This document shows positions 1 to 64,000 of a stretch of 64,000 bases of DNA, in pieces. A program made the position numbers and the translations under genes. Each line of letters begins with the position of its first letter. Positions within the stretch are counted from its first letter, which is position 1. The stretch comes from an uncultured Acetatifactor sp. (GTDB lineage: Bacteria; Bacillota; Clostridia; Lachnospirales; Lachnospiraceae). The DNA lies in NCBI GenBank assembly GCA_947588705.1, contig CANPYT010000004.1:1-64000 (forward strand). Reading direction: 5' to 3'. The notes beneath the pieces are model-generated. The model had not been told where the DNA came from. It worked only from the letters and a program-made list of their open reading frames with translations, and made no database searches.

Positions 1-370
1 GGCTTCCGCCACGCTTCCTGCCTCCCGCTGCCTTGGAATCTTCAGGGTTGCATTACTGTTTATTTGTCAAGGTTCGTAGGGCTTCTTAACTTTCGCCCTC
101 TGTTGCTTTTTTGCGGCAACTCTGACATCATATCATAGCCGCAACCACTTGTCAACAACTTTTTTAATTTTATTTATCAACAAATCTTTGGTGTGGACTT
201 TTATAATATCATACTATTCCCAAACTTGTCAATATACAAAATCAAATATCTTCAAGCGGCTGTAACCCACTGCCATTCGGCCACTGGCTGTATCGCGCCA
301 AAGCATGAACACAAAAAAAGAAATCTTAATCTCTCAAGATTCTTTTTTCATTGTCTTATTGGCAGTGAAA

Positions 371-458
371 CGGAGAAAGAGGGATTTGAACCCTCGCGCC
401 GGTTGCCCGACCTACACCCTTAGCAGGGGCGCCTCTTCGGCCTCTTGAGTATTTCTCC
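371..458 (-). tRNA. tRNA-Ser (anticodon GCT)
   Basis: Reverse strand GGAGAAATACTC...CCCTGCTAAGGG...GGTTCAAATCCCTCTTTCTCC; 7-bp acceptor, long variable arm, GCT anticodon. Confidence 0.95.
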
Positions 459-521
459 TTAATCCGAACTACGTCTCTACCAATTTAAGTTGTCACATCG
501 CCTATCAGGTGACGCAAAGTT

Positions 522-550
522 ATTATACAAAAGGGATGGAGCTTTGTCAA
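522..550 (-). promoter_or_regulatory. Sigma-A type promoter of tRNA-Ser
   Basis: Reverse strand TTGACA (545-550) - 17 bp - TATAAT (522-527). Confidence 0.85.
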
Positions 551-573
551 TTGCTTTTTTTATTATTTTTGCT

Positions 574-762
574 GTACAATTCAACGGGTACGATTCAACG
601 TACAATTCAACCGGATACCATATCCAGAGGAAAACCGTGCCCGCATGAATTTCCCTCTGGATACGGCAACCGGGGGAGTGTCATTCGATGAGCAAAGGCA
701 GGCGCGGAGCAACGAGAAGCGCGTAAGCGCGGCTTCGGGAATGGCGCGGGCTGAACTGCTGC
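574..762 (+). mobile_element. MITE-like dispersed palindromic element, copy A (degenerate left end, no clear target duplication)
   Basis: Three gtac(a/g)attcaac end-like repeats, TATCCAGAGGAAA...TTTCCCTCTGGATA hairpin, ATGAGCAAAGGCAGGCGC module, right end GGGCTGAACTG; matches copies at 31.6, 39.7, 41.3 and 53.1 kb. Confidence 0.75.
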
Positions 763-849
763 TTATTTATAATCATGTTTATGATCCTGGCGATTAAATT
801 GACCTTCTTAATCTGTCAGACGTGTATGTTATGAAAGGAGGTGCCACAG

Positions 850-1338
850 ATGAGAAATACATCAACACGGCCGGTTGACTGTATAGAAACCGTTGTATCC
901 GCTTACGGTGACTCGCTTTTTCGACTATGCCTTATCATGCTCGGCAACACGGCAGACGCGGAAGATGCCCTGCAGGAAACGTTTATAAAATATATGCGGA
1001 AAGCTCCTGTTTTTAAAGAAGCGGAGCACGAAAAGGCATGGCTCATCACAACGGCCAGGAACCAATGCCGGGATATATTGCGCTTCAGGACCCGGCATCC
1101 GCAAACGGATATAGAAACCCTGCAGGAAGCGTCCTTTGAACCTTCTTCCAGCGGAATACTGGAAGTTCTCATGTCTTTGCCGGAAAAATTTTGCGTTGTC
1201 CTCACTCTACATTATGTAGAAGGATATCGCGTAGAGGAAATTGCCCGAATGCTCCATAAGACACCGTCCGCTATCAAAATGCGGCTGCAAAAAGGCCGAA
1301 AACTGCTGGAAGAAAAATATCGAAAGGAATATCTGTAA
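850..1338 (+). CDS. ECF-type RNA polymerase sigma factor
   Basis: Sigma-70 region 2 (DAEDALQETFIKY) and region 4 (LPEKFCVVLTLHYVEGYRVEEIARML); AAAGGAGG at 834-841 favours ATG at 850 over the GTG at 841. Confidence 0.9.
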   Translation: MRNTSTRPVDCIETVVSAYGDSLFRLCLIMLGNTADAEDALQETFIKYMRKAPVFKEAEHEKAWLITTARNQCRDILRFRTRHPQTDIETLQEASFEPSSSGILEVLMSLPEKFCVVLTLHYVEGYRVEEIARMLHKTPSAIKMRLQKGRKLLEEKYRKEYL

Positions 1339-1944
1339 ATGGATTATGAAAAATTGAAAGACCTAAAAAAAATGGAAATGCCTGATGAGATGCGAAAGCG
1401 TATCATCAAAAACTGTGAAACCAAAATTATCCTTGAAACGGAGGAACGAGCTATGGGAGAAAAAACAGCCCAAACCAAAAGAAGAGCATTGGCAGCCGCC
1501 CTGTCGATATGTTTCTGCCTTGCGGCAGGAACGATCGCCGCGGGGGCTTCCGGGCACTTTAAAAATATTACCAACTGGTTAGGAACGGTAACCGGCACAA
1601 CATATGAACATGCCTCCGGGGAAATAAGCGTTCAGATCTTTTCCCATCAAAACGAGCTGACGGTCCTTGTCACATTTTTGAATCCTGAACAGTTCCCATA
1701 CAAGGGTATGGAGTATCTCGGGATAGACCGTTACCAAATTCTTGACGCATCCGGGAACCTTGTCCTAAAGGGCGAACAGACAGGAACAGCGGAAATCGTC
1801 AACGGAGAGGCAAGGATAAATGTGCCTGTGGACAACCTTGGCAAAGGGAACTATCAGCTGGTGATAAGCTCTTTTGTAGGAGAATCAAAAGGCGACCAGC
1901 CGCTCCCGGTCAACGGAACATGGGAGTGCCAATTCTCTCTATAA
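1339..1944 (+). CDS. ECF-partner membrane protein (putative anti-sigma factor / DUF4179-like)
   Basis: Immediately downstream of sigma gene; one TM segment (ALAAALSICFCLAAGTIAAGA) and extracytoplasmic domain. Confidence 0.65.
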   Translation: MDYEKLKDLKKMEMPDEMRKRIIKNCETKIILETEERAMGEKTAQTKRRALAAALSICFCLAAGTIAAGASGHFKNITNWLGTVTGTTYEHASGEISVQIFSHQNELTVLVTFLNPEQFPYKGMEYLGIDRYQILDASGNLVLKGEQTGTAEIVNGEARINVPVDNLGKGNYQLVISSFVGESKGDQPLPVNGTWECQFSL

Positions 1945-2033
1945 TGCCATGGCCATGCTATAGCCATCCGCGGCAGACTATCCGCACTGTCTAAGGAACG
2001 CACATCCGGCCGTGCAAAACCGGCAAGCCGGGC

Positions 2034-2052
2034 CCGGGGCTTCGGGCCCCGG
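2034..2052. terminator. GC-rich hairpin between convergent genes
   Basis: CCGGGGC-TTCGG-GCCCCGG; no strong U-tract. Confidence 0.35.
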
Positions 2053-2066
2053 CGCTCCCGCTTCCG

Positions 2067-2774
2067 TCAGCTATACTGCGCTATCGCCGCCTCAATTCTC
2101 GTCTTGACCATCTCCGCTATTTCAGGTGTTTTCATGGCCTCGTATTCCTCATAGTATATGGGCGGCAGATATATCAGTTTTACCGTTACTTTTTTGATCG
2201 AATTTTCATCGAATGGTTTAAAGGAGTCGATCAACGCGCAGGGAACGATCGGGCACTTGGCTTTTACCGCGCTCTTAAAGGTTCCTCCTTTAAAGGGCAG
2301 GAGGGCATTTCCCATTTTGCTTCTGGTCCCTTCTGCAAAGATAAGAAAATTCCTTCCCTTTTTCACTTCCTCCGACACCTGATTAATGACTTCCAGGGAC
2401 TGCCGGATATCTTCCCTGTCTATCACAATGGAGCGCAGCGCCGAAATCACCTGCTTTAATAAAATGATCTGGCTGGCTTCCTTTTTTATGACAAAGGCAA
2501 ACGGAACAGGACAGGATTCCAGAAACACCAGCACGTCAAACAACCCCTGGTGATTTGGGAAGAATATAAAACCGTTTTCTTTGGGAATATTCTCCAGGCC
2601 ATAAGATTCTATCTTGACCCTTCCGGCACGATTGGCGGCCTTTGTGACTTTTTTTACAAAAGCATATGCTTTTTCCAGGTCATAGTCTTTTCTTTTTCCG
2701 CTCCACCATATCCCGAACATATAATAGGGAACTCTGAATATTAACCTTAATACCATCAATGCAATACGTTTCAT
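2067..2774 (-). CDS. plsC: 1-acyl-sn-glycerol-3-phosphate acyltransferase
   Basis: PlsC motifs NHQGLFD and FAEGTRSK. Confidence 0.9.
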   Translation of the reverse strand: MKRIALMVLRLIFRVPYYMFGIWWSGKRKDYDLEKAYAFVKKVTKAANRAGRVKIESYGLENIPKENGFIFFPNHQGLFDVLVFLESCPVPFAFVIKKEASQIILLKQVISALRSIVIDREDIRQSLEVINQVSEEVKKGRNFLIFAEGTRSKMGNALLPFKGGTFKSAVKAKCPIVPCALIDSFKPFDENSIKKVTVKLIYLPPIYYEEYEAMKTPEIAEMVKTRIEAAIAQYS

Positions 2775-2868
2775 TCCATACCGGCCCTTCTGTCTTTCTT
2801 ATAGCAGCAGCTCCGTTCGTCCGCATCTCGCCCGAAGCCCCGCTGCCGCACCATCCGTCCTTGCCCGG

Positions 2869-3420
2869 TTATTCCTTACAATACTTGCGGACGGCCGTCT
2901 CATACAGGTCATTCCCGCGGGCATCCATCACTACTATCACCGGAAAGTCCTTTACCTCCAGCTTCCGGACAGCTTCCGTTCCCAGATCATCATATGCGAT
3001 AACCTGAGAAGAAATAATCGATCTGGAAAGTAAAGCGCCGGCTCCGCCTACCGCTGCAAAATAGACAGCGCCGTTGCGCACCACCGCCTCCCTGACTTCT
3101 TGCGTCCGTTTCCCTTTTCCGATCATTCCTTTCAGCCCCAGATCCAGAAGCGCAGGCGTATATTTATCCATACGGGTAGAAGTAGTCGGTCCGGCGGACC
3201 CGATCGGCCGGCCGGTTCTTGCCGGAGAAGGGCCCATATAATAAATGACGTTATTTTTCATCTCAAAGGGCAAAGACCTTCCCTCTGCAAGCGCCTCAGA
3301 CATTCTTTTATGCGCGGCGTCCCTGGCGGTGTAGATCGTGCCCGTCAGGTACACATAATCTCCCGCCTCCAAGGACGCCGCCACCGCATCATCCAACGGA
3401 ACACTGATATATTTGTCCAT
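2869..3420 (-). CDS. Class I fumarate hydratase / Fe-S hydro-lyase, beta (C-terminal) subunit
   Basis: GPSPARTGRPIGSAGPTTSTRMDKYTP; adjacent to alpha subunit. Confidence 0.9.
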   Translation of the reverse strand: MDKYISVPLDDAVAASLEAGDYVYLTGTIYTARDAAHKRMSEALAEGRSLPFEMKNNVIYYMGPSPARTGRPIGSAGPTTSTRMDKYTPALLDLGLKGMIGKGKRTQEVREAVVRNGAVYFAAVGGAGALLSRSIISSQVIAYDDLGTEAVRKLEVKDFPVIVVMDARGNDLYETAVRKYCKE

Positions 3421-3499
3421 CTTCCCAAATTCCTTTTGCTCTAAGTCTCCTTATTTTGTCAGGTACCTTTTCCTGTTTCCAGAATCGCCGCCGCGTCTG

Positions 3500-4342
3500 T
3501 CACAGCACACGCACTGCATGCCTGTTCACATGACAGCAGATATTCACAGCTACAGGAAGGCCCGCGATATGCGTGGGGTATGTCTCAATATTGACTGCAA
3601 GCGCAGTGGTACTCCCTCCCAAACCGCCAGGCCCGATACCGGAACGGTTGATTTTCTCCAAGAGCTCCCTTTCCAGTTCCCGGACATATTCTATCGGAGA
3701 ATGGCTGTCCACAGGCCGGGTCAACGCATGTTTAGCCATGAGCGCACACTTCTCAAAGGTTCCCCCGATCCCTACCCCAACCACCATGGGCGGGCAGGCG
3801 TTCGGCCCCGCATCTTTTACCGCTGTCAATACCGCATTCTTTACACCTTCGATACCGTCTGCGGGTTTCAGCATAAAGATGCGGCTCATATTTTCACTGC
3901 CAAAACCTTTCGGTGCCACAGTAATGCGAACCTTATCCCCCGGCACAATGGTATAATGGATGACCGCCGGCGTATTATCTTTCGTGTTTTCCCGGCAGAT
4001 AGGATCTTTTACCACAGATTTTCTCAGAAATCCTTCTATATATCCCTGTCTGACGCCTTCATGGACAGCATCCTCTAAAATCCCGCCCTCAAAATGCACA
4101 TCCTGGCCGACTTCCAGAAAAACAACCGCCATTCCGGTGTCCTGGCAGATCGGGATCCTATCTTCTCCCGCTATTTTCAGATTTTCCTCAAGTTGTTCCA
4201 GGATCTGACGGCCCAAAGGCGCCTCCTCCACAGCGGCTGCCTCCTGTATAGCCCGCTTCATATCTTCTGACAGAAAATAGTTGGCTTCTATGCACATTTC
4301 TTTGATATTTCCAGTGATCTCAGATACCGCTATCGTTCTCAT
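3500..4342 (-). CDS. Class I fumarate hydratase / Fe-S hydro-lyase, alpha subunit
   Basis: CQDTGMAVVFLEVGQDVH, GPNACPPMVVGVGIGGT, GIGPGGLGG. Confidence 0.9.
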   Translation of the reverse strand: MRTIAVSEITGNIKEMCIEANYFLSEDMKRAIQEAAAVEEAPLGRQILEQLEENLKIAGEDRIPICQDTGMAVVFLEVGQDVHFEGGILEDAVHEGVRQGYIEGFLRKSVVKDPICRENTKDNTPAVIHYTIVPGDKVRITVAPKGFGSENMSRIFMLKPADGIEGVKNAVLTAVKDAGPNACPPMVVGVGIGGTFEKCALMAKHALTRPVDSHSPIEYVRELERELLEKINRSGIGPGGLGGSTTALAVNIETYPTHIAGLPVAVNICCHVNRHAVRVL

Positions 4343-4391
4343 GCCCCTGTCCCATCCGCCGGCTTTCCCGCTGCCCCATCAAGGCCGGCTT

Positions 4392-4802
4392 TTATTCCGT
4401 TATCTCTTTTCTGATCTTTTCCAGTTCTTCCTGCGTAGCCTCCCCCGGCACCCATCCCAGGGCCTGCCCGTCATTTATATACCTCGGAATCATGTGCAGG
4501 TGAAAATGCGGGATCGTCTGGCCTGCGGCCTCCCCATTGTTTTGAATCAGGTTCAGTCCCACACATTTCAATTTTTCGCTCATAACCGCCGCCATTTTCT
4601 TTGCCAGGACCAGCACAGCCGATGCCGTCTCGTCAGGCAGATCATACAGGCTTGCCGCATGCTCCTTCGGCATAATGAGGGCATGGCCCCTGGTGGCCGG
4701 GCTTAAGTCTAAAATAACTCGGAAATTTTCATCCTCATAAAGCGTCTTGGACGGGATCTCCCCGTTCGCAATTTTACAGAAAATACAATCTTCCTTTTTC
4801 AT
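4392..4802 (-). CDS. HIT family (histidine triad) hydrolase
   Basis: CIFCKIANGEIPS and PHFHLHMIPR. Confidence 0.95.
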   Translation of the reverse strand: MKKEDCIFCKIANGEIPSKTLYEDENFRVILDLSPATRGHALIMPKEHAASLYDLPDETASAVLVLAKKMAAVMSEKLKCVGLNLIQNNGEAAGQTIPHFHLHMIPRYINDGQALGWVPGEATQEELEKIRKEITE

Positions 4803-4882
4803 TCGACATTCCCTCTTTTCTGCGCGGATTTCTGCTATATACTATATATGCCGGGGAACCGCGCTACCGCCCACATTCCGGA

Positions 4883-5911
4883 TCACCGTTTTGGCTCCTC
4901 AAACACAAACAGCTGGTCCAGCATCCTCAAGATGCGGAATTCGCCTTTTGTCTTCATTCCCCCGGACATAAACGCCCGCTGGAAGGTCATGCGGCCGCTG
5001 ACAATTTCTTCCATGGAGGCTCTGTTTAACTGAACTTCTACGTCAGGCTGTTCGGCCGTACCGTAATAACACTCCATGCTCGGCCCGTGTACTGAAATGA
5101 TCAGTTTTTTCTTTTTCTCCTCAATGCCGATGGAATATACGGCTTCGAAGCCGGGCTGAGGCACAAAACATCTTCGGAAAGCGCCCAGATACTCCTCTTC
5201 ACTGTCCGCGCCCTCCTCGCTCAACATATCCCGAAACAGGCTTGTCAGCTCCTGGATATCCTGCTTCTGCCGCTGCACATAACTGTCGTCTGACACATAC
5301 TGGGAAAGCTGCTCTGTCTCCTGCGGCGTCAGGTTGGTCGGCTTCGGCACCGTCACCTTCTGCTTCAGCACCTGATTGCTGGCCGGAAAACTGGCCATAT
5401 GCTGGTTGACGGTCCGATAAAGATTTTCCGCCTTCTTCTCAATGATCCTGATATACTGCTCATTCATTTCCAGGGTCACTGTGTTATCAATATATCCGCA
5501 GATACCGCTGCAGGGCATACCGCCAAGGATTTCCCACGCAGTGGACAGATTCAGCTTTGCCTCCCTCTCCCCCCAGGTGGTAGACATGACCACAGGGCAC
5601 ATGTAGATGCTGGCAATTTTCTCCTTATCGCCGAACAGCCAGCAGGCATCCAAAAACTGCTGCATATACCCGCCTATGCCATACCATTCCACCGTAGTGG
5701 CAAGGATGATCCCATCCGCGTCTTTTAATGTCTGAGGCAGCGTCGGGATCGTATTTTTAAGCTCGTACAGGTTATAACGGGTAACTTTCACTCTGAGCTC
5801 TTCCAGGATCTCCTGCATTTTATTTAAAACAAACAGCGTGGGATCATCAATAATGCCCCTGCCCCCATAATAAATATTAATGTTCAATTCTTTCTCTCTT
5901 TCTTCGCTCAA
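4883..5911 (-). CDS. Flavodoxin-like NAD(P)H-dependent oxidoreductase with C-terminal SCP2-like domain
   Basis: NINIYYGGRGIID...ADGIILATTVEWYGIGGYMQQFLD; C-terminal sterol-carrier-like segment. Confidence 0.7.
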   Translation of the reverse strand: MSEEREKELNINIYYGGRGIIDDPTLFVLNKMQEILEELRVKVTRYNLYELKNTIPTLPQTLKDADGIILATTVEWYGIGGYMQQFLDACWLFGDKEKIASIYMCPVVMSTTWGEREAKLNLSTAWEILGGMPCSGICGYIDNTVTLEMNEQYIRIIEKKAENLYRTVNQHMASFPASNQVLKQKVTVPKPTNLTPQETEQLSQYVSDDSYVQRQKQDIQELTSLFRDMLSEEGADSEEEYLGAFRRCFVPQPGFEAVYSIGIEEKKKKLIISVHGPSMECYYGTAEQPDVEVQLNRASMEEIVSGRMTFQRAFMSGGMKTKGEFRILRMLDQLFVFEEPKR

Positions 5912-6719
5912 TTATGCAGACCAGGCATCCTCCCAGGAAACCGGTAAGCAGGCCGCCTATATGAGCAGCATTATCTATATTTCCGCCGGAAAACCCACTA
6001 TAAAGCGACAGGACGATCATCAGCCCAACCCTCACAGGCGTCACATTCGGCAGCCTTCTCCTCCAGAGAAGGACCAACGCAAGCAGTACCCCGTCAAGGC
6101 CAAATACCGCGCCGCTGGCTCCCAATGTGGCACTCGCGCTGGCGGTCAATATCTTATAAAACAGTGACAGCAGACTTCCTCCCACCGCGGACAGAAAATA
6201 CAGCAGACCATATTGCACATGACCGATCTCCTTTTCAATCATGGCTCCCAGAAAGAAAAGGATGATCATGTTGCTGAACAAATGATTTGTGTTCGCATGC
6301 AGGAACGTGCACCAAAGGATCCTTCCATATTCTTTGTACACCAGCACCCGGTAGCTGCTCAGCATTCCCTCATCATAGAGACGATTGCCGGTAAACTGGC
6401 ACAAGATAAAAACGATCACATTGATGAGCACCAGCGCTCCGCTAACCAGCGGCTTCTGTCTCCAACTGCTCAATCTGTATCCTTCCTTCCGCGAAAATCC
6501 TGTCCGTTCAAGAGGCACAGGTACTTTTTCGCTCGAATAAGTTATATTGTACCATAACTCCCGAGGGTTTTCAATCAATAACCGCCACTCTTCCGCCACT
6601 TCCGTCACCCTTCCGTCACAATGTAAGTTCAGCCCGCGCCATTCGCAAAGCCGATGTATAAGCCATGAGAATGTTTTTCCGGATATGCCAGCGGCATTTT
6701 CTGTGTTATATCTGTTCAA
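5877..6719 (-). CDS. Rhomboid family intramembrane serine protease
   Basis: HANTNHLFSNM, GASGAVFG, AAHIGGLLTG catalytic motifs. Confidence 0.9.
   Translation of the reverse strand: MNRYNTENAAGISGKTFSWLIHRLCEWRGLNLHCDGRVTEVAEEWRLLIENPRELWYNITYSSEKVPVPLERTGFSRKEGYRLSSWRQKPLVSGALVLINVIVFILCQFTGNRLYDEGMLSSYRVLVYKEYGRILWCTFLHANTNHLFSNMIILFFLGAMIEKEIGHVQYGLLYFLSAVGGSLLSLFYKILTASASATLGASGAVFGLDGVLLALVLLWRRRLPNVTPVRVGLMIVLSLYSGFSGGNIDNAAHIGGLLTGFLGGCLVCIIERRKRERIEH
6623..6653 (-). mobile_element. Truncated MITE end fragment (copy H) inside the rhomboid ORF
   Basis: GTAAGTTCAGCCCGCGCCATTCGCAAAGCCG matches the right end of copy B (GCAACAGTTCAGCCCACGCCATTCGCAAAGCCG). Confidence 0.6.
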
Positions 6720-6977
6720 GGACTTTTGTGACCTATTCTTTGCCAGCAGAAATGACTGGTTTTACCACAGCCACGAATGGGGCGTTTCGGTACACGATGG
6801 CCGCCAGATATTCGAGGGCTTGACGCCGAAATGTCCGCAATACGGCTGGCCATCCAAGCCGCCAATGGACCGCAAGACAGCAAAATCCATAAAGAGGCAT
6901 CAGAGTATCTTTGGAGACGGTAATATGCAGGCGGCTCTCCAGATCGTATATGCACACCCATGATTTCAAGGCAGATC

Positions 6978-8126
6978 TCATCGGAAAATCAGGACGACTC
7001 TTCCGCATTTCAGTTCATCCCCTTTTTCCAGTTTCCTCTTCTCATAAGGTTGAAGGCGCAAACCGTTTTTGAAGGTACCGTTGGTGGAATTCAGATCTTC
7101 CAGATAAAATTCCTTCCCTTCCTTTGTGATCCTGGCGTGTAACCTGCTGACGGAAGAGTCCGCCAGCACAATATCCGCCTCCTCCTTTTTCTTGCCAATT
7201 GTGTGAACCGCCTTTTCCAGGCTGGCTACCAGCCGGTCTTCTGCTGTGTATAGCCTATGGGCCGGTTCCAAATCCCCTGCCTTTTCTTCAATATAAATCG
7301 TCCGCCCGTACTCCTGGTCAAAGTCCAATTCTTCAGCCACCGCATATCCATCGAGAGCGCGGTGCATATCAAGCCTGTAAGCCTCTCTCTGTTCTTTCGC
7401 CCTGCGCCGCTTGCCTTCAAAAAAGCTAAATAATTTCTTTTTCTCTTCCCGGCGCTCTTCCTGCAGGTCATCCTCCGTATCTCCTTGTGTATCCATCTCC
7501 CGGAACACAGGCTGCACCGGTTCCTCGCTGTCTTTTTCTATCTCTTCCACCCTCTCTCCCCCCAAAGGCGGTGCGGCCTTTTCCAGCACACGGGAATCTT
7601 CATAGATCTGGGCCTGCAGATATGCCTCTCCGCTGCGTTCCATCTGCTCATACATATGGTAGACACAGTCCACAAGCACTTCATCATCATAGTCGATATG
7701 ATCCACCAAAAAGTCCAGGAATTTTCCGAAATTACTTTCCCCCTCATAGTAAGGCATGTACAGGAAATAAAACACATTGTTCTCCAGATCCTGGAAAATC
7801 TGTTCCGGGTACCAGAGGATATTGCCGCTGTCAAGCAAAAAGCGCTCCAATTCCTGCTGAATCTGCTGCATACTCCAGAAAAAATCTTTCAGCCATGCCC
7901 TGGTAATACAACGCACACTGAAAAGCTGCGCCACGTTCTGCTTGGATGTGATATCATAATACAGATAGGCCAGCCCGTTGATGTACCGGAGACTGCACGG
8001 CAACAGGCCCCTGATCCCTCCCCTGCTTAAAATACAATACTGATACCTGTTTTCTTCCGGTTTCTTATCTAAAAGAATCCTTTCATAATTTGAATTAAGA
8101 TTTCTTAAATATTCTGTCTGAAGCAT
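6978..8126 (-). CDS. FHA domain protein with N-terminal DUF6382-like domain (Tad locus associated)
   Basis: C-terminal FHA: DSSVSRLHARITKEGKEFYLEDLNSTNGTFKNG. Confidence 0.85.
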   Translation of the reverse strand: MLQTEYLRNLNSNYERILLDKKPEENRYQYCILSRGGIRGLLPCSLRYINGLAYLYYDITSKQNVAQLFSVRCITRAWLKDFFWSMQQIQQELERFLLDSGNILWYPEQIFQDLENNVFYFLYMPYYEGESNFGKFLDFLVDHIDYDDEVLVDCVYHMYEQMERSGEAYLQAQIYEDSRVLEKAAPPLGGERVEEIEKDSEEPVQPVFREMDTQGDTEDDLQEERREEKKKLFSFFEGKRRRAKEQREAYRLDMHRALDGYAVAEELDFDQEYGRTIYIEEKAGDLEPAHRLYTAEDRLVASLEKAVHTIGKKKEEADIVLADSSVSRLHARITKEGKEFYLEDLNSTNGTFKNGLRLQPYEKRKLEKGDELKCGRVVLIFR

Positions 8127-8182
8127 TTTCCCTCCCGTTTTACCAAATCCATTCCCTGCTTATCTTATTTATTTTGCTTATA

Positions 8183-8220
8183 TCAATTTGTTTAACTTAC
8201 CTCAATTTGTTTAACTTACC
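8183..8220. repeat. 19-bp tandem direct repeat (x2, degenerate third unit to about 8240)
   Basis: TCAATTTGTTTAACTTACC twice in tandem. Confidence 0.8.
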
Positions 8221-8263
8221 TTGATTTATTCCACTTACCTCACTTATCCTATTTATCCCATAT

Positions 8264-8803
8264 TTAAAATAGGTCTTGGAGCTTGCGATACTGGCGAATA
8301 TAAAATACAGGTGAAAGCCGATGGCTGCAAAAATCAGCCCGGGCATCCCACAGATTGTCATCATTCCAGAGATTCCATCCAGGCAAGGGAAACGCAAGAC
8401 TCCCCTGTCCTGTCACAGACAATCTGTTTTCCTCTAATTTTATACTGATCTCGCCAAATTCCCACGCCGCATATTTTTCTTTATTGATGTCCGCCGCCAG
8501 GCTTCGGATCCTTCCTTCTATCTCCTCTGTTTCCATATGCGTTTCCATCAAAAGGCTGCTGCTCTGAAGCATCAGCCTGCCCGCATCCTGCTCCAGAAGG
8601 CATCTGTCATACAGATAGCTGAACATATAAATTCCCATCATCATCGCGCTCATCACCATTGGAAGGATCAAAGCCGCCTCCACCGTAAAATACGCATTCC
8701 GCCTATTCCCGTTTCTTACACAACCTTTTTTATACATTGGCACGACCCTCATAAGGCATCCGACGCAAGGCCCATCGCCGCCTGCGCCAGGTAGCCGGCC
8801 CAA
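8264..8803 (-). CDS. TadE/TadG-like pseudopilin; true start probably internal (MYKKGC... or later)
   Basis: YFTVEAALILPMVMSAMMMGIYMFSY class III prepilin-like hydrophobic segment. Confidence 0.7.
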   Translation of the reverse strand: MGRLPGAGGDGPCVGCLMRVVPMYKKGCVRNGNRRNAYFTVEAALILPMVMSAMMMGIYMFSYLYDRCLLEQDAGRLMLQSSSLLMETHMETEEIEGRIRSLAADINKEKYAAWEFGEISIKLEENRLSVTGQGSLAFPLPGWNLWNDDNLWDARADFCSHRLSPVFYIRQYRKLQDLF

Positions 8804-9192
8804 AGGAAGGGCAGGTACGGCAGCTTTGTATTCCCTTTCACACGCCGGAAAGCCAAAAGCACTAGGGATACCAGGGAAATTGCAAGCATACTGAAAACAA
8901 AGCTATAGGCGCATGCCCTGAAATCAGTCATCATTCCCAACAACAGCAAAACAATGCTGTCAGCCCAGCCGACTTTCCTGGAGAGAAGGGTAGCCGCCAA
9001 CAGGACAAGCCCCGGCAGCATACACCAAAGCCACTCCACGCCTCTCCTTTCCCCTTCTATCGCCCTATATACTGACACAGCTGTCATAACCAAGCCGCTT
9101 ACCGCCAGCATCCACATCGGCACTTGCCTGCTGTACAGATCCAAACCTGCCAATATTCCCAACCACAAAAGAATACATATAACACTTGACAT
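8749..9192 (-). CDS. Small membrane protein resembling A24/TadV prepilin peptidase
   Basis: LDLYSRQVPMWM and GWADSIVLLLLG; start moved from 9417 to MSSVICILL with upstream RBS. Confidence 0.55.
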   Translation of the reverse strand: MSSVICILLWLGILAGLDLYSRQVPMWMLAVSGLVMTAVSVYRAIEGERRGVEWLWCMLPGLVLLAATLLSRKVGWADSIVLLLLGMMTDFRACAYSFVFSMLAISLVSLVLLAFRRVKGNTKLPYLPFLWAGYLAQAAMGLASDAL

Positions 9193-9335
9193 TTCCTCAC
9201 ACTCCTCCCATTTTTTCGCAGACCGCCTGCCTTTTCCCCACTTCCGCACTGTTCCCCGCGCATACCCGTCCTGTGACAGGCCGCGCCCAGGCACAAATCC
9301 CGCAACGGCAAATCTGTACAGCCCTGCAGTCCGTT

Positions 9336-10286
9336 TCACCTGCATCTTGTACATAGAGGGTAATTCTCCGCCTGACCTGCGGGTACGGAAAAAACGGTTC
9401 TCTTCAGGCCCGGGCAATCCGCAGAAGTATGATAACGATCTCCCTCATCCGTCAGATACAGCTTTCCGGATGTGCTGTTTTGGCCGCACTTTTCACAAGG
9501 CGTATACCGGCTGCCCTGCCGGTTGACCGCGCTCTGCGCTTCCAGCCTGCTGACCTCCCGAACGCTGAGCTTTATATGGGTACAGTTGCGATCTTTATGA
9601 TACACTTCTCCGTTTTCCGTCATGTAGACCACGTCTACCAGCTGTTTTGCGCTTTCCGGGTCTTCGGGGATCCCGTATCCATTCCAAAGGTGGGCGCAGA
9701 ACCGATTGGCCATGCGAAACGGGCGAAAAGCGGCGAAGGGGCTCCACGGAGCCGCCTCATAAGTGACGATCACATCCAGCTCATCCCCGTCAGAAAAAAA
9801 ATCGCTCTCCCATAGCTGCAGCCCCCCGGAACCGTTTTTTAAGGGGGCATTGTCCAAATACTCTCTCCCGGCACTGTCTGTCAATTGATTCCTGACATAT
9901 CCCCAGGTAAAAAAAGGCGCGATCTCAGCGTCATCCAGCGCATATCCGTATATGGATACTTTGCTGCAGGTTTCCCAAAGGGCCAGCTGTATGTTACCGT
10001 GCAGACGGATCAGTTCTATGGCGCAGCCCAGATTCAGCAAAGCATAGAGAAAAATCGGAAGCACCACCGCTGCCTCCACAGTCATCCCCGCTTCCGTCCC
10101 GTTTTTCAGGAAGGTGAACAGAGATATCCTCTCTGCGAGAGATTCTTGAGGATTTTTGCGGCTGCTTTTGCCGCAGGATATTGTAGAACCTTGGGCAGGG
10201 TCCTGAAAAAAACTATGATATGTCGGAGAAGGTTTCCTATTTTTCAAATGGTTTATCAGTTTCTTTGTTTCCCGCAGAAAGGACAT
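9336..10286 (-). CDS. TadE-like pilus protein with two C-terminal Cys-rich putative metal-binding modules
   Basis: GMTVEAAVVLPIFLYALLNLG; YHKDRNCTHI...CEKC and YHTSADCPGL...CTRC. Confidence 0.7.
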   Translation of the reverse strand: MSFLRETKKLINHLKNRKPSPTYHSFFQDPAQGSTISCGKSSRKNPQESLAERISLFTFLKNGTEAGMTVEAAVVLPIFLYALLNLGCAIELIRLHGNIQLALWETCSKVSIYGYALDDAEIAPFFTWGYVRNQLTDSAGREYLDNAPLKNGSGGLQLWESDFFSDGDELDVIVTYEAAPWSPFAAFRPFRMANRFCAHLWNGYGIPEDPESAKQLVDVVYMTENGEVYHKDRNCTHIKLSVREVSRLEAQSAVNRQGSRYTPCEKCGQNSTSGKLYLTDEGDRYHTSADCPGLKRTVFSVPAGQAENYPLCTRCR

Positions 10287-10305
10287 CTCTGTTCACCCCC
10301 TTCGT

Positions 10306-11745
10306 TCAATCGTAAGCCCGTACCCGGCTCAACTGATACCGGTACCCGTACCTGCTGCTCATCCGTATATCAAACTCCACCCGGTCGTAACAGCCGTCCA
10401 ACCGAAATCCCCAGTTTCCCTCTGTCATCCGGATATCCGCTTCCACCATGTTCATGGCTCTCCCGGTAAGTTCATCCAATCCGGCGAACATCATAAACAC
10501 CCGCAGATAATCCTCGTAGCTCATGCCGCTTCCTTCCCGCCCGCTATCCGAAAGCTGTCCTGTCAGCGCTGCCCTCAGCCCATAGTGCCAGCTGTCCTCG
10601 TCTTTTATCAGCGGAATCCTTCCACCGGAAAACAAAGTTTTCATGTCATATACGCTTTCCGCATAAGCCCAACCCAACGTGATCGCTATTTTTAGGACCG
10701 GGGCGATTTCCGGCACCATGAGCACAGCGCTGATCGTCTCGGCTATCACATCTACCTCCGCTTTTTTCACGGTGTCGGACCATAGATATGCCGCGTTCGC
10801 CGCTTCTCGAAGCGCACAGAGACGATTAGCCACGCTCCGCAGGTTATCCGTGTCATTTTCTTTCCCCGCGATCAAATACTCGATCTGGTAGCGCAGTGCG
10901 TTTTCATCATCTTCACAGCCATATCTACCCATATAGCGCAGCAGAAACTCCTGAAAAAGGAAGCGTTCCTCCATCTCCTCTATCCAGCCGGATTCCTCCG
11001 GCGCCAGATTTCCCTGGCTGATCTGTCCGCGGGCCATCCTGCTGTAGATCAGGCCGGAAGTGTCCAATGTGTTCCGGGAAAGCGCGCTTTCATCTTCCAC
11101 CACCTGTTTTAAGATGCCCAGCCGCCTCTTTTCCTCCAGCACTGCCGTAGGGTTTGCTATTCCCACACGGTGCATTCCTTCCTGATCCACATATTCAAAC
11201 TCTCGTATCTGTCGGTCCGCAGCTTCCTTCCGCTCTTCTGTTCCGGTATCGTCAAGCCCGTTTACCTCAATAACTTCCATCCACTCTTTCAGCTCAGTCA
11301 GCGCGGAGAGGCCAATATCGTCCTTAACCGCTTCGACAGCACGTCTGCGAAACACGGCCCCTTTCAGATCCGTTAAGATCGAGACTCCTGTAATTTCAAC
11401 CCCGTCCACCTGAAGGCCAAGAAAATCTTTATAGAGAAAAGAAGATAGAAATACCTGATCCAGATCCAGGTTTTTTCCCAGATAGTACAACAAATGCGCC
11501 TCCGTATTATCGGTACCCGGTTCCAGGGTCCCGTAAGAAGAATCGATGGCAAACAAATTGTACTGCTCCAGCAGCTGTCGGCTGTATTCCGCAAACACGC
11601 TCTGTATCCCAATGTCCGCGACACATGCCGCTTCCAACGCCGTTCCTCCGCGACGCACTCCCTCGATCAGGGTCAGGCAGAGGGATAAGACCACCCCGAT
11701 ACAAAGCGCCATGTACACCGTCAGATACCCGTTTTCCTGTCTCAT
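10306..11745 (-). CDS. DUF5702-like Tad-locus protein
   Basis: N-terminal TM YLTVYMALCIGVVLSLCLTLIEGVR; position in Tad operon. Confidence 0.65.
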   Translation of the reverse strand: MRQENGYLTVYMALCIGVVLSLCLTLIEGVRRGGTALEAACVADIGIQSVFAEYSRQLLEQYNLFAIDSSYGTLEPGTDNTEAHLLYYLGKNLDLDQVFLSSFLYKDFLGLQVDGVEITGVSILTDLKGAVFRRRAVEAVKDDIGLSALTELKEWMEVIEVNGLDDTGTEERKEAADRQIREFEYVDQEGMHRVGIANPTAVLEEKRRLGILKQVVEDESALSRNTLDTSGLIYSRMARGQISQGNLAPEESGWIEEMEERFLFQEFLLRYMGRYGCEDDENALRYQIEYLIAGKENDTDNLRSVANRLCALREAANAAYLWSDTVKKAEVDVIAETISAVLMVPEIAPVLKIAITLGWAYAESVYDMKTLFSGGRIPLIKDEDSWHYGLRAALTGQLSDSGREGSGMSYEDYLRVFMMFAGLDELTGRAMNMVEADIRMTEGNWGFRLDGCYDRVEFDIRMSSRYGYRYQLSRVRAYD

Positions 11746-11933
11746 CAGATTTTCCCCGTCTGCTTGGAGATCTTGCTGAAAAGATCATTCACGATCTTTG
11801 TCACCTGATCCTTGAAAATGACGACAAGACCTACAAGAACCACGATAATGAGGATCACTTCCACTGTTCCCATGCCGTCTTCCTCCCGCAGAAACTGCCG
11901 GAATCCCTTCAGATCGCTTTTCGTTTTTTCCAT
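11745..11933 (-). CDS. Flp-type type IVb pilin
   Basis: 62 aa; EEDGMGTVEVILIIVVLVGLVVIFKDQV (prepilin-like GMGTVE cleavage region). Confidence 0.85.
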   Translation of the reverse strand: MEKTKSDLKGFRQFLREEDGMGTVEVILIIVVLVGLVVIFKDQVTKIVNDLFSKISKQTGKI

Positions 11934-11985
11934 AATTTCCTCTCTTTCTGCCGCCTGTGCGGCTGTCAGTTTTCATATTGGCCGC

Positions 11986-13350
11986 TTACATCGTGGTGAA
12001 CGCCGGTATCATAATCATTACCATCACCACGGCAAGCATCAATACCATAGGTACCAGAAGCCGGGTACCGGCTTCCTCTCCCAGTCTCCTGCTCTGCATC
12101 AGTCGTTCCTCCCCTGCCTTATCCGCCTCCTCCCGCAGCCGCTCCAGGAGAGCGCTGTTGCCTCTTTTTAAATTTTGCATCAACAGTGTGCTCAGCCTGA
12201 TATATTCCTGTCTTCCGGTACGCCTGCCAAAGTGTTCGTAGGCTGCTCCTTCCGAGACACCGGACTGTAGTTCCCGGCAAGTGTATAAGATCTCCTCATA
12301 AGCCGGGAGCTTTTTCCCCAGCTTCTCCCTTTTCCGCTCATAGTCCGCTGCAATCCTCTGAAAAGCGCCCCGCACCGTCATTCCCGCTCCCACGTACAGG
12401 GCCAGCTGATGCACGAGATCCGGGTATTCCTGCTTCAGGCATTTTTTTCGCCTCTCCAGCTGCTGATGCAGGTCTCTGTCCGAAAGGAAATACACCAACG
12501 CTGCCACGGCTGCCGCCGCCCCCCAAAGTAGCAGGCTGCGGTCTTCCGCTTCCTGCTTCCAGCGGATCTCATCTCCATTCCACTGTACCGGCAGCTTCCA
12601 GCTATCCTCCCCCCGGCTTTCCTCCTCGGATGTCAAAAGCTCTCTCTCCAGATCCCTATAAAGCTGCTCCTCCTCCGTCAGCACAGGAGGAAGAACACTG
12701 ACGGAGAGAACCGCCTTACCGCTGTAATCCTGGCAGGTAAACACGGCTGTGAGCTGTACCTCCACGGCTTTCTCCGGAGGATATACGATCCCACTGCTGC
12801 CCAATACATCCGGCCGGCTGCTCTTCCACTCTACCAAGAACGGAAAACCGGCGTACATATCCGTCAGATCCAGATCCCCTGTCACCTGTTGAAGATTTTC
12901 GTTTTTTCCGGCGATCAGTTCCGGCAGCTGTGCTGCAAACGCCTCCGACAGCTCCTCAAGCTCCTCCCCTGACAATAGCCGTGGGTATACCTGGACCTGA
13001 AATTCTTGGGATTTATCCTTCAACTGCGCTTTTATACGCAGCTGCTGCTCACCTTCCAGATAGGTTCCCCTGGTTATGCTGCCCTCTTCTGTCAGCAGGA
13101 TCTCTTTTCCCCCATTGATCTTCGCCAGTACGCCAAACACCAGCCCCACCGCCAGAACCGCCATTGTCAGCGACAGCTTTTTTACATAATATTCCGTCCT
13201 GATACAGGGGATATTTTCTCCTGGATGCAGCTGCGCCAGATCCTTTTCCACCTGACGGGAGGAGAACAGAGGCAGCCCCCTGATACATGCCTGTTTGTAA
13301 AGGAACATCGCCGATCTCTTAAAGAAACTCACTTTTCCATCCATCGTCAC
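11986..13350 (-). CDS. TadC-like type II secretion system F family protein with extracytoplasmic insert
   Basis: C-terminal T2SSF domain (GAGMTVRGAFQRIAADYE...); N-terminal TM plus about 200-aa external segment. Confidence 0.8.
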   Translation of the reverse strand: MTMDGKVSFFKRSAMFLYKQACIRGLPLFSSRQVEKDLAQLHPGENIPCIRTEYYVKKLSLTMAVLAVGLVFGVLAKINGGKEILLTEEGSITRGTYLEGEQQLRIKAQLKDKSQEFQVQVYPRLLSGEELEELSEAFAAQLPELIAGKNENLQQVTGDLDLTDMYAGFPFLVEWKSSRPDVLGSSGIVYPPEKAVEVQLTAVFTCQDYSGKAVLSVSVLPPVLTEEEQLYRDLERELLTSEEESRGEDSWKLPVQWNGDEIRWKQEAEDRSLLLWGAAAAVAALVYFLSDRDLHQQLERRKKCLKQEYPDLVHQLALYVGAGMTVRGAFQRIAADYERKREKLGKKLPAYEEILYTCRELQSGVSEGAAYEHFGRRTGRQEYIRLSTLLMQNLKRGNSALLERLREEADKAGEERLMQSRRLGEEAGTRLLVPMVLMLAVVMVMIMIPAFTTM

Positions 13351-13351
13351 C

Positions 13352-14188
13352 TCACATTTCCGCCGTCATCTTATTCATCACCCGCTCGCTCAGCGCAAAA
13401 GCCGCCGAATAAGACGCAAGGCAACCCGTCATCACCGCTATTCCCGTAAGATTATGGTACAGCACATCAAAATAACCGGGATTTCCCAGGCTGATGTAAA
13501 ACAGGATCCCAAAAGGCATCGCCTTCATAATCGTAAGTTCCATCCGTTTTCCCGCTAACAGGGTACGGAGCTCCTGTCTCTGGTCGATCTGCTTCCCTAT
13601 CAGGGCGGCGGAACTTCGTATGATCTCCGCCATGTTGCCGCCGTTTCGCTTGGCCAGGGAAAAAATCTGCGCGAACTGCTGAATTTCCTCACATCCGCTT
13701 CTTTCCGCAAACTCCCTAAGAAGCTCCTCCAGCGTGATATTGATATTTAACCCCCGGCGTATGAATTCCAACTCCCTGCAGATCGCCGCATTTTCTCCGT
13801 ACATCAGTTTCATGTCTTTTTCGCATTCCAAAAAGGCGTTTTCAGCAGAATATCCCGCCTGCAGGGCGGTAGCGGCGGAGAGGATACATTCCCGGAACTG
13901 TATGGTCAGTTCCTCCCTGCGGCGCTCCTGCCTCTTTTTTCGGATACTGCGGAAACAGTAAATTCCCACGGGGGTGAGTGCGGGGAAAGCCCATGGGCTG
14001 CGGTAGAAAAAGTATGCCAGAAATCCCATGGCCGCCAGAGAAAGCAGGATCGCTTCCCCTTCCTCCCGTTCTTTTCTCCCGCGCTCATGACAGTCCTGCC
14101 GCTTTGAGCTTATTTTCACGCAACAGTTCCCCCTTCCTCTGTAACCTTCCCACAATGTTTCCTCCGCTGTCTTCCCCCAGCTCTTCAA
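13352..14188 (-). CDS. TadB-like type II secretion system F family protein (start uncertain; ORF overlaps the ATPase)
   Basis: AATALQAGYSAENAFLECEKDM...AQIFSLAKRNGGNMAEIIR. Confidence 0.85.
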   Translation of the reverse strand: MKSWGKTAEETLWEGYRGRGNCCVKISSKRQDCHERGRKEREEGEAILLSLAAMGFLAYFFYRSPWAFPALTPVGIYCFRSIRKKRQERRREELTIQFRECILSAATALQAGYSAENAFLECEKDMKLMYGENAAICRELEFIRRGLNINITLEELLREFAERSGCEEIQQFAQIFSLAKRNGGNMAEIIRSSAALIGKQIDQRQELRTLLAGKRMELTIMKAMPFGILFYISLGNPGYFDVLYHNLTGIAVMTGCLASYSAAFALSERVMNKMTAEM

Positions 14189-15302
14189 AAAGAAACAACG
14201 GATTCAATTTGATCTCATTGTTTTCACAGCCAAGAATTTCCGTGACTTCCAGCACTCTCCTGGACTTATCCCGAAGCCGCCCCAGATGAACTATGATATC
14301 CACACCTGAAGCGATCTGCTGGCGGATCGCCGCCAGAGGCAGCTCCACCCCCATCAGCACCATACTTTCCAGCCGGGCAAGCATATCCTTTGCGCTGTTT
14401 GCATGGCCGGTAGACATACTGCCGTCATGCCCCGTATTCATACATTGAAGCATATCAATTGCTTCCGGGCCGCGGACTTCCCCCACAATGATCCTGTCCG
14501 GCCGCATACGGAGAGAAGATCGGATCAGCTCCCGCATTGTTATTTCCCGGCAGCCCTCCACATTACTGTTTCTTGTCTCAAGCCGCACCAGGTTCGTCAG
14601 GCCCTGCAGCTGCAGTTCCGCGCTGTCCTCAATGGTGATAACCCGCTCGTCGGAGGGGATACAGTGAGACAACACATTCAAAAACGTGGTCTTTCCGCTG
14701 CCTGTACCGCCACTGATAAAAATATTGTATTTTGCCTTTACAAGCTTTTCCAGAAATTCCGCCGCCTCCAAAGATATGGAGTCATAGGACAGCAGTTTTT
14801 TCATCGTGACCGGCTTGTCGGGAAACCGGCGAATGGTCACGATAGGGCCGTTCAGGGCCACCGGGTTCATTACGATATTGACCCTTGATCCATTCGGCAG
14901 CCTTGCGTCCACAATAGGGGAAGATTCGTTCACCACGCGGTTGCAGCCCGACACGATCTGCTGGATCACGTCCTGGAGCTTCTCCGCTGATTCAAAGCCC
15001 ACATCCAGCTTTCGCAGCCTTCCATCCTGTTCTACAAAAATATGATCCTTTCCATTGATCATAATTTCCGTCACAGAGCTGTCCTCCACAAAGATCTGTA
15101 AAATATCCAGTCTGCGCAGAGAGTCAAACAATTCTTTTTTCAGTTTCCTCCGCAGCTCCACCGGGCAGGATATGAGACATGCCTGCCCCAGCAGCACCTC
15201 ATCGATCGTCTCCTCCACCTCCTGATCAGAGAGGTCTTTGCCGTAATCCATCCTTTCCTGGACCTTTACCCGCAGTTCCCTTTTCAGTTCCGCATATTCC
15301 AT
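14085..15302 (-). CDS. cpaF: CpaF/TadA-type secretion ATPase
   Basis: Walker [38 protein letters not shown]. Confidence 0.95.
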
Positions 15303-15329
15303 CGTCTCATCCCCCTTTTTACCGTGTCA

Positions 15330-16355
15330 TCACTGCATAACATCCCTTATCAGCTTTTCCGCCAGCTGCGCAAGCTCCCCCTTCGTAAGCTGCTCCAGCT
15401 CTTCTGGGATCCTGCGTATGTGCGACAGGCTCAGGCGCTTCGTCTTGTCCAGGACATCGCCGTAATCACAGAGAGACAACAGCTGTTCATACTGTAAAAG
15501 CTTGCTTTGGGCAATCCTGTCTTCCCGCGTCACCGTAAAAACATTTTTGCACAGGCGTAAGATCTGAAAAAGCCCCTGCATAGATTCGCTCAGATCCAGT
15601 ATCACATATTCATATTCTCCCAGATCTCCGATTTTTTGAAGAAGCCCTATCCACTCCGCCGCCGTCACTGTCAAAAGATTCTGACCTGATTTCATGGGCG
15701 GAACGTAATCCAGACGGCCGATATGTTTTAGGATGGTCTGAAGCCGGAGCCGGAATTTCTCCCTGTCCACTCCGAGAAAATATAAAAGATCCGCAAGATC
15801 GTAAGACTGCATTTCCGGCACCAGCTCGGGAAGCCCTGCATAATGCTCAAAGTTCAGGTAGAGCGTGGCATGTTCCTTTGCCAGCATCTGGCTCAGCGTC
15901 AACGCCATAGAAGTCTGCATACTGCGATGTACCGGGGAGTAATTTCCCACAAAAACCGTCTTACATCCCTTTTGAAGCCGCGGCAGCGGATCCTCATCCA
16001 GTTCCATGTATACATCCAGCAGGAATCGGAGCACCTCTTCCGCTTTTTGATACTTGTCCACATAACAGAGGTTCTCCCAGCGCACCCGCCCGCTCTCACT
16101 CAGCACTACCAGCCTTGCCGGCGAAAGCTCCTGAAGCTCTTCCGTGTAAGCCGACTCCGCCACTACCAGCATGGTCACAGCGCTCAGATCCGCCTTCATC
16201 AGTTCCTGCACATTGGTGTAGGTCCGCAGCTCCCAGGGCAGATCCTTTTGTTTTCTGAGAAAATCTGTCATCAGCTGAGCATACTCTTCCTCCGTGTCGC
16301 AGAGCACCAGCGTACAGCCTTCCCGCCGTTGTGCCTGCCGCTTATTTTCCTTCAA
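15330..16355 (-). CDS. CpaE/TadZ-like P-loop protein
   Basis: Position between CpaF and prepilin peptidase; VFVGNYSPVHRSMQTSMALTLSQML and YVILDLSE; GGGAGG-6nt-TTG start overlapping the upstream stop. Confidence 0.7.
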   Translation of the reverse strand: MKENKRQAQRREGCTLVLCDTEEEYAQLMTDFLRKQKDLPWELRTYTNVQELMKADLSAVTMLVVAESAYTEELQELSPARLVVLSESGRVRWENLCYVDKYQKAEEVLRFLLDVYMELDEDPLPRLQKGCKTVFVGNYSPVHRSMQTSMALTLSQMLAKEHATLYLNFEHYAGLPELVPEMQSYDLADLLYFLGVDREKFRLRLQTILKHIGRLDYVPPMKSGQNLLTVTAAEWIGLLQKIGDLGEYEYVILDLSESMQGLFQILRLCKNVFTVTREDRIAQSKLLQYEQLLSLCDYGDVLDKTKRLSLSHIRRIPEELEQLTKGELAQLAEKLIRDVMQ

Positions 16356-16867
16356 TAGACACCTCCCAACAGCAGAAGCAAGCTGGCCAGGGCCGGCCCG
16401 GAGAGGCAGACTGTAATATCCGGCACAGTTTCGCCACTCTCCTGATAGAGCCGCCATCTGCCGCTTTTCAGGACTCCTGCCACATATTCCGCCATATGGC
16501 GCAAACGTTCATAAAAGATCTTGTTTCTCCAAAGTTTGATCAAGGAAATCATCGCTGCAACCAGCAAAGATACAAACAGAAAGACAAAGATTTTCTGAAA
16601 AGGCAGATAGCCTGCCGCCGCACCGAACAATTTTACGTCTCCCGCTCCCACGGCGCCTGTTTTAAACAACAGATACAGCGGGCTTCCCGTCAAAACAGCC
16701 TGCAGCAGATACATCGCTATCCCTCCGGGGCCTTCTCCCAGAAACTTCCAGCCGATCCCTGCAAAAAACATTGACGCCACCAGGACGTTGGGGATTTTTT
16801 TCTTTCGGTAGTCACAATAGCAGGCAGCCGTCAAAAAAACACACAAAGCCGCCAAAACGCATATCAT
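16352..16867 (-). CDS. A24 family prepilin peptidase
   Basis: CDYRKKKIPN and GAVGAGDVKLFGA (GxGD). Confidence 0.9.
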   Translation of the reverse strand: MICVLAALCVFLTAACYCDYRKKKIPNVLVASMFFAGIGWKFLGEGPGGIAMYLLQAVLTGSPLYLLFKTGAVGAGDVKLFGAAAGYLPFQKIFVFLFVSLLVAAMISLIKLWRNKIFYERLRHMAEYVAGVLKSGRWRLYQESGETVPDITVCLSGPALASLLLLLGGVY

Positions 16868-16974
16868 CTCCTTTGCACTGTTTTCTCACTTGAACACCGG
16901 GGCGACCCATGCCCCATGGATAACAGAAATTTTGAGAACTGCGATCCAGTGAATTAATGATTTACTGTAAACGC

Positions 16975-17003
16975 ATTATAACCAAAGAATTTAAGGAATG
17001 CAA
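16975..17003 (-). promoter_or_regulatory. Promoter of the Tad pilus operon
   Basis: Reverse strand TTGCAT (16998-17003) - 17 bp - TATAAT (16975-16980), about 100 bp upstream of prepilin peptidase ATG. Confidence 0.75.
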
Positions 17004-17039
17004 TAGGAAATATCTAAATTATTTATTTTTGTCAAAATC

Positions 17040-17408
17040 TCACAAAAAATGATAAAGCCCTATTCCATAAATCGCCGCAAGCCCCGGAAATCCAAGTATT
17101 CCGGATGTCAAAACAGTCAGGGGATTAATGCCGACCCCCAGAAAAATCCCTGCCCCTTCCAGCGCGTTATTTACAAAATAGATAGCGATCGTGCCCAAAA
17201 TACTCCTCATCAATACATTGAGAAGCCATTCCATTTTCCTCTTTAACACTCCCATAAACAATACGATCACGCATATGGCCACCAAAGCCGCCATTCCCTT
17301 AGTCCGATCCGCCATCTTACCCCCAACGTTCCCTGCCGCCCTGCAAAGAATAAATGGAAATTGTCCGATTTCTCTATACCTTATGATGGGCCGGAAAAAA
17401 TTATTCAT
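17040..17408 (-). CDS. bofA: BofA-like pro-sigmaK processing inhibitor (start probably at MADRTK...)
   Basis: NALEGAGIFLGVGINPLTVLTSGILGFPGLAAIYGI. Confidence 0.85.
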   Translation of the reverse strand: MNNFFRPIIRYREIGQFPFILCRAAGNVGGKMADRTKGMAALVAICVIVLFMGVLKRKMEWLLNVLMRSILGTIAIYFVNNALEGAGIFLGVGINPLTVLTSGILGFPGLAAIYGIGLYHFL

Positions 17409-17496
17409 AAAAATAACTTTTATTGGTAAAAATGGTATATTTTACTAAAACCGCGCTTATACTTGTAACAACTTAGCGGAAAGGAATCGTGATCTC

Positions 17497-17793
17497 ATGA
17501 AAACATATTTTCGTCAGCGGACAGGCAGCGCAGGTCTCCGGGAGGAGGACTACTCTCCCGTAACGCTTTTGGATTCCATAGAAAAAACCCGCCAGGCCCT
17601 GGATCAGGCATATGCGGGTTTCGACAACGCACTCGAAGAAGATTTGATCGACAGTTACATCTATGAAATTTATGCTCTCCAAAAAAGATACAAGCATTTG
17701 ACAGACCTTGCCGCTGCGGAGGAACCGCTCCAGCTGCAGGCTTCAGACGTACATTCCCCGATTCGTACCCTGGTCAGCCATGTTTTCGGTTAA
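17497..17793 (+). CDS. DUF2508/YaaL-like protein
   Basis: LLDSIEKTRQALDQAYAGFDNALEEDLIDSYIYEIYALQKRYKHLT; next to bofA. Confidence 0.75.
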   Translation: MKTYFRQRTGSAGLREEDYSPVTLLDSIEKTRQALDQAYAGFDNALEEDLIDSYIYEIYALQKRYKHLTDLAAAEEPLQLQASDVHSPIRTLVSHVFG

Positions 17794-18252
17794 TGTGTTC
17801 CTGCCATAAGTCAGACCTGCGTACACCGTCTGGGAATTGGCCATAACAGGGCCCGAGACATTCCGGACAGAAACTTTCTCATAGGCGTCATGAAGCGGGC
17901 GTATTACCTGCTCTATCTCGCGCAGCGGCTGCGCCTCGCTTTTCGCCTCGCAGGCCGCGAGCCTCCGGACACAGAAAAGATACAGCTGAAGCAGTGCGGG
18001 CGCAGGCTCATATTCCATCCGCAGCGAATTGATCAATTCGTTGAGACATCCCCTGGCCTTCCGGGCCGCCTCATGGAAGGCCGCCCTGTCCGCGCTTTCC
18101 AGCAGTTCTTCGCTTTCCTGCAGATAGCACAAAAGCATTTCATATAAAATCACGATCATCTCTGTGGAGTTGGCCTGTGTGATCCGAAGTGTAAACTGTT
18201 GCTTGACTTCCCTTGTCATTTTCCTCTCATTCCGCCGTCCATACGGCATCAA
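17743..18252 (-). CDS. fliS: Flagellar export chaperone FliS-like protein
   Basis: FTLRITQANSTEMIVILYEMLLCYLQE; downstream of flagellin. Confidence 0.75.
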   Translation of the reverse strand: MMPYGRRNERKMTREVKQQFTLRITQANSTEMIVILYEMLLCYLQESEELLESADRAAFHEAARKARGCLNELINSLRMEYEPAPALLQLYLFCVRRLAACEAKSEAQPLREIEQVIRPLHDAYEKVSVRNVSGPVMANSQTVYAGLTYGRNTLTENMADQGTNRGMYV

Positions 18253-18282
18253 CCATATTTGAAAATCTATGTTCCTGTCCGC

Positions 18283-19479
18283 TTACTGTAAAAGCTGAAG
18301 CACCTGAGACGGCCTTTCATTTGCCTGGGCAAGCATGGAAGTACCCGCCTGTGTCAGCACCTGGTAGGTGGTATACTGGGTCATCTCCTCTGCCATGTCC
18401 ACATCCATGATCCTGGAATATGCGGCCGTCATATTTTCTGAGGTCACATCCAGGTTGTTGATGGTGGACTCCAGCCTGTTCTGGTATGCGCCAAGACGGC
18501 CCCGCACATCTGACACATACCTTATGGCGCTGTCAAGGCGGTCGATGGCATCCAGCGCCCCCTCCGCAGTCGATACGTCAATATCTTCTATCGTCATGTT
18601 TTTCAGCGTAATGGCAGGAATATCCATTGCCATTACCTGGCCCTCATTTGCCCCTACCTGAATCCTCATGGAACCGATCCCGGTAGCGTCGATGGTGATG
18701 GAGTTCCCCAGATCGCCGGAGGCAGCCACGCTGAACTCAAGGCTCCTCGTCGTTCCGTCCGCGCCCAGTGTCCCTCCGCTGAAATCCAAGCCGGAAATAT
18801 CCAGGCGCATCTCAAATCCCGCGTCATCCCGGATGACTACCATATCGTCCTCCACGGCGACCGTAGCGCCCGCCGGGAAATCTTCTCCCAGGTCCAGAGT
18901 CGTGTTATCCGGATCGTCCGGCGCATTTTGGGCGACATCATATGTACCGTCCTCTTTCTGCATAAGGGTGATCTTCTGTATCGTATACAGCTTGGCCGCC
19001 ACATCAGTGGAGTAGGAGTTCACCTTGACCCCCAGATTGTTCGTATAGCCCTTCAGGGCAAACTCCCCGTTCAGCAGCTTCTGGCCATTAAATTCTATGG
19101 TTTCCGAGATCCTGGTGATCTCCTCCTTCAGCTGATCTACTTCCTTTTGGACGGTTTCCCTGTCTCCGTCACTCATTATCCCATTGGCGGCCTTCACGGA
19201 AAGCTCATTCATGCGCTGCAGCATCTCGCTGATCTCATTCATGGCCCCGTCCGCAATCTCTATGATGGACACACCGTCGCTGGCATTCTGGTTTGCCCTG
19301 GCCAGGCTCTCAATCTGCGCATTCATCCTCTTCGCCATCGCCAGGCCCGCCGGATTGTCCTTCGCGCTGTTGATCTTCAGCCCCGAAGACAGTCTCTGTA
19401 ATGACTGCGCCAACAGATCGTCATTGTTGGACAGCGAGTTATTAGATAACATTGCGGATACATTGTAATTGATTCTCAT
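18283..19479 (-). CDS. hag: Flagellin
   Basis: [16 protein letters not shown]...[26 protein letters not shown] and C-terminal [21 protein letters not shown]. Confidence 0.97.
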
Positions 19480-19482
19480 AGA

Positions 19483-22467
19483 CTAAATTCCTCTCTTCTG
19501 CACTGCCTGCAGAAATACCTTTGCCACCCGGTAAAGTTCCGCGTTGTCCGCGGAGCGTACTTCCGAGGCTTCTATGTCTGCATCTGCCGCGGGATCCGAT
19601 GAAATAGCTATGCGGCCTATCTTCCAGGTATCTCCCGCTTCCTCTCTAAAGGTATCGGCTAATTCCTGCAATTTCATTACCTCATTTTGATCCCGGGCCG
19701 TAAAAATACCATTCAATACCCCGTTTTCCAGCTGAAACCGGGCGTTCAGGCAAAATTCGTCAGAAACCTGTACGCCCACGCTTACCTGGCCTTTTCGGGA
19801 ATCGCCCCGCTCCAGGATCAAATGCACCCGCGTCAAGGTTTCTCCGATATAAACCGGGAGAAAATATTCCTCCTGCCTGGCAAGAGCCGCCGCCACAGTA
19901 AGCTGCTTATGCACCAGCTGCAGCCCGCGGACATCCAGGCTTGTATCCGCTTGCTGAATGGATGCCTCCTCCACAGCCTTCTGCGTCTCTTCGGTCAGGT
20001 TTTCATATTCCCTCACGAAAGTTTCCCGGTCATCCAATACTTCCCATAATGCTCCCCCGGCCATCTCCCCGGATGCGGATGCTTCCTCCGCTCTTCCATC
20101 GGATGTCTCCGGCGGATCCGCTGCCGTTCCGTCAGAGCCCGACACATGTGCCCCCTCCTTTTCGGCGTGTGACACTTCTGTCGTTTTTCCTTCCGCGGAA
20201 CCTCCACCCCTTCTGCGGGATATGCCCCTGCCCGCCGCAAACAGATTTTCTCTGCCGTTTGCCAGCGCCTGCGCTGCCATCAGATTATCGGCGCCAGGTG
20301 CAAGCTGGCCCCTCTGAAGCATTGTGACGCTCTGGCTGTCCGCATTTGCCACAGCCTCCCTCAGCTCCTCCAACTCTTCTCTCTGGTATGCGCGTTCGGC
20401 CTCTTCGTTTTGTGACACTTCTGTCAGGACTTCGTCTGTCCTGCGGACAAAAGCCTTTTCGATCTGATCGGATATGCTCTCGCCTTTCCGCAAAAGCTCC
20501 GCCACCGTTCCCAGTTCATCCGCCACTTTCACGTCAATAGACTTTACTTTCCCACTGCGCACAGCAGCCAGAAGATTGGAAAAATGAAGTTCCGCCTGGG
20601 CGTTCACAAGCGCACCGACCACGGCTCCATCCGACCTTTCAATCTGGCGTATCAGCCGGTAGACACCGATATAACTTTCCCGCTCCGCATCTGTGATAGC
20701 CCTGTTCTGCTCCATGCGGTATAGGAAACGGCTGTAACTCTCCGCCTCCCGGCGATATTCCTCCGGCAATTCCTCAAAATAACGCTCCAACTCCGAAAAA
20801 TTTTTTTCCAGCGGATTGACCCCATCCCGTATCATCTTGAGCGTTGCCCCAGGTGTCATTTTCTCAACAACAGCTTTCACCTGCCGGTCCGCTTCCATGA
20901 CGCGCTCCACGTTTTCCTGCGTCGTCGGCATCCGGTTATATCCCAGGATCCTGACCGCCCTGCGGTTTTCCTCATTCGGCTCAAGCCCCAGATCCCGAAG
21001 GATATCGTCCACATTCGCAAACGCTTTCCGGATGCTGTCTCCCAGATCCGCCCTGGGCGCGGTCATCAGAGTCTCATAGCTCTCCCTGGCCTGGTCATAC
21101 CTTTCTTTGATCTCCGTGCCCTGGCTGTGAAACTCCTCAAGCGTTGCGGCAGGCTGCCCTTCCGCGAAAACTCCCAATACCTGCGCGGGAAGGCCGGGAA
21201 GCTCCGCCACCACCCGATCCACGGTCTGGCAACAGCGATATTTTTCCACCGCTTCCTCGTCACCGGGAAAATACTGCTCCGCCAACTCACGTTCCGCCTG
21301 CTTCAAAGCTTCCACCAGCTCTTCCATGGGTGCGGTGTCAATGGAAAAACCGCTTTTTAACAGTTTTATGTTTACTTCCGCCGTCATCCTCAACCGAATC
21401 TCTTCCAGCTGCCTGCGGGCCGTCACGTCCCCGGCAAAGCGTTCCCATGCCTCGTCGGAATGATAATATTCCGCCAGACGGGCTGCCTTGTCATAAAGAT
21501 TTTCCCTCTTTCCACCCAACTTTGCGTGTACAGGATCCTTCCCCTCCGAAATGGCATCCGCCGCGGCCCGGGCAAACTCTTCCTCCGTCACAGGCAGAGG
21601 GATCTCCCCCAGTTTCTCCAGCCTGTCCAGATTTTCATTGGTAAGCGGCAGTCCATTCTCCAAAAGCCACGCGGCATTCCGCCTGCTCTCTTCATTCACT
21701 TCCCTTCCGGACTGGGCGATCAGGCGATCCACCTGTTCCGCGAGCTCCTCTGACTGCTCCAGGTCGGCATTGTAGGCGTAATACCCCTGAACCTCCTCCT
21801 CATAGAAACGGGGCGCATTCCCTCCTGCCGCGCCGGAACCGCTGTTCTGCGCCAGGTACAGATTCCAGATTTCCCCTTCCATCTCATTGTCGATCAGATA
21901 ACGGCTGGATCCCTCGTCCATTGGCTGCAGCTCCACGGCCATATTCCAAGCTCTCAAAGCCAGATCCAGATTTTCGCGCGTCAGGGGAAGGTCCGCCGCC
22001 CCAAAACTGTCAACAAGCGCGTCCGCGAGCGTCTGGCTCCCCAGCGCGGCCGCCAGAGTCTCTACGTCCAGGTCATCCGTATACCCCTTGATATCTTTCC
22101 CGGCACGTACCAGCTCCGCCTTGATCCTATCCACAATAGTCACCGCTTTTTCGGGATCCATACTGCGGAAATCAAACCCCTCTTCCTGAAGTTTCGCGTA
22201 ATCCTCCTCCGACATGGTATGTGACATCAGTGTCATGTAATCCTGCTGCACATCCACGTTAGTGCGATCCGCCTCCTGCTGGATCTCGATCAGGCTCTTG
22301 CCTTTCCCCGCTTTGCCTGTTCCGCCCCAATCCTGTACGCCCTCTGAATATACGGCGCCGGGCGCCACGGCAGCCGCCGCTGTCTTTTTCCCGCATTCAA
22401 CATGGTTCTTTTCACTCTGCGTCTTTTCTGTCCCGGACAGATTTTGCTGATAAAACGATATTTTCAA
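19483..22467 (-). CDS. DUF6240-like large flagellar-associated protein
   Basis: Repeated LTRENLDLAL/LTNENLDRLEKLG/TTQENVERV motifs; co-transcribed with flagellin (3-bp gap); GAGGAG RBS suggests TTG start at 22467. Confidence 0.6.
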   Translation of the reverse strand: MKISFYQQNLSGTEKTQSEKNHVECGKKTAAAAVAPGAVYSEGVQDWGGTGKAGKGKSLIEIQQEADRTNVDVQQDYMTLMSHTMSEEDYAKLQEEGFDFRSMDPEKAVTIVDRIKAELVRAGKDIKGYTDDLDVETLAAALGSQTLADALVDSFGAADLPLTRENLDLALRAWNMAVELQPMDEGSSRYLIDNEMEGEIWNLYLAQNSGSGAAGGNAPRFYEEEVQGYYAYNADLEQSEELAEQVDRLIAQSGREVNEESRRNAAWLLENGLPLTNENLDRLEKLGEIPLPVTEEEFARAAADAISEGKDPVHAKLGGKRENLYDKAARLAEYYHSDEAWERFAGDVTARRQLEEIRLRMTAEVNIKLLKSGFSIDTAPMEELVEALKQAERELAEQYFPGDEEAVEKYRCCQTVDRVVAELPGLPAQVLGVFAEGQPAATLEEFHSQGTEIKERYDQARESYETLMTAPRADLGDSIRKAFANVDDILRDLGLEPNEENRRAVRILGYNRMPTTQENVERVMEADRQVKAVVEKMTPGATLKMIRDGVNPLEKNFSELERYFEELPEEYRREAESYSRFLYRMEQNRAITDAERESYIGVYRLIRQIERSDGAVVGALVNAQAELHFSNLLAAVRSGKVKSIDVKVADELGTVAELLRKGESISDQIEKAFVRRTDEVLTEVSQNEEAERAYQREELEELREAVANADSQSVTMLQRGQLAPGADNLMAAQALANGRENLFAAGRGISRRRGGGSAEGKTTEVSHAEKEGAHVSGSDGTAADPPETSDGRAEEASASGEMAGGALWEVLDDRETFVREYENLTEETQKAVEEASIQQADTSLDVRGLQLVHKQLTVAAALARQEEYFLPVYIGETLTRVHLILERGDSRKGQVSVGVQVSDEFCLNARFQLENGVLNGIFTARDQNEVMKLQELADTFREEAGDTWKIGRIAISSDPAADADIEASEVRSADNAELYRVAKVFLQAVQKRGI

Positions 22468-22538
22468 GATGATTCTCCTCACACAACGGTCAAATACCCT
22501 GCAGCGAACTGACAGGGAATGAATTTGTCACATGTTTT

Positions 22539-22565
22539 ATTTCGGCAGATAAGGGATTTTTCTTA
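22539..22565 (-). promoter_or_regulatory. SigD/sigma-28-like flagellar promoter
   Basis: Reverse strand TAAG-N15-GCCGAAAT (consensus TAAA-N15-GCCGATAT). Confidence 0.7.
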
Positions 22566-22594
22566 ATGGGACACTTACTTTCAGCTCCCACGTA

Positions 22595-22630
22595 CCAAAA
22601 AATCCGGCTGAAACACCCTTCAGCCGGATT
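22595..22630 (-). terminator. Intrinsic terminator of glgB
   Basis: Perfect 12-bp stem AATCCGGCTGAA/TTCAGCCGGATT, 6-nt loop, T6 tract on the minus strand. Confidence 0.9.
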
Positions 22631-22669
22631 CGCTGTCATCTTATTCACTTTCTGCTCTCCCGGAAAGCC

Positions 22670-24667
22670 TCAGAACAGATATAGCGCTGCCCCGTAGGGC
22701 GGCAGATCCAGAGTAATGGAATATTTCTGCTGATTGCAGGGAACTTTCTCCGCATTCACCTCCACAGGCAGCGGATTGCCCCAGCCCCCAAACCTTTCCT
22801 CGTCGCTATTTAAAAGCAATTTATATTTTTTCTTTTTCGGCACGGGAACGCGATACCCATCTCGCTTCACAGGCGTCATGTTCAGGACGAACAACACGTT
22901 ATTTGTGCCCGCGGAGCTTTTTCTCACAAAGGAAAACACACTGTTGTCCGCATCATCCGCATTCATCCACTCGAACCCTGCCCAACTGTCATCCAGTTCA
23001 TACATTGCCGGGTACCTGCGGTAAATTTTCAGCAGCTCCTTCACATACTCTTTCATGCCGGCATTATTCTTTTCCGCCAGCAAAAACCAATCCAGCTCCC
23101 TCGCTTCGCTCCACTCCCGCTCCTGGCCGAACTCCTGGCCCATGAACAGCAGCTTCTTGCCCGCGTGGCCGAACATATAAGCATAACCAGTCCGCAGATT
23201 GGCATATTTGTCCACCTGATATCCCGGCATCTTGTTTACCATAGAACATTTTAGATGCACCACCTCGTCGTGGGACAGGGGCAGAATATATTTTTCGCTT
23301 TCATTATAGCTCATGGCAAATGTCATGCCGTAATGATCGCCTTTTCTATAGATGGGATCCAGTTTCATGTACTCGCAGAAATCGTGCATCCACCCCATAT
23401 TCCACTTAAAGGTAAATCCAAGGCCCTCATCGCCCACCTCGCCGGACACATTGGGCCAGGCGGTGGATTCCTCCGCAATCGTCATGAATCCGGGATAAGT
23501 GCCTCTCACCACGGAATTCATGTGGCGGAAAAACTCAATGGCTTCCAGGTTCTTGTTCCCGCCGTATTTGTTCGGCACCCATTGTCCATCCTGTTTTCCA
23601 TAGTCCAGGTACAGCATGGAGGCCACCGCGTCCACACGAATACCGTCCACATGGAACTCTCTGAGCCAATATAGAACATTGGCGATCAGGAAATTCTTCA
23701 CCTCATATTTGCCATAGTTAAAGATCTTTGTGCCCCAGTCCGGGTGCTCGCCCAGACGTGGATCCGGATGTTCATAAATACACTGCCCGTCGAACTGTCC
23801 GAGGCCATGGGCATCCGTTGCAAAATGAGCAGGCACCCAGTCCAGGATCACACCTATGCCGGCTTTATGCAGGGCATTTACCAAATACATAAAATCCTTT
23901 GGGGTACCGTATCGGGAGGTTGGCGCATAATACCCTGTCACCTGATATCCCCAGGAACCATCAAAAGGATGCTCCGCGATCCCCATCAATTCGATATGGG
24001 TAAACTTCATTTCCTTTAAATATTCCACTATCCTGTCGGCAAACTGCCGATAATTGTAAAATCCCTCTTCCGTGCCGTCCGGATGCTTCATAAAGGAACC
24101 GATATGACACTCGTAAATGGCCAGCGGCTCTTTCCGCATGTCCTTCTGGTCACGCTGTTCCATCCACTTTTCATCTTTCCAGTCAAATCCGCTCAAGTCC
24201 GTTGTGACAGATGCCGTACCCGGCCGATATTCCGCATAATTTGCAAAGGGATCCGCCTTGTACAGTTTCCTTCCGTCAGACGCGGTGATGAGGAACTTGT
24301 ACATTTCCCCTTCCTTCACGCCGGGAAGAAACAGCCCCCAGATCCCTATAGGGCCAAGCTTCTTCATGGGAGCCGCATCTTCCTTCCAGTCGTTAAAGCT
24401 CCCGACCACATGTACCTGCGCCGCGTTCGGTGCCCAGACTCCAAAGAAATAGCCTTTCACCCCATCCTCCACAGAAGGATGGGCGCCCAGCTTCTTGTAG
24501 ATGTCATAGTGCGTTCCCTGGGAAAAGAGATATTGATCCGCCTCGGAAATAAATATTTTCTTTTCCTCAGAATCCATTTCCTTTGCGGCATTCCCCTTTT
24601 GGGGTACATTTTGTTCTTTTTCTGCCTTTGCTGTCCTTGCCACTATCTTCCCCCTCCTCTCACACAA
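22670..24667 (-). CDS. glgB: 1,4-alpha-glucan branching enzyme
   Basis: DGIRVDAVASMLYLDYG, FIMGQEFGQEREW-like LFMGQEFGQEREW, CBM48 N-terminus. Confidence 0.97.
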   Translation of the reverse strand: MCERRGKIVARTAKAEKEQNVPQKGNAAKEMDSEEKKIFISEADQYLFSQGTHYDIYKKLGAHPSVEDGVKGYFFGVWAPNAAQVHVVGSFNDWKEDAAPMKKLGPIGIWGLFLPGVKEGEMYKFLITASDGRKLYKADPFANYAEYRPGTASVTTDLSGFDWKDEKWMEQRDQKDMRKEPLAIYECHIGSFMKHPDGTEEGFYNYRQFADRIVEYLKEMKFTHIELMGIAEHPFDGSWGYQVTGYYAPTSRYGTPKDFMYLVNALHKAGIGVILDWVPAHFATDAHGLGQFDGQCIYEHPDPRLGEHPDWGTKIFNYGKYEVKNFLIANVLYWLREFHVDGIRVDAVASMLYLDYGKQDGQWVPNKYGGNKNLEAIEFFRHMNSVVRGTYPGFMTIAEESTAWPNVSGEVGDEGLGFTFKWNMGWMHDFCEYMKLDPIYRKGDHYGMTFAMSYNESEKYILPLSHDEVVHLKCSMVNKMPGYQVDKYANLRTGYAYMFGHAGKKLLFMGQEFGQEREWSEARELDWFLLAEKNNAGMKEYVKELLKIYRRYPAMYELDDSWAGFEWMNADDADNSVFSFVRKSSAGTNNVLFVLNMTPVKRDGYRVPVPKKKKYKLLLNSDEERFGGWGNPLPVEVNAEKVPCNQQKYSITLDLPPYGAALYLF

Positions 24668-27600
24668 AATCCTTTTCTGTCAGGATGATCATGTCCTCTT
24701 CATCATACCGCTTTGCCAACAAAATATCAATAAAATGTCCCAGCGTTTTTTTATTGGCGTGACGTATCGCCTCGTCCACGATCTTTTTCACTTCCAGCAC
24801 TGTGACCGCGTGATCTATGGTCTGAAGTTCCTCGATCCGAGTGTGCAGCGCGAGCACACCGAGCTCATCCACAGCATACTCCATCCCCTTGGCGTATTGC
24901 CTGCCAAATGCCACCAGCATATCGTTGCTCAGCGCCTCCACGTTCATCCGGGCGGTAAAGCAGGAGCCCAGCTCCCCGTTTTCCTCCAGCAGCTTCCCAA
25001 TGGCCTTTCTGGTATCCTCCATGACGATGACGATCCCCAGAGACTCCCTCTGAAGTTCTTTATACAGCGCCGCCGCAGTCTCTTGGTTCATACCGGATGC
25101 CTTTTGAATGATGAGCGCACCGTTCTTCAGCTTTCCCAGCGTCTCCTCTACCTTTTTCCCATTCAAAGCCTGGCCGGATATTTTGGCGACTTTTCCGGAA
25201 AAATTACGGTCTGTGATCTGAACCTCCCGGATCAGATTTTTTGCCAGCGTATCCGTGTCCATTCCCTCATCCCCGGTAATAATAATATTCCCGGTATAAG
25301 CCGCAAGGCTGATATTGTCGATGACATTGGCCAGCTGTTCACGGGCTGCCCTGCTCTGAATATACGGCGCAAAGAGCTCTTTTTCTTCCTGGGTCAGCGC
25401 CCGCACCTTAGCTCGCTCGCGCTCCACCTCAGGTTTCCCCATCGGCTTATCCTTCGGATCCGGGGAATCGCTGCCGCCGGCTGTCTCCGGCTCTTCTGAG
25501 GCTTCCTCTTTCTCTGAAAGCCCTCCGCTCTCTTCAAGTCCTTCCGCTTCCTCCGAAGCTTCTTCCTCTTCCCCTGAAAGCCCTCCGGCCTCTTCTAGTC
25601 CTTCCGCTTCCTCCGAAGCTTCTTCCTCTTCCCCTGAAAGCTCTCCGGCCTCTCCAAGTCCTTCCGTTTCCTCTGAAGCTTCTTCCTCTTCCCCTGAAAG
25701 CTCTTCGCTCTCTTCAAATCCTTCCGCTTCCTCCGAAGCCTCTTCCTCTTCCCCTGAAAGCTCTCCGCTCTCTTCAAATCCTTCCGCTTCTTCCGAAGTT
25801 TCTTCCTCTTCCCCTGAAAGTCCTCCGGCCTCTTCTAGTCCTTCCGCTTCCTCCGAAATTTCCTCTTCCCCTGAAAGCTCTCCGCTCTCTTCAAATCCTT
25901 CCGTTTCTTCTGAAGCTTCTTCCGAAATTTCTTCCTCCGGCGTTCCCGCCACCGCCCCGCTCTCCAGCTGTTCTAGCAGTCCGTCTCTCACCGAAGCCTC
26001 AAATTCCGTAAACATGCTGCCTGTCTGGCGCAATACACGCTGGCGCACTTCCGCTTCCCGGCGTTCCTGGCTCTCCTGCTTCAGGCGTTCCCACTCGGAA
26101 AGGACATCTTCGATATTCATCTGGCCTGTGATCTGCTTTTCAACCGTCTCTTTCTCCGGCACAACAAGGCTGATCTGTCCGTCGGACTCCTGTGCCAGTA
26201 CGCCCGCCAGTTCCCTGGGCGGCTGAGCCATCAATACCTGCTCCTCCGCTTTCTCGATGCTCTCAAGGCGCAGCTGATTCATAACGATCTCTGCGGTCTC
26301 GTCTTTTACCTGCTTTTTTGACGCCTCACTTTTTTCCCCGGCAGATAATTCCCGTTTTTTCACCTCCGGCCCCGGCCCATATCTTCCCGGATCCGTTACC
26401 ACAGGCTCCCCCTTCGATCCGTATCCCTCAGGAACTGTTACCGCAGGCTCTGGCTCATACCCTTCCTCTTCCGTTGCTGCGGGCTCCGCTTCCGGCCTAT
26501 ATTCTTCCGCATCCGGCACTGCGGTCTCCGCTTCCGGCACGTACCCTTCCGCTTCCGTTACCGCAGGCTCCGAAGCCGGTTCATATCCCTCCAGATCCGG
26601 CACGGTGACTTCCGGTTTCTCCGTTCCCCGCAGGGTTCCAAGCTCTCCCGTCTCGCCGAAAAACACTTCCGTGCTCTCGATCTGCTCCACGCCATCGTCC
26701 ACATCGTTTTCGCTGATATCCTCGTCTTCCAGTTCCGGGAAATCCAACGATTCGGTCTCCATCATAGGCGCAACGATAGAGCGGGTAATGGCCGCGGAAG
26801 GGTTCTGGTTCTGCTCTTCTCCCAGCACTTCGCGCAATCCCGCCGCCAGCTCCGCCTGGAGATTGATGGTATTGTATTTCCCCATATCCATGGTCTTAAC
26901 ATGAATATCCATCTCCTCCGGCTGTTCCGATGCCGAAGCCGTCTCCGCTTCCACCGCCGGATCCTCCGTCCTGCTTTGCCCCGCCCGGCGGATATTTTCA
27001 TAAACCAGAGTATCTCCCTGCAGCCCGCCCGCTTCATAGGCATCCGCGGTTTCCGGCTGCTGTTGATCCCCGTTCTCTTCGTATCCCGTGTAGACATTGT
27101 CCTCATAAACCGGGACCTGCTCCGGTTCCCGGGCAGGCTCCGCCGCCGCAGCCCTTGGAGCGTAAACCTCAAACCGATGATCGTACCGCTCCTGCTGCTC
27201 CGGGCTCAAAGGCTCATGCAGCATCTTAAGCTCCATAGCCTTGATCACATACTTTCCCTCGCCAAACCAGAGGATCAGCTCGTCACACTCTTCCACGCAT
27301 TTTGTGGCAAGCCCCACACGGTGGTAGAGGTAGGCCAGTTCATACGCCCACTTCTCCCGGTAGTCTCTCTTCTTCAGCTCCTCAAGCACATCGATGCGCT
27401 CTTCCAGCCTCACGTCCTGCGCTTCATACAGCTTATATTGCAGAATATAACACCCGGGATCCTTGGGCGCGACCTGTTTAAATTCATTATAATATTTTAT
27501 CGCCTGCACAAGTTCTTCTGTCTTGATACACAATTCACAGAGAGAATAACAGATCGTTCTGCCGCCCGGCCTTCTTTCATAAGCCAAAAGCAGCATATTC

Positions 27601-27779
27601 TTGGCATCCTCATAACGCCTGTTGATTTTATACAGGTCACTGATGGTACAGAGCATCATTACGCTCTTTACCCTGCGCCAGTCGATCGTGTCGGCGATCT
27701 CCACCGCCTGCGCATAATCACCTGTGGCGATCAGTTCCTTTATCTCATCCGCCCTTACTTTATATTCATACTTATCCAA
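24660..27779 (-). CDS. Large TPR-like / acidic-repeat / degenerate AAA-like protein
   Basis: N-terminal helical repeats, two internal repeat tracts, C-terminal NIIITGDEGMDTDTLAKNLIREVQ...GALIIQKASGM resembling a P-loop ATPase fold. Confidence 0.6.
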   Translation of the reverse strand: MDKYEYKVRADEIKELIATGDYAQAVEIADTIDWRRVKSVMMLCTISDLYKINRRYEDAKNMLLLAYERRPGGRTICYSLCELCIKTEELVQAIKYYNEFKQVAPKDPGCYILQYKLYEAQDVRLEERIDVLEELKKRDYREKWAYELAYLYHRVGLATKCVEECDELILWFGEGKYVIKAMELKMLHEPLSPEQQERYDHRFEVYAPRAAAAEPAREPEQVPVYEDNVYTGYEENGDQQQPETADAYEAGGLQGDTLVYENIRRAGQSRTEDPAVEAETASASEQPEEMDIHVKTMDMGKYNTINLQAELAAGLREVLGEEQNQNPSAAITRSIVAPMMETESLDFPELEDEDISENDVDDGVEQIESTEVFFGETGELGTLRGTEKPEVTVPDLEGYEPASEPAVTEAEGYVPEAETAVPDAEEYRPEAEPAATEEEGYEPEPAVTVPEGYGSKGEPVVTDPGRYGPGPEVKKRELSAGEKSEASKKQVKDETAEIVMNQLRLESIEKAEEQVLMAQPPRELAGVLAQESDGQISLVVPEKETVEKQITGQMNIEDVLSEWERLKQESQERREAEVRQRVLRQTGSMFTEFEASVRDGLLEQLESGAVAGTPEEEISEEASEETEGFEESGELSGEEEISEEAEGLEEAGGLSGEEEETSEEAEGFEESGELSGEEEEASEEAEGFEESEELSGEEEEASEETEGLGEAGELSGEEEEASEEAEGLEEAGGLSGEEEEASEEAEGLEESGGLSEKEEASEEPETAGGSDSPDPKDKPMGKPEVERERAKVRALTQEEKELFAPYIQSRAAREQLANVIDNISLAAYTGNIIITGDEGMDTDTLAKNLIREVQITDRNFSGKVAKISGQALNGKKVEETLGKLKNGALIIQKASGMNQETAAALYKELQRESLGIVIVMEDTRKAIGKLLEENGELGSCFTARMNVEALSNDMLVAFGRQYAKGMEYAVDELGVLALHTRIEELQTIDHAVTVLEVKKIVDEAIRHANKKTLGHFIDILLAKRYDEEDMIILTEKDFV
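25505..25935 (-). repeat. 60-bp (20-aa) tandem coding repeat, about 7 units
   Basis: Units restart at 25531, 25591, 25651, 25711, 25771, 25831, about 25888; consensus GLEEAGGLSGEEEEASEEAE. Confidence 0.95.
26380..26610 (-). repeat. Degenerate Pro/Glu coding repeat, about 16-18 aa
   Basis: EGYEPASEPAVTEAEGYVPEAETAVPDAEEYRPEAEPAATEEEGYEPEPAVT. Confidence 0.8.
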
Positions 27780-27952
27780 AGCAGTCCGCTCCCCTATCCG
27801 TCAGTAAACCTATTCCGCCTTTTCCTGTCTCGAACAAGGTCATTTTATCATAGTCCGCATGTAGATGTCAAAATTAAATAGACTATTTTTCATAAAAAAT
27901 ACAAGATATTGTGGTCAATCGCTTCTCTATTTTACTAAATATCGAAAATGCG

Positions 27953-28816
27953 TTATTGCAGCTCCCCGGCCAGCAGCGCAAACTGCTCCAGTGTCAGCGC
28001 CTCTCCGCGCACAGTCTCCGGCAGATGCAGCCGTTTCAGCGCCTCCGCCACCTGCTCCTTTGCGACACCGATCCCGGCCGCATTTCCCAGCGCGTTTACC
28101 AGTGTTTTTCGCCGTTGGTTAAAGGCCGCGCGGATCAGTTCAAAAAGCCGCGCCTCATCCTCCACTTTTACAGGCGGCTCCTGATAACGCGTCAGCCGGA
28201 TCACCGCGCTTCCCACACCGGGCCTGGGAATGAAGCAGTTGGGAGGCACATTGGCTACGATTTCAGGCTTTGCGTAATACTGCACCGCCAGCGACAGTGC
28301 GCCGTAATCTTTCGTTCCAGGCCCCACCTGCATCCGTTCCGCCACCTCCTTCTGGACCATGACCGTGATGCTCTCCAGCGGCACATGGCTTTCAAAAAGC
28401 CCCATGATGATCGGCGTAGTGATATAATAAGGCAGATTGGCTACTACCTTGACAGGTCTCCCGCCGTTTTCCTCCTCTACGATCCTGCCGATATCCACTT
28501 TCAAAATATCGTCGTTGACCAGCGTCACATTGGCATATGCCGACAGCGTATCTTCCAGAATGGGCATCAGATTTTTGTCGATTTCCACCGCCACCACCCG
28601 GCCTGCCCGTTCCGCCAGATACTGCGTCATAGTGCCGATACCCGGCCCGATCTCCAGCACACAGTCTGCATCCGTGATCCCCGCCGCGTCCACGATCCGT
28701 TCCAGCACGCCCGGATCCACAAGAAAATTCTGTCCGTACTTTTTCTGAGCCCTGAAATGGTACTTCTGAAGCACCTCTATGGTATTCTGTGGGATCCCAA
28801 GATCCGCCATATTCAT
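27953..28816 (-). CDS. rsmA: 16S rRNA (adenine1518-N6/adenine1519-N6)-dimethyltransferase
   Basis: KKYGQNFLVDPGVLERIV, VLEIGPGIGTMTQYLAE, VVANLPYYITTPI. Confidence 0.97.
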   Translation of the reverse strand: MNMADLGIPQNTIEVLQKYHFRAQKKYGQNFLVDPGVLERIVDAAGITDADCVLEIGPGIGTMTQYLAERAGRVVAVEIDKNLMPILEDTLSAYANVTLVNDDILKVDIGRIVEEENGGRPVKVVANLPYYITTPIIMGLFESHVPLESITVMVQKEVAERMQVGPGTKDYGALSLAVQYYAKPEIVANVPPNCFIPRPGVGSAVIRLTRYQEPPVKVEDEARLFELIRAAFNQRRKTLVNALGNAAGIGVAKEQVAEALKRLHLPETVRGEALTLEQFALLAGELQ

Positions 28817-29490
28817 ACCTCCTGTTCGCTCCCGCGGGCCTCTTTGTCCGCTTTCAGATATTCCAGCACCTCCTCCAGATCCCGGAAGATCCTCCTGCTC
28901 AGCCTCCTCATCTCTCCATCCGGCGGGATCATATCCGGCACCATCAGCGCCTGCATTCCCGCCGCGTGAGCCGCACGGATCCCATTGGGGGAGTCTTCGA
29001 TCGCGTATGCTTCCCCGGGATCCACCCCCAGCTTTTCACACGCCAGCCGATAAATATCGGGCCGCGGTTTGGAATATTCCACCATATCCCCTGTGACGAC
29101 AGCGGAAAAGTAAGAGGAAAACCCTGCCCGTTCCAGATAGTCCAGGACGGTTGCCTGCCTGGTGGATGACGCCAGCCCCAGGATCCAGTTTCCCTCTTTC
29201 AGCCATTTCAACAGCCGCTCCGCCCCCGGCATTACCGGAAGCCCATTCTTTTCTATGTACTCTCTCTGCCAGGCCGATGCCTCCGCCCGAAACCCTTCAT
29301 AGTCAAAATCCTCTCCGTAGGTTTCCATCACCACCCGCCTGCTGCCGTTGGCATTCAAGCCGATACATTTTGGGAAAATCTGTTCCATGCCGGACATTCC
29401 CCTTTTCTCCGCTGCCTGGACCCAGCCTTTCTCACAGAGCCGTTCTGTGTCAAACAAGATCCCGTCCATGTCAAATACTACCGCTCTCAT
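28813..29490 (-). CDS. HAD family phosphatase (beta-phosphoglucomutase-like)
   Basis: VVFDMDGILFDTE, GLASSTRQATV, KPRPDIYRLACEKLG. Confidence 0.9.
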   Translation of the reverse strand: MRAVVFDMDGILFDTERLCEKGWVQAAEKRGMSGMEQIFPKCIGLNANGSRRVVMETYGEDFDYEGFRAEASAWQREYIEKNGLPVMPGAERLLKWLKEGNWILGLASSTRQATVLDYLERAGFSSYFSAVVTGDMVEYSKPRPDIYRLACEKLGVDPGEAYAIEDSPNGIRAAHAAGMQALMVPDMIPPDGEMRRLSRRIFRDLEEVLEYLKADKEARGSEQEV

Positions 29491-29580
29491 CTTTTCCTCC
29501 CCGGGCTTTCAGCGCCCTCCCTCCGCAACACCAAAACCTCCGGCTTTCCGGCCGTCCAGGCTCCCCCACGCATAAAAACA

Positions 29581-29624
29581 GGCTCCCAAAAAAGAGGATA
29601 AGATCCTTCATCCTCCCGGGAGCC
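29581..29624 (-). terminator. Hairpin terminator downstream of the lipoprotein gene
   Basis: GGCTCCC...GGGAGCC with inner GAGGAT/ATCCTC, followed by TGTTTTTAT on the minus strand. Confidence 0.65.
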
Positions 29625-29660
29625 AGAAAATAACAGAACATAAACCTATCTCCTGGTCAT

Positions 29661-30308
29661 TTAGTGCCGTAACTTATTGCTGATCACCTCAATCACCAGA
29701 TCGTTGATCTCCCGACAGTGCGCGATAACCTCATCCTCATCGCCTGTCTCCGACACATCCGCTGTATCTGCTCCCAGCCGGGCAAAGATCACATAGTTTC
29801 CGATGCGCTCCACCCTGGCAGCCTGGATCTTGCCCACATTCATAGGGTACTGCAGGGTATCGCTGACGCTGGCTTCATGGTAATCCAGAAGCGCCTGCTC
29901 CACCGCATCCGCCTGCTCTTCCTTCGCCTTTACCACGATCAGCGTATCCACATGGATATTGATCATGGGCATTTCCCCAAAGTAATCCTCATACATGTCT
30001 GATGAGATTCCCGTCATGCTCTCCAGCACATCCGGCTCTATTGCCATATCGGGCCAGTAATCGTCCCCCAAAAGATCCACGACCGCCGTCTTTACGGCCT
30101 CCATATCCTGGCTCCAGCCATCCTCAGAAGCTTCTCCCTCACCGTCGCTGCTCCCTTCCGCAGGCGCCTCCGGGATTTCCGCCGACGGATCGTTCTCTTC
30201 CGCCGTTCCATCCCCCTGAGCCTGGGAAGGATCTCCCTCTCCTCCGCCACAGCCGGCGAAACCGGCAGCCAATATTCCGGCACACAGTAAAACCAACACT
30301 TTTTTCAT
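29661..30308 (-). CDS. DUF4358-like lipoprotein
   Basis: Signal peptide with lipobox GFAGC; low-complexity acidic linker; start MKKVLVLL. Confidence 0.75.
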   Translation of the reverse strand: MKKVLVLLCAGILAAGFAGCGGGEGDPSQAQGDGTAEENDPSAEIPEAPAEGSSDGEGEASEDGWSQDMEAVKTAVVDLLGDDYWPDMAIEPDVLESMTGISSDMYEDYFGEMPMINIHVDTLIVVKAKEEQADAVEQALLDYHEASVSDTLQYPMNVGKIQAARVERIGNYVIFARLGADTADVSETGDEDEVIAHCREINDLVIEVISNKLRH

Positions 30309-30522
30309 CCCCAACAAACCTTTCTGCCGTTATACGACATTTCTATTACCTGAAACAGTATTCCCCGGATTTTTGGCTTTACACCTGATATGAGAAATTT
30401 TTCCAGTTTTCCTCCCATATGCGTTCCGCAGGGTCCGTTCCTTTCTGCAGGTTCAGGATCTGTGTGCCGGGATCCTCTAAACGCAGTGCCCGCCGTTTGC
30501 GGGCCCGCAAGCTGCCGATCCC

Positions 30523-30560
30523 AAAAAGAATGAGGAGATTCCTAACAGGCTCTCCTCATT
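30523..30560 (-). terminator. Intrinsic terminator of the DHH-family gene
   Basis: 10-bp stem AATGAGGAGA/TCTCCTCATT followed by CTTTTTG on the minus strand. Confidence 0.75.
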
Positions 30561-30570
30561 TCCGCCTCTA

Positions 30571-31515
30571 TCACTTGTTTGCCAGGTGGCAGAGCTCCGC
30601 CAGCATCTTGGGAAGCTCCGTGTCCATATTTTCATTTGTGAACTGACAGGTCCCCACCTTCCTATGGCCGCCGCCATTATACTTCAGCATCAGGCTGCCC
30701 ACGTTCACGTCCGAGGTCTTGTTCAGGATACTGTAGCCAACCGCCGCGGAACAGCCCTGGCCCCCTCGCCCACTGACGATCCAGGCAGAAATGTTCTGCT
30801 CAGGATACATGCTGTAGATCATAAAGCGGTTGCCGGTATAAATGGGATCCACCCCCCGCAGGTCGCTGATGATCACGTTGCCCTGCACACGGGTATTTGC
30901 CCTCACCATCTCCTTGAACTTTTCCGTCTGCTCGTTGTAGACCTCGATCCGCTCCTGCACGTCAGGCAGCGCCAAAATTTCAGAGGTTGTCATGGTGCAG
31001 CAGCAGTGCATAAGCTTTTCCATCAGCTGGTAATTGGAAATGGAAAACTGTCTCCAACGGCCCAGGCCCGTCCGGGGATCCATCAGAAATCCCACCAGGA
31101 TCCATCCCTTGGGGTTCATCACTTCATCGATGGTCAGATTGCCTGAGTCTACCTTGTCCACCGCCTCCATCATTTCGTCAAACTGGGGGAAACGCTCCTT
31201 TCCTCCATAGTATTCATAGATAATACGGGCGCAGGAAGGTGTGATCCTGCTCTCACCCTTGTATTTCCCCTCCAGCTGGTTCCGCTCAAACTCACTGGAG
31301 TGATGGTCAAACCAGAGGCCGCATCCCTCCACAAATGGAACGTTGGCCAGGCAGTCGTTCTCATTCACTTCCACCAACCCATCCTGAAGATCCTTCGGAT
31401 GTGCAAATTTCCAGCTGTCGATAATGCCGGCCTCCAGCAAGAGCGCTCCGCACGCCAACCCATCAAAATCAGAACGTGTAACTAATCTCACCTGTGTTTC
31501 CTCCTCACATTCCAT
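30571..31515 (-). CDS. DHH family phosphoesterase-like protein
   Basis: RLVTRSDFDGLACGALL, LWFDHHSSEFER, GGGHRKVGTCQF. Confidence 0.8.
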   Translation of the reverse strand: MECEEETQVRLVTRSDFDGLACGALLLEAGIIDSWKFAHPKDLQDGLVEVNENDCLANVPFVEGCGLWFDHHSSEFERNQLEGKYKGESRITPSCARIIYEYYGGKERFPQFDEMMEAVDKVDSGNLTIDEVMNPKGWILVGFLMDPRTGLGRWRQFSISNYQLMEKLMHCCCTMTTSEILALPDVQERIEVYNEQTEKFKEMVRANTRVQGNVIISDLRGVDPIYTGNRFMIYSMYPEQNISAWIVSGRGGQGCSAAVGYSILNKTSDVNVGSLMLKYNGGGHRKVGTCQFTNENMDTELPKMLAELCHLANK

Positions 31516-31636
31516 AACTTGCCGTCTGTTCGGGACAACCGCCGCGATCCGTATCCCTCAATAGTGTTAGTATAGCATATCCAAGTCTTTTCGGCAACGA
31601 AATAAAACAGAAAATAAAACAGAAAAATCAAATCCG

Positions 31637-31799
31637 GCAACAGTTCAGCCCACGCCATTCGCAAAGCCGCGCTGACGCGCTCTCCGGCGCTGTGCGCCTG
31701 CCTTTGCTCATAAAAAGGCGTTCCCTCGGTTGCCGTATCCAGAGGAAAATTCGTGCAAGCACAATTTTCCTCTGAACACGGCAACCGGCTGAACTGTCA
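31637..31799 (-). mobile_element. MITE-like dispersed element, copy B
   Basis: GCAACAGTTCAGCC end; reverse strand carries GGTTGCCG...CAGAGGAAAATTGTGC..GCACGAATTTTCCTCTGG...CGGCAACC hairpin and ATGAGCAAAGGCAGGCGCACAGCGCC module. Confidence 0.85.
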
Positions 31800-31910
31800 G
31801 CCGGATTATTTTAAGAATGACAAATGTCATAAAATAAGGTATACTTTCTCTTGTATCATTTTGTAGCCGGCAGACCCCGCTGCGGCGGAATGAGAGGAAG
31901 CAAAGAATAC

Positions 31911-33758
31911 ATGAAGCCAACATCCGAAAATCAAACTTTTTCCCTGATCCCATATCTCCTGCGGTATAAATGGCGCTACGCGCTGGGGATCCTTGTTTTG
32001 CTGCTGGTAGACCTGGCCAGCCTATATATCCCCCAGTTTTCCGGCGAGATCGTGGACGGCCTGTCGGACGGTACCCTCACGGACGTAAAACCGCTGTTGC
32101 TTGGCATCCTGGCCGCTGGCCTGGTGATGACCTTAGGCCGCTTCGGCTGGCGCTACTTCATTGTAGGCGCTTCCCGCGGGATCGAATATCGGCTGCGGAA
32201 CGATCTGTTTGCCCACCTGGAGACCCTGTCCGCGCGTTTTTACAACAGCCACAAGACCGGCGACCTGATGGCCCATTTCACCAACGATCTCCAGGCAGTC
32301 CAACAGGCTGCGGGCTGGGCCGTCATCACCGCTTTCGACGCTGTGATCATGACCTTGATGGTGCTGGTAAAAATGATCGTGTACGTGGATCTGAAGCTGA
32401 CGGTCTTTGCCTTTATCCCCCTGACGCTGGTGGCTGTAGCCTGCTATTTTTTCGGGATCGAGTCCAAGAAACGGCAGCTCCAAAGACAGCAGGCTTTTTC
32501 CGACCTGTCAGACAAGGTGCAGGAAAGCCTGGCCGGCATCCGGGTGCTGAAATCCTTTGTCCAGGAGGAACAGGATCTCCGCTCCTTCGATGAAGCCAGC
32601 AGAAACAGCATGGATAAGACTTTGAACGCGGTAAAGCTCTGGGCGGTGATCGGCCCCTTTTTCGACGCGGTCACCGGCATCAGCCTGCTGCTGACATTGG
32701 TTTTCGGAGGCCGTATGGTGCTGGACGGCCAGATCAGCATAGGCCAGTTTGTGGCCTTTAACTCCTATATCGGGATGCTGGTATGGCCCATGATCGCCTG
32801 CGGGGATTCCATCAATGCTTTCACCCAGGCGGCAGCCGCCCTCAAGCGGATCTCCATGATCTTTCAGGAGCGTCCTGACATTCTGGATGCCTACCCGGAC
32901 TCCCTGCCAAAGCTTGCGGAACTTGAGAAGGATCCCGGGCTTCTGGAACAGTATCCGGAAATGAGATCCTACAGCCATATGCGCCTGCAGGGGGAGATCA
33001 CCATAAAAGACCTGACCTTTGTCTATCCGGACGGCGGGCTCCCCGTACTCTCCCACGTAAACCTTCATGTGGCCCAGGGGGAGATCCTCGGCATTCTGGC
33101 CCGGACCGGCAGCGGCAAATCCACTCTTGCCGACCTGCTTCTGCGGGTCTATGACTGCGAGGAAGGGGCAATCCTTCTGGACGGCATTCCCATCGGCCAG
33201 TACCCTCTGGAAGTTCTTCACAGGGACATGGCCTACGTCCCCCAGGAAAATTTTCTCTTTTCCGACACGCTGGAGGAAAACATCGCTTTCGGCCTGGAAG
33301 CCAGGATCTCGGAGCATCCCGAGCTGAGGGAAAAGATCCGGCAGGCCGCCAAAGACGCCTGCATTCACGACAATATTATGGACTTCCCGGAAAATTACCT
33401 GACGCTGGTTGGCGAAAGAGGCGTCACCCTTTCCGGCGGGCAGAAGCAGCGAAGCTCCATCGCCCGAGCCCTGCTGAAGGATTCCGCCATCCTGATCCTG
33501 GATGATTCCCTCTCCGCAGTGGATACGGACACGGAAGAGCAGATCCTGAAAAACCTGATGCGGCTCAGGAAAGGCAAAACGACCATTCTCATCGCCCACA
33601 GGATCTCTACCTTACAGCAGGCGGATCACGTGGCCGTCCTTGAGGAAGGAAAGCTGGCGGAATATGGCACTCACCAGGAACTGCTGGAAAAAGGCGGGTT
33701 TTACGCTCATGTCTACGAAAAACAGCAGTTGGAACAGGAACTGGCAGCGGCGGACTAA
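31911..33758 (+). CDS. ABC exporter half-transporter, degenerate-site subunit
   Basis: Walker A ARTGSGKST, LSGGQKQR, Walker B ILILDDSLSAVD (Asp in place of catalytic Glu). Confidence 0.92.
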   Translation: MKPTSENQTFSLIPYLLRYKWRYALGILVLLLVDLASLYIPQFSGEIVDGLSDGTLTDVKPLLLGILAAGLVMTLGRFGWRYFIVGASRGIEYRLRNDLFAHLETLSARFYNSHKTGDLMAHFTNDLQAVQQAAGWAVITAFDAVIMTLMVLVKMIVYVDLKLTVFAFIPLTLVAVACYFFGIESKKRQLQRQQAFSDLSDKVQESLAGIRVLKSFVQEEQDLRSFDEASRNSMDKTLNAVKLWAVIGPFFDAVTGISLLLTLVFGGRMVLDGQISIGQFVAFNSYIGMLVWPMIACGDSINAFTQAAAALKRISMIFQERPDILDAYPDSLPKLAELEKDPGLLEQYPEMRSYSHMRLQGEITIKDLTFVYPDGGLPVLSHVNLHVAQGEILGILARTGSGKSTLADLLLRVYDCEEGAILLDGIPIGQYPLEVLHRDMAYVPQENFLFSDTLEENIAFGLEARISEHPELREKIRQAAKDACIHDNIMDFPENYLTLVGERGVTLSGGQKQRSSIARALLKDSAILILDDSLSAVDTDTEEQILKNLMRLRKGKTTILIAHRISTLQQADHVAVLEEGKLAEYGTHQELLEKGGFYAHVYEKQQLEQELAAAD

Positions 33759-33783
33759 AAAGCGCCGGAAAGGAATCATTTCA

Positions 33784-35559
33784 ATGAGCAGACTGACTGA
33801 CGATACTTTGGAATCCAACTATCAGGGAAGCGCCCTGCTGCGCCTTCTCTCCTATATGCGGCCTTACCTGGGATGGTTTTTCCTGTGCCTGGCGCTGATC
33901 CTGGCGCTGACAGGTTTCGACCTGTACCGTCCCATGCTGATCGGCGATGCCATTGACCTGTTTCAGGCGGAAGGAAACTATGATGTGATCATAGATACCG
34001 CAGTAAAATACAGTATTGTGCTGGCACTTGGCTTTGTGTTCAACATCTCCCAGGCTTGGCTGCTGCAAAAGACCGGGCAGCGGATCATCTTCTCTATACG
34101 CCGGGAGCTGTATACCCACATCCAGTCTCTGAGCAGCCGCTATTTTGACCTGACCCCTGTCGGTAAGCTGGTCACCCGAGTTACCAACGATGTGGAAGCC
34201 CTCAATGAGATGTATTCCGGTATTCTGGTCAGGTTATTTCGAAATATTATAAAAATAATCGGCCTTGCCTCCATTATGCTTCTCCTGGACTGGCGGCTGG
34301 CCCTGATTTCCTTTGCGCTGCTCCCCTTGGTGGTGGCGCTCACCGTGATCTTCCGAAAGATTGCCAGAGAGACCTATCGCCTGTCCCGTACCAGGCTGAC
34401 AGACCTGAATACCTTCCTCTCGGAAAACATTTCCGGTATGCGCATTATTCAGATCTTTGGCCGGGAAGAGCGGAAATTCGGGGAATTTGATGACAAAAGC
34501 ACAAAACTGTACCAGGCTTATTACAGAGAGATGATGGTATTTGCAATATTCCGCCCGCTGATCTACCTGCTGAGCGTATTTTCCCTTATGATCGTGCTCG
34601 GCGTGGGCAGCCGGGAAGTGCTGCACAGCGCTATCTCCATCGGCACTCTTTACATTTTCGCCCAGTACATCCAGTCCTTTTTCGATCCGATCCAGGAACT
34701 GGCGGAGCAGTTTTCCACCCTTCAGTCCTCCCTCGCTTCCGCAGAAAAGATTTTTACCATTCTGGATGAGGAGCCCGGGGTAAAAGAAGCGGAGGAACCT
34801 GTAATGCTGCCGGCGATCCAGGGGCGCATCGAATTTTCCCATGTCTGGTTCGCCTATGACGGGGAGAACTATGTGCTGCGGGACGTCTCCTTTGTGATCG
34901 AGCCCGGCCAGAAGGTGGCATTTGTAGGCGCTACAGGCGCCGGAAAGTCCTCGATCCTGAATCTGATCGGGCGCTACTATGACATTCAAAAGGGAAATAT
35001 CTACATTGACGGTACGGATATCCGTCTCCTGAGCAAAAAGCAGCTTCGGAACGCTATCGGCCAGATGCAGCAGGACGTGTTCATCTTCGAGGGAACCGTA
35101 GAGAGCAACATCCGTCTCTACGATCAGGACCTTTCTTTCGAGGAAATAAAGGCGGCGGCGGAATATGTGAACGCCTCCCATTTTATCGAAAAACTGCCCC
35201 ACGGCTATGAAGAGCCTGTCTCTGAGCGGGGCTCTACCTTCTCCGCCGGAGAACGGCAGCTTCTTTCCTTTGCCAGGACGCTGGCGCACAAACCCAGCAT
35301 CCTGGTCATGGATGAGGCCACCGCCAACATTGACACGGAAACCGAGCTGTTGATCCAGGAGGCTTTGGAAAAGCTTATGGAAGGCCGCACCACCATCATG
35401 GTGGCCCACAGGCTTTCCACCATCCAACATGCGGACTGTATCATGGTCATGCACAAGGGAAAAATCCGGGAACAGGGCACTCATCAGGAACTGCTGGCGC
35501 AGGGCGGCATCTACAAAAAGCTCTATGAGCTCCAGATCCATCATGAGGCCAATACATAA
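33784..35559 (+). CDS. ABC exporter half-transporter, canonical Walker B subunit
   Basis: GATGAGKSS, non-canonical signature FSAGERQ, ILVMDEATANID; RBS and ATG at 33784. Confidence 0.93.
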   Translation: MSRLTDDTLESNYQGSALLRLLSYMRPYLGWFFLCLALILALTGFDLYRPMLIGDAIDLFQAEGNYDVIIDTAVKYSIVLALGFVFNISQAWLLQKTGQRIIFSIRRELYTHIQSLSSRYFDLTPVGKLVTRVTNDVEALNEMYSGILVRLFRNIIKIIGLASIMLLLDWRLALISFALLPLVVALTVIFRKIARETYRLSRTRLTDLNTFLSENISGMRIIQIFGREERKFGEFDDKSTKLYQAYYREMMVFAIFRPLIYLLSVFSLMIVLGVGSREVLHSAISIGTLYIFAQYIQSFFDPIQELAEQFSTLQSSLASAEKIFTILDEEPGVKEAEEPVMLPAIQGRIEFSHVWFAYDGENYVLRDVSFVIEPGQKVAFVGATGAGKSSILNLIGRYYDIQKGNIYIDGTDIRLLSKKQLRNAIGQMQQDVFIFEGTVESNIRLYDQDLSFEEIKAAAEYVNASHFIEKLPHGYEEPVSERGSTFSAGERQLLSFARTLAHKPSILVMDEATANIDTETELLIQEALEKLMEGRTTIMVAHRLSTIQHADCIMVMHKGKIREQGTHQELLAQGGIYKKLYELQIHHEANT

Positions 35560-35564
35560 TTTCA

Positions 35565-35590
35565 GGGCGGCCTGCTTCCACAGGCCGCCC
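35565..35590. terminator. Bidirectional hairpin between convergent genes
   Basis: GGGCGGCCTG-CTTCCA-CAGGCCGCCC. Confidence 0.6.
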
Positions 35591-35607
35591 TCTCTGACAG
35601 ACTTGGC

Positions 35608-37377
35608 TTAATCCAACTTGATCACCCGGTTTTTCCCGGCATCCTTTGCCATATATAACGCTTTATCTACCCGGCTGCACATCTTATCCGCAGACTCGCC
35701 GGGATTCATTCTGGTCACGCCCACGCTGACTGTCTGGTGCCCAGCCTTCTCAAAGACTATCTCCGCAAATTTCCGACGGACCTTTTCCGCCGCATCCAGC
35801 ACTGCCGCCATACCGTTTCCGATCAGCAGCATCATAAATTCCTCGCCACCCCATCTTCCCACAGAGGTCTCCGGAATCTCCTGGGCCACCTGCTGCATCA
35901 CATCAGACAGCGCAATAATAACTTCGTCCCCTTCCTTATGCCCGTAGGTATCGTTTACCCGCTTAAAATTGTCGATATCCAACATGATCAGGTGGATCCT
36001 CTCATCCCCTGTTCCGTTGGCCGCCTCCTCCAGGGCATTCTTGATCCTCCGCTCGATCTCGGCGCGGTTATACAGCCGGGTCAGGCCATCTGTGATCGCC
36101 GTGAGGGAAAGGATCTGGTTCATGGCTTCCAGCTCCGCGGTCGATGCCTCGATAAAGGATACGAAACGCCAGATCATGGGAATCTTATCCAGCTTCTGGA
36201 ACACAGGCCCCCGGAAATCTACTTTTTCCTGGGTTTTCGGCTCTCCCTCCCGCATGGCCGCGATCACCAGCGTAACGTTAAAGTTCAACATGATGTCGTC
36301 TATGCGGATAAACTCTCCGTGCGTATAAAAGCCTGCGGTCGGCGCTACCTCTTTAAACATCACCGTCTCTTTGCTGATGTTCGTGTCTCCCCAAAACGCC
36401 TTTCTGGCCGCGCAGGAAAAAGTCTCTATCACCTCCGGCTGAAAATCCGCGATTTTCTGACCGTCCATCCGAATACTGCTCAGGATCGTCTCCGGATCTC
36501 CATACGCGATCTTCACATACGCGTCCTCTTCCATGTCCGAGGACATAACGAGAGAATCATCGTCGTTCACCGCCAGAGGGCAACGCAGGATATTCAGTCC
36601 ATCCCGCTCCAGGAACAGCGGGAACTCCAGCGTATTGGAAAAAAAGTTCTCGTTCTTCTCTATATTTAAAAACCTCTTGTACACCTCGAAAGCGGGCTTG
36701 CCGTCCAGCTCGTACAGCACTTCCTTATCGGCTTTCGTGATATGGAACCTTCTCTTCAAAGGTTTCCAGCCGGATATGAACCTGCTGTACGCGTGAAAAT
36801 CTTTCCCTCCCATCAGGAGAAACACTATGCCATGCTCCAGAAAGCCGTTCCCCTTGGAAAACACACCGGCGGACTCATCATCCATGTTAGGGTTGAACGC
36901 GCCCCCGCCAAACACCTGGATCCCCTTCTTCAGCGTACTCATCTCATCACAAAAGCCGCGCATGGACATATCCATGATCGTTGCCAGCATCTCTACGGAA
37001 TTGACCCATGGATTCTCCTCACAGCAGCGTTTCAGCCCATCCACAGCATCCTTGTAATTTTCTTCAAGAAACGGGAACTGCAGCAGGAGCATCTGCGTAG
37101 TCTCATACTCAAAGACAGTACACATAAGGATGATCTTTGCCTCCGCCAGCACTCCATCCAGTATATTGGCATTTGAAGTGCAGCCAAAGTACAAAGCCTC
37201 CGGCATCTCCCTGTCCAAGATCTCACATACATGCATAATGCGCGATTTATCCATGTCCTCTGTAAAAAGGCGGAAAACTATCTTGTAAACCGTATTCCTA
37301 TCGCACCATTGGCGAATTTCCTCCAGTTCCTTCTCAAAGTTTTTGTCATTGTCGTAAGTCAGGTGAAATTGTTTCAA
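35608..37377 (-). CDS. FIST-domain sensor with C-terminal GGDEF diguanylate cyclase
   Basis: FIST-like YFGCTSNANI, VFGGGAFN, FYTHGEF; RWGGEEFMMLL. Confidence 0.85.
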   Translation of the reverse strand: MKQFHLTYDNDKNFEKELEEIRQWCDRNTVYKIVFRLFTEDMDKSRIMHVCEILDREMPEALYFGCTSNANILDGVLAEAKIILMCTVFEYETTQMLLLQFPFLEENYKDAVDGLKRCCEENPWVNSVEMLATIMDMSMRGFCDEMSTLKKGIQVFGGGAFNPNMDDESAGVFSKGNGFLEHGIVFLLMGGKDFHAYSRFISGWKPLKRRFHITKADKEVLYELDGKPAFEVYKRFLNIEKNENFFSNTLEFPLFLERDGLNILRCPLAVNDDDSLVMSSDMEEDAYVKIAYGDPETILSSIRMDGQKIADFQPEVIETFSCAARKAFWGDTNISKETVMFKEVAPTAGFYTHGEFIRIDDIMLNFNVTLVIAAMREGEPKTQEKVDFRGPVFQKLDKIPMIWRFVSFIEASTAELEAMNQILSLTAITDGLTRLYNRAEIERRIKNALEEAANGTGDERIHLIMLDIDNFKRVNDTYGHKEGDEVIIALSDVMQQVAQEIPETSVGRWGGEEFMMLLIGNGMAAVLDAAEKVRRKFAEIVFEKAGHQTVSVGVTRMNPGESADKMCSRVDKALYMAKDAGKNRVIKLD

Positions 37378-37582
37378 TTCTGCACTCCTTATTCCAGTTG
37401 AACAAATGATAAATGGTAACAGATATGCCGCTTTTCCCCGCCGTTCCTTATATACAATTTATTAATAATATTGTACTACAAATCCGTCCATATTGAAATA
37501 GATAATTTACCAAATAATACAAAATATCTTATTTTTATTATATTCTTATTAAAATTGCCTGTTTCTATACCATCGCAGACTG

Positions 37583-39298
37583 TCAGCGCCGCACGTCCAT
37601 GCGTACCAGCTCCCTGCAGCGGTTCAGCGCCGCATAAAGCTCCTGCCTCCGGGGCATGGCAAGATTTCCCGGGATATCCCCGCCGCAGAACGCGGCAAAA
37701 CCTTTCTCTTCCACTCCCTTATACAAGTTTTCCACAGCTTCGCGCAGGGTACGATTTCCATCAAAAACATGCAGCTTCATATATTTCAACATATGTGCCA
37801 GCGTTGTCAACTGTTCCGGGTCCGTCAGCTGCTCCACACACCGCATATCCACCGTCTCCCGGTTGATGGAAAAGCCATCCAGCCCCATCGTCTTCATCTT
37901 GATACGGTCGTCTTTCGCAAAACCGGGATCCCGTCTTATCACCCGCCGGAAAGAGAGCTTGGGAGCTTTCTCCGGTTCCTCCGGCGCCAGCGGAAACAGC
38001 CTTGCCTCCCGCTTGGCCGTTTCCGTGATCTCCGCCGGGCAGTATCGGTTCATCTGGACCACACAGTCCGCCTTGTGAAAATAGGAGCCGGAACTGCCGG
38101 CCACCAGGATCGTGGAGATCCCCCAGTTCTCATAAAGCTCCCGCACCCTGTCGATAAAGGGAATGATCGGCTCCACATCCCGGCTGACCACTCTCTGCAT
38201 CAGCTCATCCCGGATCATAAAGTTAGTGGCGCTGGTATCCTCGTCGATCAGGAAAAGGCCGGACTCCATCTCCATAGCTTCCACCGTAGCCGCCGCCTGG
38301 GAGGTACTCCCGCTGGCATCCTCCGTGGAGAAACAGGAGGTGTCCCTGCCGTTTGGCAGGTTGCGGATAAACATGGAAATGTCCACATTCTGAATACTTC
38401 TGCCATCCTCCGCCCGAAGCTTCATGGCTGTTGCATCCGTGATCACATATTCCCTGCCGTCCCCGGCAATATGATCGTAAACCCCCAGCTCCAACGCTTC
38501 CAGCAGTGTCGATTTGCCATGGTATCCTCCGCCCACGATCAGCGTGACGCCCTTTTTGATCCCCATGCCTTTCAAAGGGCCATGGTGGGGCAGTTCCATC
38601 GTCACCTCCATGGAAGCGGGCGACCGGAAAACCACCGCCTCCTTCATGGGCAGAGACGATACGCCGGATTTTCGGGGCAGGACGGAACCGTTTCCCACAA
38701 AAGCAACCAGGCCAAGCTCCCCCAGCTTCTCCCGGATATACTGCCGGTCATCCGCAAGGTCTGCCACCGCCTCCGGTTCTCCCCGCCCGCAGGAACTGTA
38801 AAGCAGGGTCTGCCTGACACACACAGGAAGGAAGTCGAACAGGATCTTCTGAAGCTCACCGGAATTGATGGTCCTGCCGTTGGCCGGAAACCCTATCTCC
38901 ATGCGAAGGGTAAGATCGCCGCTTGCCGGGTCCACGGTACAGGCGCTGCGGTCCAGCACTTCCTGCCCCGGCTGGCTGACGCCTAAAAGGCCGCTCTTCC
39001 CGGATCCCTTTGCCTTGAAAGAATACTCTTTTATCTTCGCCGCCACCCGCCGCAATAGATAGTCCTGAAACGCGATCCGCCTGTGTTCCGAGGCATAAAG
39101 TTCCCTGTCAAACCCTGCCACCCTGCCCGGCAGGATCAGGCTCACTTTGGAGGGCGATGCAAAGGGATCGCCCTGTACATGATCGATGGACAATACATAC
39201 TGCTGGAACTGATATTTTCCCTTTGTGTCTTTATAGGCCGGATAACTCCTATGATCGATCTGACGCAGCAGATTCTGTAACTCCGCAGCTGATTTCAT
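37583..39298 (-). CDS. ABC-ATPase domain (PF09818-like) protein
   Basis: TLIVGGGYHGKSTLLEALELGVYDHI, LIDEDTSATNFMIRD. Confidence 0.85.
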   Translation of the reverse strand: MKSAAELQNLLRQIDHRSYPAYKDTKGKYQFQQYVLSIDHVQGDPFASPSKVSLILPGRVAGFDRELYASEHRRIAFQDYLLRRVAAKIKEYSFKAKGSGKSGLLGVSQPGQEVLDRSACTVDPASGDLTLRMEIGFPANGRTINSGELQKILFDFLPVCVRQTLLYSSCGRGEPEAVADLADDRQYIREKLGELGLVAFVGNGSVLPRKSGVSSLPMKEAVVFRSPASMEVTMELPHHGPLKGMGIKKGVTLIVGGGYHGKSTLLEALELGVYDHIAGDGREYVITDATAMKLRAEDGRSIQNVDISMFIRNLPNGRDTSCFSTEDASGSTSQAAATVEAMEMESGLFLIDEDTSATNFMIRDELMQRVVSRDVEPIIPFIDRVRELYENWGISTILVAGSSGSYFHKADCVVQMNRYCPAEITETAKREARLFPLAPEEPEKAPKLSFRRVIRRDPGFAKDDRIKMKTMGLDGFSINRETVDMRCVEQLTDPEQLTTLAHMLKYMKLHVFDGNRTLREAVENLYKGVEEKGFAAFCGGDIPGNLAMPRRQELYAALNRCRELVRMDVRR

Positions 39299-39325
39299 TT
39301 TCTCCTCATTTCCTTTCTCTCCTGA

Positions 39326-39556
39326 TCTTTTCTTGATCTTTTCCTGGTCTTTTCTTGGCCTTTTCTTGGCCTTTTCCTGGTCTTTTCTTAGCCTTTTCTT
39401 GGCCTTTTCTTGGCCTTTTCCTGGCCTTTTCCTGGCCTTTTCTTGGCCTTTTCCTGGCCTTTTCCTGGTCTTTTCTTAGCCTTTTCTTGGCCTTTTCTTG
39501 GCCTTTTCTTGGCCTTTTCTTGGCCTTTTCTTGGCCTTTTCCTGGCCTTTTCTTGG
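39326..39556. repeat. 11-bp tandem repeat array, 21 consecutive units without indels
   Basis: Consensus YCTTTTCYTGG; 39326 + 20x11 = 39546 starts the last unit. Confidence 0.97.
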
Positions 39557-39680
39557 CCTGCTTTTGATGTATTGCTCGGAATGGCTCCTTCAGGGGAAAT
39601 ACATCTCGTTCATTATAAACGTTATTTTTTTATAAATCAATAGCTTTACGCCCATGCTTCCCAATGATACAATAGGATTC

Positions 39681-39835
39681 GTAACAGTTCAGCCAGCCGC
39701 CTGATTTGACGGAAAATCGTGCTCGCACGAATTTTCCGTCATGTCTGGCGGCTGGGAGCACCATTTCATGGGCAAGGGTAGGCGCACAGCGCCGGAAAAC
39801 GCGGCTTCGGGAATGGCGCGGGGCTGAACTGTTAC
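39681..39835 (+). mobile_element. MITE-like element, copy C (full, with inner hairpin cassette)
   Basis: GTAACAGTTCAGCC...GGCTGAACTGTTAC; flanks taggattc (39673-39680) / caggattc (39836-39843). Confidence 0.9.
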
Positions 39836-39903
39836 CAGGATTCAATAAGCATTGGCCGGCAAAAAAGCGGATCTTGCCCCGGCCTGTAAAATGGAGAATA
39901 CAT

Positions 39904-41280
39904 ATGGCTTCACATGTGAAAAATATGACGGAGGGAAAACCCGCCTCCCTGATCTTGACCTTTGCCCTGCCCCTGATGGCCGGGAATGTATTCCAACAGC
40001 TTTATACGGTAGTAGACACCATGGTGGTGGGAAAATTCCTGGGCGTCAACGCCCTGGCCGCCCTCGGCGCCACGGACTGGATAAACTGGATGATGCTTGG
40101 CATCATTCAGGGTTTTACCCAGGGATTTGCCATTCTCATGGCCCAGGAATTTGGCGCCGGGCAGCAGGAGCGATTGCGGAAGGTCATCGGCAGCTCCGCG
40201 CTGCTCTCCCTCTATTCTTCTGTCCTCCTGCTGCTGTTCGGACAGCTTGCCGCCCGCCCCGTCCTAAAACTGCTTCAGACTCCGGACGCGATCATGGCGG
40301 GGAGCCTGCTCTACCTGCGGATCATGTTCCTTGGGGTTCCCATAGTGATGGCCTATAACCTGCTGGCCTGCATCCTCCGCTCCCTGGGCGATGGCAAAAC
40401 GCCGCTCCATGCCATGATCGTTGCATCTTTAACCAACATCGCCCTGGATCTGATTTTCGTTATGGCGCTTCATTGGGGAATTGCCGGTGCGGCCGCAGCC
40501 ACCCTGATCGCCCAGCTGATATCCGGTCTGTACTGCCTGTACCATATTATGAAAATAGATTTTTTAAAGATGGAAAAAGAAGATTTCCGCTTCCAAAGCG
40601 CCCTGTACGGCAAGCTTCTGGCCCTCGGAGCTCCTATGGCCTTCCAGAATTGTATTATCGCCGTCGGCGGAATGATCGTCCAATTCGTGGTCAACGGCTT
40701 CGGCGTACTGTTCATCGCCGGTTTTACCGCTACCAACAAGCTCTATGGGATCCTTGAGATCGCGGCCACATCCTATGGCTACTCCATGATCACCTACGTC
40801 GGCCAGAACCTGGGCGCCGGAAAGAGCCGCCGCATCCGTCAGGGTCTGCGGGCGGCCCTGGCCATCGCCACCGTTACTTCTATTGCGATTGCACTGATCA
40901 TGCTGATATTCGGCCGGTTTATCTTAAGCTGGTTTATTTCCGGTACCCCGGAGGAGGTAGAACAGACCATGCAGGTGGCTTATTTTTATCTTTCCATCAT
41001 GAGCGTCTGCCTCCCTATCCTGTATCTTCTCCATGTGGTACGCTCTACCATACAGGGCATGGGAAATACCTTTCTCCCCATGCTCTCCGGCATTATGGAA
41101 TTTACCATGCGCACCCTCACCGCCCTGCTGCTCCCCCTTGCCATCGGGGAGATCGGCATCTTCTTTGCGGAGATCGCCGCCTGGGCCGGAGCGGATGTGG
41201 TGCTGGTGGTCAGCTACTTCTCTGTGGCGCACAAGCTGCCCGCTGAGCCTGATCCCGAGCCTTCCCTTCCTGCCCTTTGA
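39904..41280 (+). CDS. MATE family efflux transporter
   Basis: MTEGKPASLILTFALPLMAGNVFQQLYTVVDTMVVGKFLG; ATG at 39904. Confidence 0.95.
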   Translation: MASHVKNMTEGKPASLILTFALPLMAGNVFQQLYTVVDTMVVGKFLGVNALAALGATDWINWMMLGIIQGFTQGFAILMAQEFGAGQQERLRKVIGSSALLSLYSSVLLLLFGQLAARPVLKLLQTPDAIMAGSLLYLRIMFLGVPIVMAYNLLACILRSLGDGKTPLHAMIVASLTNIALDLIFVMALHWGIAGAAAATLIAQLISGLYCLYHIMKIDFLKMEKEDFRFQSALYGKLLALGAPMAFQNCIIAVGGMIVQFVVNGFGVLFIAGFTATNKLYGILEIAATSYGYSMITYVGQNLGAGKSRRIRQGLRAALAIATVTSIAIALIMLIFGRFILSWFISGTPEEVEQTMQVAYFYLSIMSVCLPILYLLHVVRSTIQGMGNTFLPMLSGIMEFTMRTLTALLLPLAIGEIGIFFAEIAAWAGADVVLVVSYFSVAHKLPAEPDPEPSLPAL

Positions 41281-41289
41281 GGATTTGTC

Positions 41290-41390
41290 GTAACAGTTCA
41301 GCCAGCCGCCATTTCATGAGCAAAGGCAGGCGCACAGCGCCGGAAAGCGCGTAAGCGCGGCTTTACGAACGGCGCGGACTGAACTGTTAC
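41290..41390 (+). mobile_element. MITE-like element, copy D (lacks inner hairpin cassette)
   Basis: GTAACAGTTCAGCC...GACTGAACTGTTAC; exact 8-bp flanking duplication gatttgtc (41282-41289 / 41391-41398). Confidence 0.93.
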
Positions 41391-41413
41391 GATTTGTCTA
41401 AAATCCTGACACA

Positions 41414-43483
41414 TTAAGGCTGCCTGCTTTTCTCCAGGGAGAACACCCTCACCCCGTACTTTTCCACCTCTATCCTGCCGGATACCGGCGAGCGTTCCAG
41501 CAGATCCGTAAGTTCCGTCCGCAATGTCACCTCCGCCGTCTCCGGCAGGTAATTTAACACGAACAGATACCGCTTTCCATTCTTCTCCCGAACGGCAAGT
41601 TCGCACCCGGCGGGCAAAGTTACTACATTCCCCCAAGGCTCCGCTATGCCCAGCTTCCGCAGAAAGACGGACGCTGTGGCAGGGGGAAACGCACCGCCGA
41701 AGTAATAGGCCCGGCCTTTCCCGAACGTATTCCGGATCAGGGCCGGCGTTCCCGCATAATAGCCGGAGGTATAGACGCCGAGCACTTCCGCGCCGTCTCC
41801 CACAGGCGAGAGCAGGTCATTGAATACCGGGGCCTCCACCTGAACTCCGTCCCAGTCCACCATACTCTGCCCCTGGTCCGGCGGAACAAAAGAATATTCC
41901 GGTATATCCGTTCCTGTCATCTGTGCCGCCAATCCGGGAAGGTAGTCGGTCACACATTTCCCGTTTTGGTCTTTGTACCCTGTGCGGCAGCCCATGACAA
42001 GCGTTCCTCCTGCCGCGACATAATCGTTTAACATTTTGGCCCTTTCCGTCGTCAGAATACTGGCATGAGGGTAAAACAAAACTTCATATCTGCCCAGTTC
42101 CTCCGGCGTGAGGGGATTTTCCAGGTAAACATAGTCAAAAGGCACATGAGCCTGCTGCAGCGCCACAAAAAGCCCGTTCTGGCTCACGCTTTCCACTCTT
42201 TCATGCCATCTGTCCACCCGGCAGTCCCAGATATTGTCATAATCCCGTAGAATGCCCACCTTTGCCTCATACCTGGAACCTGCCACCTCCCGGAGCTTCG
42301 CCACCTTATCGGAAACCTGCGTCACTTCACGCAGCCTTCTGTTTTCCCTGCCGGAATAATCCAGGATGCCGTGCCAGTAGATCTCCGTTCCAAACGTACA
42401 GGTCCGCCAGCGAAAATAACTGATATAATCCGCTCCGTGCGCTATGCTCTGCATAGTCCAGAGGGTGATCTGCCCCGGCCGGGGAGTTGGCGCCTCCATC
42501 CTCGTGTTCCAGCCGTTGGCGCCGCTCTGCTGTTCCATAATGCCAAAGACCGGAGAGACGGCGCGTACCTCCGCCAGGTTGCGGCTCCAATTCCTGTCCT
42601 TCATGGGATCCCCCGGATCATAACCGTCCAGGCAGTAAGCAAAGTTGGGATAGGAGTCATACATCAGCAGATCCAGGCTTTCCGCTTTCATCCGCTGGTA
42701 ATCGATATTGCCGAACATACCGTTAGTGGTGATAAAATCTCCCGGCTTACAGTATCTGCGGATGATGTCCGCCTGCTCCTTTGCAAAAGTACACACACTA
42801 TGGGAAATAAAGCGATAATAATCCAGCTGTTGATGGGGATTCGGCGAGTTGGTATTGGTCTTTCTCGGCACATAGACCTCCCCCCAGTCCGTGTAGGTCT
42901 GATTCCAGAACACAGTTCCCCATGCCCGGTTCAGGTTTTCCAGGGTGCCATAGCGCTCCCGGAGAAAAAGGCGAAACGCTTCGGTATCGCTCTCCGAATA
43001 AAAAGTATCGTTTTCACAGTTAAACTCGTTATCCAGCTGCCACCCTACAACAGCAGGATGCCTGCCATAGCGGGCGGCGGATCTCTCCACAATGTTCCGG
43101 CAGAGTTTCCTGTACACCGGTGAATTATAGTTATAATGCCGCCGGGAACCGTGGCAGATCGGATGCCCTTCCATATCCCTGTTCAGCACTTCCGGATATT
43201 TTTCCGTGAGCCATGCGGGCGGGGTCGCCGTAGGCGTACAGAAGATCACCTGCATCCCTTTCGCCTGAGCCAGATCCAAAAAGCTATCGAAAAACTCGTA
43301 AGTATACTCCCCTTCCCTGGGCTCCAGCTGGCTCCATGCAAACTCCGCCACCCTAACGGTCCTAAGTCCGGCAGCCAGCATTCTGTCCAGATCCTCCGGC
43401 CAGAGGCTCCGATCCCAATGTTCCGGGTAATAACAGACTCCCAAGTCTATCTTTTCCCCGTTGATCAACCTGCTTCCCTCCAC
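41414..43483 (-). CDS. GH42 family beta-galactosidase
   Basis: GVCYYPEHWDRSLWPEDLDRMLAAGLRTVRVAEFAWS, WQLDNEFNCENDTFYS; AGGAGG-7nt-GTG start at 43483. Confidence 0.93.
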   Translation of the reverse strand: MEGSRLINGEKIDLGVCYYPEHWDRSLWPEDLDRMLAAGLRTVRVAEFAWSQLEPREGEYTYEFFDSFLDLAQAKGMQVIFCTPTATPPAWLTEKYPEVLNRDMEGHPICHGSRRHYNYNSPVYRKLCRNIVERSAARYGRHPAVVGWQLDNEFNCENDTFYSESDTEAFRLFLRERYGTLENLNRAWGTVFWNQTYTDWGEVYVPRKTNTNSPNPHQQLDYYRFISHSVCTFAKEQADIIRRYCKPGDFITTNGMFGNIDYQRMKAESLDLLMYDSYPNFAYCLDGYDPGDPMKDRNWSRNLAEVRAVSPVFGIMEQQSGANGWNTRMEAPTPRPGQITLWTMQSIAHGADYISYFRWRTCTFGTEIYWHGILDYSGRENRRLREVTQVSDKVAKLREVAGSRYEAKVGILRDYDNIWDCRVDRWHERVESVSQNGLFVALQQAHVPFDYVYLENPLTPEELGRYEVLFYPHASILTTERAKMLNDYVAAGGTLVMGCRTGYKDQNGKCVTDYLPGLAAQMTGTDIPEYSFVPPDQGQSMVDWDGVQVEAPVFNDLLSPVGDGAEVLGVYTSGYYAGTPALIRNTFGKGRAYYFGGAFPPATASVFLRKLGIAEPWGNVVTLPAGCELAVREKNGKRYLFVLNYLPETAEVTLRTELTDLLERSPVSGRIEVEKYGVRVFSLEKSRQP

Positions 43484-43485
43484 GA

Positions 43486-43815
43486 TCACACCTCCTGCAC
43501 AAACTCCTGACGCATAGGCACAAATACATCCACCAATTTCCCGGCCTCCAGGCATTTCACCCCATGCGCCGCCCCACCGGGCATAAGCACACTGTCCCCC
43601 TTGTTCACGATCCGGGTCTCATCCCCGATGGTAAAAGCAAAACTGCCTTCCGCCACATAAGTGACCTGTACATGAGGATGGCTGTGAGTGTTTCCCACTG
43701 AACCGGCCTCAAAAGACACCTCGCACATCATGACTTCCTCATTGTACGCCATCACCTTTCTTGTAACTCCGGGTTCGCAGGGCGTGACCCTGCATTCTTC
43801 TTTTTTTACAAACAT
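43486..43815 (-). CDS. Cupin domain protein
   Basis: HSHPHVQVTYVAEGSFAFTIGDE...MPGGAAHGV. Confidence 0.93.
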   Translation of the reverse strand: MFVKKEECRVTPCEPGVTRKVMAYNEEVMMCEVSFEAGSVGNTHSHPHVQVTYVAEGSFAFTIGDETRIVNKGDSVLMPGGAAHGVKCLEAGKLVDVFVPMRQEFVQEV

Positions 43816-43827
43816 ATCCTTCTCCTC

Positions 43828-44457
43828 CTATGGCCTCTCTCTGACTGCCCCTTTATAGTATACTCTGCACTCCTCCTGTATGTCCAGCTTCCCTCCGTTC
43901 AGGGAGAGCACGGACACAGCGCAGTTAGGCATAGGGATCCGCCAGAAATCCGCCAGCTTTACTCCCGCCAAAGGATTCAAAATACTCCGGTTCATAGCCC
44001 CGTGGCCAACGATCAGCACTGCCTGGAATTTTCCCTCCAGCGGAAGGATCCTGTCCCTCAGAAATTCCGCCGTCCTGCTGTACAGCTGCTGGAAGGATTC
44101 GCCTCCTGCAGGCGGTACATACTCCGACGGCGCACAGAAAAAACGATGTAGCGGATGCCCCGGATCCTGCTTCGCCCTGACGTAATCGGTTCCTTCCATA
44201 GGCCCAAAACCGATCTCCTTCAGCCGGTCATCCAAATACAGCGGCGTTTCCCGGCCGCCCAGTATAATCTGCGCCGTCTTCACCGCCCGGCAGAGCGGCG
44301 AGCTAAAGGCCGCCCCAAATTCCACATCGGCCAGCCCCTTTGCCGTCTCTTCCGCCAATTTTATCCCGTATTCGTTCAGCGGCAGGTCACAATGGCCTTG
44401 AAGCCTCCCTGCCTTATTTCCGTCCGTCTCCCCATGCCTCACCAGATAGATGTCCAT
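43828..44457 (-). CDS. Histidine phosphatase (phosphoglycerate mutase-like) family protein
   Basis: IYLVRHGETDGNKAGRLQG, VGHGAMNRS. Confidence 0.93.
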   Translation of the reverse strand: MDIYLVRHGETDGNKAGRLQGHCDLPLNEYGIKLAEETAKGLADVEFGAAFSSPLCRAVKTAQIILGGRETPLYLDDRLKEIGFGPMEGTDYVRAKQDPGHPLHRFFCAPSEYVPPAGGESFQQLYSRTAEFLRDRILPLEGKFQAVLIVGHGAMNRSILNPLAGVKLADFWRIPMPNCAVSVLSLNGGKLDIQEECRVYYKGAVRERP

Positions 44458-44515
44458 GTGCCTTCCTGTTTCTTCCTTCCAAGATTGTTTTTAGATCCCG
44501 CACTCCGTTTCCCTT

Positions 44516-45292
44516 TCACTGTCCTAAGCGGTACAGCCGGAACGCATTCTCCCATACGGCCCGCCGGACTTCTTCTTCGTCCATCCCCTTTATCGCCGCC
44601 AGGGCCGACACAACAAAGGGAAGATTCCAGGAACCGTTTCGCTTTCCCCGGTTGGGCTCCGGCGCAAGGTACGGGCAGTCCGTCTCCAGCACGATCCGGT
44701 CAAGGGGAATATACTCTACCGCCTCCTTCAGTTTTTTTGCATTTTTAAAAGTAAGGACGCCTCCGATCCCTATAAAAAACCCCATATCCAGAAAAATACG
44801 CGCCATCTGCTTTGTATAGGAATAACAGTGAATGACTCCTCCGATCTCCCCCGCCCGTTCCGCCGTCAAAATATCCGCCGTATCTTTCGCCGCTTCCCGG
44901 GAATGGATAATAACGGGTTTTCCCGCCTGCCGCGCCAAATGGAGCTGTTTTACAAACCAGTTCTTCTGGATCTCCCGGTCCGGTTCATCCCAGTAATAAT
45001 CCAGACCGATCTCGCCGACCGCCACGCATTTGCGGTGGCTGACCTTCTGTCTGAGCCATTCCAGGCCATCCTCCGTCAATTCCGCCGTCTCATTGGGATG
45101 GACCCCCAACGCCCCATATACGAAATCCCAGCGTTCCATAAGCTCTAATGTCTTTTCGCAGGATCTCAGGCTTGCCCCCACATTCACCACCCTGGCGATC
45201 CCCTGATCCGGCAGCTTCCCCAGCAGCTCTTCTCTGTCTTCCTCGAATGCCTCATCGTCATAATGGGCATGTGTATCAAAAATAGGCGTCAT
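44516..45292 (-). CDS. TatD family hydrolase
   Basis: MTPIFDTHAHYDDEAF, VAVGEIGLDYYWD, VLETDCPYLAPEPNRGKRN. Confidence 0.93.
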   Translation of the reverse strand: MTPIFDTHAHYDDEAFEEDREELLGKLPDQGIARVVNVGASLRSCEKTLELMERWDFVYGALGVHPNETAELTEDGLEWLRQKVSHRKCVAVGEIGLDYYWDEPDREIQKNWFVKQLHLARQAGKPVIIHSREAAKDTADILTAERAGEIGGVIHCYSYTKQMARIFLDMGFFIGIGGVLTFKNAKKLKEAVEYIPLDRIVLETDCPYLAPEPNRGKRNGSWNLPFVVSALAAIKGMDEEEVRRAVWENAFRLYRLGQ

Positions 45293-45350
45293 ACATTTTC
45301 CTCTTCTTAAGTCCGTTTTTACCGTTTTAAAAAATTTTTTAAAAAAGGAC

Positions 45351-45379
45351 TTGCATTTGATCAAGGGATATAATATAAT
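45351..45379 (+). promoter_or_regulatory. Promoter of tRNA-Lys
   Basis: TTGCAT (45351-45356) - 17 bp - TATAAT (45374-45379). Confidence 0.8.
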
Positions 45380-45407
45380 AACACTTGCGTTGTGAAAGAC
45401 ATAAATT

Positions 45408-45480
45408 GCACCGCTAGCTCAGTTGGTAGAGCACCTGACTCTTAATCAGGGTGTCCAGGGTTCGAGCCCCTGGCGGTGCA
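45408..45480 (+). tRNA. tRNA-Lys (anticodon CTT)
   Basis: GCACCGCTAGCTCAGTTGGTAGAGCACCTGACTCTTAATCAGGGTGTCCAGGGTTCGAGCCCCTGGCGGTGCA. Confidence 0.98.
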
Positions 45481-45592
45481 CTTGAAGTCTCAGGCTTGCA
45501 TTTTGGCGGGTCTGGGGCTTTTTTCTGTTTTCCTTCCTATATCCCTCAACGTGGCCGCCCCTTAGTCCGGGCTCCCTGTTTTCCCTGTCCTG

Positions 45593-47644
45593 TCAGGTTA
45601 CATATTCTTCTTCCGGCTGGGGCTGCATGGTCTGGATATCATACGACACTGTCACATTCTTTCCGCCGTATATCTGATAAAATTGTTTTATAACACGATC
45701 CGCCACTTTCCTTCCGTTTTCCAGATCCGTATCCAACAGGATCACCATATACTGAATACTGCTGTAACGGGTTCCAATATCCACCATGCGAAGAGAAGAA
45801 GCCACTGAGAGCTCCAGCGACTGCATGGCGTCCTCCGTCTGCATCTTCTGGCCATGGCGGTTGTCTATCCCCAGCGTAAACAACAGCATTTGTACCTGCT
45901 GCTTATTCCGCTTTACCCCTCGGAAAATATAACTGTACATTTTCTGAAAATCATCATATCCGACCCTATATATTCCTTTGTCCGCGTCCATCCGTCCTTC
46001 TATCATGCGGCGGATATGAGCCAGGTCCATACCTGTTTTGCGGGAATCTTCCCTGTATTTATCATCGCTGTAAAAGCAATAGGTCTTCTTTCCATTCCGC
46101 TTTACAAAATACAGCGCTTTATCCGCATTTCCATAGAGCGCCTCGAGGGTCTTCCCGTCTCCCGGGTAAAAAGCGATACCGGCGGAGACGGAGACGATTT
46201 TTCCGCAGTGAAGCCTTTCAAGGCTTTCCGTAAACACATCCAGGATCTTCTTCGTTTTCCGCGCCACCTGCTCCCGGTCTGTCTCATCCGTGAGAAACAC
46301 CATAAATTCATCGCCGCCCAGCCTGCACAGCACATCTTCTTCTCCGGTATTTGCCCGCAGTATTTCCGCAAAGGTCTGTAATGTCTTATCCCCGGCTATA
46401 TGGCCCATAGTGTCATTGATCAGTTTAAAGTTATCTATGTCCAGCATGAGCAGTGTGCCAAAATGACCTTCGTCCAGAAGCTGCCCGATAAGCGTGTCCG
46501 CATACTTCCGGTTGTACAGCCCCGTAAGCATGTCCTCCGTCTCCTGATCCTGAAGGTCTACCCTGTATTCCGCCAATACCTTATTCAGCAGGGCGCTACT
46601 CTCGCTGGGCAGATTGTTGCTCCAGAAAATGGAACTTTCCTTGGATACATCAAAGTGATCCTCCAGCATATCCAGGAACAGATCCGTGAGCTGGGGGTCA
46701 AACTGGGATCCCCGGCCCCGCTCAAATTCTTCCATCACCTTGGCCGTGCTCAATTTCCGCCGATAAATACGGTTGGAAGTCATCGCATCGTATGCGTCCG
46801 CGATCCCAATGATCCTGGCGCAGAGCGGGATATCTTCCCCGGAAATGCCGAAGGGATACCCCTTGCCGTCATATCTCTCATGATGGTACAGAGCGCCCTC
46901 CGCCACGTTTTTGATCACATGAATATCCTTCAGAATATCGTTTCCGATCACGGGATGCTTTTTGATAATATCAAATTCGTCATTGTTCAGCCTGGCAGGC
47001 TTATTCAAAATGGCATCCGGCACACCGATCTTGCCGATGTCATGCAGAAGGGCAATATAATGCAGATTCTGGACTTCCTCCTCGTTCCAGCGCATTTTTC
47101 TGGCAATAGCAGACGCACACTTTGCCACCCGGACAGAATGGCCCGAGGTGTAAGCATCCTTCGCATCTATGGCGTTTGCGATCACCATAATGGAATTGAG
47201 GGAAACCTTTTCCACCAGCTTTGTCTTTTCCTCCAGCCGGCTCTCCAGATCGTTCTGCAGATCGGAAAGCTCCAGGATCCGCCTGATCCGGCTCAGCATG
47301 ACCATAGGTACAAAAGGTTTCGTAATAAAGTCCGAAGCCCCCAGGACAAGGCATTCCTGCTCCGTCTTTGGCTTAGTGTCCGCCGTGAGGAAGATAATGG
47401 GGATCTTTTTCCACTGCTCGTTCTCCTGAATTTTCTTCATGGTATCACGGCCGTCCATCCCCGGCATATGCAGATCCAACAGAACCAGCCTCGGGCTTTC
47501 AACACCCATAAGCTGCAGCGCCCTTTCCCCGGACTGCGCTGTCCGCACCGTAAATTCTTTTTCCAGAATATCCGCTGCCACCTTTAGGTTAAAGTCATCA
47601 TCGTCTACGATCAATATGTCATAGCCGTATGTTTTTGTCTCCAT
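45593..47644 (-). CDS. Response regulator: REC + HD-GYP + GGDEF + degenerate GGDEF-like domain
   Basis: ILIVDDDDFNLK, HDIGKIGVPDAIL/HHERYDGKGYPFG, RLGGDEFMVFL, RYSSIQYMVILLDTDLENG. Confidence 0.9.
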   Translation of the reverse strand: METKTYGYDILIVDDDDFNLKVAADILEKEFTVRTAQSGERALQLMGVESPRLVLLDLHMPGMDGRDTMKKIQENEQWKKIPIIFLTADTKPKTEQECLVLGASDFITKPFVPMVMLSRIRRILELSDLQNDLESRLEEKTKLVEKVSLNSIMVIANAIDAKDAYTSGHSVRVAKCASAIARKMRWNEEEVQNLHYIALLHDIGKIGVPDAILNKPARLNNDEFDIIKKHPVIGNDILKDIHVIKNVAEGALYHHERYDGKGYPFGISGEDIPLCARIIGIADAYDAMTSNRIYRRKLSTAKVMEEFERGRGSQFDPQLTDLFLDMLEDHFDVSKESSIFWSNNLPSESSALLNKVLAEYRVDLQDQETEDMLTGLYNRKYADTLIGQLLDEGHFGTLLMLDIDNFKLINDTMGHIAGDKTLQTFAEILRANTGEEDVLCRLGGDEFMVFLTDETDREQVARKTKKILDVFTESLERLHCGKIVSVSAGIAFYPGDGKTLEALYGNADKALYFVKRNGKKTYCFYSDDKYREDSRKTGMDLAHIRRMIEGRMDADKGIYRVGYDDFQKMYSYIFRGVKRNKQQVQMLLFTLGIDNRHGQKMQTEDAMQSLELSVASSLRMVDIGTRYSSIQYMVILLDTDLENGRKVADRVIKQFYQIYGGKNVTVSYDIQTMQPQPEEEYVT

Positions 47645-47746
47645 ATCCGCACCTCCTTACATTCCCATGTAAGCTTCATGCCTGACAGACATCCCTTAAG
47701 ATTCCTTCCGTTGGTTTTCTGCTCCTGATCACATCACATATCATAT

Positions 47747-47781
47747 GCAACAGTTTAGTCCGCGGCTGGCTGAACTGTTAC
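47747..47781. mobile_element. Minimal MITE-like element, copy E (35 bp, two ends only)
   Basis: GCAACAGTTTAGTCC...GGCTGAACTGTTAC; exact 8-bp duplication tatcatat (47739-47746 / 47782-47789). Confidence 0.85.
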
Positions 47782-47913
47782 TATCATATCACACTTCGGA
47801 AGCTTTTTCTATAAAATTTTGTTTCATTTTTATACCTCATTTCCGCGCTGCTCTTTGCGCATAACGAGTTTGTGTCAAGCAGCGCGCGGACACAAATCTC
47901 GCGATTGAAAATT

Positions 47914-48396
47914 TTAATTTTCAATCTGCCCTCTTCCTTGCTGTTCCCTGCATTCGCTGCAATAACCGTATACTTCCAGCTTATGGCCGGTGACCGTAAA
48001 ACCTCCTGCCCCACAGTCCACATTCATGTGCGCAAAAGGGCAGCCCTGCAGCGGGATCCGCCTGTGGCACTCCAGGCAGACCGCGTAATGCGTATGCTGC
48101 CCTCTGTTCAGGGAATAGGCCACAGCAGTGTCTTCCACCCAGGACGTCTTCTCCACCAGCCCCTTCTCTTCAAATGTGGACAGTATCCTGTAAATCGTGG
48201 ACAGCGCGTATTCCTCTCCTTCCGCATACTGCGCCGCCAATTTGTATATCTGAACAGCGTTCAGGGGTTCTTTTGCCTCCCACAGCACTCTGTACACATT
48301 TTTCCGCTGTCTCGTCCACTTTAGTCCCTGCGGATATTCCGGGCAGGCCATATCGGATGCCGTGGCCTGCGGCCCTGTCACATTCTGTTGCTCCAT
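47914..48396 (-). CDS. Fur family metal-responsive transcriptional regulator
   Basis: TRQRKNVYRVLWEAKEPLNAVQIYKLA, TIYRILSTFEEKGLV, HYAVCLECH, CSEC. Confidence 0.9.
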   Translation of the reverse strand: MEQQNVTGPQATASDMACPEYPQGLKWTRQRKNVYRVLWEAKEPLNAVQIYKLAAQYAEGEEYALSTIYRILSTFEEKGLVEKTSWVEDTAVAYSLNRGQHTHYAVCLECHRRIPLQGCPFAHMNVDCGAGGFTVTGHKLEVYGYCSECREQQGRGQIEN

Positions 48397-48408
48397 ACGC
48401 TTCCCCCC

Positions 48409-49257
48409 TCAGAACAGCCCGATCACGATTCCCGTCAGTACCCCGATCCCATACAGCAGCCCCAGGATCGCCAGATCTTCCTTCCTGTTGTGGTCTACCC
48501 GAAACAGCACAAGAAGCCCTACGCCGGAACCGGCCAAAAGCCCCGCCATAGCCGCCCCCAGGCTCATAGCGCCCTGCAGGTAAAGCTGTGTGATCACTAC
48601 AGAACCGGCACAGTTCGGGATCAGCCCTACAAGGCCGGCCAGCGCCGGGCCGAGAAACGGCCGGTTCAAGATCAGGCCGGACAACGCATCCTGTCCTACC
48701 AAGTGCAAAACCAAGTCCAGCCCAAACGTCACCAGAAGAATAAAAAGCGTGATCTGCCCCGTATGGGATAAGGCGGACCGGAACACCCCCTCCTCACAGT
48801 GGCAATGCTCCTGTTCACAGATATCGTGGATATGGTCATGCTCCCGGGGAACGCCCTTTTTCCAGACCGCATCCAGGATCAGGCCCGCAGCCATGCCGAC
48901 AGCCGCCTTTGCCAGAAGGAGGCGCAAAATAAGTTCCACCGGCGCCTTTTCGGAGAGCAGGATGGGGAGCATTTCGTCGGAAGTAGACAGGTAGATCGCC
49001 ATCAGCGTTCCCAGGGAGATCACCCTGCCCGCATACAGATTGGAAGCCGCCGCGGAAAAACCGCACTGGGGAATGACCCCAAGCAGCCCGCCCAGCACCG
49101 GGCCCAGGCGCCCCGCCCTGCGGACCAGTCTCTGTGTCTTTTCACCGGTCCGGTGTTCCAGGTACTCCATAGCCAGGTACGTCAAAAACAGGAAAGGAAC
49201 CAGCTTCACCGTATCAAAAAACGTGTCTTTTATAATGTCTGTCATCACCTGCAGCAT
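48409..49257 (-). CDS. DUF2899-type putative metal (manganese) transporter / permease
   Basis: VLGGLLGVIPQCGFSAAASNLYAGRVISLGTLMAIYLSTSDEMLPILLS, LVGLIPNCAGSVVITQLY; His-rich loop. Confidence 0.8.
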   Translation of the reverse strand: MLQVMTDIIKDTFFDTVKLVPFLFLTYLAMEYLEHRTGEKTQRLVRRAGRLGPVLGGLLGVIPQCGFSAAASNLYAGRVISLGTLMAIYLSTSDEMLPILLSEKAPVELILRLLLAKAAVGMAAGLILDAVWKKGVPREHDHIHDICEQEHCHCEEGVFRSALSHTGQITLFILLVTFGLDLVLHLVGQDALSGLILNRPFLGPALAGLVGLIPNCAGSVVITQLYLQGAMSLGAAMAGLLAGSGVGLLVLFRVDHNRKEDLAILGLLYGIGVLTGIVIGLF

Positions 49258-49274
49258 TTCGTTTGCCTTTCTAA

Positions 49275-49291
49275 ATGCAATTCATTTGCAT
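49275..49291. promoter_or_regulatory. Palindromic Fur-family operator candidate
   Basis: ATGCAA-TTCAT-TTGCAT, between promoter and start of the transporter. Confidence 0.65.
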
Positions 49292-49302
49292 CTGGAAACT
49301 CT

Positions 49303-49330
49303 ACTATACCATATCAGGCAGAAAAGTCAA
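49303..49330 (-). promoter_or_regulatory. Promoter of the transporter/Fur operon
   Basis: Reverse strand TTGACT - 16 bp - TATAGT. Confidence 0.6.
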
Positions 49331-49412
49331 GGGAATGCAGAATCAAATTAAAAAAGCGGCACAACCTACACTGATGACAGAACAAAACGCCTTGCCTATA
49401 AAAGAGGCAAGG

Positions 49413-50435
49413 CTAATTTACTTCCACAAAAGCCTTTCTTGTAAATAGGATATCTCGATTGATCTCCTGATAGAACATCTTTCTAAGCATTTTGTTGCTG
49501 GCGCCCATGCCCTTGATCCACATAAGCTTGGTCAGGGTGGCCTCAAGAGTCATATCGTAAGCCTCTATCATGTGAAAATCCTGCTTCACCTGACGCCCTA
49601 CTTCGTATATTGTCATGTTGCTTCCCTCTCGGGCAACCTGAGTGGTCATAACAGCAAGCTTGTCTGTGTTGCGCCATTTCTCCATTTCCTCATAGAATGT
49701 ATCCATGAGGGTGGCAGGTATTCCGCCTACACCAAAGCTTTCGATTACCAGCACATCATAATTGTCAAACAGGTAGGACAGCACGTCGGCCTTCATGCCT
49801 GGGAAAAGCTTGAGGAGGCAGACCTTGTCGGACATGTCATAGTAAAATTTAACCTCCTGGGTAATCTCATTTTCCGGAATATATCTGATGATCATTCCAT
49901 CCTGAATAACAGCTAAATATGGAAAATTAATGCTGGAAAAAGCGTTGTAGCTTTTGGCTCTGTCCTTTTTGGCTCTGGTGCCGCAGATGACCTTGCCGTC
50001 AAAAACGATGGAAACATTTTGTGACTCATCGTCCGAGGCATATATGAAAGAATCCAGCAAATTGGTTTTGGCATCGGTTACCTCTCGGTTAATAGGCTTT
50101 TGAGAACCGGTGATAACGATAGGTTTTTGGGAATTTTGTATCATGTAGCTGAGGGCGGCGGCGGTATAGGCCAAAGTGTCAGTGCCGTGGCAGATGACAA
50201 ATCCGTCATAGTCCTTGTAGTGAGCCTCAATGGCCTGCACTATTATTTTCCAATGTGAAGGAGTCATATTGGAGCTGTCGAGGTCTAATACCTGCAGGGC
50301 CTCTACCTGGCAGACCTCTTTAACCGCCGGAATATAGGCTAAGACATCCTCTGCTGTAATACCCGGAGTCAGCCCCTGTTCAGTCTGCTTGCAGGCAATG
50401 GTTCCGCCTGTGCCAATCATTAATATCTTTTTCAT
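49413..50435 (-). CDS. Type I-like asparaginase
   Basis: MKKILMIGTGGTIACK, DGFVICHGTDTLAYTAAALSYM; start at internal ATG 50435. Confidence 0.93.
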   Translation of the reverse strand: MKKILMIGTGGTIACKQTEQGLTPGITAEDVLAYIPAVKEVCQVEALQVLDLDSSNMTPSHWKIIVQAIEAHYKDYDGFVICHGTDTLAYTAAALSYMIQNSQKPIVITGSQKPINREVTDAKTNLLDSFIYASDDESQNVSIVFDGKVICGTRAKKDRAKSYNAFSSINFPYLAVIQDGMIIRYIPENEITQEVKFYYDMSDKVCLLKLFPGMKADVLSYLFDNYDVLVIESFGVGGIPATLMDTFYEEMEKWRNTDKLAVMTTQVAREGSNMTIYEVGRQVKQDFHMIEAYDMTLEATLTKLMWIKGMGASNKMLRKMFYQEINRDILFTRKAFVEVN

Positions 50436-50486
50436 GCAAATACCTGCACCTTTCGTCACCCATAAAAAAGCCGGAATACAGATAAA

Positions 50487-51689
50487 TTATCTTTCCTCTA
50501 CCACTTGAAAAATATAAAATTTTAAATAATAGGACTGATCCGCAGCCCATAGGATGGGATGATCGCATGCCTGGGTCCGAAATTCCACCTGCCGCAGCCG
50601 TTTGTGCGCCCCTGCGGCAGCCTCTCGAATAGTCCTGGCAAACAATTCCGGCTCCATAAAATGAGAGCAGGAACAAGTCACCAGAAACCCTCCGTCCCGC
50701 ACCAGCTTCAGGCCGCGCAGGTTGATCTCCCGATACCCCCTGACCGCATTCTTAACGGAATTTCTGGATTTGGTAAAGGCCGGAGGATCCAGGATCACCA
50801 CGTCAAACCATTCTCCTCTCTCCTCCAGCTGGGGCAGCAGCTCAAACACATCGGCGCATTGAAATTTCACCCTGTCCTCCAGGCCATTCCGTCTGGCGTT
50901 TTCTTCCGCCTGATCCACCGCCAGCTGAGACGCGTCCACTCCCAGTACGCTCTCTGCACCGGCGATCCCGGCATTCAGCGCAAAAGACCCTGTATGGGTA
51001 AAACAGTCCAACACTTTCTTCCCTTTACAGAAACGGTGAATGGCGGCCCGGTTGTTCTTCTGGTCCAGGAAAAATCCCGTCTTCTGGCCGTCCTCCACAT
51101 CCACAATATATTTCACGCCGTTCTCCACGATCTGTACCCGGGTGTCAAAAGGCTCTCCCAAAAATCCCTTGCTTCTCTCCATCCCCTCCTGAAGGCGCAC
51201 TTTGGCGTCGCTTCGCTCATACACGCCCCTGATAAGGATCCCGTCCTCCCCTAAAACCTTCTTCACCTGATCCACGATCGTCATCTTCCATCTGTCAATG
51301 CCCAGGGCCAGGGATTCCACCACCAGCACGTCAGAAAATTTGTCGATCACGATTCCCGGCAGGAAATCGGCCTCACCAAAGATCAGGCGGCAGCTGGAAG
51401 TATCGATGGTCTGCTTTCGGTACTCCCAGGCATCCCGCACCCGGCGCTCAAAAAAGGGGGCATCGATCACCGTATCCCTCTTCCTTGACAGCATACGGAC
51501 AGTGATTTTTGACCGGGTGTTGATATAACCGCAGCCCATGCCGTAACCATCGAAATCCTGAACTTCCACCACATCGCCGTTTTCAAATTCTCCCCTGATC
51601 GAGTCGATCTCGTTGTCATACACCCACATACCGCCTGCTTTTAAGGTACGGCCTTCTCCCTTTTTCAGTGTCACGATGGTCTGGTACAT
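50487..51689 (-). CDS. Class I SAM-dependent rRNA methyltransferase (RlmI-like)
   Basis: PUA-like N-terminus, KVLDCFTHTGSFALNAG, VILDPPAFTKSR. Confidence 0.9.
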   Translation of the reverse strand: MYQTIVTLKKGEGRTLKAGGMWVYDNEIDSIRGEFENGDVVEVQDFDGYGMGCGYINTRSKITVRMLSRKRDTVIDAPFFERRVRDAWEYRKQTIDTSSCRLIFGEADFLPGIVIDKFSDVLVVESLALGIDRWKMTIVDQVKKVLGEDGILIRGVYERSDAKVRLQEGMERSKGFLGEPFDTRVQIVENGVKYIVDVEDGQKTGFFLDQKNNRAAIHRFCKGKKVLDCFTHTGSFALNAGIAGAESVLGVDASQLAVDQAEENARRNGLEDRVKFQCADVFELLPQLEERGEWFDVVILDPPAFTKSRNSVKNAVRGYREINLRGLKLVRDGGFLVTCSCSHFMEPELFARTIREAAAGAHKRLRQVEFRTQACDHPILWAADQSYYLKFYIFQVVEER

Positions 51690-51780
51690 TCTTCATTCCT
51701 TCCCGGCTAAGCCGTCTCTCTCATTGTTAAAATAGCGTTAAAATAGCTGGCAGGCATCCTTCCTCCGTCCTTCCCTGCCG

Positions 51781-52332
51781 CTATTGTATCTTTTCCTCGT
51801 AAGTCTTGGAAAAAAGGATTATGGCCAGGTCCACGACCGCATTCACGATCAGCGCCACAGCCAGGAACTGCCAGAGAAATTCTGTAGAGGCAAAAGGGTC
51901 AACCAGTATGATCCCCGCAAAGACAACGGACAGCACCGCCCCGATCACCGCCAGATACCATCCTTCCATCTTCACGCGAAGCATATCGACCGCCCACTGT
52001 ATCCGAACGATCCCTGTCAGCAGGATCCCCACACCGTACAGTATCGTTATCACAGGAAAGGTTATAATAAACCATTCCGTCCTCAGGATACAAAACGCCC
52101 CGCCCACAAACGCACAGAGCGCTTTCGCCAGGCCCTGCTCCAGATGCGCTTCCACAGGATCTGTCCGAAAATACCGGAACGCCCAAAACAGGCCGGCCAG
52201 GATCAGCAGGATGCCTATGAGACGTATGATGCTGCCGGTAAAGCCGACGGGATCGATAAAAAGCAGGATCCCTAACACGATTTCACAGACGCTTAGCAGA
52301 ACTTTTCCCTTGTTTTGTGATAATTTTTTCAT
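51781..52332 (-). CDS. DUF308/HdeD-like membrane protein
   Basis: Paired hydrophobic segments LLSVCEIVLGILLFIDPVG...GIILVDPFAS. Confidence 0.8.
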   Translation of the reverse strand: MKKLSQNKGKVLLSVCEIVLGILLFIDPVGFTGSIIRLIGILLILAGLFWAFRYFRTDPVEAHLEQGLAKALCAFVGGAFCILRTEWFIITFPVITILYGVGILLTGIVRIQWAVDMLRVKMEGWYLAVIGAVLSVVFAGIILVDPFASTEFLWQFLAVALIVNAVVDLAIILFSKTYEEKIQ

Positions 52333-52393
52333 TGTAAATCCTCCTGTTGTTTTTATTTTTAAGAGCGTGCATGCACACCCTCTTTTTCCTGAT

Positions 52394-53041
52394 CTATACC
52401 CTCCGGGGCCGGCCTTCCTCCGCCGCGCCTCTCTCCAGCTTCAAAAGCCATTCCTTCATGGGCAGGCCGCCTCCGAATCCTACCAGGCTGCCTGTGCTTC
52501 CCACCACCCGGTGACAGGGAACCATGAGCAAAACGGGATTGCGGTTGCAGGCCATTCCCACGGCTCTCGCCCCCCGCGGGCTTCCGACCCGCCGGGCGAT
52601 CTCTCCGTAGCTGCTGGTCTCTCCGTAAGGTATTTCCCGCAGGGCCGCCCAGACTTTCTGCTGAAAAGGCGTTCCCTCCGCCCTCACGGGAACTGTAAAC
52701 TCCCTGCGGCTTCCCGCCAGAAATTCCGCTACCTCCTCCGCCGCCCTGGCCAGCAGCGGGCTCTCGCCGAAACGATCATCCGCAGGTGCCTGGCCAATGG
52801 TAAGGGTCACAATGCAGCCGTTTTCCTCCGCCAGATAAAGCCGCCCGATCTCTGAATTCAAATAGGTTCCCCGCGCCATACCGCTCCCTTCCGGATATCT
52901 CAAAAAACATTCCTGCCCCTGCCACGCCGCAGTCGTTCCACGGCGGCGGCACCTGCAGGATGTTTCTGCAGAACCGCCAGCTCCTACCACCCAGTTTACC
53001 ATGAAATTTCCCCCGCAACAACCCCCTGTGATCCAAATCAT
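52394..53041 (-). CDS. ogt: Methylated-DNA--protein-cysteine methyltransferase (start probably internal, e.g. MARGTYLNS)
   Basis: GTPFQQKVWAALREIPYGETSSYGEIARRVG, VPCHRVVGSTGSLVGFGGG. Confidence 0.93.
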   Translation of the reverse strand: MIWITGGCCGGNFMVNWVVGAGGSAETSCRCRRRGTTAAWQGQECFLRYPEGSGMARGTYLNSEIGRLYLAEENGCIVTLTIGQAPADDRFGESPLLARAAEEVAEFLAGSRREFTVPVRAEGTPFQQKVWAALREIPYGETSSYGEIARRVGSPRGARAVGMACNRNPVLLMVPCHRVVGSTGSLVGFGGGLPMKEWLLKLERGAAEEGRPRRV

Positions 53042-53044
53042 ATA

Positions 53045-53127
53045 CCCCGCGGCGGGCTACGGCTGAGGGAACGCCTTTTTATGAGCAAAGGAAGTCGCGG
53101 AGCGACGAAAAGCGCGTAAACTGCCGC
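53045..53127 (+). mobile_element. Decayed MITE-like fragment, copy F
   Basis: GAGGGAACGCCTTTTTATGAGCAAAGG is identical to the inner module of copy B; followed by GTCGCGGAGCGAC and AAGCGCGTAAA. Confidence 0.75.
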
Positions 53128-53144
53128 CTTGACAAATTTTTCAC

Positions 53145-53173
53145 TTGACAATCCGCCTTTTTTTATTTATTAT
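53145..53173 (+). promoter_or_regulatory. Promoter of tRNA-Pro
   Basis: TTGACA (53145-53150) - 17 bp - TATTAT (53168-53173). Confidence 0.75.
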
Positions 53174-53188
53174 TTTAATGTTACTAAT

Positions 53189-53262
53189 CGGCGCGTGGCT
53201 CAGCTTGGTAGAGCGCTGCGTTCGGGACGCAGAGGTCGCGTGTTCGAATCACGTCGCGCCGA
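53189..53262 (+). tRNA. tRNA-Pro (anticodon CGG)
   Basis: CGGCGCGTGGCTCAGCTTGGTAGAGCGCTGCGTTCGGGACGCAGAGGTCGCGTGTTCGAATCACGTCGCGCCGA. Confidence 0.97.
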
Positions 53263-53266
53263 TTCC

Positions 53267-53290
53267 AAACCCCAGAGATGGGGTTTCTTT
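53267..53290 (+). terminator. Intrinsic terminator of tRNA-Pro
   Basis: AAACCCC-agagat-GGGGTTT followed by CTTTT. Confidence 0.75.
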
Positions 53291-53328
53291 TCGTTATAGG
53301 ACAATTTCGGGGATATCCCGGGAAAGGC

Positions 53329-54816
53329 ATGGATCCCAATATGTTTCCACAAGAGTTTCTGGAGCGGATGAAGCAGATGCTCGGAACAGAATACCACGAG
53401 TTTGCGGCGGCTCTGGAACAGGAACCCGCCCAGGCCCTGCGGTTCAACCCGCTGAAACGCTCCCGCACGGATGAAAACATCTTTCCGCCCTTCCCGCAGG
53501 CGCTGCAGGAGACCGCCGCGCCTTTTGGATCCCTCTCCCGGGTGCCCTGGGCCTCGGACGGTTACTATTACAGTTCTTCCGATCATCCGGGGAAACACCC
53601 TCTGCATGAGGCAGGCTTATATTATATACAGGAACCCAGCGCCATGGCGCCCGCAGAACTTCTGGAAGCCAGGCCAGGCCATCGGGTACTGGATCTCTGT
53701 GCGGCCCCCGGCGGAAAAAGCACCCAGCTCGCGGTAAAACTTCAGGGAGAGGGAATCCTTTTCTGCAACGAGATCCATCCCGCGCGGGCCAGGATCCTCT
53801 CTGAAAACATAGAACGTATGGGCGTCTGCAACGCCCTAGTGACCAACGAGACCCCAGAACGTCTGGCTTCCCGGTTCCCGGAATATTTCGACCGGATCCT
53901 GGTGGACGCGCCATGTTCCGGGGAGGGCATGTTCCGAAAGAACCCTGACGCCTGTCAGGAGTGGAGCCCTGAAAACGTGGAGCTCTGTGCCAAAAGGCAG
54001 GACGGGATCCTGGATCGGGCCGCCGAAATGCTGCGCCCCGGCGGGCGTATGGTATATTCCACCTGCACATTTGCCCCGGCCGAAAACGAGGGCACAATTG
54101 CCAGGTTTCTGGAACGGCATGAGGAATTCATTCTCCTCCCGATAAAAAAGACTCTCTTTTCTCCTGCCGATTGCGACGGCGTTCCCGCCTGGGGAAACGG
54201 GCTGCCCCAGCTGAAGTACACGCTCCGCCTCTGGCCCCATCGGCTGCGCGGGGAAGGACACTTTGCCGCGCTTCTGCAAAAGACAGAAAAAGCCCCAAAG
54301 GCGGATCCCTCCTGCGGCAAAGGATCCCGCCGGGACGGGAGCCCGCTGTGCGGGATTTCTGAAAAGGAATTGACGCCTCTGTGGGATTTTTGCAAAGAAA
54401 CCCTGAGGCTTTCCGGACCGGCCCTCCCTCCATCCCTCTGCGGCGCCGTGGGGTTGAAACAGGAAAGCATATTCCTCCCTTTCGGTGACAATGTATACTT
54501 ATGCCCCGCCTCCTTTCCTTCTCTGAAAGGCTTGAAAGTCCTGCGGCCCGGCCTTCATCTGGGCGAGCTGAAAAAGAACCGCTTTGAACCTTCTCACGGA
54601 CTTGCCCTGGCCCTTTCCCCAAGGGCGGTCTTGCGCGTCCGGGATCTTCCCTGCGACAGCGGACAGACCGCCGCTTATCTGCGGGGCCAGACCTTTCCGG
54701 CGGAGGGAGACAAGGGCTGGCATTTGATCTGTGCCGACGGCTTCGGCCTGGGATGGGGAAAGCTGGCCGGGGGCATAATGAAAAACCACTATCCAAAAGG
54801 GCTGCGCATCACATGA
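53329..54816 (+). CDS. RsmF/RsmB-type rRNA (cytosine-C5) methyltransferase
   Basis: VLDLCAAPGGKSTQLA, DAPCSGEGMFRKNP, MVYSTCTFAPAENEG; ORF track start at 53278 lies in the tRNA terminator. Confidence 0.93.
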   Translation: MDPNMFPQEFLERMKQMLGTEYHEFAAALEQEPAQALRFNPLKRSRTDENIFPPFPQALQETAAPFGSLSRVPWASDGYYYSSSDHPGKHPLHEAGLYYIQEPSAMAPAELLEARPGHRVLDLCAAPGGKSTQLAVKLQGEGILFCNEIHPARARILSENIERMGVCNALVTNETPERLASRFPEYFDRILVDAPCSGEGMFRKNPDACQEWSPENVELCAKRQDGILDRAAEMLRPGGRMVYSTCTFAPAENEGTIARFLERHEEFILLPIKKTLFSPADCDGVPAWGNGLPQLKYTLRLWPHRLRGEGHFAALLQKTEKAPKADPSCGKGSRRDGSPLCGISEKELTPLWDFCKETLRLSGPALPPSLCGAVGLKQESIFLPFGDNVYLCPASFPSLKGLKVLRPGLHLGELKKNRFEPSHGLALALSPRAVLRVRDLPCDSGQTAAYLRGQTFPAEGDKGWHLICADGFGLGWGKLAGGIMKNHYPKGLRIT

Positions 54817-55556
54817 AAACAAAAATCATCTATGAAGACAAAGAGATCCTGATCGTCCATAAACCCGCCGGCCTTGCAACCCAGACCGCCCGCGTAGACC
54901 AGCAGGACGTAGTCAGCGAACTAAAAAATTACCTGGGCGGGTCAGCCTATCTCGGCATTATCCATCGGCTGGACCAGCCTGTGGAAGGGCTTCTGGCGTT
55001 CGGGAAAACGAAAGCGGCCGCAGCCTCCCTGTCGCAGCAGCTGAGATCCGGGCCGGGAGACTGCGCTCCCCTGAACAAGCGCTACTACTGTATATTTTGC
55101 GGGAAAGCCCCCGCTCAGGAAGGACAGCTTGAGGATTATCTATTCCGGGATGCCACAGGAAAAGCCGGAGTCCTGTCCGCCCGGGAGGCACAGTCGGATC
55201 CCAGGGCCAAATATGCCTTTCTGCATTACCGCATTCTCCAGGAAAAAGAGATCTTTCTGCCAAAAGCACCTGACTCCCTCCCGGAAGAGACCTCCGTCCT
55301 TCTCTCCCTGGCGGATATTGAGATCCGGACAGGACGCTTTCATCAGATCCGGGCTCAAATGGCCCACAGCGGCATGAGCCTCCTTGGCGACAGCCGTTAC
55401 GGCGATGCCTTGTCCCGGAAGGTCTCCGGGCTTCTGGATATCCGCAGGGCGGCCCTCTGCGCCTACCGTCTGGATCTATCCCATCCTGTGTCTGGAAAAA
55501 AGCTGCATTTTCAGATTACACCCAGCGAAAAAGTTTTTACCTACTTTTCGCTGTGA
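54813..55556 (+). CDS. RluA family pseudouridine synthase
   Basis: VHKPAGLATQT, IIHRLDQPVEGLLAFGKT, RFHQIRAQMAHSG; ATGA overlap with upstream gene. Confidence 0.93.
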   Translation: MKTKIIYEDKEILIVHKPAGLATQTARVDQQDVVSELKNYLGGSAYLGIIHRLDQPVEGLLAFGKTKAAAASLSQQLRSGPGDCAPLNKRYYCIFCGKAPAQEGQLEDYLFRDATGKAGVLSAREAQSDPRAKYAFLHYRILQEKEIFLPKAPDSLPEETSVLLSLADIEIRTGRFHQIRAQMAHSGMSLLGDSRYGDALSRKVSGLLDIRRAALCAYRLDLSHPVSGKKLHFQITPSEKVFTYFSL

Positions 55557-55667
55557 CCAGGTTTAGTTCTGCAAAAATCAACCATACTAACCAACAGGAT
55601 CCCGCTCTGCGGAATCTCAGATCCGTATGCGGCCCCTTAGGGGCCATACGGGGAAGGCGGAAAGCGT

Positions 55668-56726
55668 ATGGCGGAAAAACTCAGGCAAAACAAACTGGCA
55701 ATACTGCTCCTTACGACAGGCGCAGTGTATTTTTTTCTGAAATTTATAGCCCCTCTGACTGCACCGGTACTGATAGCCATGCTTTTTGTGACCATTTTCG
55801 GCCCCCTGCTGCAAAAGCTGCAAAGCCGGCTGCATCTTCACAGACAGGCAGGGGCCCTGTTGCTTCTTTTGATCGCCGGTCTTGTGCTGGGCCTGCTGGT
55901 CTGGGTCCTGTTCTCCTGGATTGTTGGCAGCCTGCCTAACTGGACAGGCGGCCTCGATTCTCTGGAAGAGGCGCTCTCCACCGCCGTCCGCAATATCTGC
56001 AGCACTGTGGGAGATGCCATCGGAATTGACAGCTCCTACCTGGAACAGACTATCCTCGCCCATCTCCAGGAAAGCATCGACTATCTCAGGCAGAGGTTCC
56101 TGCCGGGCGTACTTACCCAATCCCTGGAATATGTCAGGACTCTGGCTGTCCTTGGAGGATTTCTTTTGACTTTCCTCATCGCCACCGTCCTGCTGGCAAA
56201 AGACTATGACGAGATCATGAACCGACTGTTAGACCGGGAAGATTGCCATCTGCTTCTGGAGATCATCTGCGGTATTATCCGGTATATCGCAACTTATGTA
56301 AAGGCCCAGCTGATCATCATGAACATCGTTGGGATCCTGGCGGCCCTGGTCCTCGGCCTGTGCGGAATCCAAAACGGTATCCTATGGGGCCTGCTGGCCG
56401 GGATCCTGGACGCCTTTCCCTTTATCGGCACCGGCGTGATACTGATCCCTCTTGGGATCCAGCAGCTGTTTTACGGCAGTTACGGCAGGGCGGCGGGATG
56501 CCTGCTGCTCTATATCTCCTGCATAGTCATCCGGGAACTTCTGGAACCCAGGCTGATCGGGAAACGAATCGGCGTCTCCCCTATCGCCATTCTGCTTTCT
56601 CTCTACGCCGGAATACAGTTGTTCGGCGTCTGGGGGATCATAGAGGGCCCTCTGGGGTTCGTCATCATCCACCAGACTTACCTCAGCCTGGAACGGCGGT
56701 TTTTCAGTAACAGTTCAGCGGGTTGA
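55668..56726 (+). CDS. AI-2E family transporter (PF01594-like)
   Basis: Multiple TM segments, GLLAGILDAFPFIGTGVILIPLG; stop codon lies inside MITE copy G. Confidence 0.9.
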   Translation: MAEKLRQNKLAILLLTTGAVYFFLKFIAPLTAPVLIAMLFVTIFGPLLQKLQSRLHLHRQAGALLLLLIAGLVLGLLVWVLFSWIVGSLPNWTGGLDSLEEALSTAVRNICSTVGDAIGIDSSYLEQTILAHLQESIDYLRQRFLPGVLTQSLEYVRTLAVLGGFLLTFLIATVLLAKDYDEIMNRLLDREDCHLLLEIICGIIRYIATYVKAQLIIMNIVGILAALVLGLCGIQNGILWGLLAGILDAFPFIGTGVILIPLGIQQLFYGSYGRAAGCLLLYISCIVIRELLEPRLIGKRIGVSPIAILLSLYAGIQLFGVWGIIEGPLGFVIIHQTYLSLERRFFSNSSAG

Positions 56727-56734
56727 ACTGTTAC
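56707..56734. mobile_element. Minimal 28-bp MITE-like element, copy G
   Basis: GTAACAGTTCAGCGGGTTGAACTGTTAC; 8-bp flanks gtttttca (56699-56706) / ttttttca (56735-56742). Confidence 0.85.
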
Positions 56735-56740
56735 TTTTTT
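56707..56740 (+). terminator. MITE-derived intrinsic terminator of the AI-2E family gene
   Basis: 12-bp stem (one G-U), CGGG tetraloop, T6 tract. Confidence 0.85.
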
Positions 56741-56833
56741 CAAAAGCCCGGCACGGAATTAAATTGACGAATCTGGCTCCTTATACTATTATTATAGAAG
56801 AAAATTTCAGACAAAAAGGAGTCCTGATCGATT

Positions 56834-58519
56834 ATGCGTTACTTTATAAAAACCCTGACCGACTATGCCCTGTGCATCTATCTCGTACTGATACTGGGCG
56901 TAATGCCTTTCTACAATCGCGCCGGCTATAGCCACATGGGCACGGACAAAGCTTTTTTCTACAACACCATCACAGTATACATGGGAAGGATCTTTCTGGC
57001 ACTGGTGCTGGTATACCTTGTGATATCGCTAAAGGATCTGCGAAAGCTGACTCTTCGGGATCTCCGCAGACGCCTGTCCGTCACCGACCTGTTTGCCGGT
57101 GCCTACGGACTGGCGCTGATCCTGTCATATCTCCTGTCAAGATACCGGGAAAATGCTCTCTGGGGAGCAAACGGGTGGTATATGGGCTTCTGGCCGCAGA
57201 TGTTCCTCGTCCTGACATATTTTTTTGTATCCAGGCTCTGGGCTCCCAGAAAATGGGTGCTGTACCTGGCCCTTGGGGTATCCACGGCGGTCTTTCTGCT
57301 GGGGTATCTGAACCGTTTCAGCGTGGATCCGCTGAATATGGCCACTTCGGGCCCCCTATTTATTTCCACCATCGGAAACATCAACTGGTACTGCGGGTAC
57401 CTGACCTCCGTATTCTTTGCGGGAGCGGCTCTGCTGTGGCAGGGAATGGGGGAAAAGATATGGAAAAATATCCTATTGTCCCTCTATGTGACGCTCGGCT
57501 TCGGCGCCCTTATAACCCAGGGCAGCGCCAGCGGGCTTGTGGCCTTGTTTGCCGTGCTGCTGGCTCTATTTTGCATGTCGGCGACGGACAGCGGGCGGAT
57601 GCTGATGTTCTGGGTAGAAATGACGCTCCTGGGGATTTCCTGTCTCATCACCGGAATCGTATGCAGGCTGGCTCCCGACAGGCTGAACTATGATTTCGAC
57701 GGTATCGGCCTGTTGATATCCGGATGGTTCCCCATTTTGCTGACGGGAGTATCGGCCCTTGTCTTATTTTGGGTCAGCCGCTGCCGAAAAAAGCAGATTT
57801 ATCCCCAAAAGGCGGCGGTGGCCCTGTCCCGCGCCGCGCTCCTGATCACCGTTTCCGGCATACTTCTCTTTGCGGCCATGGTCCTGATAAACTCCCTCCG
57901 GCCCGGAAGCCTTGGGCCGCTGTCCAAATATTCTGTCTTTACATACAGCCCGGACTGGGGCAGTAACCGCGGTGCCACCTGGGCGGCCGGATGGACTATT
58001 TTTGCAAAACAGAACCTTCTGCACAAGCTCATAGGCGTGGGGCCGGACGCCATGTCGGCCTATCTGGCAAACGACGCCAGCCGGGAGCTGAATTCTTTTA
58101 TCAGCGAAAATTTCCCGAGCCAAGTGCTTACAAACGCACATTGTGAATGGCTGAACGTGCTGATCAACACAGGTCTGCTGGGGCTGGCCGCCTTTGCAGG
58201 CATGATGCTCACCGGAATACGGCGCTTTTTGCGGGAGGCGGGAAAAAACAAGATAGTCTGCGCCTGCGGCTTTTGCCTGCTGGCTTATACCGCCAACAAT
58301 CTTTTCAGCTTTCAGCAGACCATGAATGTGACCACTCTTTTTGCCATTTTTGGTATGGGAAGCGCCTTTCTCCTACAGCGGGAAACGCAGGAAAGCCCCG
58401 TCTCCGCCCATACATCGCCAAACGGCTTAAAGGCCGGGAATAAAAAACCGGCGGCAGGAAATCCCGTTATAAAAAAGCGAAAAACAAGCAGCAACAGGAA
58501 AAACAATAGAAAACGATAG
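56834..58519 (+). CDS. O-antigen ligase-like (Wzy/WaaL) membrane protein
   Basis: Polytopic; LLHKLIGVGPDAMSAYL...NAHCEWLNVLINTGLLGLAAF. Confidence 0.85.
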   Translation: MRYFIKTLTDYALCIYLVLILGVMPFYNRAGYSHMGTDKAFFYNTITVYMGRIFLALVLVYLVISLKDLRKLTLRDLRRRLSVTDLFAGAYGLALILSYLLSRYRENALWGANGWYMGFWPQMFLVLTYFFVSRLWAPRKWVLYLALGVSTAVFLLGYLNRFSVDPLNMATSGPLFISTIGNINWYCGYLTSVFFAGAALLWQGMGEKIWKNILLSLYVTLGFGALITQGSASGLVALFAVLLALFCMSATDSGRMLMFWVEMTLLGISCLITGIVCRLAPDRLNYDFDGIGLLISGWFPILLTGVSALVLFWVSRCRKKQIYPQKAAVALSRAALLITVSGILLFAAMVLINSLRPGSLGPLSKYSVFTYSPDWGSNRGATWAAGWTIFAKQNLLHKLIGVGPDAMSAYLANDASRELNSFISENFPSQVLTNAHCEWLNVLINTGLLGLAAFAGMMLTGIRRFLREAGKNKIVCACGFCLLAYTANNLFSFQQTMNVTTLFAIFGMGSAFLLQRETQESPVSAHTSPNGLKAGNKKPAAGNPVIKKRKTSSNRKNNRKR

Positions 58520-58536
58520 CAATAGAAAGCGATAGC
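58505..58536. repeat. 16-bp tandem microduplication spanning a stop codon
   Basis: aatagaaaacgatagc / aatagaaagcgatagc. Confidence 0.8.
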
Positions 58537-58582
58537 AATAGGAAAAATGACATTCGCAGAATAATAAGCAGGAGGTATCAAA

Positions 58583-59035
58583 ATGAGAGACCCAAACCCT
58601 ACACCGGCTGACGCACCGTCCGGCCCTAACCCGCCTTATGATGACCTCAAAAAACTCCGCAGAGACCTTCGCGTCACCAGGATCTTTTGCGCGGTCTCTT
58701 CGCTCCTTACCCTTCTCCTTCTGGCGTTCGGTTCCGTTTTTTATCTGACGGTCCGCGAGATACAAGCGGAAGCGGAACCGATCGTGCAGCAGCTCTCCTA
58801 CTTGAATATACCTGAGGTAAACCGTGCCCTGGAGCAGTTTAACGACACAGTGGAAAACGTAAACTGGCCTGAGATCTCCCAGTCTCTGGAGGATTTTGAT
58901 GTTGATGCCTTTAACAATGTCCTGCAGGACCTGGACACGGAAGAATTGTCCAAAGCCCTGAAAAATCTGAATACTGCCATCGAAAACTTAGAGCGCCTCG
59001 GCGAAACATTAGGGAAGCTGCCCTCTCTGTTTTAG
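58583..59035 (+). CDS. Small membrane-anchored coiled-coil hypothetical protein
   Basis: AGGAGG RBS, TM SSLLTLLLLAFGSVFYLTV, helical repeat LNTAIENLERLGETLGKL. Confidence 0.65.
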   Translation: MRDPNPTPADAPSGPNPPYDDLKKLRRDLRVTRIFCAVSSLLTLLLLAFGSVFYLTVREIQAEAEPIVQQLSYLNIPEVNRALEQFNDTVENVNWPEISQSLEDFDVDAFNNVLQDLDTEELSKALKNLNTAIENLERLGETLGKLPSLF

Positions 59036-59037
59036 CT

Positions 59038-60090
59038 TTATCCATGCCAGCGGTCCAAAAGCTTCCTCATCCCCACCACGCGCTTCAGCAGCTCCAGCAC
59101 CACGGAATACGCCAGGCACACGGCCAGAAGCAGCAGGAAAGTAACTCCCGCATACCGGAAACGGTAAATATAATCCCGCCAGAGCGCCATATAAAAGAAG
59201 GTATGCACAAGATAAATGTTCATGGAATGTTTTCCGATAAACCGGATCACCGTACCCACCACCGGAACAGAGTTTACCAGCACGGCGCTCACATAAATCA
59301 GAAACATTGCAATCGGCCCGTCTGCCAGCCACACATAGGTCTCATATACCACATAGTTTTGGCGGATCATAACACAGAGGATGACTCCCGCAATCCCCGC
59401 CATCCACTGCACCGCAGGATGCAGCTTTAACGACATAAGCCGGTCGAGCCAATGTCCGTGCGCCGCGCAGACTCCCATCACAGCCACAAACAGATATCGC
59501 TCCACATCCGGCTGCAGCGTCACCACAAAGGGAGCAAAAAAGGCAGCCAGCATCGCCAGATTCCCCAGCTTTTTCACCAGCCACGCCAGGACCGGCACAA
59601 GAAAGATCAGGATGTAAGCCACTTCCATATACCACCAGGTAAGGTTTAAGGTCGGCGTGTCAAAAAACATGGACAGGCCCGTTGCGTCTGTCAGGAAATA
59701 CAGAAATCCCTGCTTATTCACCCCGTACAGCGACGCATAGTCAAATTTATTCCACCAGAGCAGATTTACACTGAAAAACAAAACCGCAAAATTTGCCATC
59801 AGGATCAAAAAACGCTTCGCCGCCTGCGTGTAAGCGGTTTTCATGGGGGGCATACCATCTTGGGCAAACAGCCCCGCCGAAATCCCATACCCGGTCAGAA
59901 ACACAAATATGGATACACAGATGTTTCCAAATCCAGTAAATGTGAGAAACCCGTTCAATGAGAATGGTTCATATATCACGTCCATGGAAGTGACGAGCAC
60001 CTCATTTTCAAAGAGATGGTACATCAGCAATAAAAGGACCGCGATCCCCTTGGCCGCCGATGAATGCTCTCTGGTAAATGTTTTCTGCAT
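59038..60090 (-). CDS. Acyltransferase 3 family membrane protein
   Basis: SSAAKGIAVLLLLMYHLFE...FVFLTGYGISAGLF. Confidence 0.85.
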   Translation of the reverse strand: MQKTFTREHSSAAKGIAVLLLLMYHLFENEVLVTSMDVIYEPFSLNGFLTFTGFGNICVSIFVFLTGYGISAGLFAQDGMPPMKTAYTQAAKRFLILMANFAVLFFSVNLLWWNKFDYASLYGVNKQGFLYFLTDATGLSMFFDTPTLNLTWWYMEVAYILIFLVPVLAWLVKKLGNLAMLAAFFAPFVVTLQPDVERYLFVAVMGVCAAHGHWLDRLMSLKLHPAVQWMAGIAGVILCVMIRQNYVVYETYVWLADGPIAMFLIYVSAVLVNSVPVVGTVIRFIGKHSMNIYLVHTFFYMALWRDYIYRFRYAGVTFLLLLAVCLAYSVVLELLKRVVGMRKLLDRWHG

Positions 60091-60171
60091 ATCTTACACC
60101 CTCTCTGTAAGCTCTATATTTTCTGCGCCTTCCGCGGCTTCCCCAGCCCTGATCCCTCGCGATCCGTCATC

Positions 60172-62043
60172 TTACTCCTTTTCTTTCCCCGGCTTAGCCG
60201 CTGTGGTCAGTGTAAAACCGTATAGGAAGGGAATGGTAAACAATATGGGGAAAGCATACCTGGGATGATTAAAAAAACAGGGCGACGCCATACAGATCAA
60301 CAGGCTGACCCAAAGAGGAAGCCCGGCCCGAGCCGCCGCCGACATACCTCTCTTTTTCTGATAACAGGTGAGAAAAAACAGCGCCCAGACTGCCGCCCCC
60401 ACATTTTCAAATACCGCCAGCAACGATACGCGCCCCGCAAAACGATAATAAAAGATCAGCAGCTTCTCTGCGTTGGGAAACAGGCCGCCCTGCCGGATCA
60501 CATCGTAGGCCGCCTCATATCGGATACTGTTGCTCACCGCCGGGTCAAACCAGCCGTACACATGGATCAGGAACGCCTCCACATAGACAGCGGGGTGCCG
60601 GCAAAGGCCCCTGAACCAGGCTTTCAGATACGCCGCCAGCTCGGAAGCATCCGCGTCCTTATGAAACAATGCCTTCACCGGATCCGCAAGATCAGGGTCG
60701 TAATTGGCAGCCACGGTGTCCACATCCCCCAGGACAGCCTCAATAGCGCCTTTCTCCTCCGAATCCAGCTCTTCCCGGTACAGCTGCAAATATCTTGCGG
60801 TCTGTTGGAAGGGAATGGATAACATTTCTCCCTTGCTGCCCGGCGTGGCCCCCAGGCCCTGCATCAATAGGAAAAGAATCAGCTCTGCCGTCACAACGCT
60901 TCCCAAAAAAGAAAAAACCAGACATCGGATCCGCTGCCCCACTGTAGGACACCCTTTCAGCAGAAACGCAAAACCGCCGATCCCGGAGAGCAAAACCACA
61001 TACAAGCCGTTGTTGCGGAATAAGATGACCCCCAGCTGGAGCAGGAAAAAAGCCAAAACAAAACGGCGCCGCCCCATCCTCTCCGGTTTCTCCAAAAGCA
61101 GCGCAAAACAGATCACATACCCTACCACCGCCGCGCTGTAGGGAACATCCTTCACCGCGGTAGACGCCATATTGGAATACACCGGGACAAGACAGTAGAT
61201 GAGCAAAAGGCCCAAAAGCAACGAAAACTTCGCCCCCCGCTTTGCCAAAACCGTGATGGTGGCCGCCAGGGCCGCCGCCAGGGCCGCCGCCTGCAGCAAC
61301 ACATAGACAAACAGGCCCGCTTCATAGGAGTGAAAAAGAAATCCTCCCAGCCGGATAAGGCCCCCCATTATCAACGTGTGGAACAGGGGATGGTGCGCCG
61401 TATATCCTCCCGTTCCAATCACCTGTTCGATCTGGCCAATGGCGTCCCAGCAGAGATTTCCCGGAAAGCTTAACAGCAAAAAGGGCAGGTATGCCCCCAA
61501 CAGGATAAGGAAAGCCTTCCGAAAACAATGTTTTCTAAAAAAATGTTCCTCCTCACCCACAAACCGCCGGGACGCCAACCAGGTCCCCAGCATCCCCATC
61601 AGCGCGGACAACAGAAGAGAAAGCCCTGCCGCCGCCATCAAAAACCTGACAAAATTCACGGCGCTCCCAAAGCAATAGCTCCAGGAACCCGTCTCGTTAT
61701 AGCTCTTCCCAAAAAGCAGGGAAAGGGAAAAGAAAACCGCCAGCCCGTCCACGGCTCTCCCTTTCAGCTCCGGGCAAAAAGAATATCCCCGGATCACCTT
61801 TACATAAAAAATCGCGGAAAGGACAAAAAGCAAAAGAAATTTAAAATCATAAGGCCCCAGCAGTTCATAGACCGAAGCTATGACATAGTCAAGCCCCGTC
61901 TCGTAGGACGTTTGCTGCAGCGGCGGATGAAAAACCGCTGTCAGGCCAAAAGCTGTCAAAAAGCTTTTCAGCAGATCCCATGCCATCACGTTTTTGCGAA
62001 ATATACTTCCCTTTGGTCTCATAGGCGTCTCCGTAATCATCAA
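60172..62043 (-). CDS. DUF6020-like polytopic membrane protein
   Basis: LSFPGNLCWDAIGQIEQVIGTGGYTAHHPLFHTLIMGG, multiple TM segments. Confidence 0.75.
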   Translation of the reverse strand: MMITETPMRPKGSIFRKNVMAWDLLKSFLTAFGLTAVFHPPLQQTSYETGLDYVIASVYELLGPYDFKFLLLFVLSAIFYVKVIRGYSFCPELKGRAVDGLAVFFSLSLLFGKSYNETGSWSYCFGSAVNFVRFLMAAAGLSLLLSALMGMLGTWLASRRFVGEEEHFFRKHCFRKAFLILLGAYLPFLLLSFPGNLCWDAIGQIEQVIGTGGYTAHHPLFHTLIMGGLIRLGGFLFHSYEAGLFVYVLLQAAALAAALAATITVLAKRGAKFSLLLGLLLIYCLVPVYSNMASTAVKDVPYSAAVVGYVICFALLLEKPERMGRRRFVLAFFLLQLGVILFRNNGLYVVLLSGIGGFAFLLKGCPTVGQRIRCLVFSFLGSVVTAELILFLLMQGLGATPGSKGEMLSIPFQQTARYLQLYREELDSEEKGAIEAVLGDVDTVAANYDPDLADPVKALFHKDADASELAAYLKAWFRGLCRHPAVYVEAFLIHVYGWFDPAVSNSIRYEAAYDVIRQGGLFPNAEKLLIFYYRFAGRVSLLAVFENVGAAVWALFFLTCYQKKRGMSAAARAGLPLWVSLLICMASPCFFNHPRYAFPILFTIPFLYGFTLTTAAKPGKEKE

Positions 62044-62106
62044 TCCGTCTTCCGCAGGTCTAAAATGCCCGGATTTGCGGCATATTCCCGCGTTACATCC
62101 AACGCG

Positions 62107-63285
62107 TTACATCCAATAAGTAGCTCCCTGGCAGAGGGCGGACCAGAAAGCAAATCCGCAATACACCTGGTAAGCCAAAATAGAAAAGGCTGCTGCCGCA
62201 AAGGGTATCCTCAGATATTTATTCTGAAAGATCCCCCGTGGATGCTTCAGCAGCTCCACGACCTTTACAACACTCCATATCATGACCAGGAAGATCCCAA
62301 AGGAATATCCCCACATAAAATTCCCGTCCCGAGCCCTGGCGCCGGTTTCTGACAGGAATGTCACCTGTATCAAAGCTACGCCCCAGACCAGCCAGGCAAA
62401 CAGATACCACTTATCCCGAAACAATTCTTTCCATAAAAAGACCAACACAAACAGGGGAAACGCAATAGACAAAAGCAGAGTAGCCTTCGGATGCAGACTG
62501 TGTAATGTCAGTGTGTACCCATAACGGATCTCGATGCCATTCCCCGTATCGCCGCCAAACAACACCATATTCTGCCAAAGGACCACAAACAGGGACGGTA
62601 TTACCGTCAGCCCAAACAGCAAGACCTTCAGGAACGGAACTTTTTGAAACAGGTCCGCCAACAGGTACAGCGCCATGACCGGCGCAAATACCATGCAGAA
62701 GCTGGGCTTTACCGCATTTACCAGAACAAATGCCCCGGCCATCAGGATCCATTCCCGCCCGGAAATGCCTGAACGGTATTTCTCCTCCAGGCGCAAATAA
62801 AGGATCAGCACAAGGATCCCGCAAAATTTCATGCAAATATAGGTGGAATTGTGCCATATCGAAGCGGACTGATAACCGATATAGCGCTGGTAATGCGCAG
62901 CCCGCACAAAAAAGGGCATGGCAATATTGCAGACATAACTGAACAACAGAATAAGAGGGCCGGGAATCTCTTTACAACCTGTCCTCTCTAAGATCGTTTG
63001 AAAAAGGACATACGTCGCCGCTATTGTCCCCACCGTAATACAGCCCAAAAACAGGGCAGTCAATTGATTTCCAAATGGCGTCAGAAAGAATAACTGATAC
63101 AAGATCGCAGTCAGGCTGTAAAACCAATGATCGTCCACAGCCATACTGATGTGATATGGCAGGTCTGACTCGTAAGGCATTCCCTCTACATGGAAAGTCT
63201 GTTTATAATACAAATAGACACAGAATGCGCCGTACACCAGAATCAGTGCCCACAGCAATCCCTGAAAAAATCTGCTCTTCTTCAT
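62107..63285 (-). CDS. Polytopic membrane hypothetical protein
   Basis: 392-aa ORF with many TM segments, downstream of a similar envelope cluster. Confidence 0.65.
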   Translation of the reverse strand: MKKSRFFQGLLWALILVYGAFCVYLYYKQTFHVEGMPYESDLPYHISMAVDDHWFYSLTAILYQLFFLTPFGNQLTALFLGCITVGTIAATYVLFQTILERTGCKEIPGPLILLFSYVCNIAMPFFVRAAHYQRYIGYQSASIWHNSTYICMKFCGILVLILYLRLEEKYRSGISGREWILMAGAFVLVNAVKPSFCMVFAPVMALYLLADLFQKVPFLKVLLFGLTVIPSLFVVLWQNMVLFGGDTGNGIEIRYGYTLTLHSLHPKATLLLSIAFPLFVLVFLWKELFRDKWYLFAWLVWGVALIQVTFLSETGARARDGNFMWGYSFGIFLVMIWSVVKVVELLKHPRGIFQNKYLRIPFAAAAFSILAYQVYCGFAFWSALCQGATYWM

Positions 63286-63397
63286 CTAAGCCTTCCTTTT
63301 CCGGCATTTTCCGATCCGCCCCCATACAGGCAGGGCGATCCTGCTTTCGCTATTCTATTATTATAAACAGTCCATGAGCCGATTGCAACGCTGTTTC

Positions 63398-63754
63398 TTA
63401 CTTTACCACTGTAAAATTCGTCTTGTCCTTGGACTTGGAGCGAGACTTGGTATTTTTCTCCTTCTTTTTTTCCGGCTGCTCCAGCTCTCCCGTCGCGATC
63501 TTCCGTTCATATTCCTCAAGGACCTTCTTAAGGTTATCGATATCGTTCCGCCACTGAATCTCCGCTTCTTCCGCGGTGTGAGTCTGGTAATAAAAATCCG
63601 TGTCATGCAGGCCAAAACAATCACAAGTCATCATCTTTCTGCGCTCCACTTCACTCCGCATCAGTTTCTCCTTTATTGTCAGCTTCTGCGGATCCTTTTT
63701 GCTTTTTGCGCTGAGAAGGTTTTTCATCTTGCCCTTTCGCATATTAACCCTCAC
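63398..63754 (-). CDS. Conserved-looking hypothetical protein, Lys-rich C-terminus
   Basis: 118-aa ORF; CDCFGLHDTDFYYQTHTAEEAEIQWRNDIDNLKKVLEEYE. Confidence 0.5.
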   Translation of the reverse strand: MRVNMRKGKMKNLLSAKSKKDPQKLTIKEKLMRSEVERRKMMTCDCFGLHDTDFYYQTHTAEEAEIQWRNDIDNLKKVLEEYERKIATGELEQPEKKKEKNTKSRSKSKDKTNFTVVK

Positions 63755-64000
63755 CCCTTTCAGATATTATGATAACACAATGTTTTAAAATATTCCACCT
63801 TTTTTATGCAATAATTTATATTTTATAAATTTCGTCCGTTCCCAGGATACGCTTCTTAAACCCGCACCGTCCTCCGGTACCGCCGCGCCGTAGCAGAAAG
63901 GCTTCTCCGGCCGCTGATTCTCAGCATTCCCGCTTTTGTCCAAAAAAACACCAAGAAAAGAAACGGGATCGTTCCTTTCCCTGGCCGTCCGTCTTCCATA

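Follow-up and report, generated by a model that had tools for sequence, protein, structure and literature searches.

Fixed 8-bp target duplications are made by many DDE transposases. The IS66 family has an 8-bp target duplication and ends that start with GTAA, and REP elements, which are mobilised by the tyrosine transposase RAYT, have no target duplication. In Coxiella, QMITE1 copies range from 39 to 400 bp and form an internal-deletion series (PMC10969869). In pneumococci, 36 CDSs end at a stop codon provided by a BOX repeat, with no clear truncation of the proteins, and the pneumococcal SPRITE repeat looks like a Rho-independent terminator located close to the ends of genes (PMC3049150). 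In Neisseria, terminators are formed by inverted pairs of the DNA uptake sequence (PMC3049150).

The locus described here lies in a 64,000-nucleotide stretch of DNA from an uncultured Acetatifactor sp. (the window), where a 28-bp palindrome, copy G, occupies the end of an AI-2E family gene. The features of the locus are as follows.

55668-56726, + strand: ORF of the AI-2E family transporter (PF01594), a membrane protein of 352 aa; its last residues, SNSSAG, and the TGA lie inside copy G and its edge.
56699-56706, unstranded: left target-site copy, GTTTTTCA.
56706-56740, + strand: terminator-like hairpin, a 12-13-bp stem (4 G-C) followed by T6.
56707-56734, unstranded: copy G, the 28-bp element, sequence GTAACAGTTCAGCGGGTTGAACTGTTAC; left end GTAACAGTTCAGC runs into right end CGGGtTGAACTGTTAC, overlapping it by 1 base.
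56735-56742, unstranded: right target-site copy, TTTTTTCA, 7/8 identical to GTTTTTCA and the source of the T-tract.
56764-56792, + strand: promoter of the downstream gene, sigma-70-like, TTGACG-17-TATTAT.
56834-58519, + strand: downstream gene, O-antigen ligase-like (PF04932).

The stop codon of the AI-2E ORF is the TGA at 56724-56726, within copy G, and the downstream promoter starts 29 bp past the end of the element. The target-site duplication (TSD) around copy G is 8 bp long with one mismatch and is of low complexity, and the 28-bp sequence itself occurs once in the 2.88-Mb genome. A preliminary description of this DNA had reported the same sequence, coordinates, ORF end and hairpin, and had called the element two fused ends. 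This is borne out: 13 bp of copy G correspond to one end and 16 bp to an opposite end that is common, the two overlapping by one base.

We compared 48 loci, including that of copy G, drawn from 138 genomes of the genus. The remaining 47 all come from other species, the closest ortholog having ~82% protein identity. The palindrome is absent from the end of the AI-2E gene in 47/47, and none of these loci has a terminator-like hairpin (stem at least 8 bp) in the same interval, the locus of copy G being the sole case among the 48. These orthologous loci of other species thus provide the empty site in relatives by which a MITE is recognised. In close relatives, the AI-2E proteins can be aligned up to an RR pair near the end, beyond which follows a short variable tail, and the stop codon lies within the TTGACG of the downstream promoter or just ahead of it; TTGACG-17-TATnAT is found at the same place in most of them. 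The tail of the closest ortholog (L062) reads ERRFSRKETPTPSSEV, followed by the stop.

Joining the flanks by script, with copy G and one copy of the duplication removed, yields a protein ending in ERRFFKSPARN and a TAA stop adjoining TTGACG, which reproduces the tail given in the preliminary description. That description had also predicted that an alignment of orthologs would recover an ancestral allele without the palindrome and with a KSPARN-like ending. The palindrome is indeed missing throughout, but none of the orthologs compared has the literal KSPARN, as the tail is hypervariable, though the joined tail stops by the promoter as those of the relatives do. The empty orthologous loci, together with a joined tail that stops beside TTGACG, make an insertion of copy G at the end of the AI-2E gene well supported on sequence grounds. 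The same comparison upholds the earlier view of a transposon-like insertion that duplicated its target and brought with it a stop codon and a terminator-like hairpin.

Copy G has many counterparts in the genome. The family ends are GTAACAGTTCAGC, the end motif also being written GTAACAGTTCAG. The 2.88-Mb genome contains 102 exact matches to the 12-mer end and 0 to the reversed control word, and the 13-mer end with at most 2 mismatches occurs 11 times in the 64-kb window against 0.86 expected. From stretches around the genomic places of the 12-mer end, 46 two-ended copies were taken; their modal length is ~164 bp, and others measure 28, 32, 35, 50, 77 and 87-105 bp. The flanking 8-mers match at 7/8 or better in 24/46 copies, compared with 0.24% when flanks of different copies are paired. 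This matching peaks at exactly 8 bp with almost no signal at 7 or 9, which indicates a fixed 8-bp target duplication. Terminal inverted repeats common to many copies and a TSD of fixed length, both of which mark a MITE, are therefore present in the family, with copy G itself matching at 7/8. Four sister copies lie in the window.

31637-31800, unstranded: MITE copy of 164 bp, degenerate, with no clear TSD.
39681-39835, unstranded: MITE copy of 155 bp, TSD 7/8.
41290-41390, unstranded: MITE copy of 101 bp, perfect 8-bp TSD GATTTGTC.
47747-47781, unstranded: mini-copy of 35 bp, perfect 8-bp TSD TATCATAT.

More degenerate fragments that resemble this family are found at 682-762 and 53074-53116. 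The 155-bp and 101-bp copies, each with its own 8-bp duplication, flank what by eye is a MATE-family-like transporter gene (ORF to 41280). The window also contains tandem 11-bp units in 22 registers at 39265-39616, just upstream of the 155-bp copy, tandem 60-bp repeats at 25442-25921, and 42-bp repeats, possibly coding, at 26371-26574.

The right part of copy G is CGGGCTGAACTGTTAC with one substitution, and CGGGCTGAACTGTTAC is the second commonest end among the resident copies (13 counted). Because copy G matches two resident-copy ends, an internal deletion suffices to account for it, and the best reading of its sequence is a resident 164-bp MITE that lost its interior. The phrase '28-bp mobile unit' in the preliminary description accordingly goes too far, as there is no sign that copy G moved as 28 bp. 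Copy G would instead be a minimal form, with its interior deleted, in a family of non-autonomous DNA transposons (MITEs) whose ends are GTAACAGTTCAGC and whose TSDs measure 8 bp. A MITE copy probably entered a T-rich octamer at the last AI-2E codons, ~20 bp before the old stop, and all but its two ends would have been lost through deletion at the 1-base overlap, either before or after insertion; both end sequences are observed, whereas any order of deletion and insertion is one that we infer. For the AI-2E gene, the insertion would have meant a new stop codon and six different residues in the tail. In the RNA, the two ends of copy G would pair into a hairpin, with the U-tract derived from the duplicated target. 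To this account as a whole, in which an internally deleted MITE copy inserted, replaced the tail and stop codon, and probably supplied a one-way terminator, we assign a probability of roughly 0.82.

Similarly short forms are found well beyond this locus. Within the genus, 23/138 genomes contain two ends spaced 0-28 bp apart, a single genome having as many as 27 such copies (reversed control 0), and the sizes of the short forms cluster at 28-32 bp. Among 61 distinct short copies in the genus, the 8-bp TSD is perfect in 23 and has at most 1 mismatch in 32 (controls 0 and 0.08%), and no TSD signal is seen at other lengths. When one genome per species was scanned, the matches listed included short forms, going by record names, in Fusicatenibacter, Blautia, Acetatifactor muris, [Clostridium] symbiosum, Parablautia, Mediterraneibacter, Catenibacillus and others. 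The solitary copies among the matches listed in that scan have an exact 8-bp TSD in 27/102 cases (control 0). Different sites within one genome have short-form cores in common. By a simple ORF rule, a neighbouring ORF takes its stop codon from the short copy in 17/121 solitary cases, a figure that reflects rough gene calls and a sample that is not random.

The 28-32-bp forms made of two fused ends are thus a discrete class across gut Lachnospiraceae, with TSDs of exactly 8 bp. Our search of the open full-text literature returned no paper on bacteria containing the end motif, and within that scope the MITE family and its 28-32-bp scarred class appear undescribed. Several longer elements, of ~130-190 bp, have three end motifs: one end is formed by a 28-32-bp palindrome, the third motif lies at the opposite end, and the TSD encloses the whole (loci L258-L260, L283, L285, L295, L334 and L358); these represent a possible route to short forms.

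At the AI-2E gene itself, the consequences for the protein are small. Its length is 352 aa with or without copy G, and only the last six residues change, all of them outside the Pfam domain (residues 12-338 of 352). To say that the insertion 'rewrote' the C-terminus is therefore an overstatement; the change affects a hypervariable tail and is minor, and the effect of copy G at the locus appears modest. The hairpin has a predicted folding energy of -15.7 kcal/mol (z = -4.8) and is directly followed by T6, the arrangement of an intrinsic terminator. However, only 4 of its 12-13 pairs are G-C, so that the stem is not G+C-rich and 'textbook terminator', an earlier label, is generous. A terminator-like site is predicted at 56706-56735 on the + strand only, the opposite direction having no T-tract. 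Judging from these predictions, the hairpin is probably a one-way terminator of the AI-2E transcript, placed before the conserved downstream promoter.

The insertion could also be neutral, with a hairpin that does not terminate and a change of stop codon without effect, both tolerated at a permissive gene end. This reading concerns effect rather than origin and therefore overlaps with the account of an inserted, internally deleted MITE. It fits the hypervariable tail of the orthologs, the unchanged protein length, the untouched promoter of the next gene and the mostly intergenic position of short family members, but at least partial termination would be expected of a perfect 12-13-bp stem followed by T6. 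Edge T-tracts also weigh against neutrality, being moderately enriched at short copies (43/121 versus 101/484 nearby positions, Fisher p = 0.0012, in a non-random sample with crude gene calls). We regard neutrality as possible, though on the unlikely side.

Somewhat less probable still is that copy G was already just 28 bp long when it inserted, with the ultra-short form itself serving as a substrate for a transposase. The discrete 28-32-bp size class in many Lachnospiraceae and the perfect 8-bp TSDs at different sites (23/61 and, among the matches listed, 27/102 exact, controls 0) would suit such an origin, as would the cores common to sites within a genome. Yet longer elements carry the same palindrome together with a third end motif, and recombination of their direct 12-bp ends gives an identical short form. 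As this collapses a long element in place and keeps both TSD and core, shared cores are no proof that the short form jumps. In addition, copy G is what a simple deletion within the local 164-bp MITE would leave, and ends 4 bp apart would presumably be hard to synapse. For copy G we thus favour deletion or collapse over transposition of the short form, and many of the 28-32-bp forms may be in-place collapses of longer elements with a third end. The wider proposal is similarly doubtful. Under it, 28-32-bp elements, consisting of two 12-bp ends around a 4-8-bp spacer, would be genuine substrates of transposition, spreading in Lachnospiraceae and planting stops and hairpins at gene ends; if true, the minimum size of a mobile unit with 8-bp TSDs would lie well below the accepted range.

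It is very improbable that the AI-2E gene simply has a native intrinsic terminator here, of an ordinary kind and with only a secondary likeness to the repeat. The place, direction, T-tract and predicted hairpin of the palindrome are right for one, but each of its arms coincides with the exact ends of the family, which has >100 end motifs and 8-bp TSDs. Moreover, none of the 47 orthologous loci in other species shows a terminator-like hairpin, and the stem is A+T-rich.

Several known families were considered as the source or identity of these repeats. The 8-bp TSD and GTAA-type ends recall IS66, a likeness that serves as a lead only. A search with PF03050 found no IS66 transposase in the draft genome, and the IS66 loci examined in the genus have no paired GTAACAGTTCAGC ends, leaving an IS66 origin of the MITE family unsupported. 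Among the retrieved loci, which are genome stretches, no element longer than 274 bp combined these ends with an exact TSD, as an autonomous partner would. The 8-bp TSDs do not fit an identity as REP elements.

The 164-bp MITE also resembles the Clostridiales-1 RNA of Rfam (RF01699) in its two-hairpin layout, with full-length model matches of 31-44 bits. True members in the genus differ: their ends are of other types, such as GATACC and TGATGCC, and they show no trace of a TSD. With a best score of 44.1 bits in this genome against a gathering score of 48, and with different ends and no TSD, RF01699 was rejected as the identity of the long form. An Rfam scan of the copy G interval gave no match. 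Matches to RF01699 below threshold lie at loci L128-L150 in the same genome and L151-L180 in the genus. True copies of RF01699, which is annotated as an sRNA, are highly repeated, with 18 in one genome, and this is odd for an sRNA gene.

The significance of these observations lies mainly in a widespread Lachnospiraceae repeat with a reproducible minimal form and exact 8-bp scars, rather than in the locus of copy G. The short class makes testable both the minimum size of a mobile unit and the notion that remnants serve as ready-made cassettes of stop codon and terminator at gene ends.

Compared with described repeats, copy G is less singular than the preliminary description held when it called such a combination unusual, because BOX and SPRITE show that repeats supplying stops or terminators were already known. 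Their sequences differ from that of copy G, however, and SPRITE has an 18-bp duplex and its own long T-rich tract, whereas the T-tract of copy G comes from the target duplication. The Neisseria DNA uptake sequence pairs are alike in that an inverted repeated word of 10-12 bp forms a terminator hairpin (PMC3049150), but here the pairs are flanked by 8-bp TSDs and are linked to full-length mobile repeats. Coxiella QMITE1 is like the family of copy G in being non-coding and multicopy, in having terminal inverted repeats and direct repeats where it has inserted, and in showing a size gradient through internal loss (PMC10969869). The smallest QMITE1 quoted is 39 bp and the general range is 50-500 bp (PMC10969869), whereas in the family described here forms of 28-32 bp with 8-bp TSDs are common.
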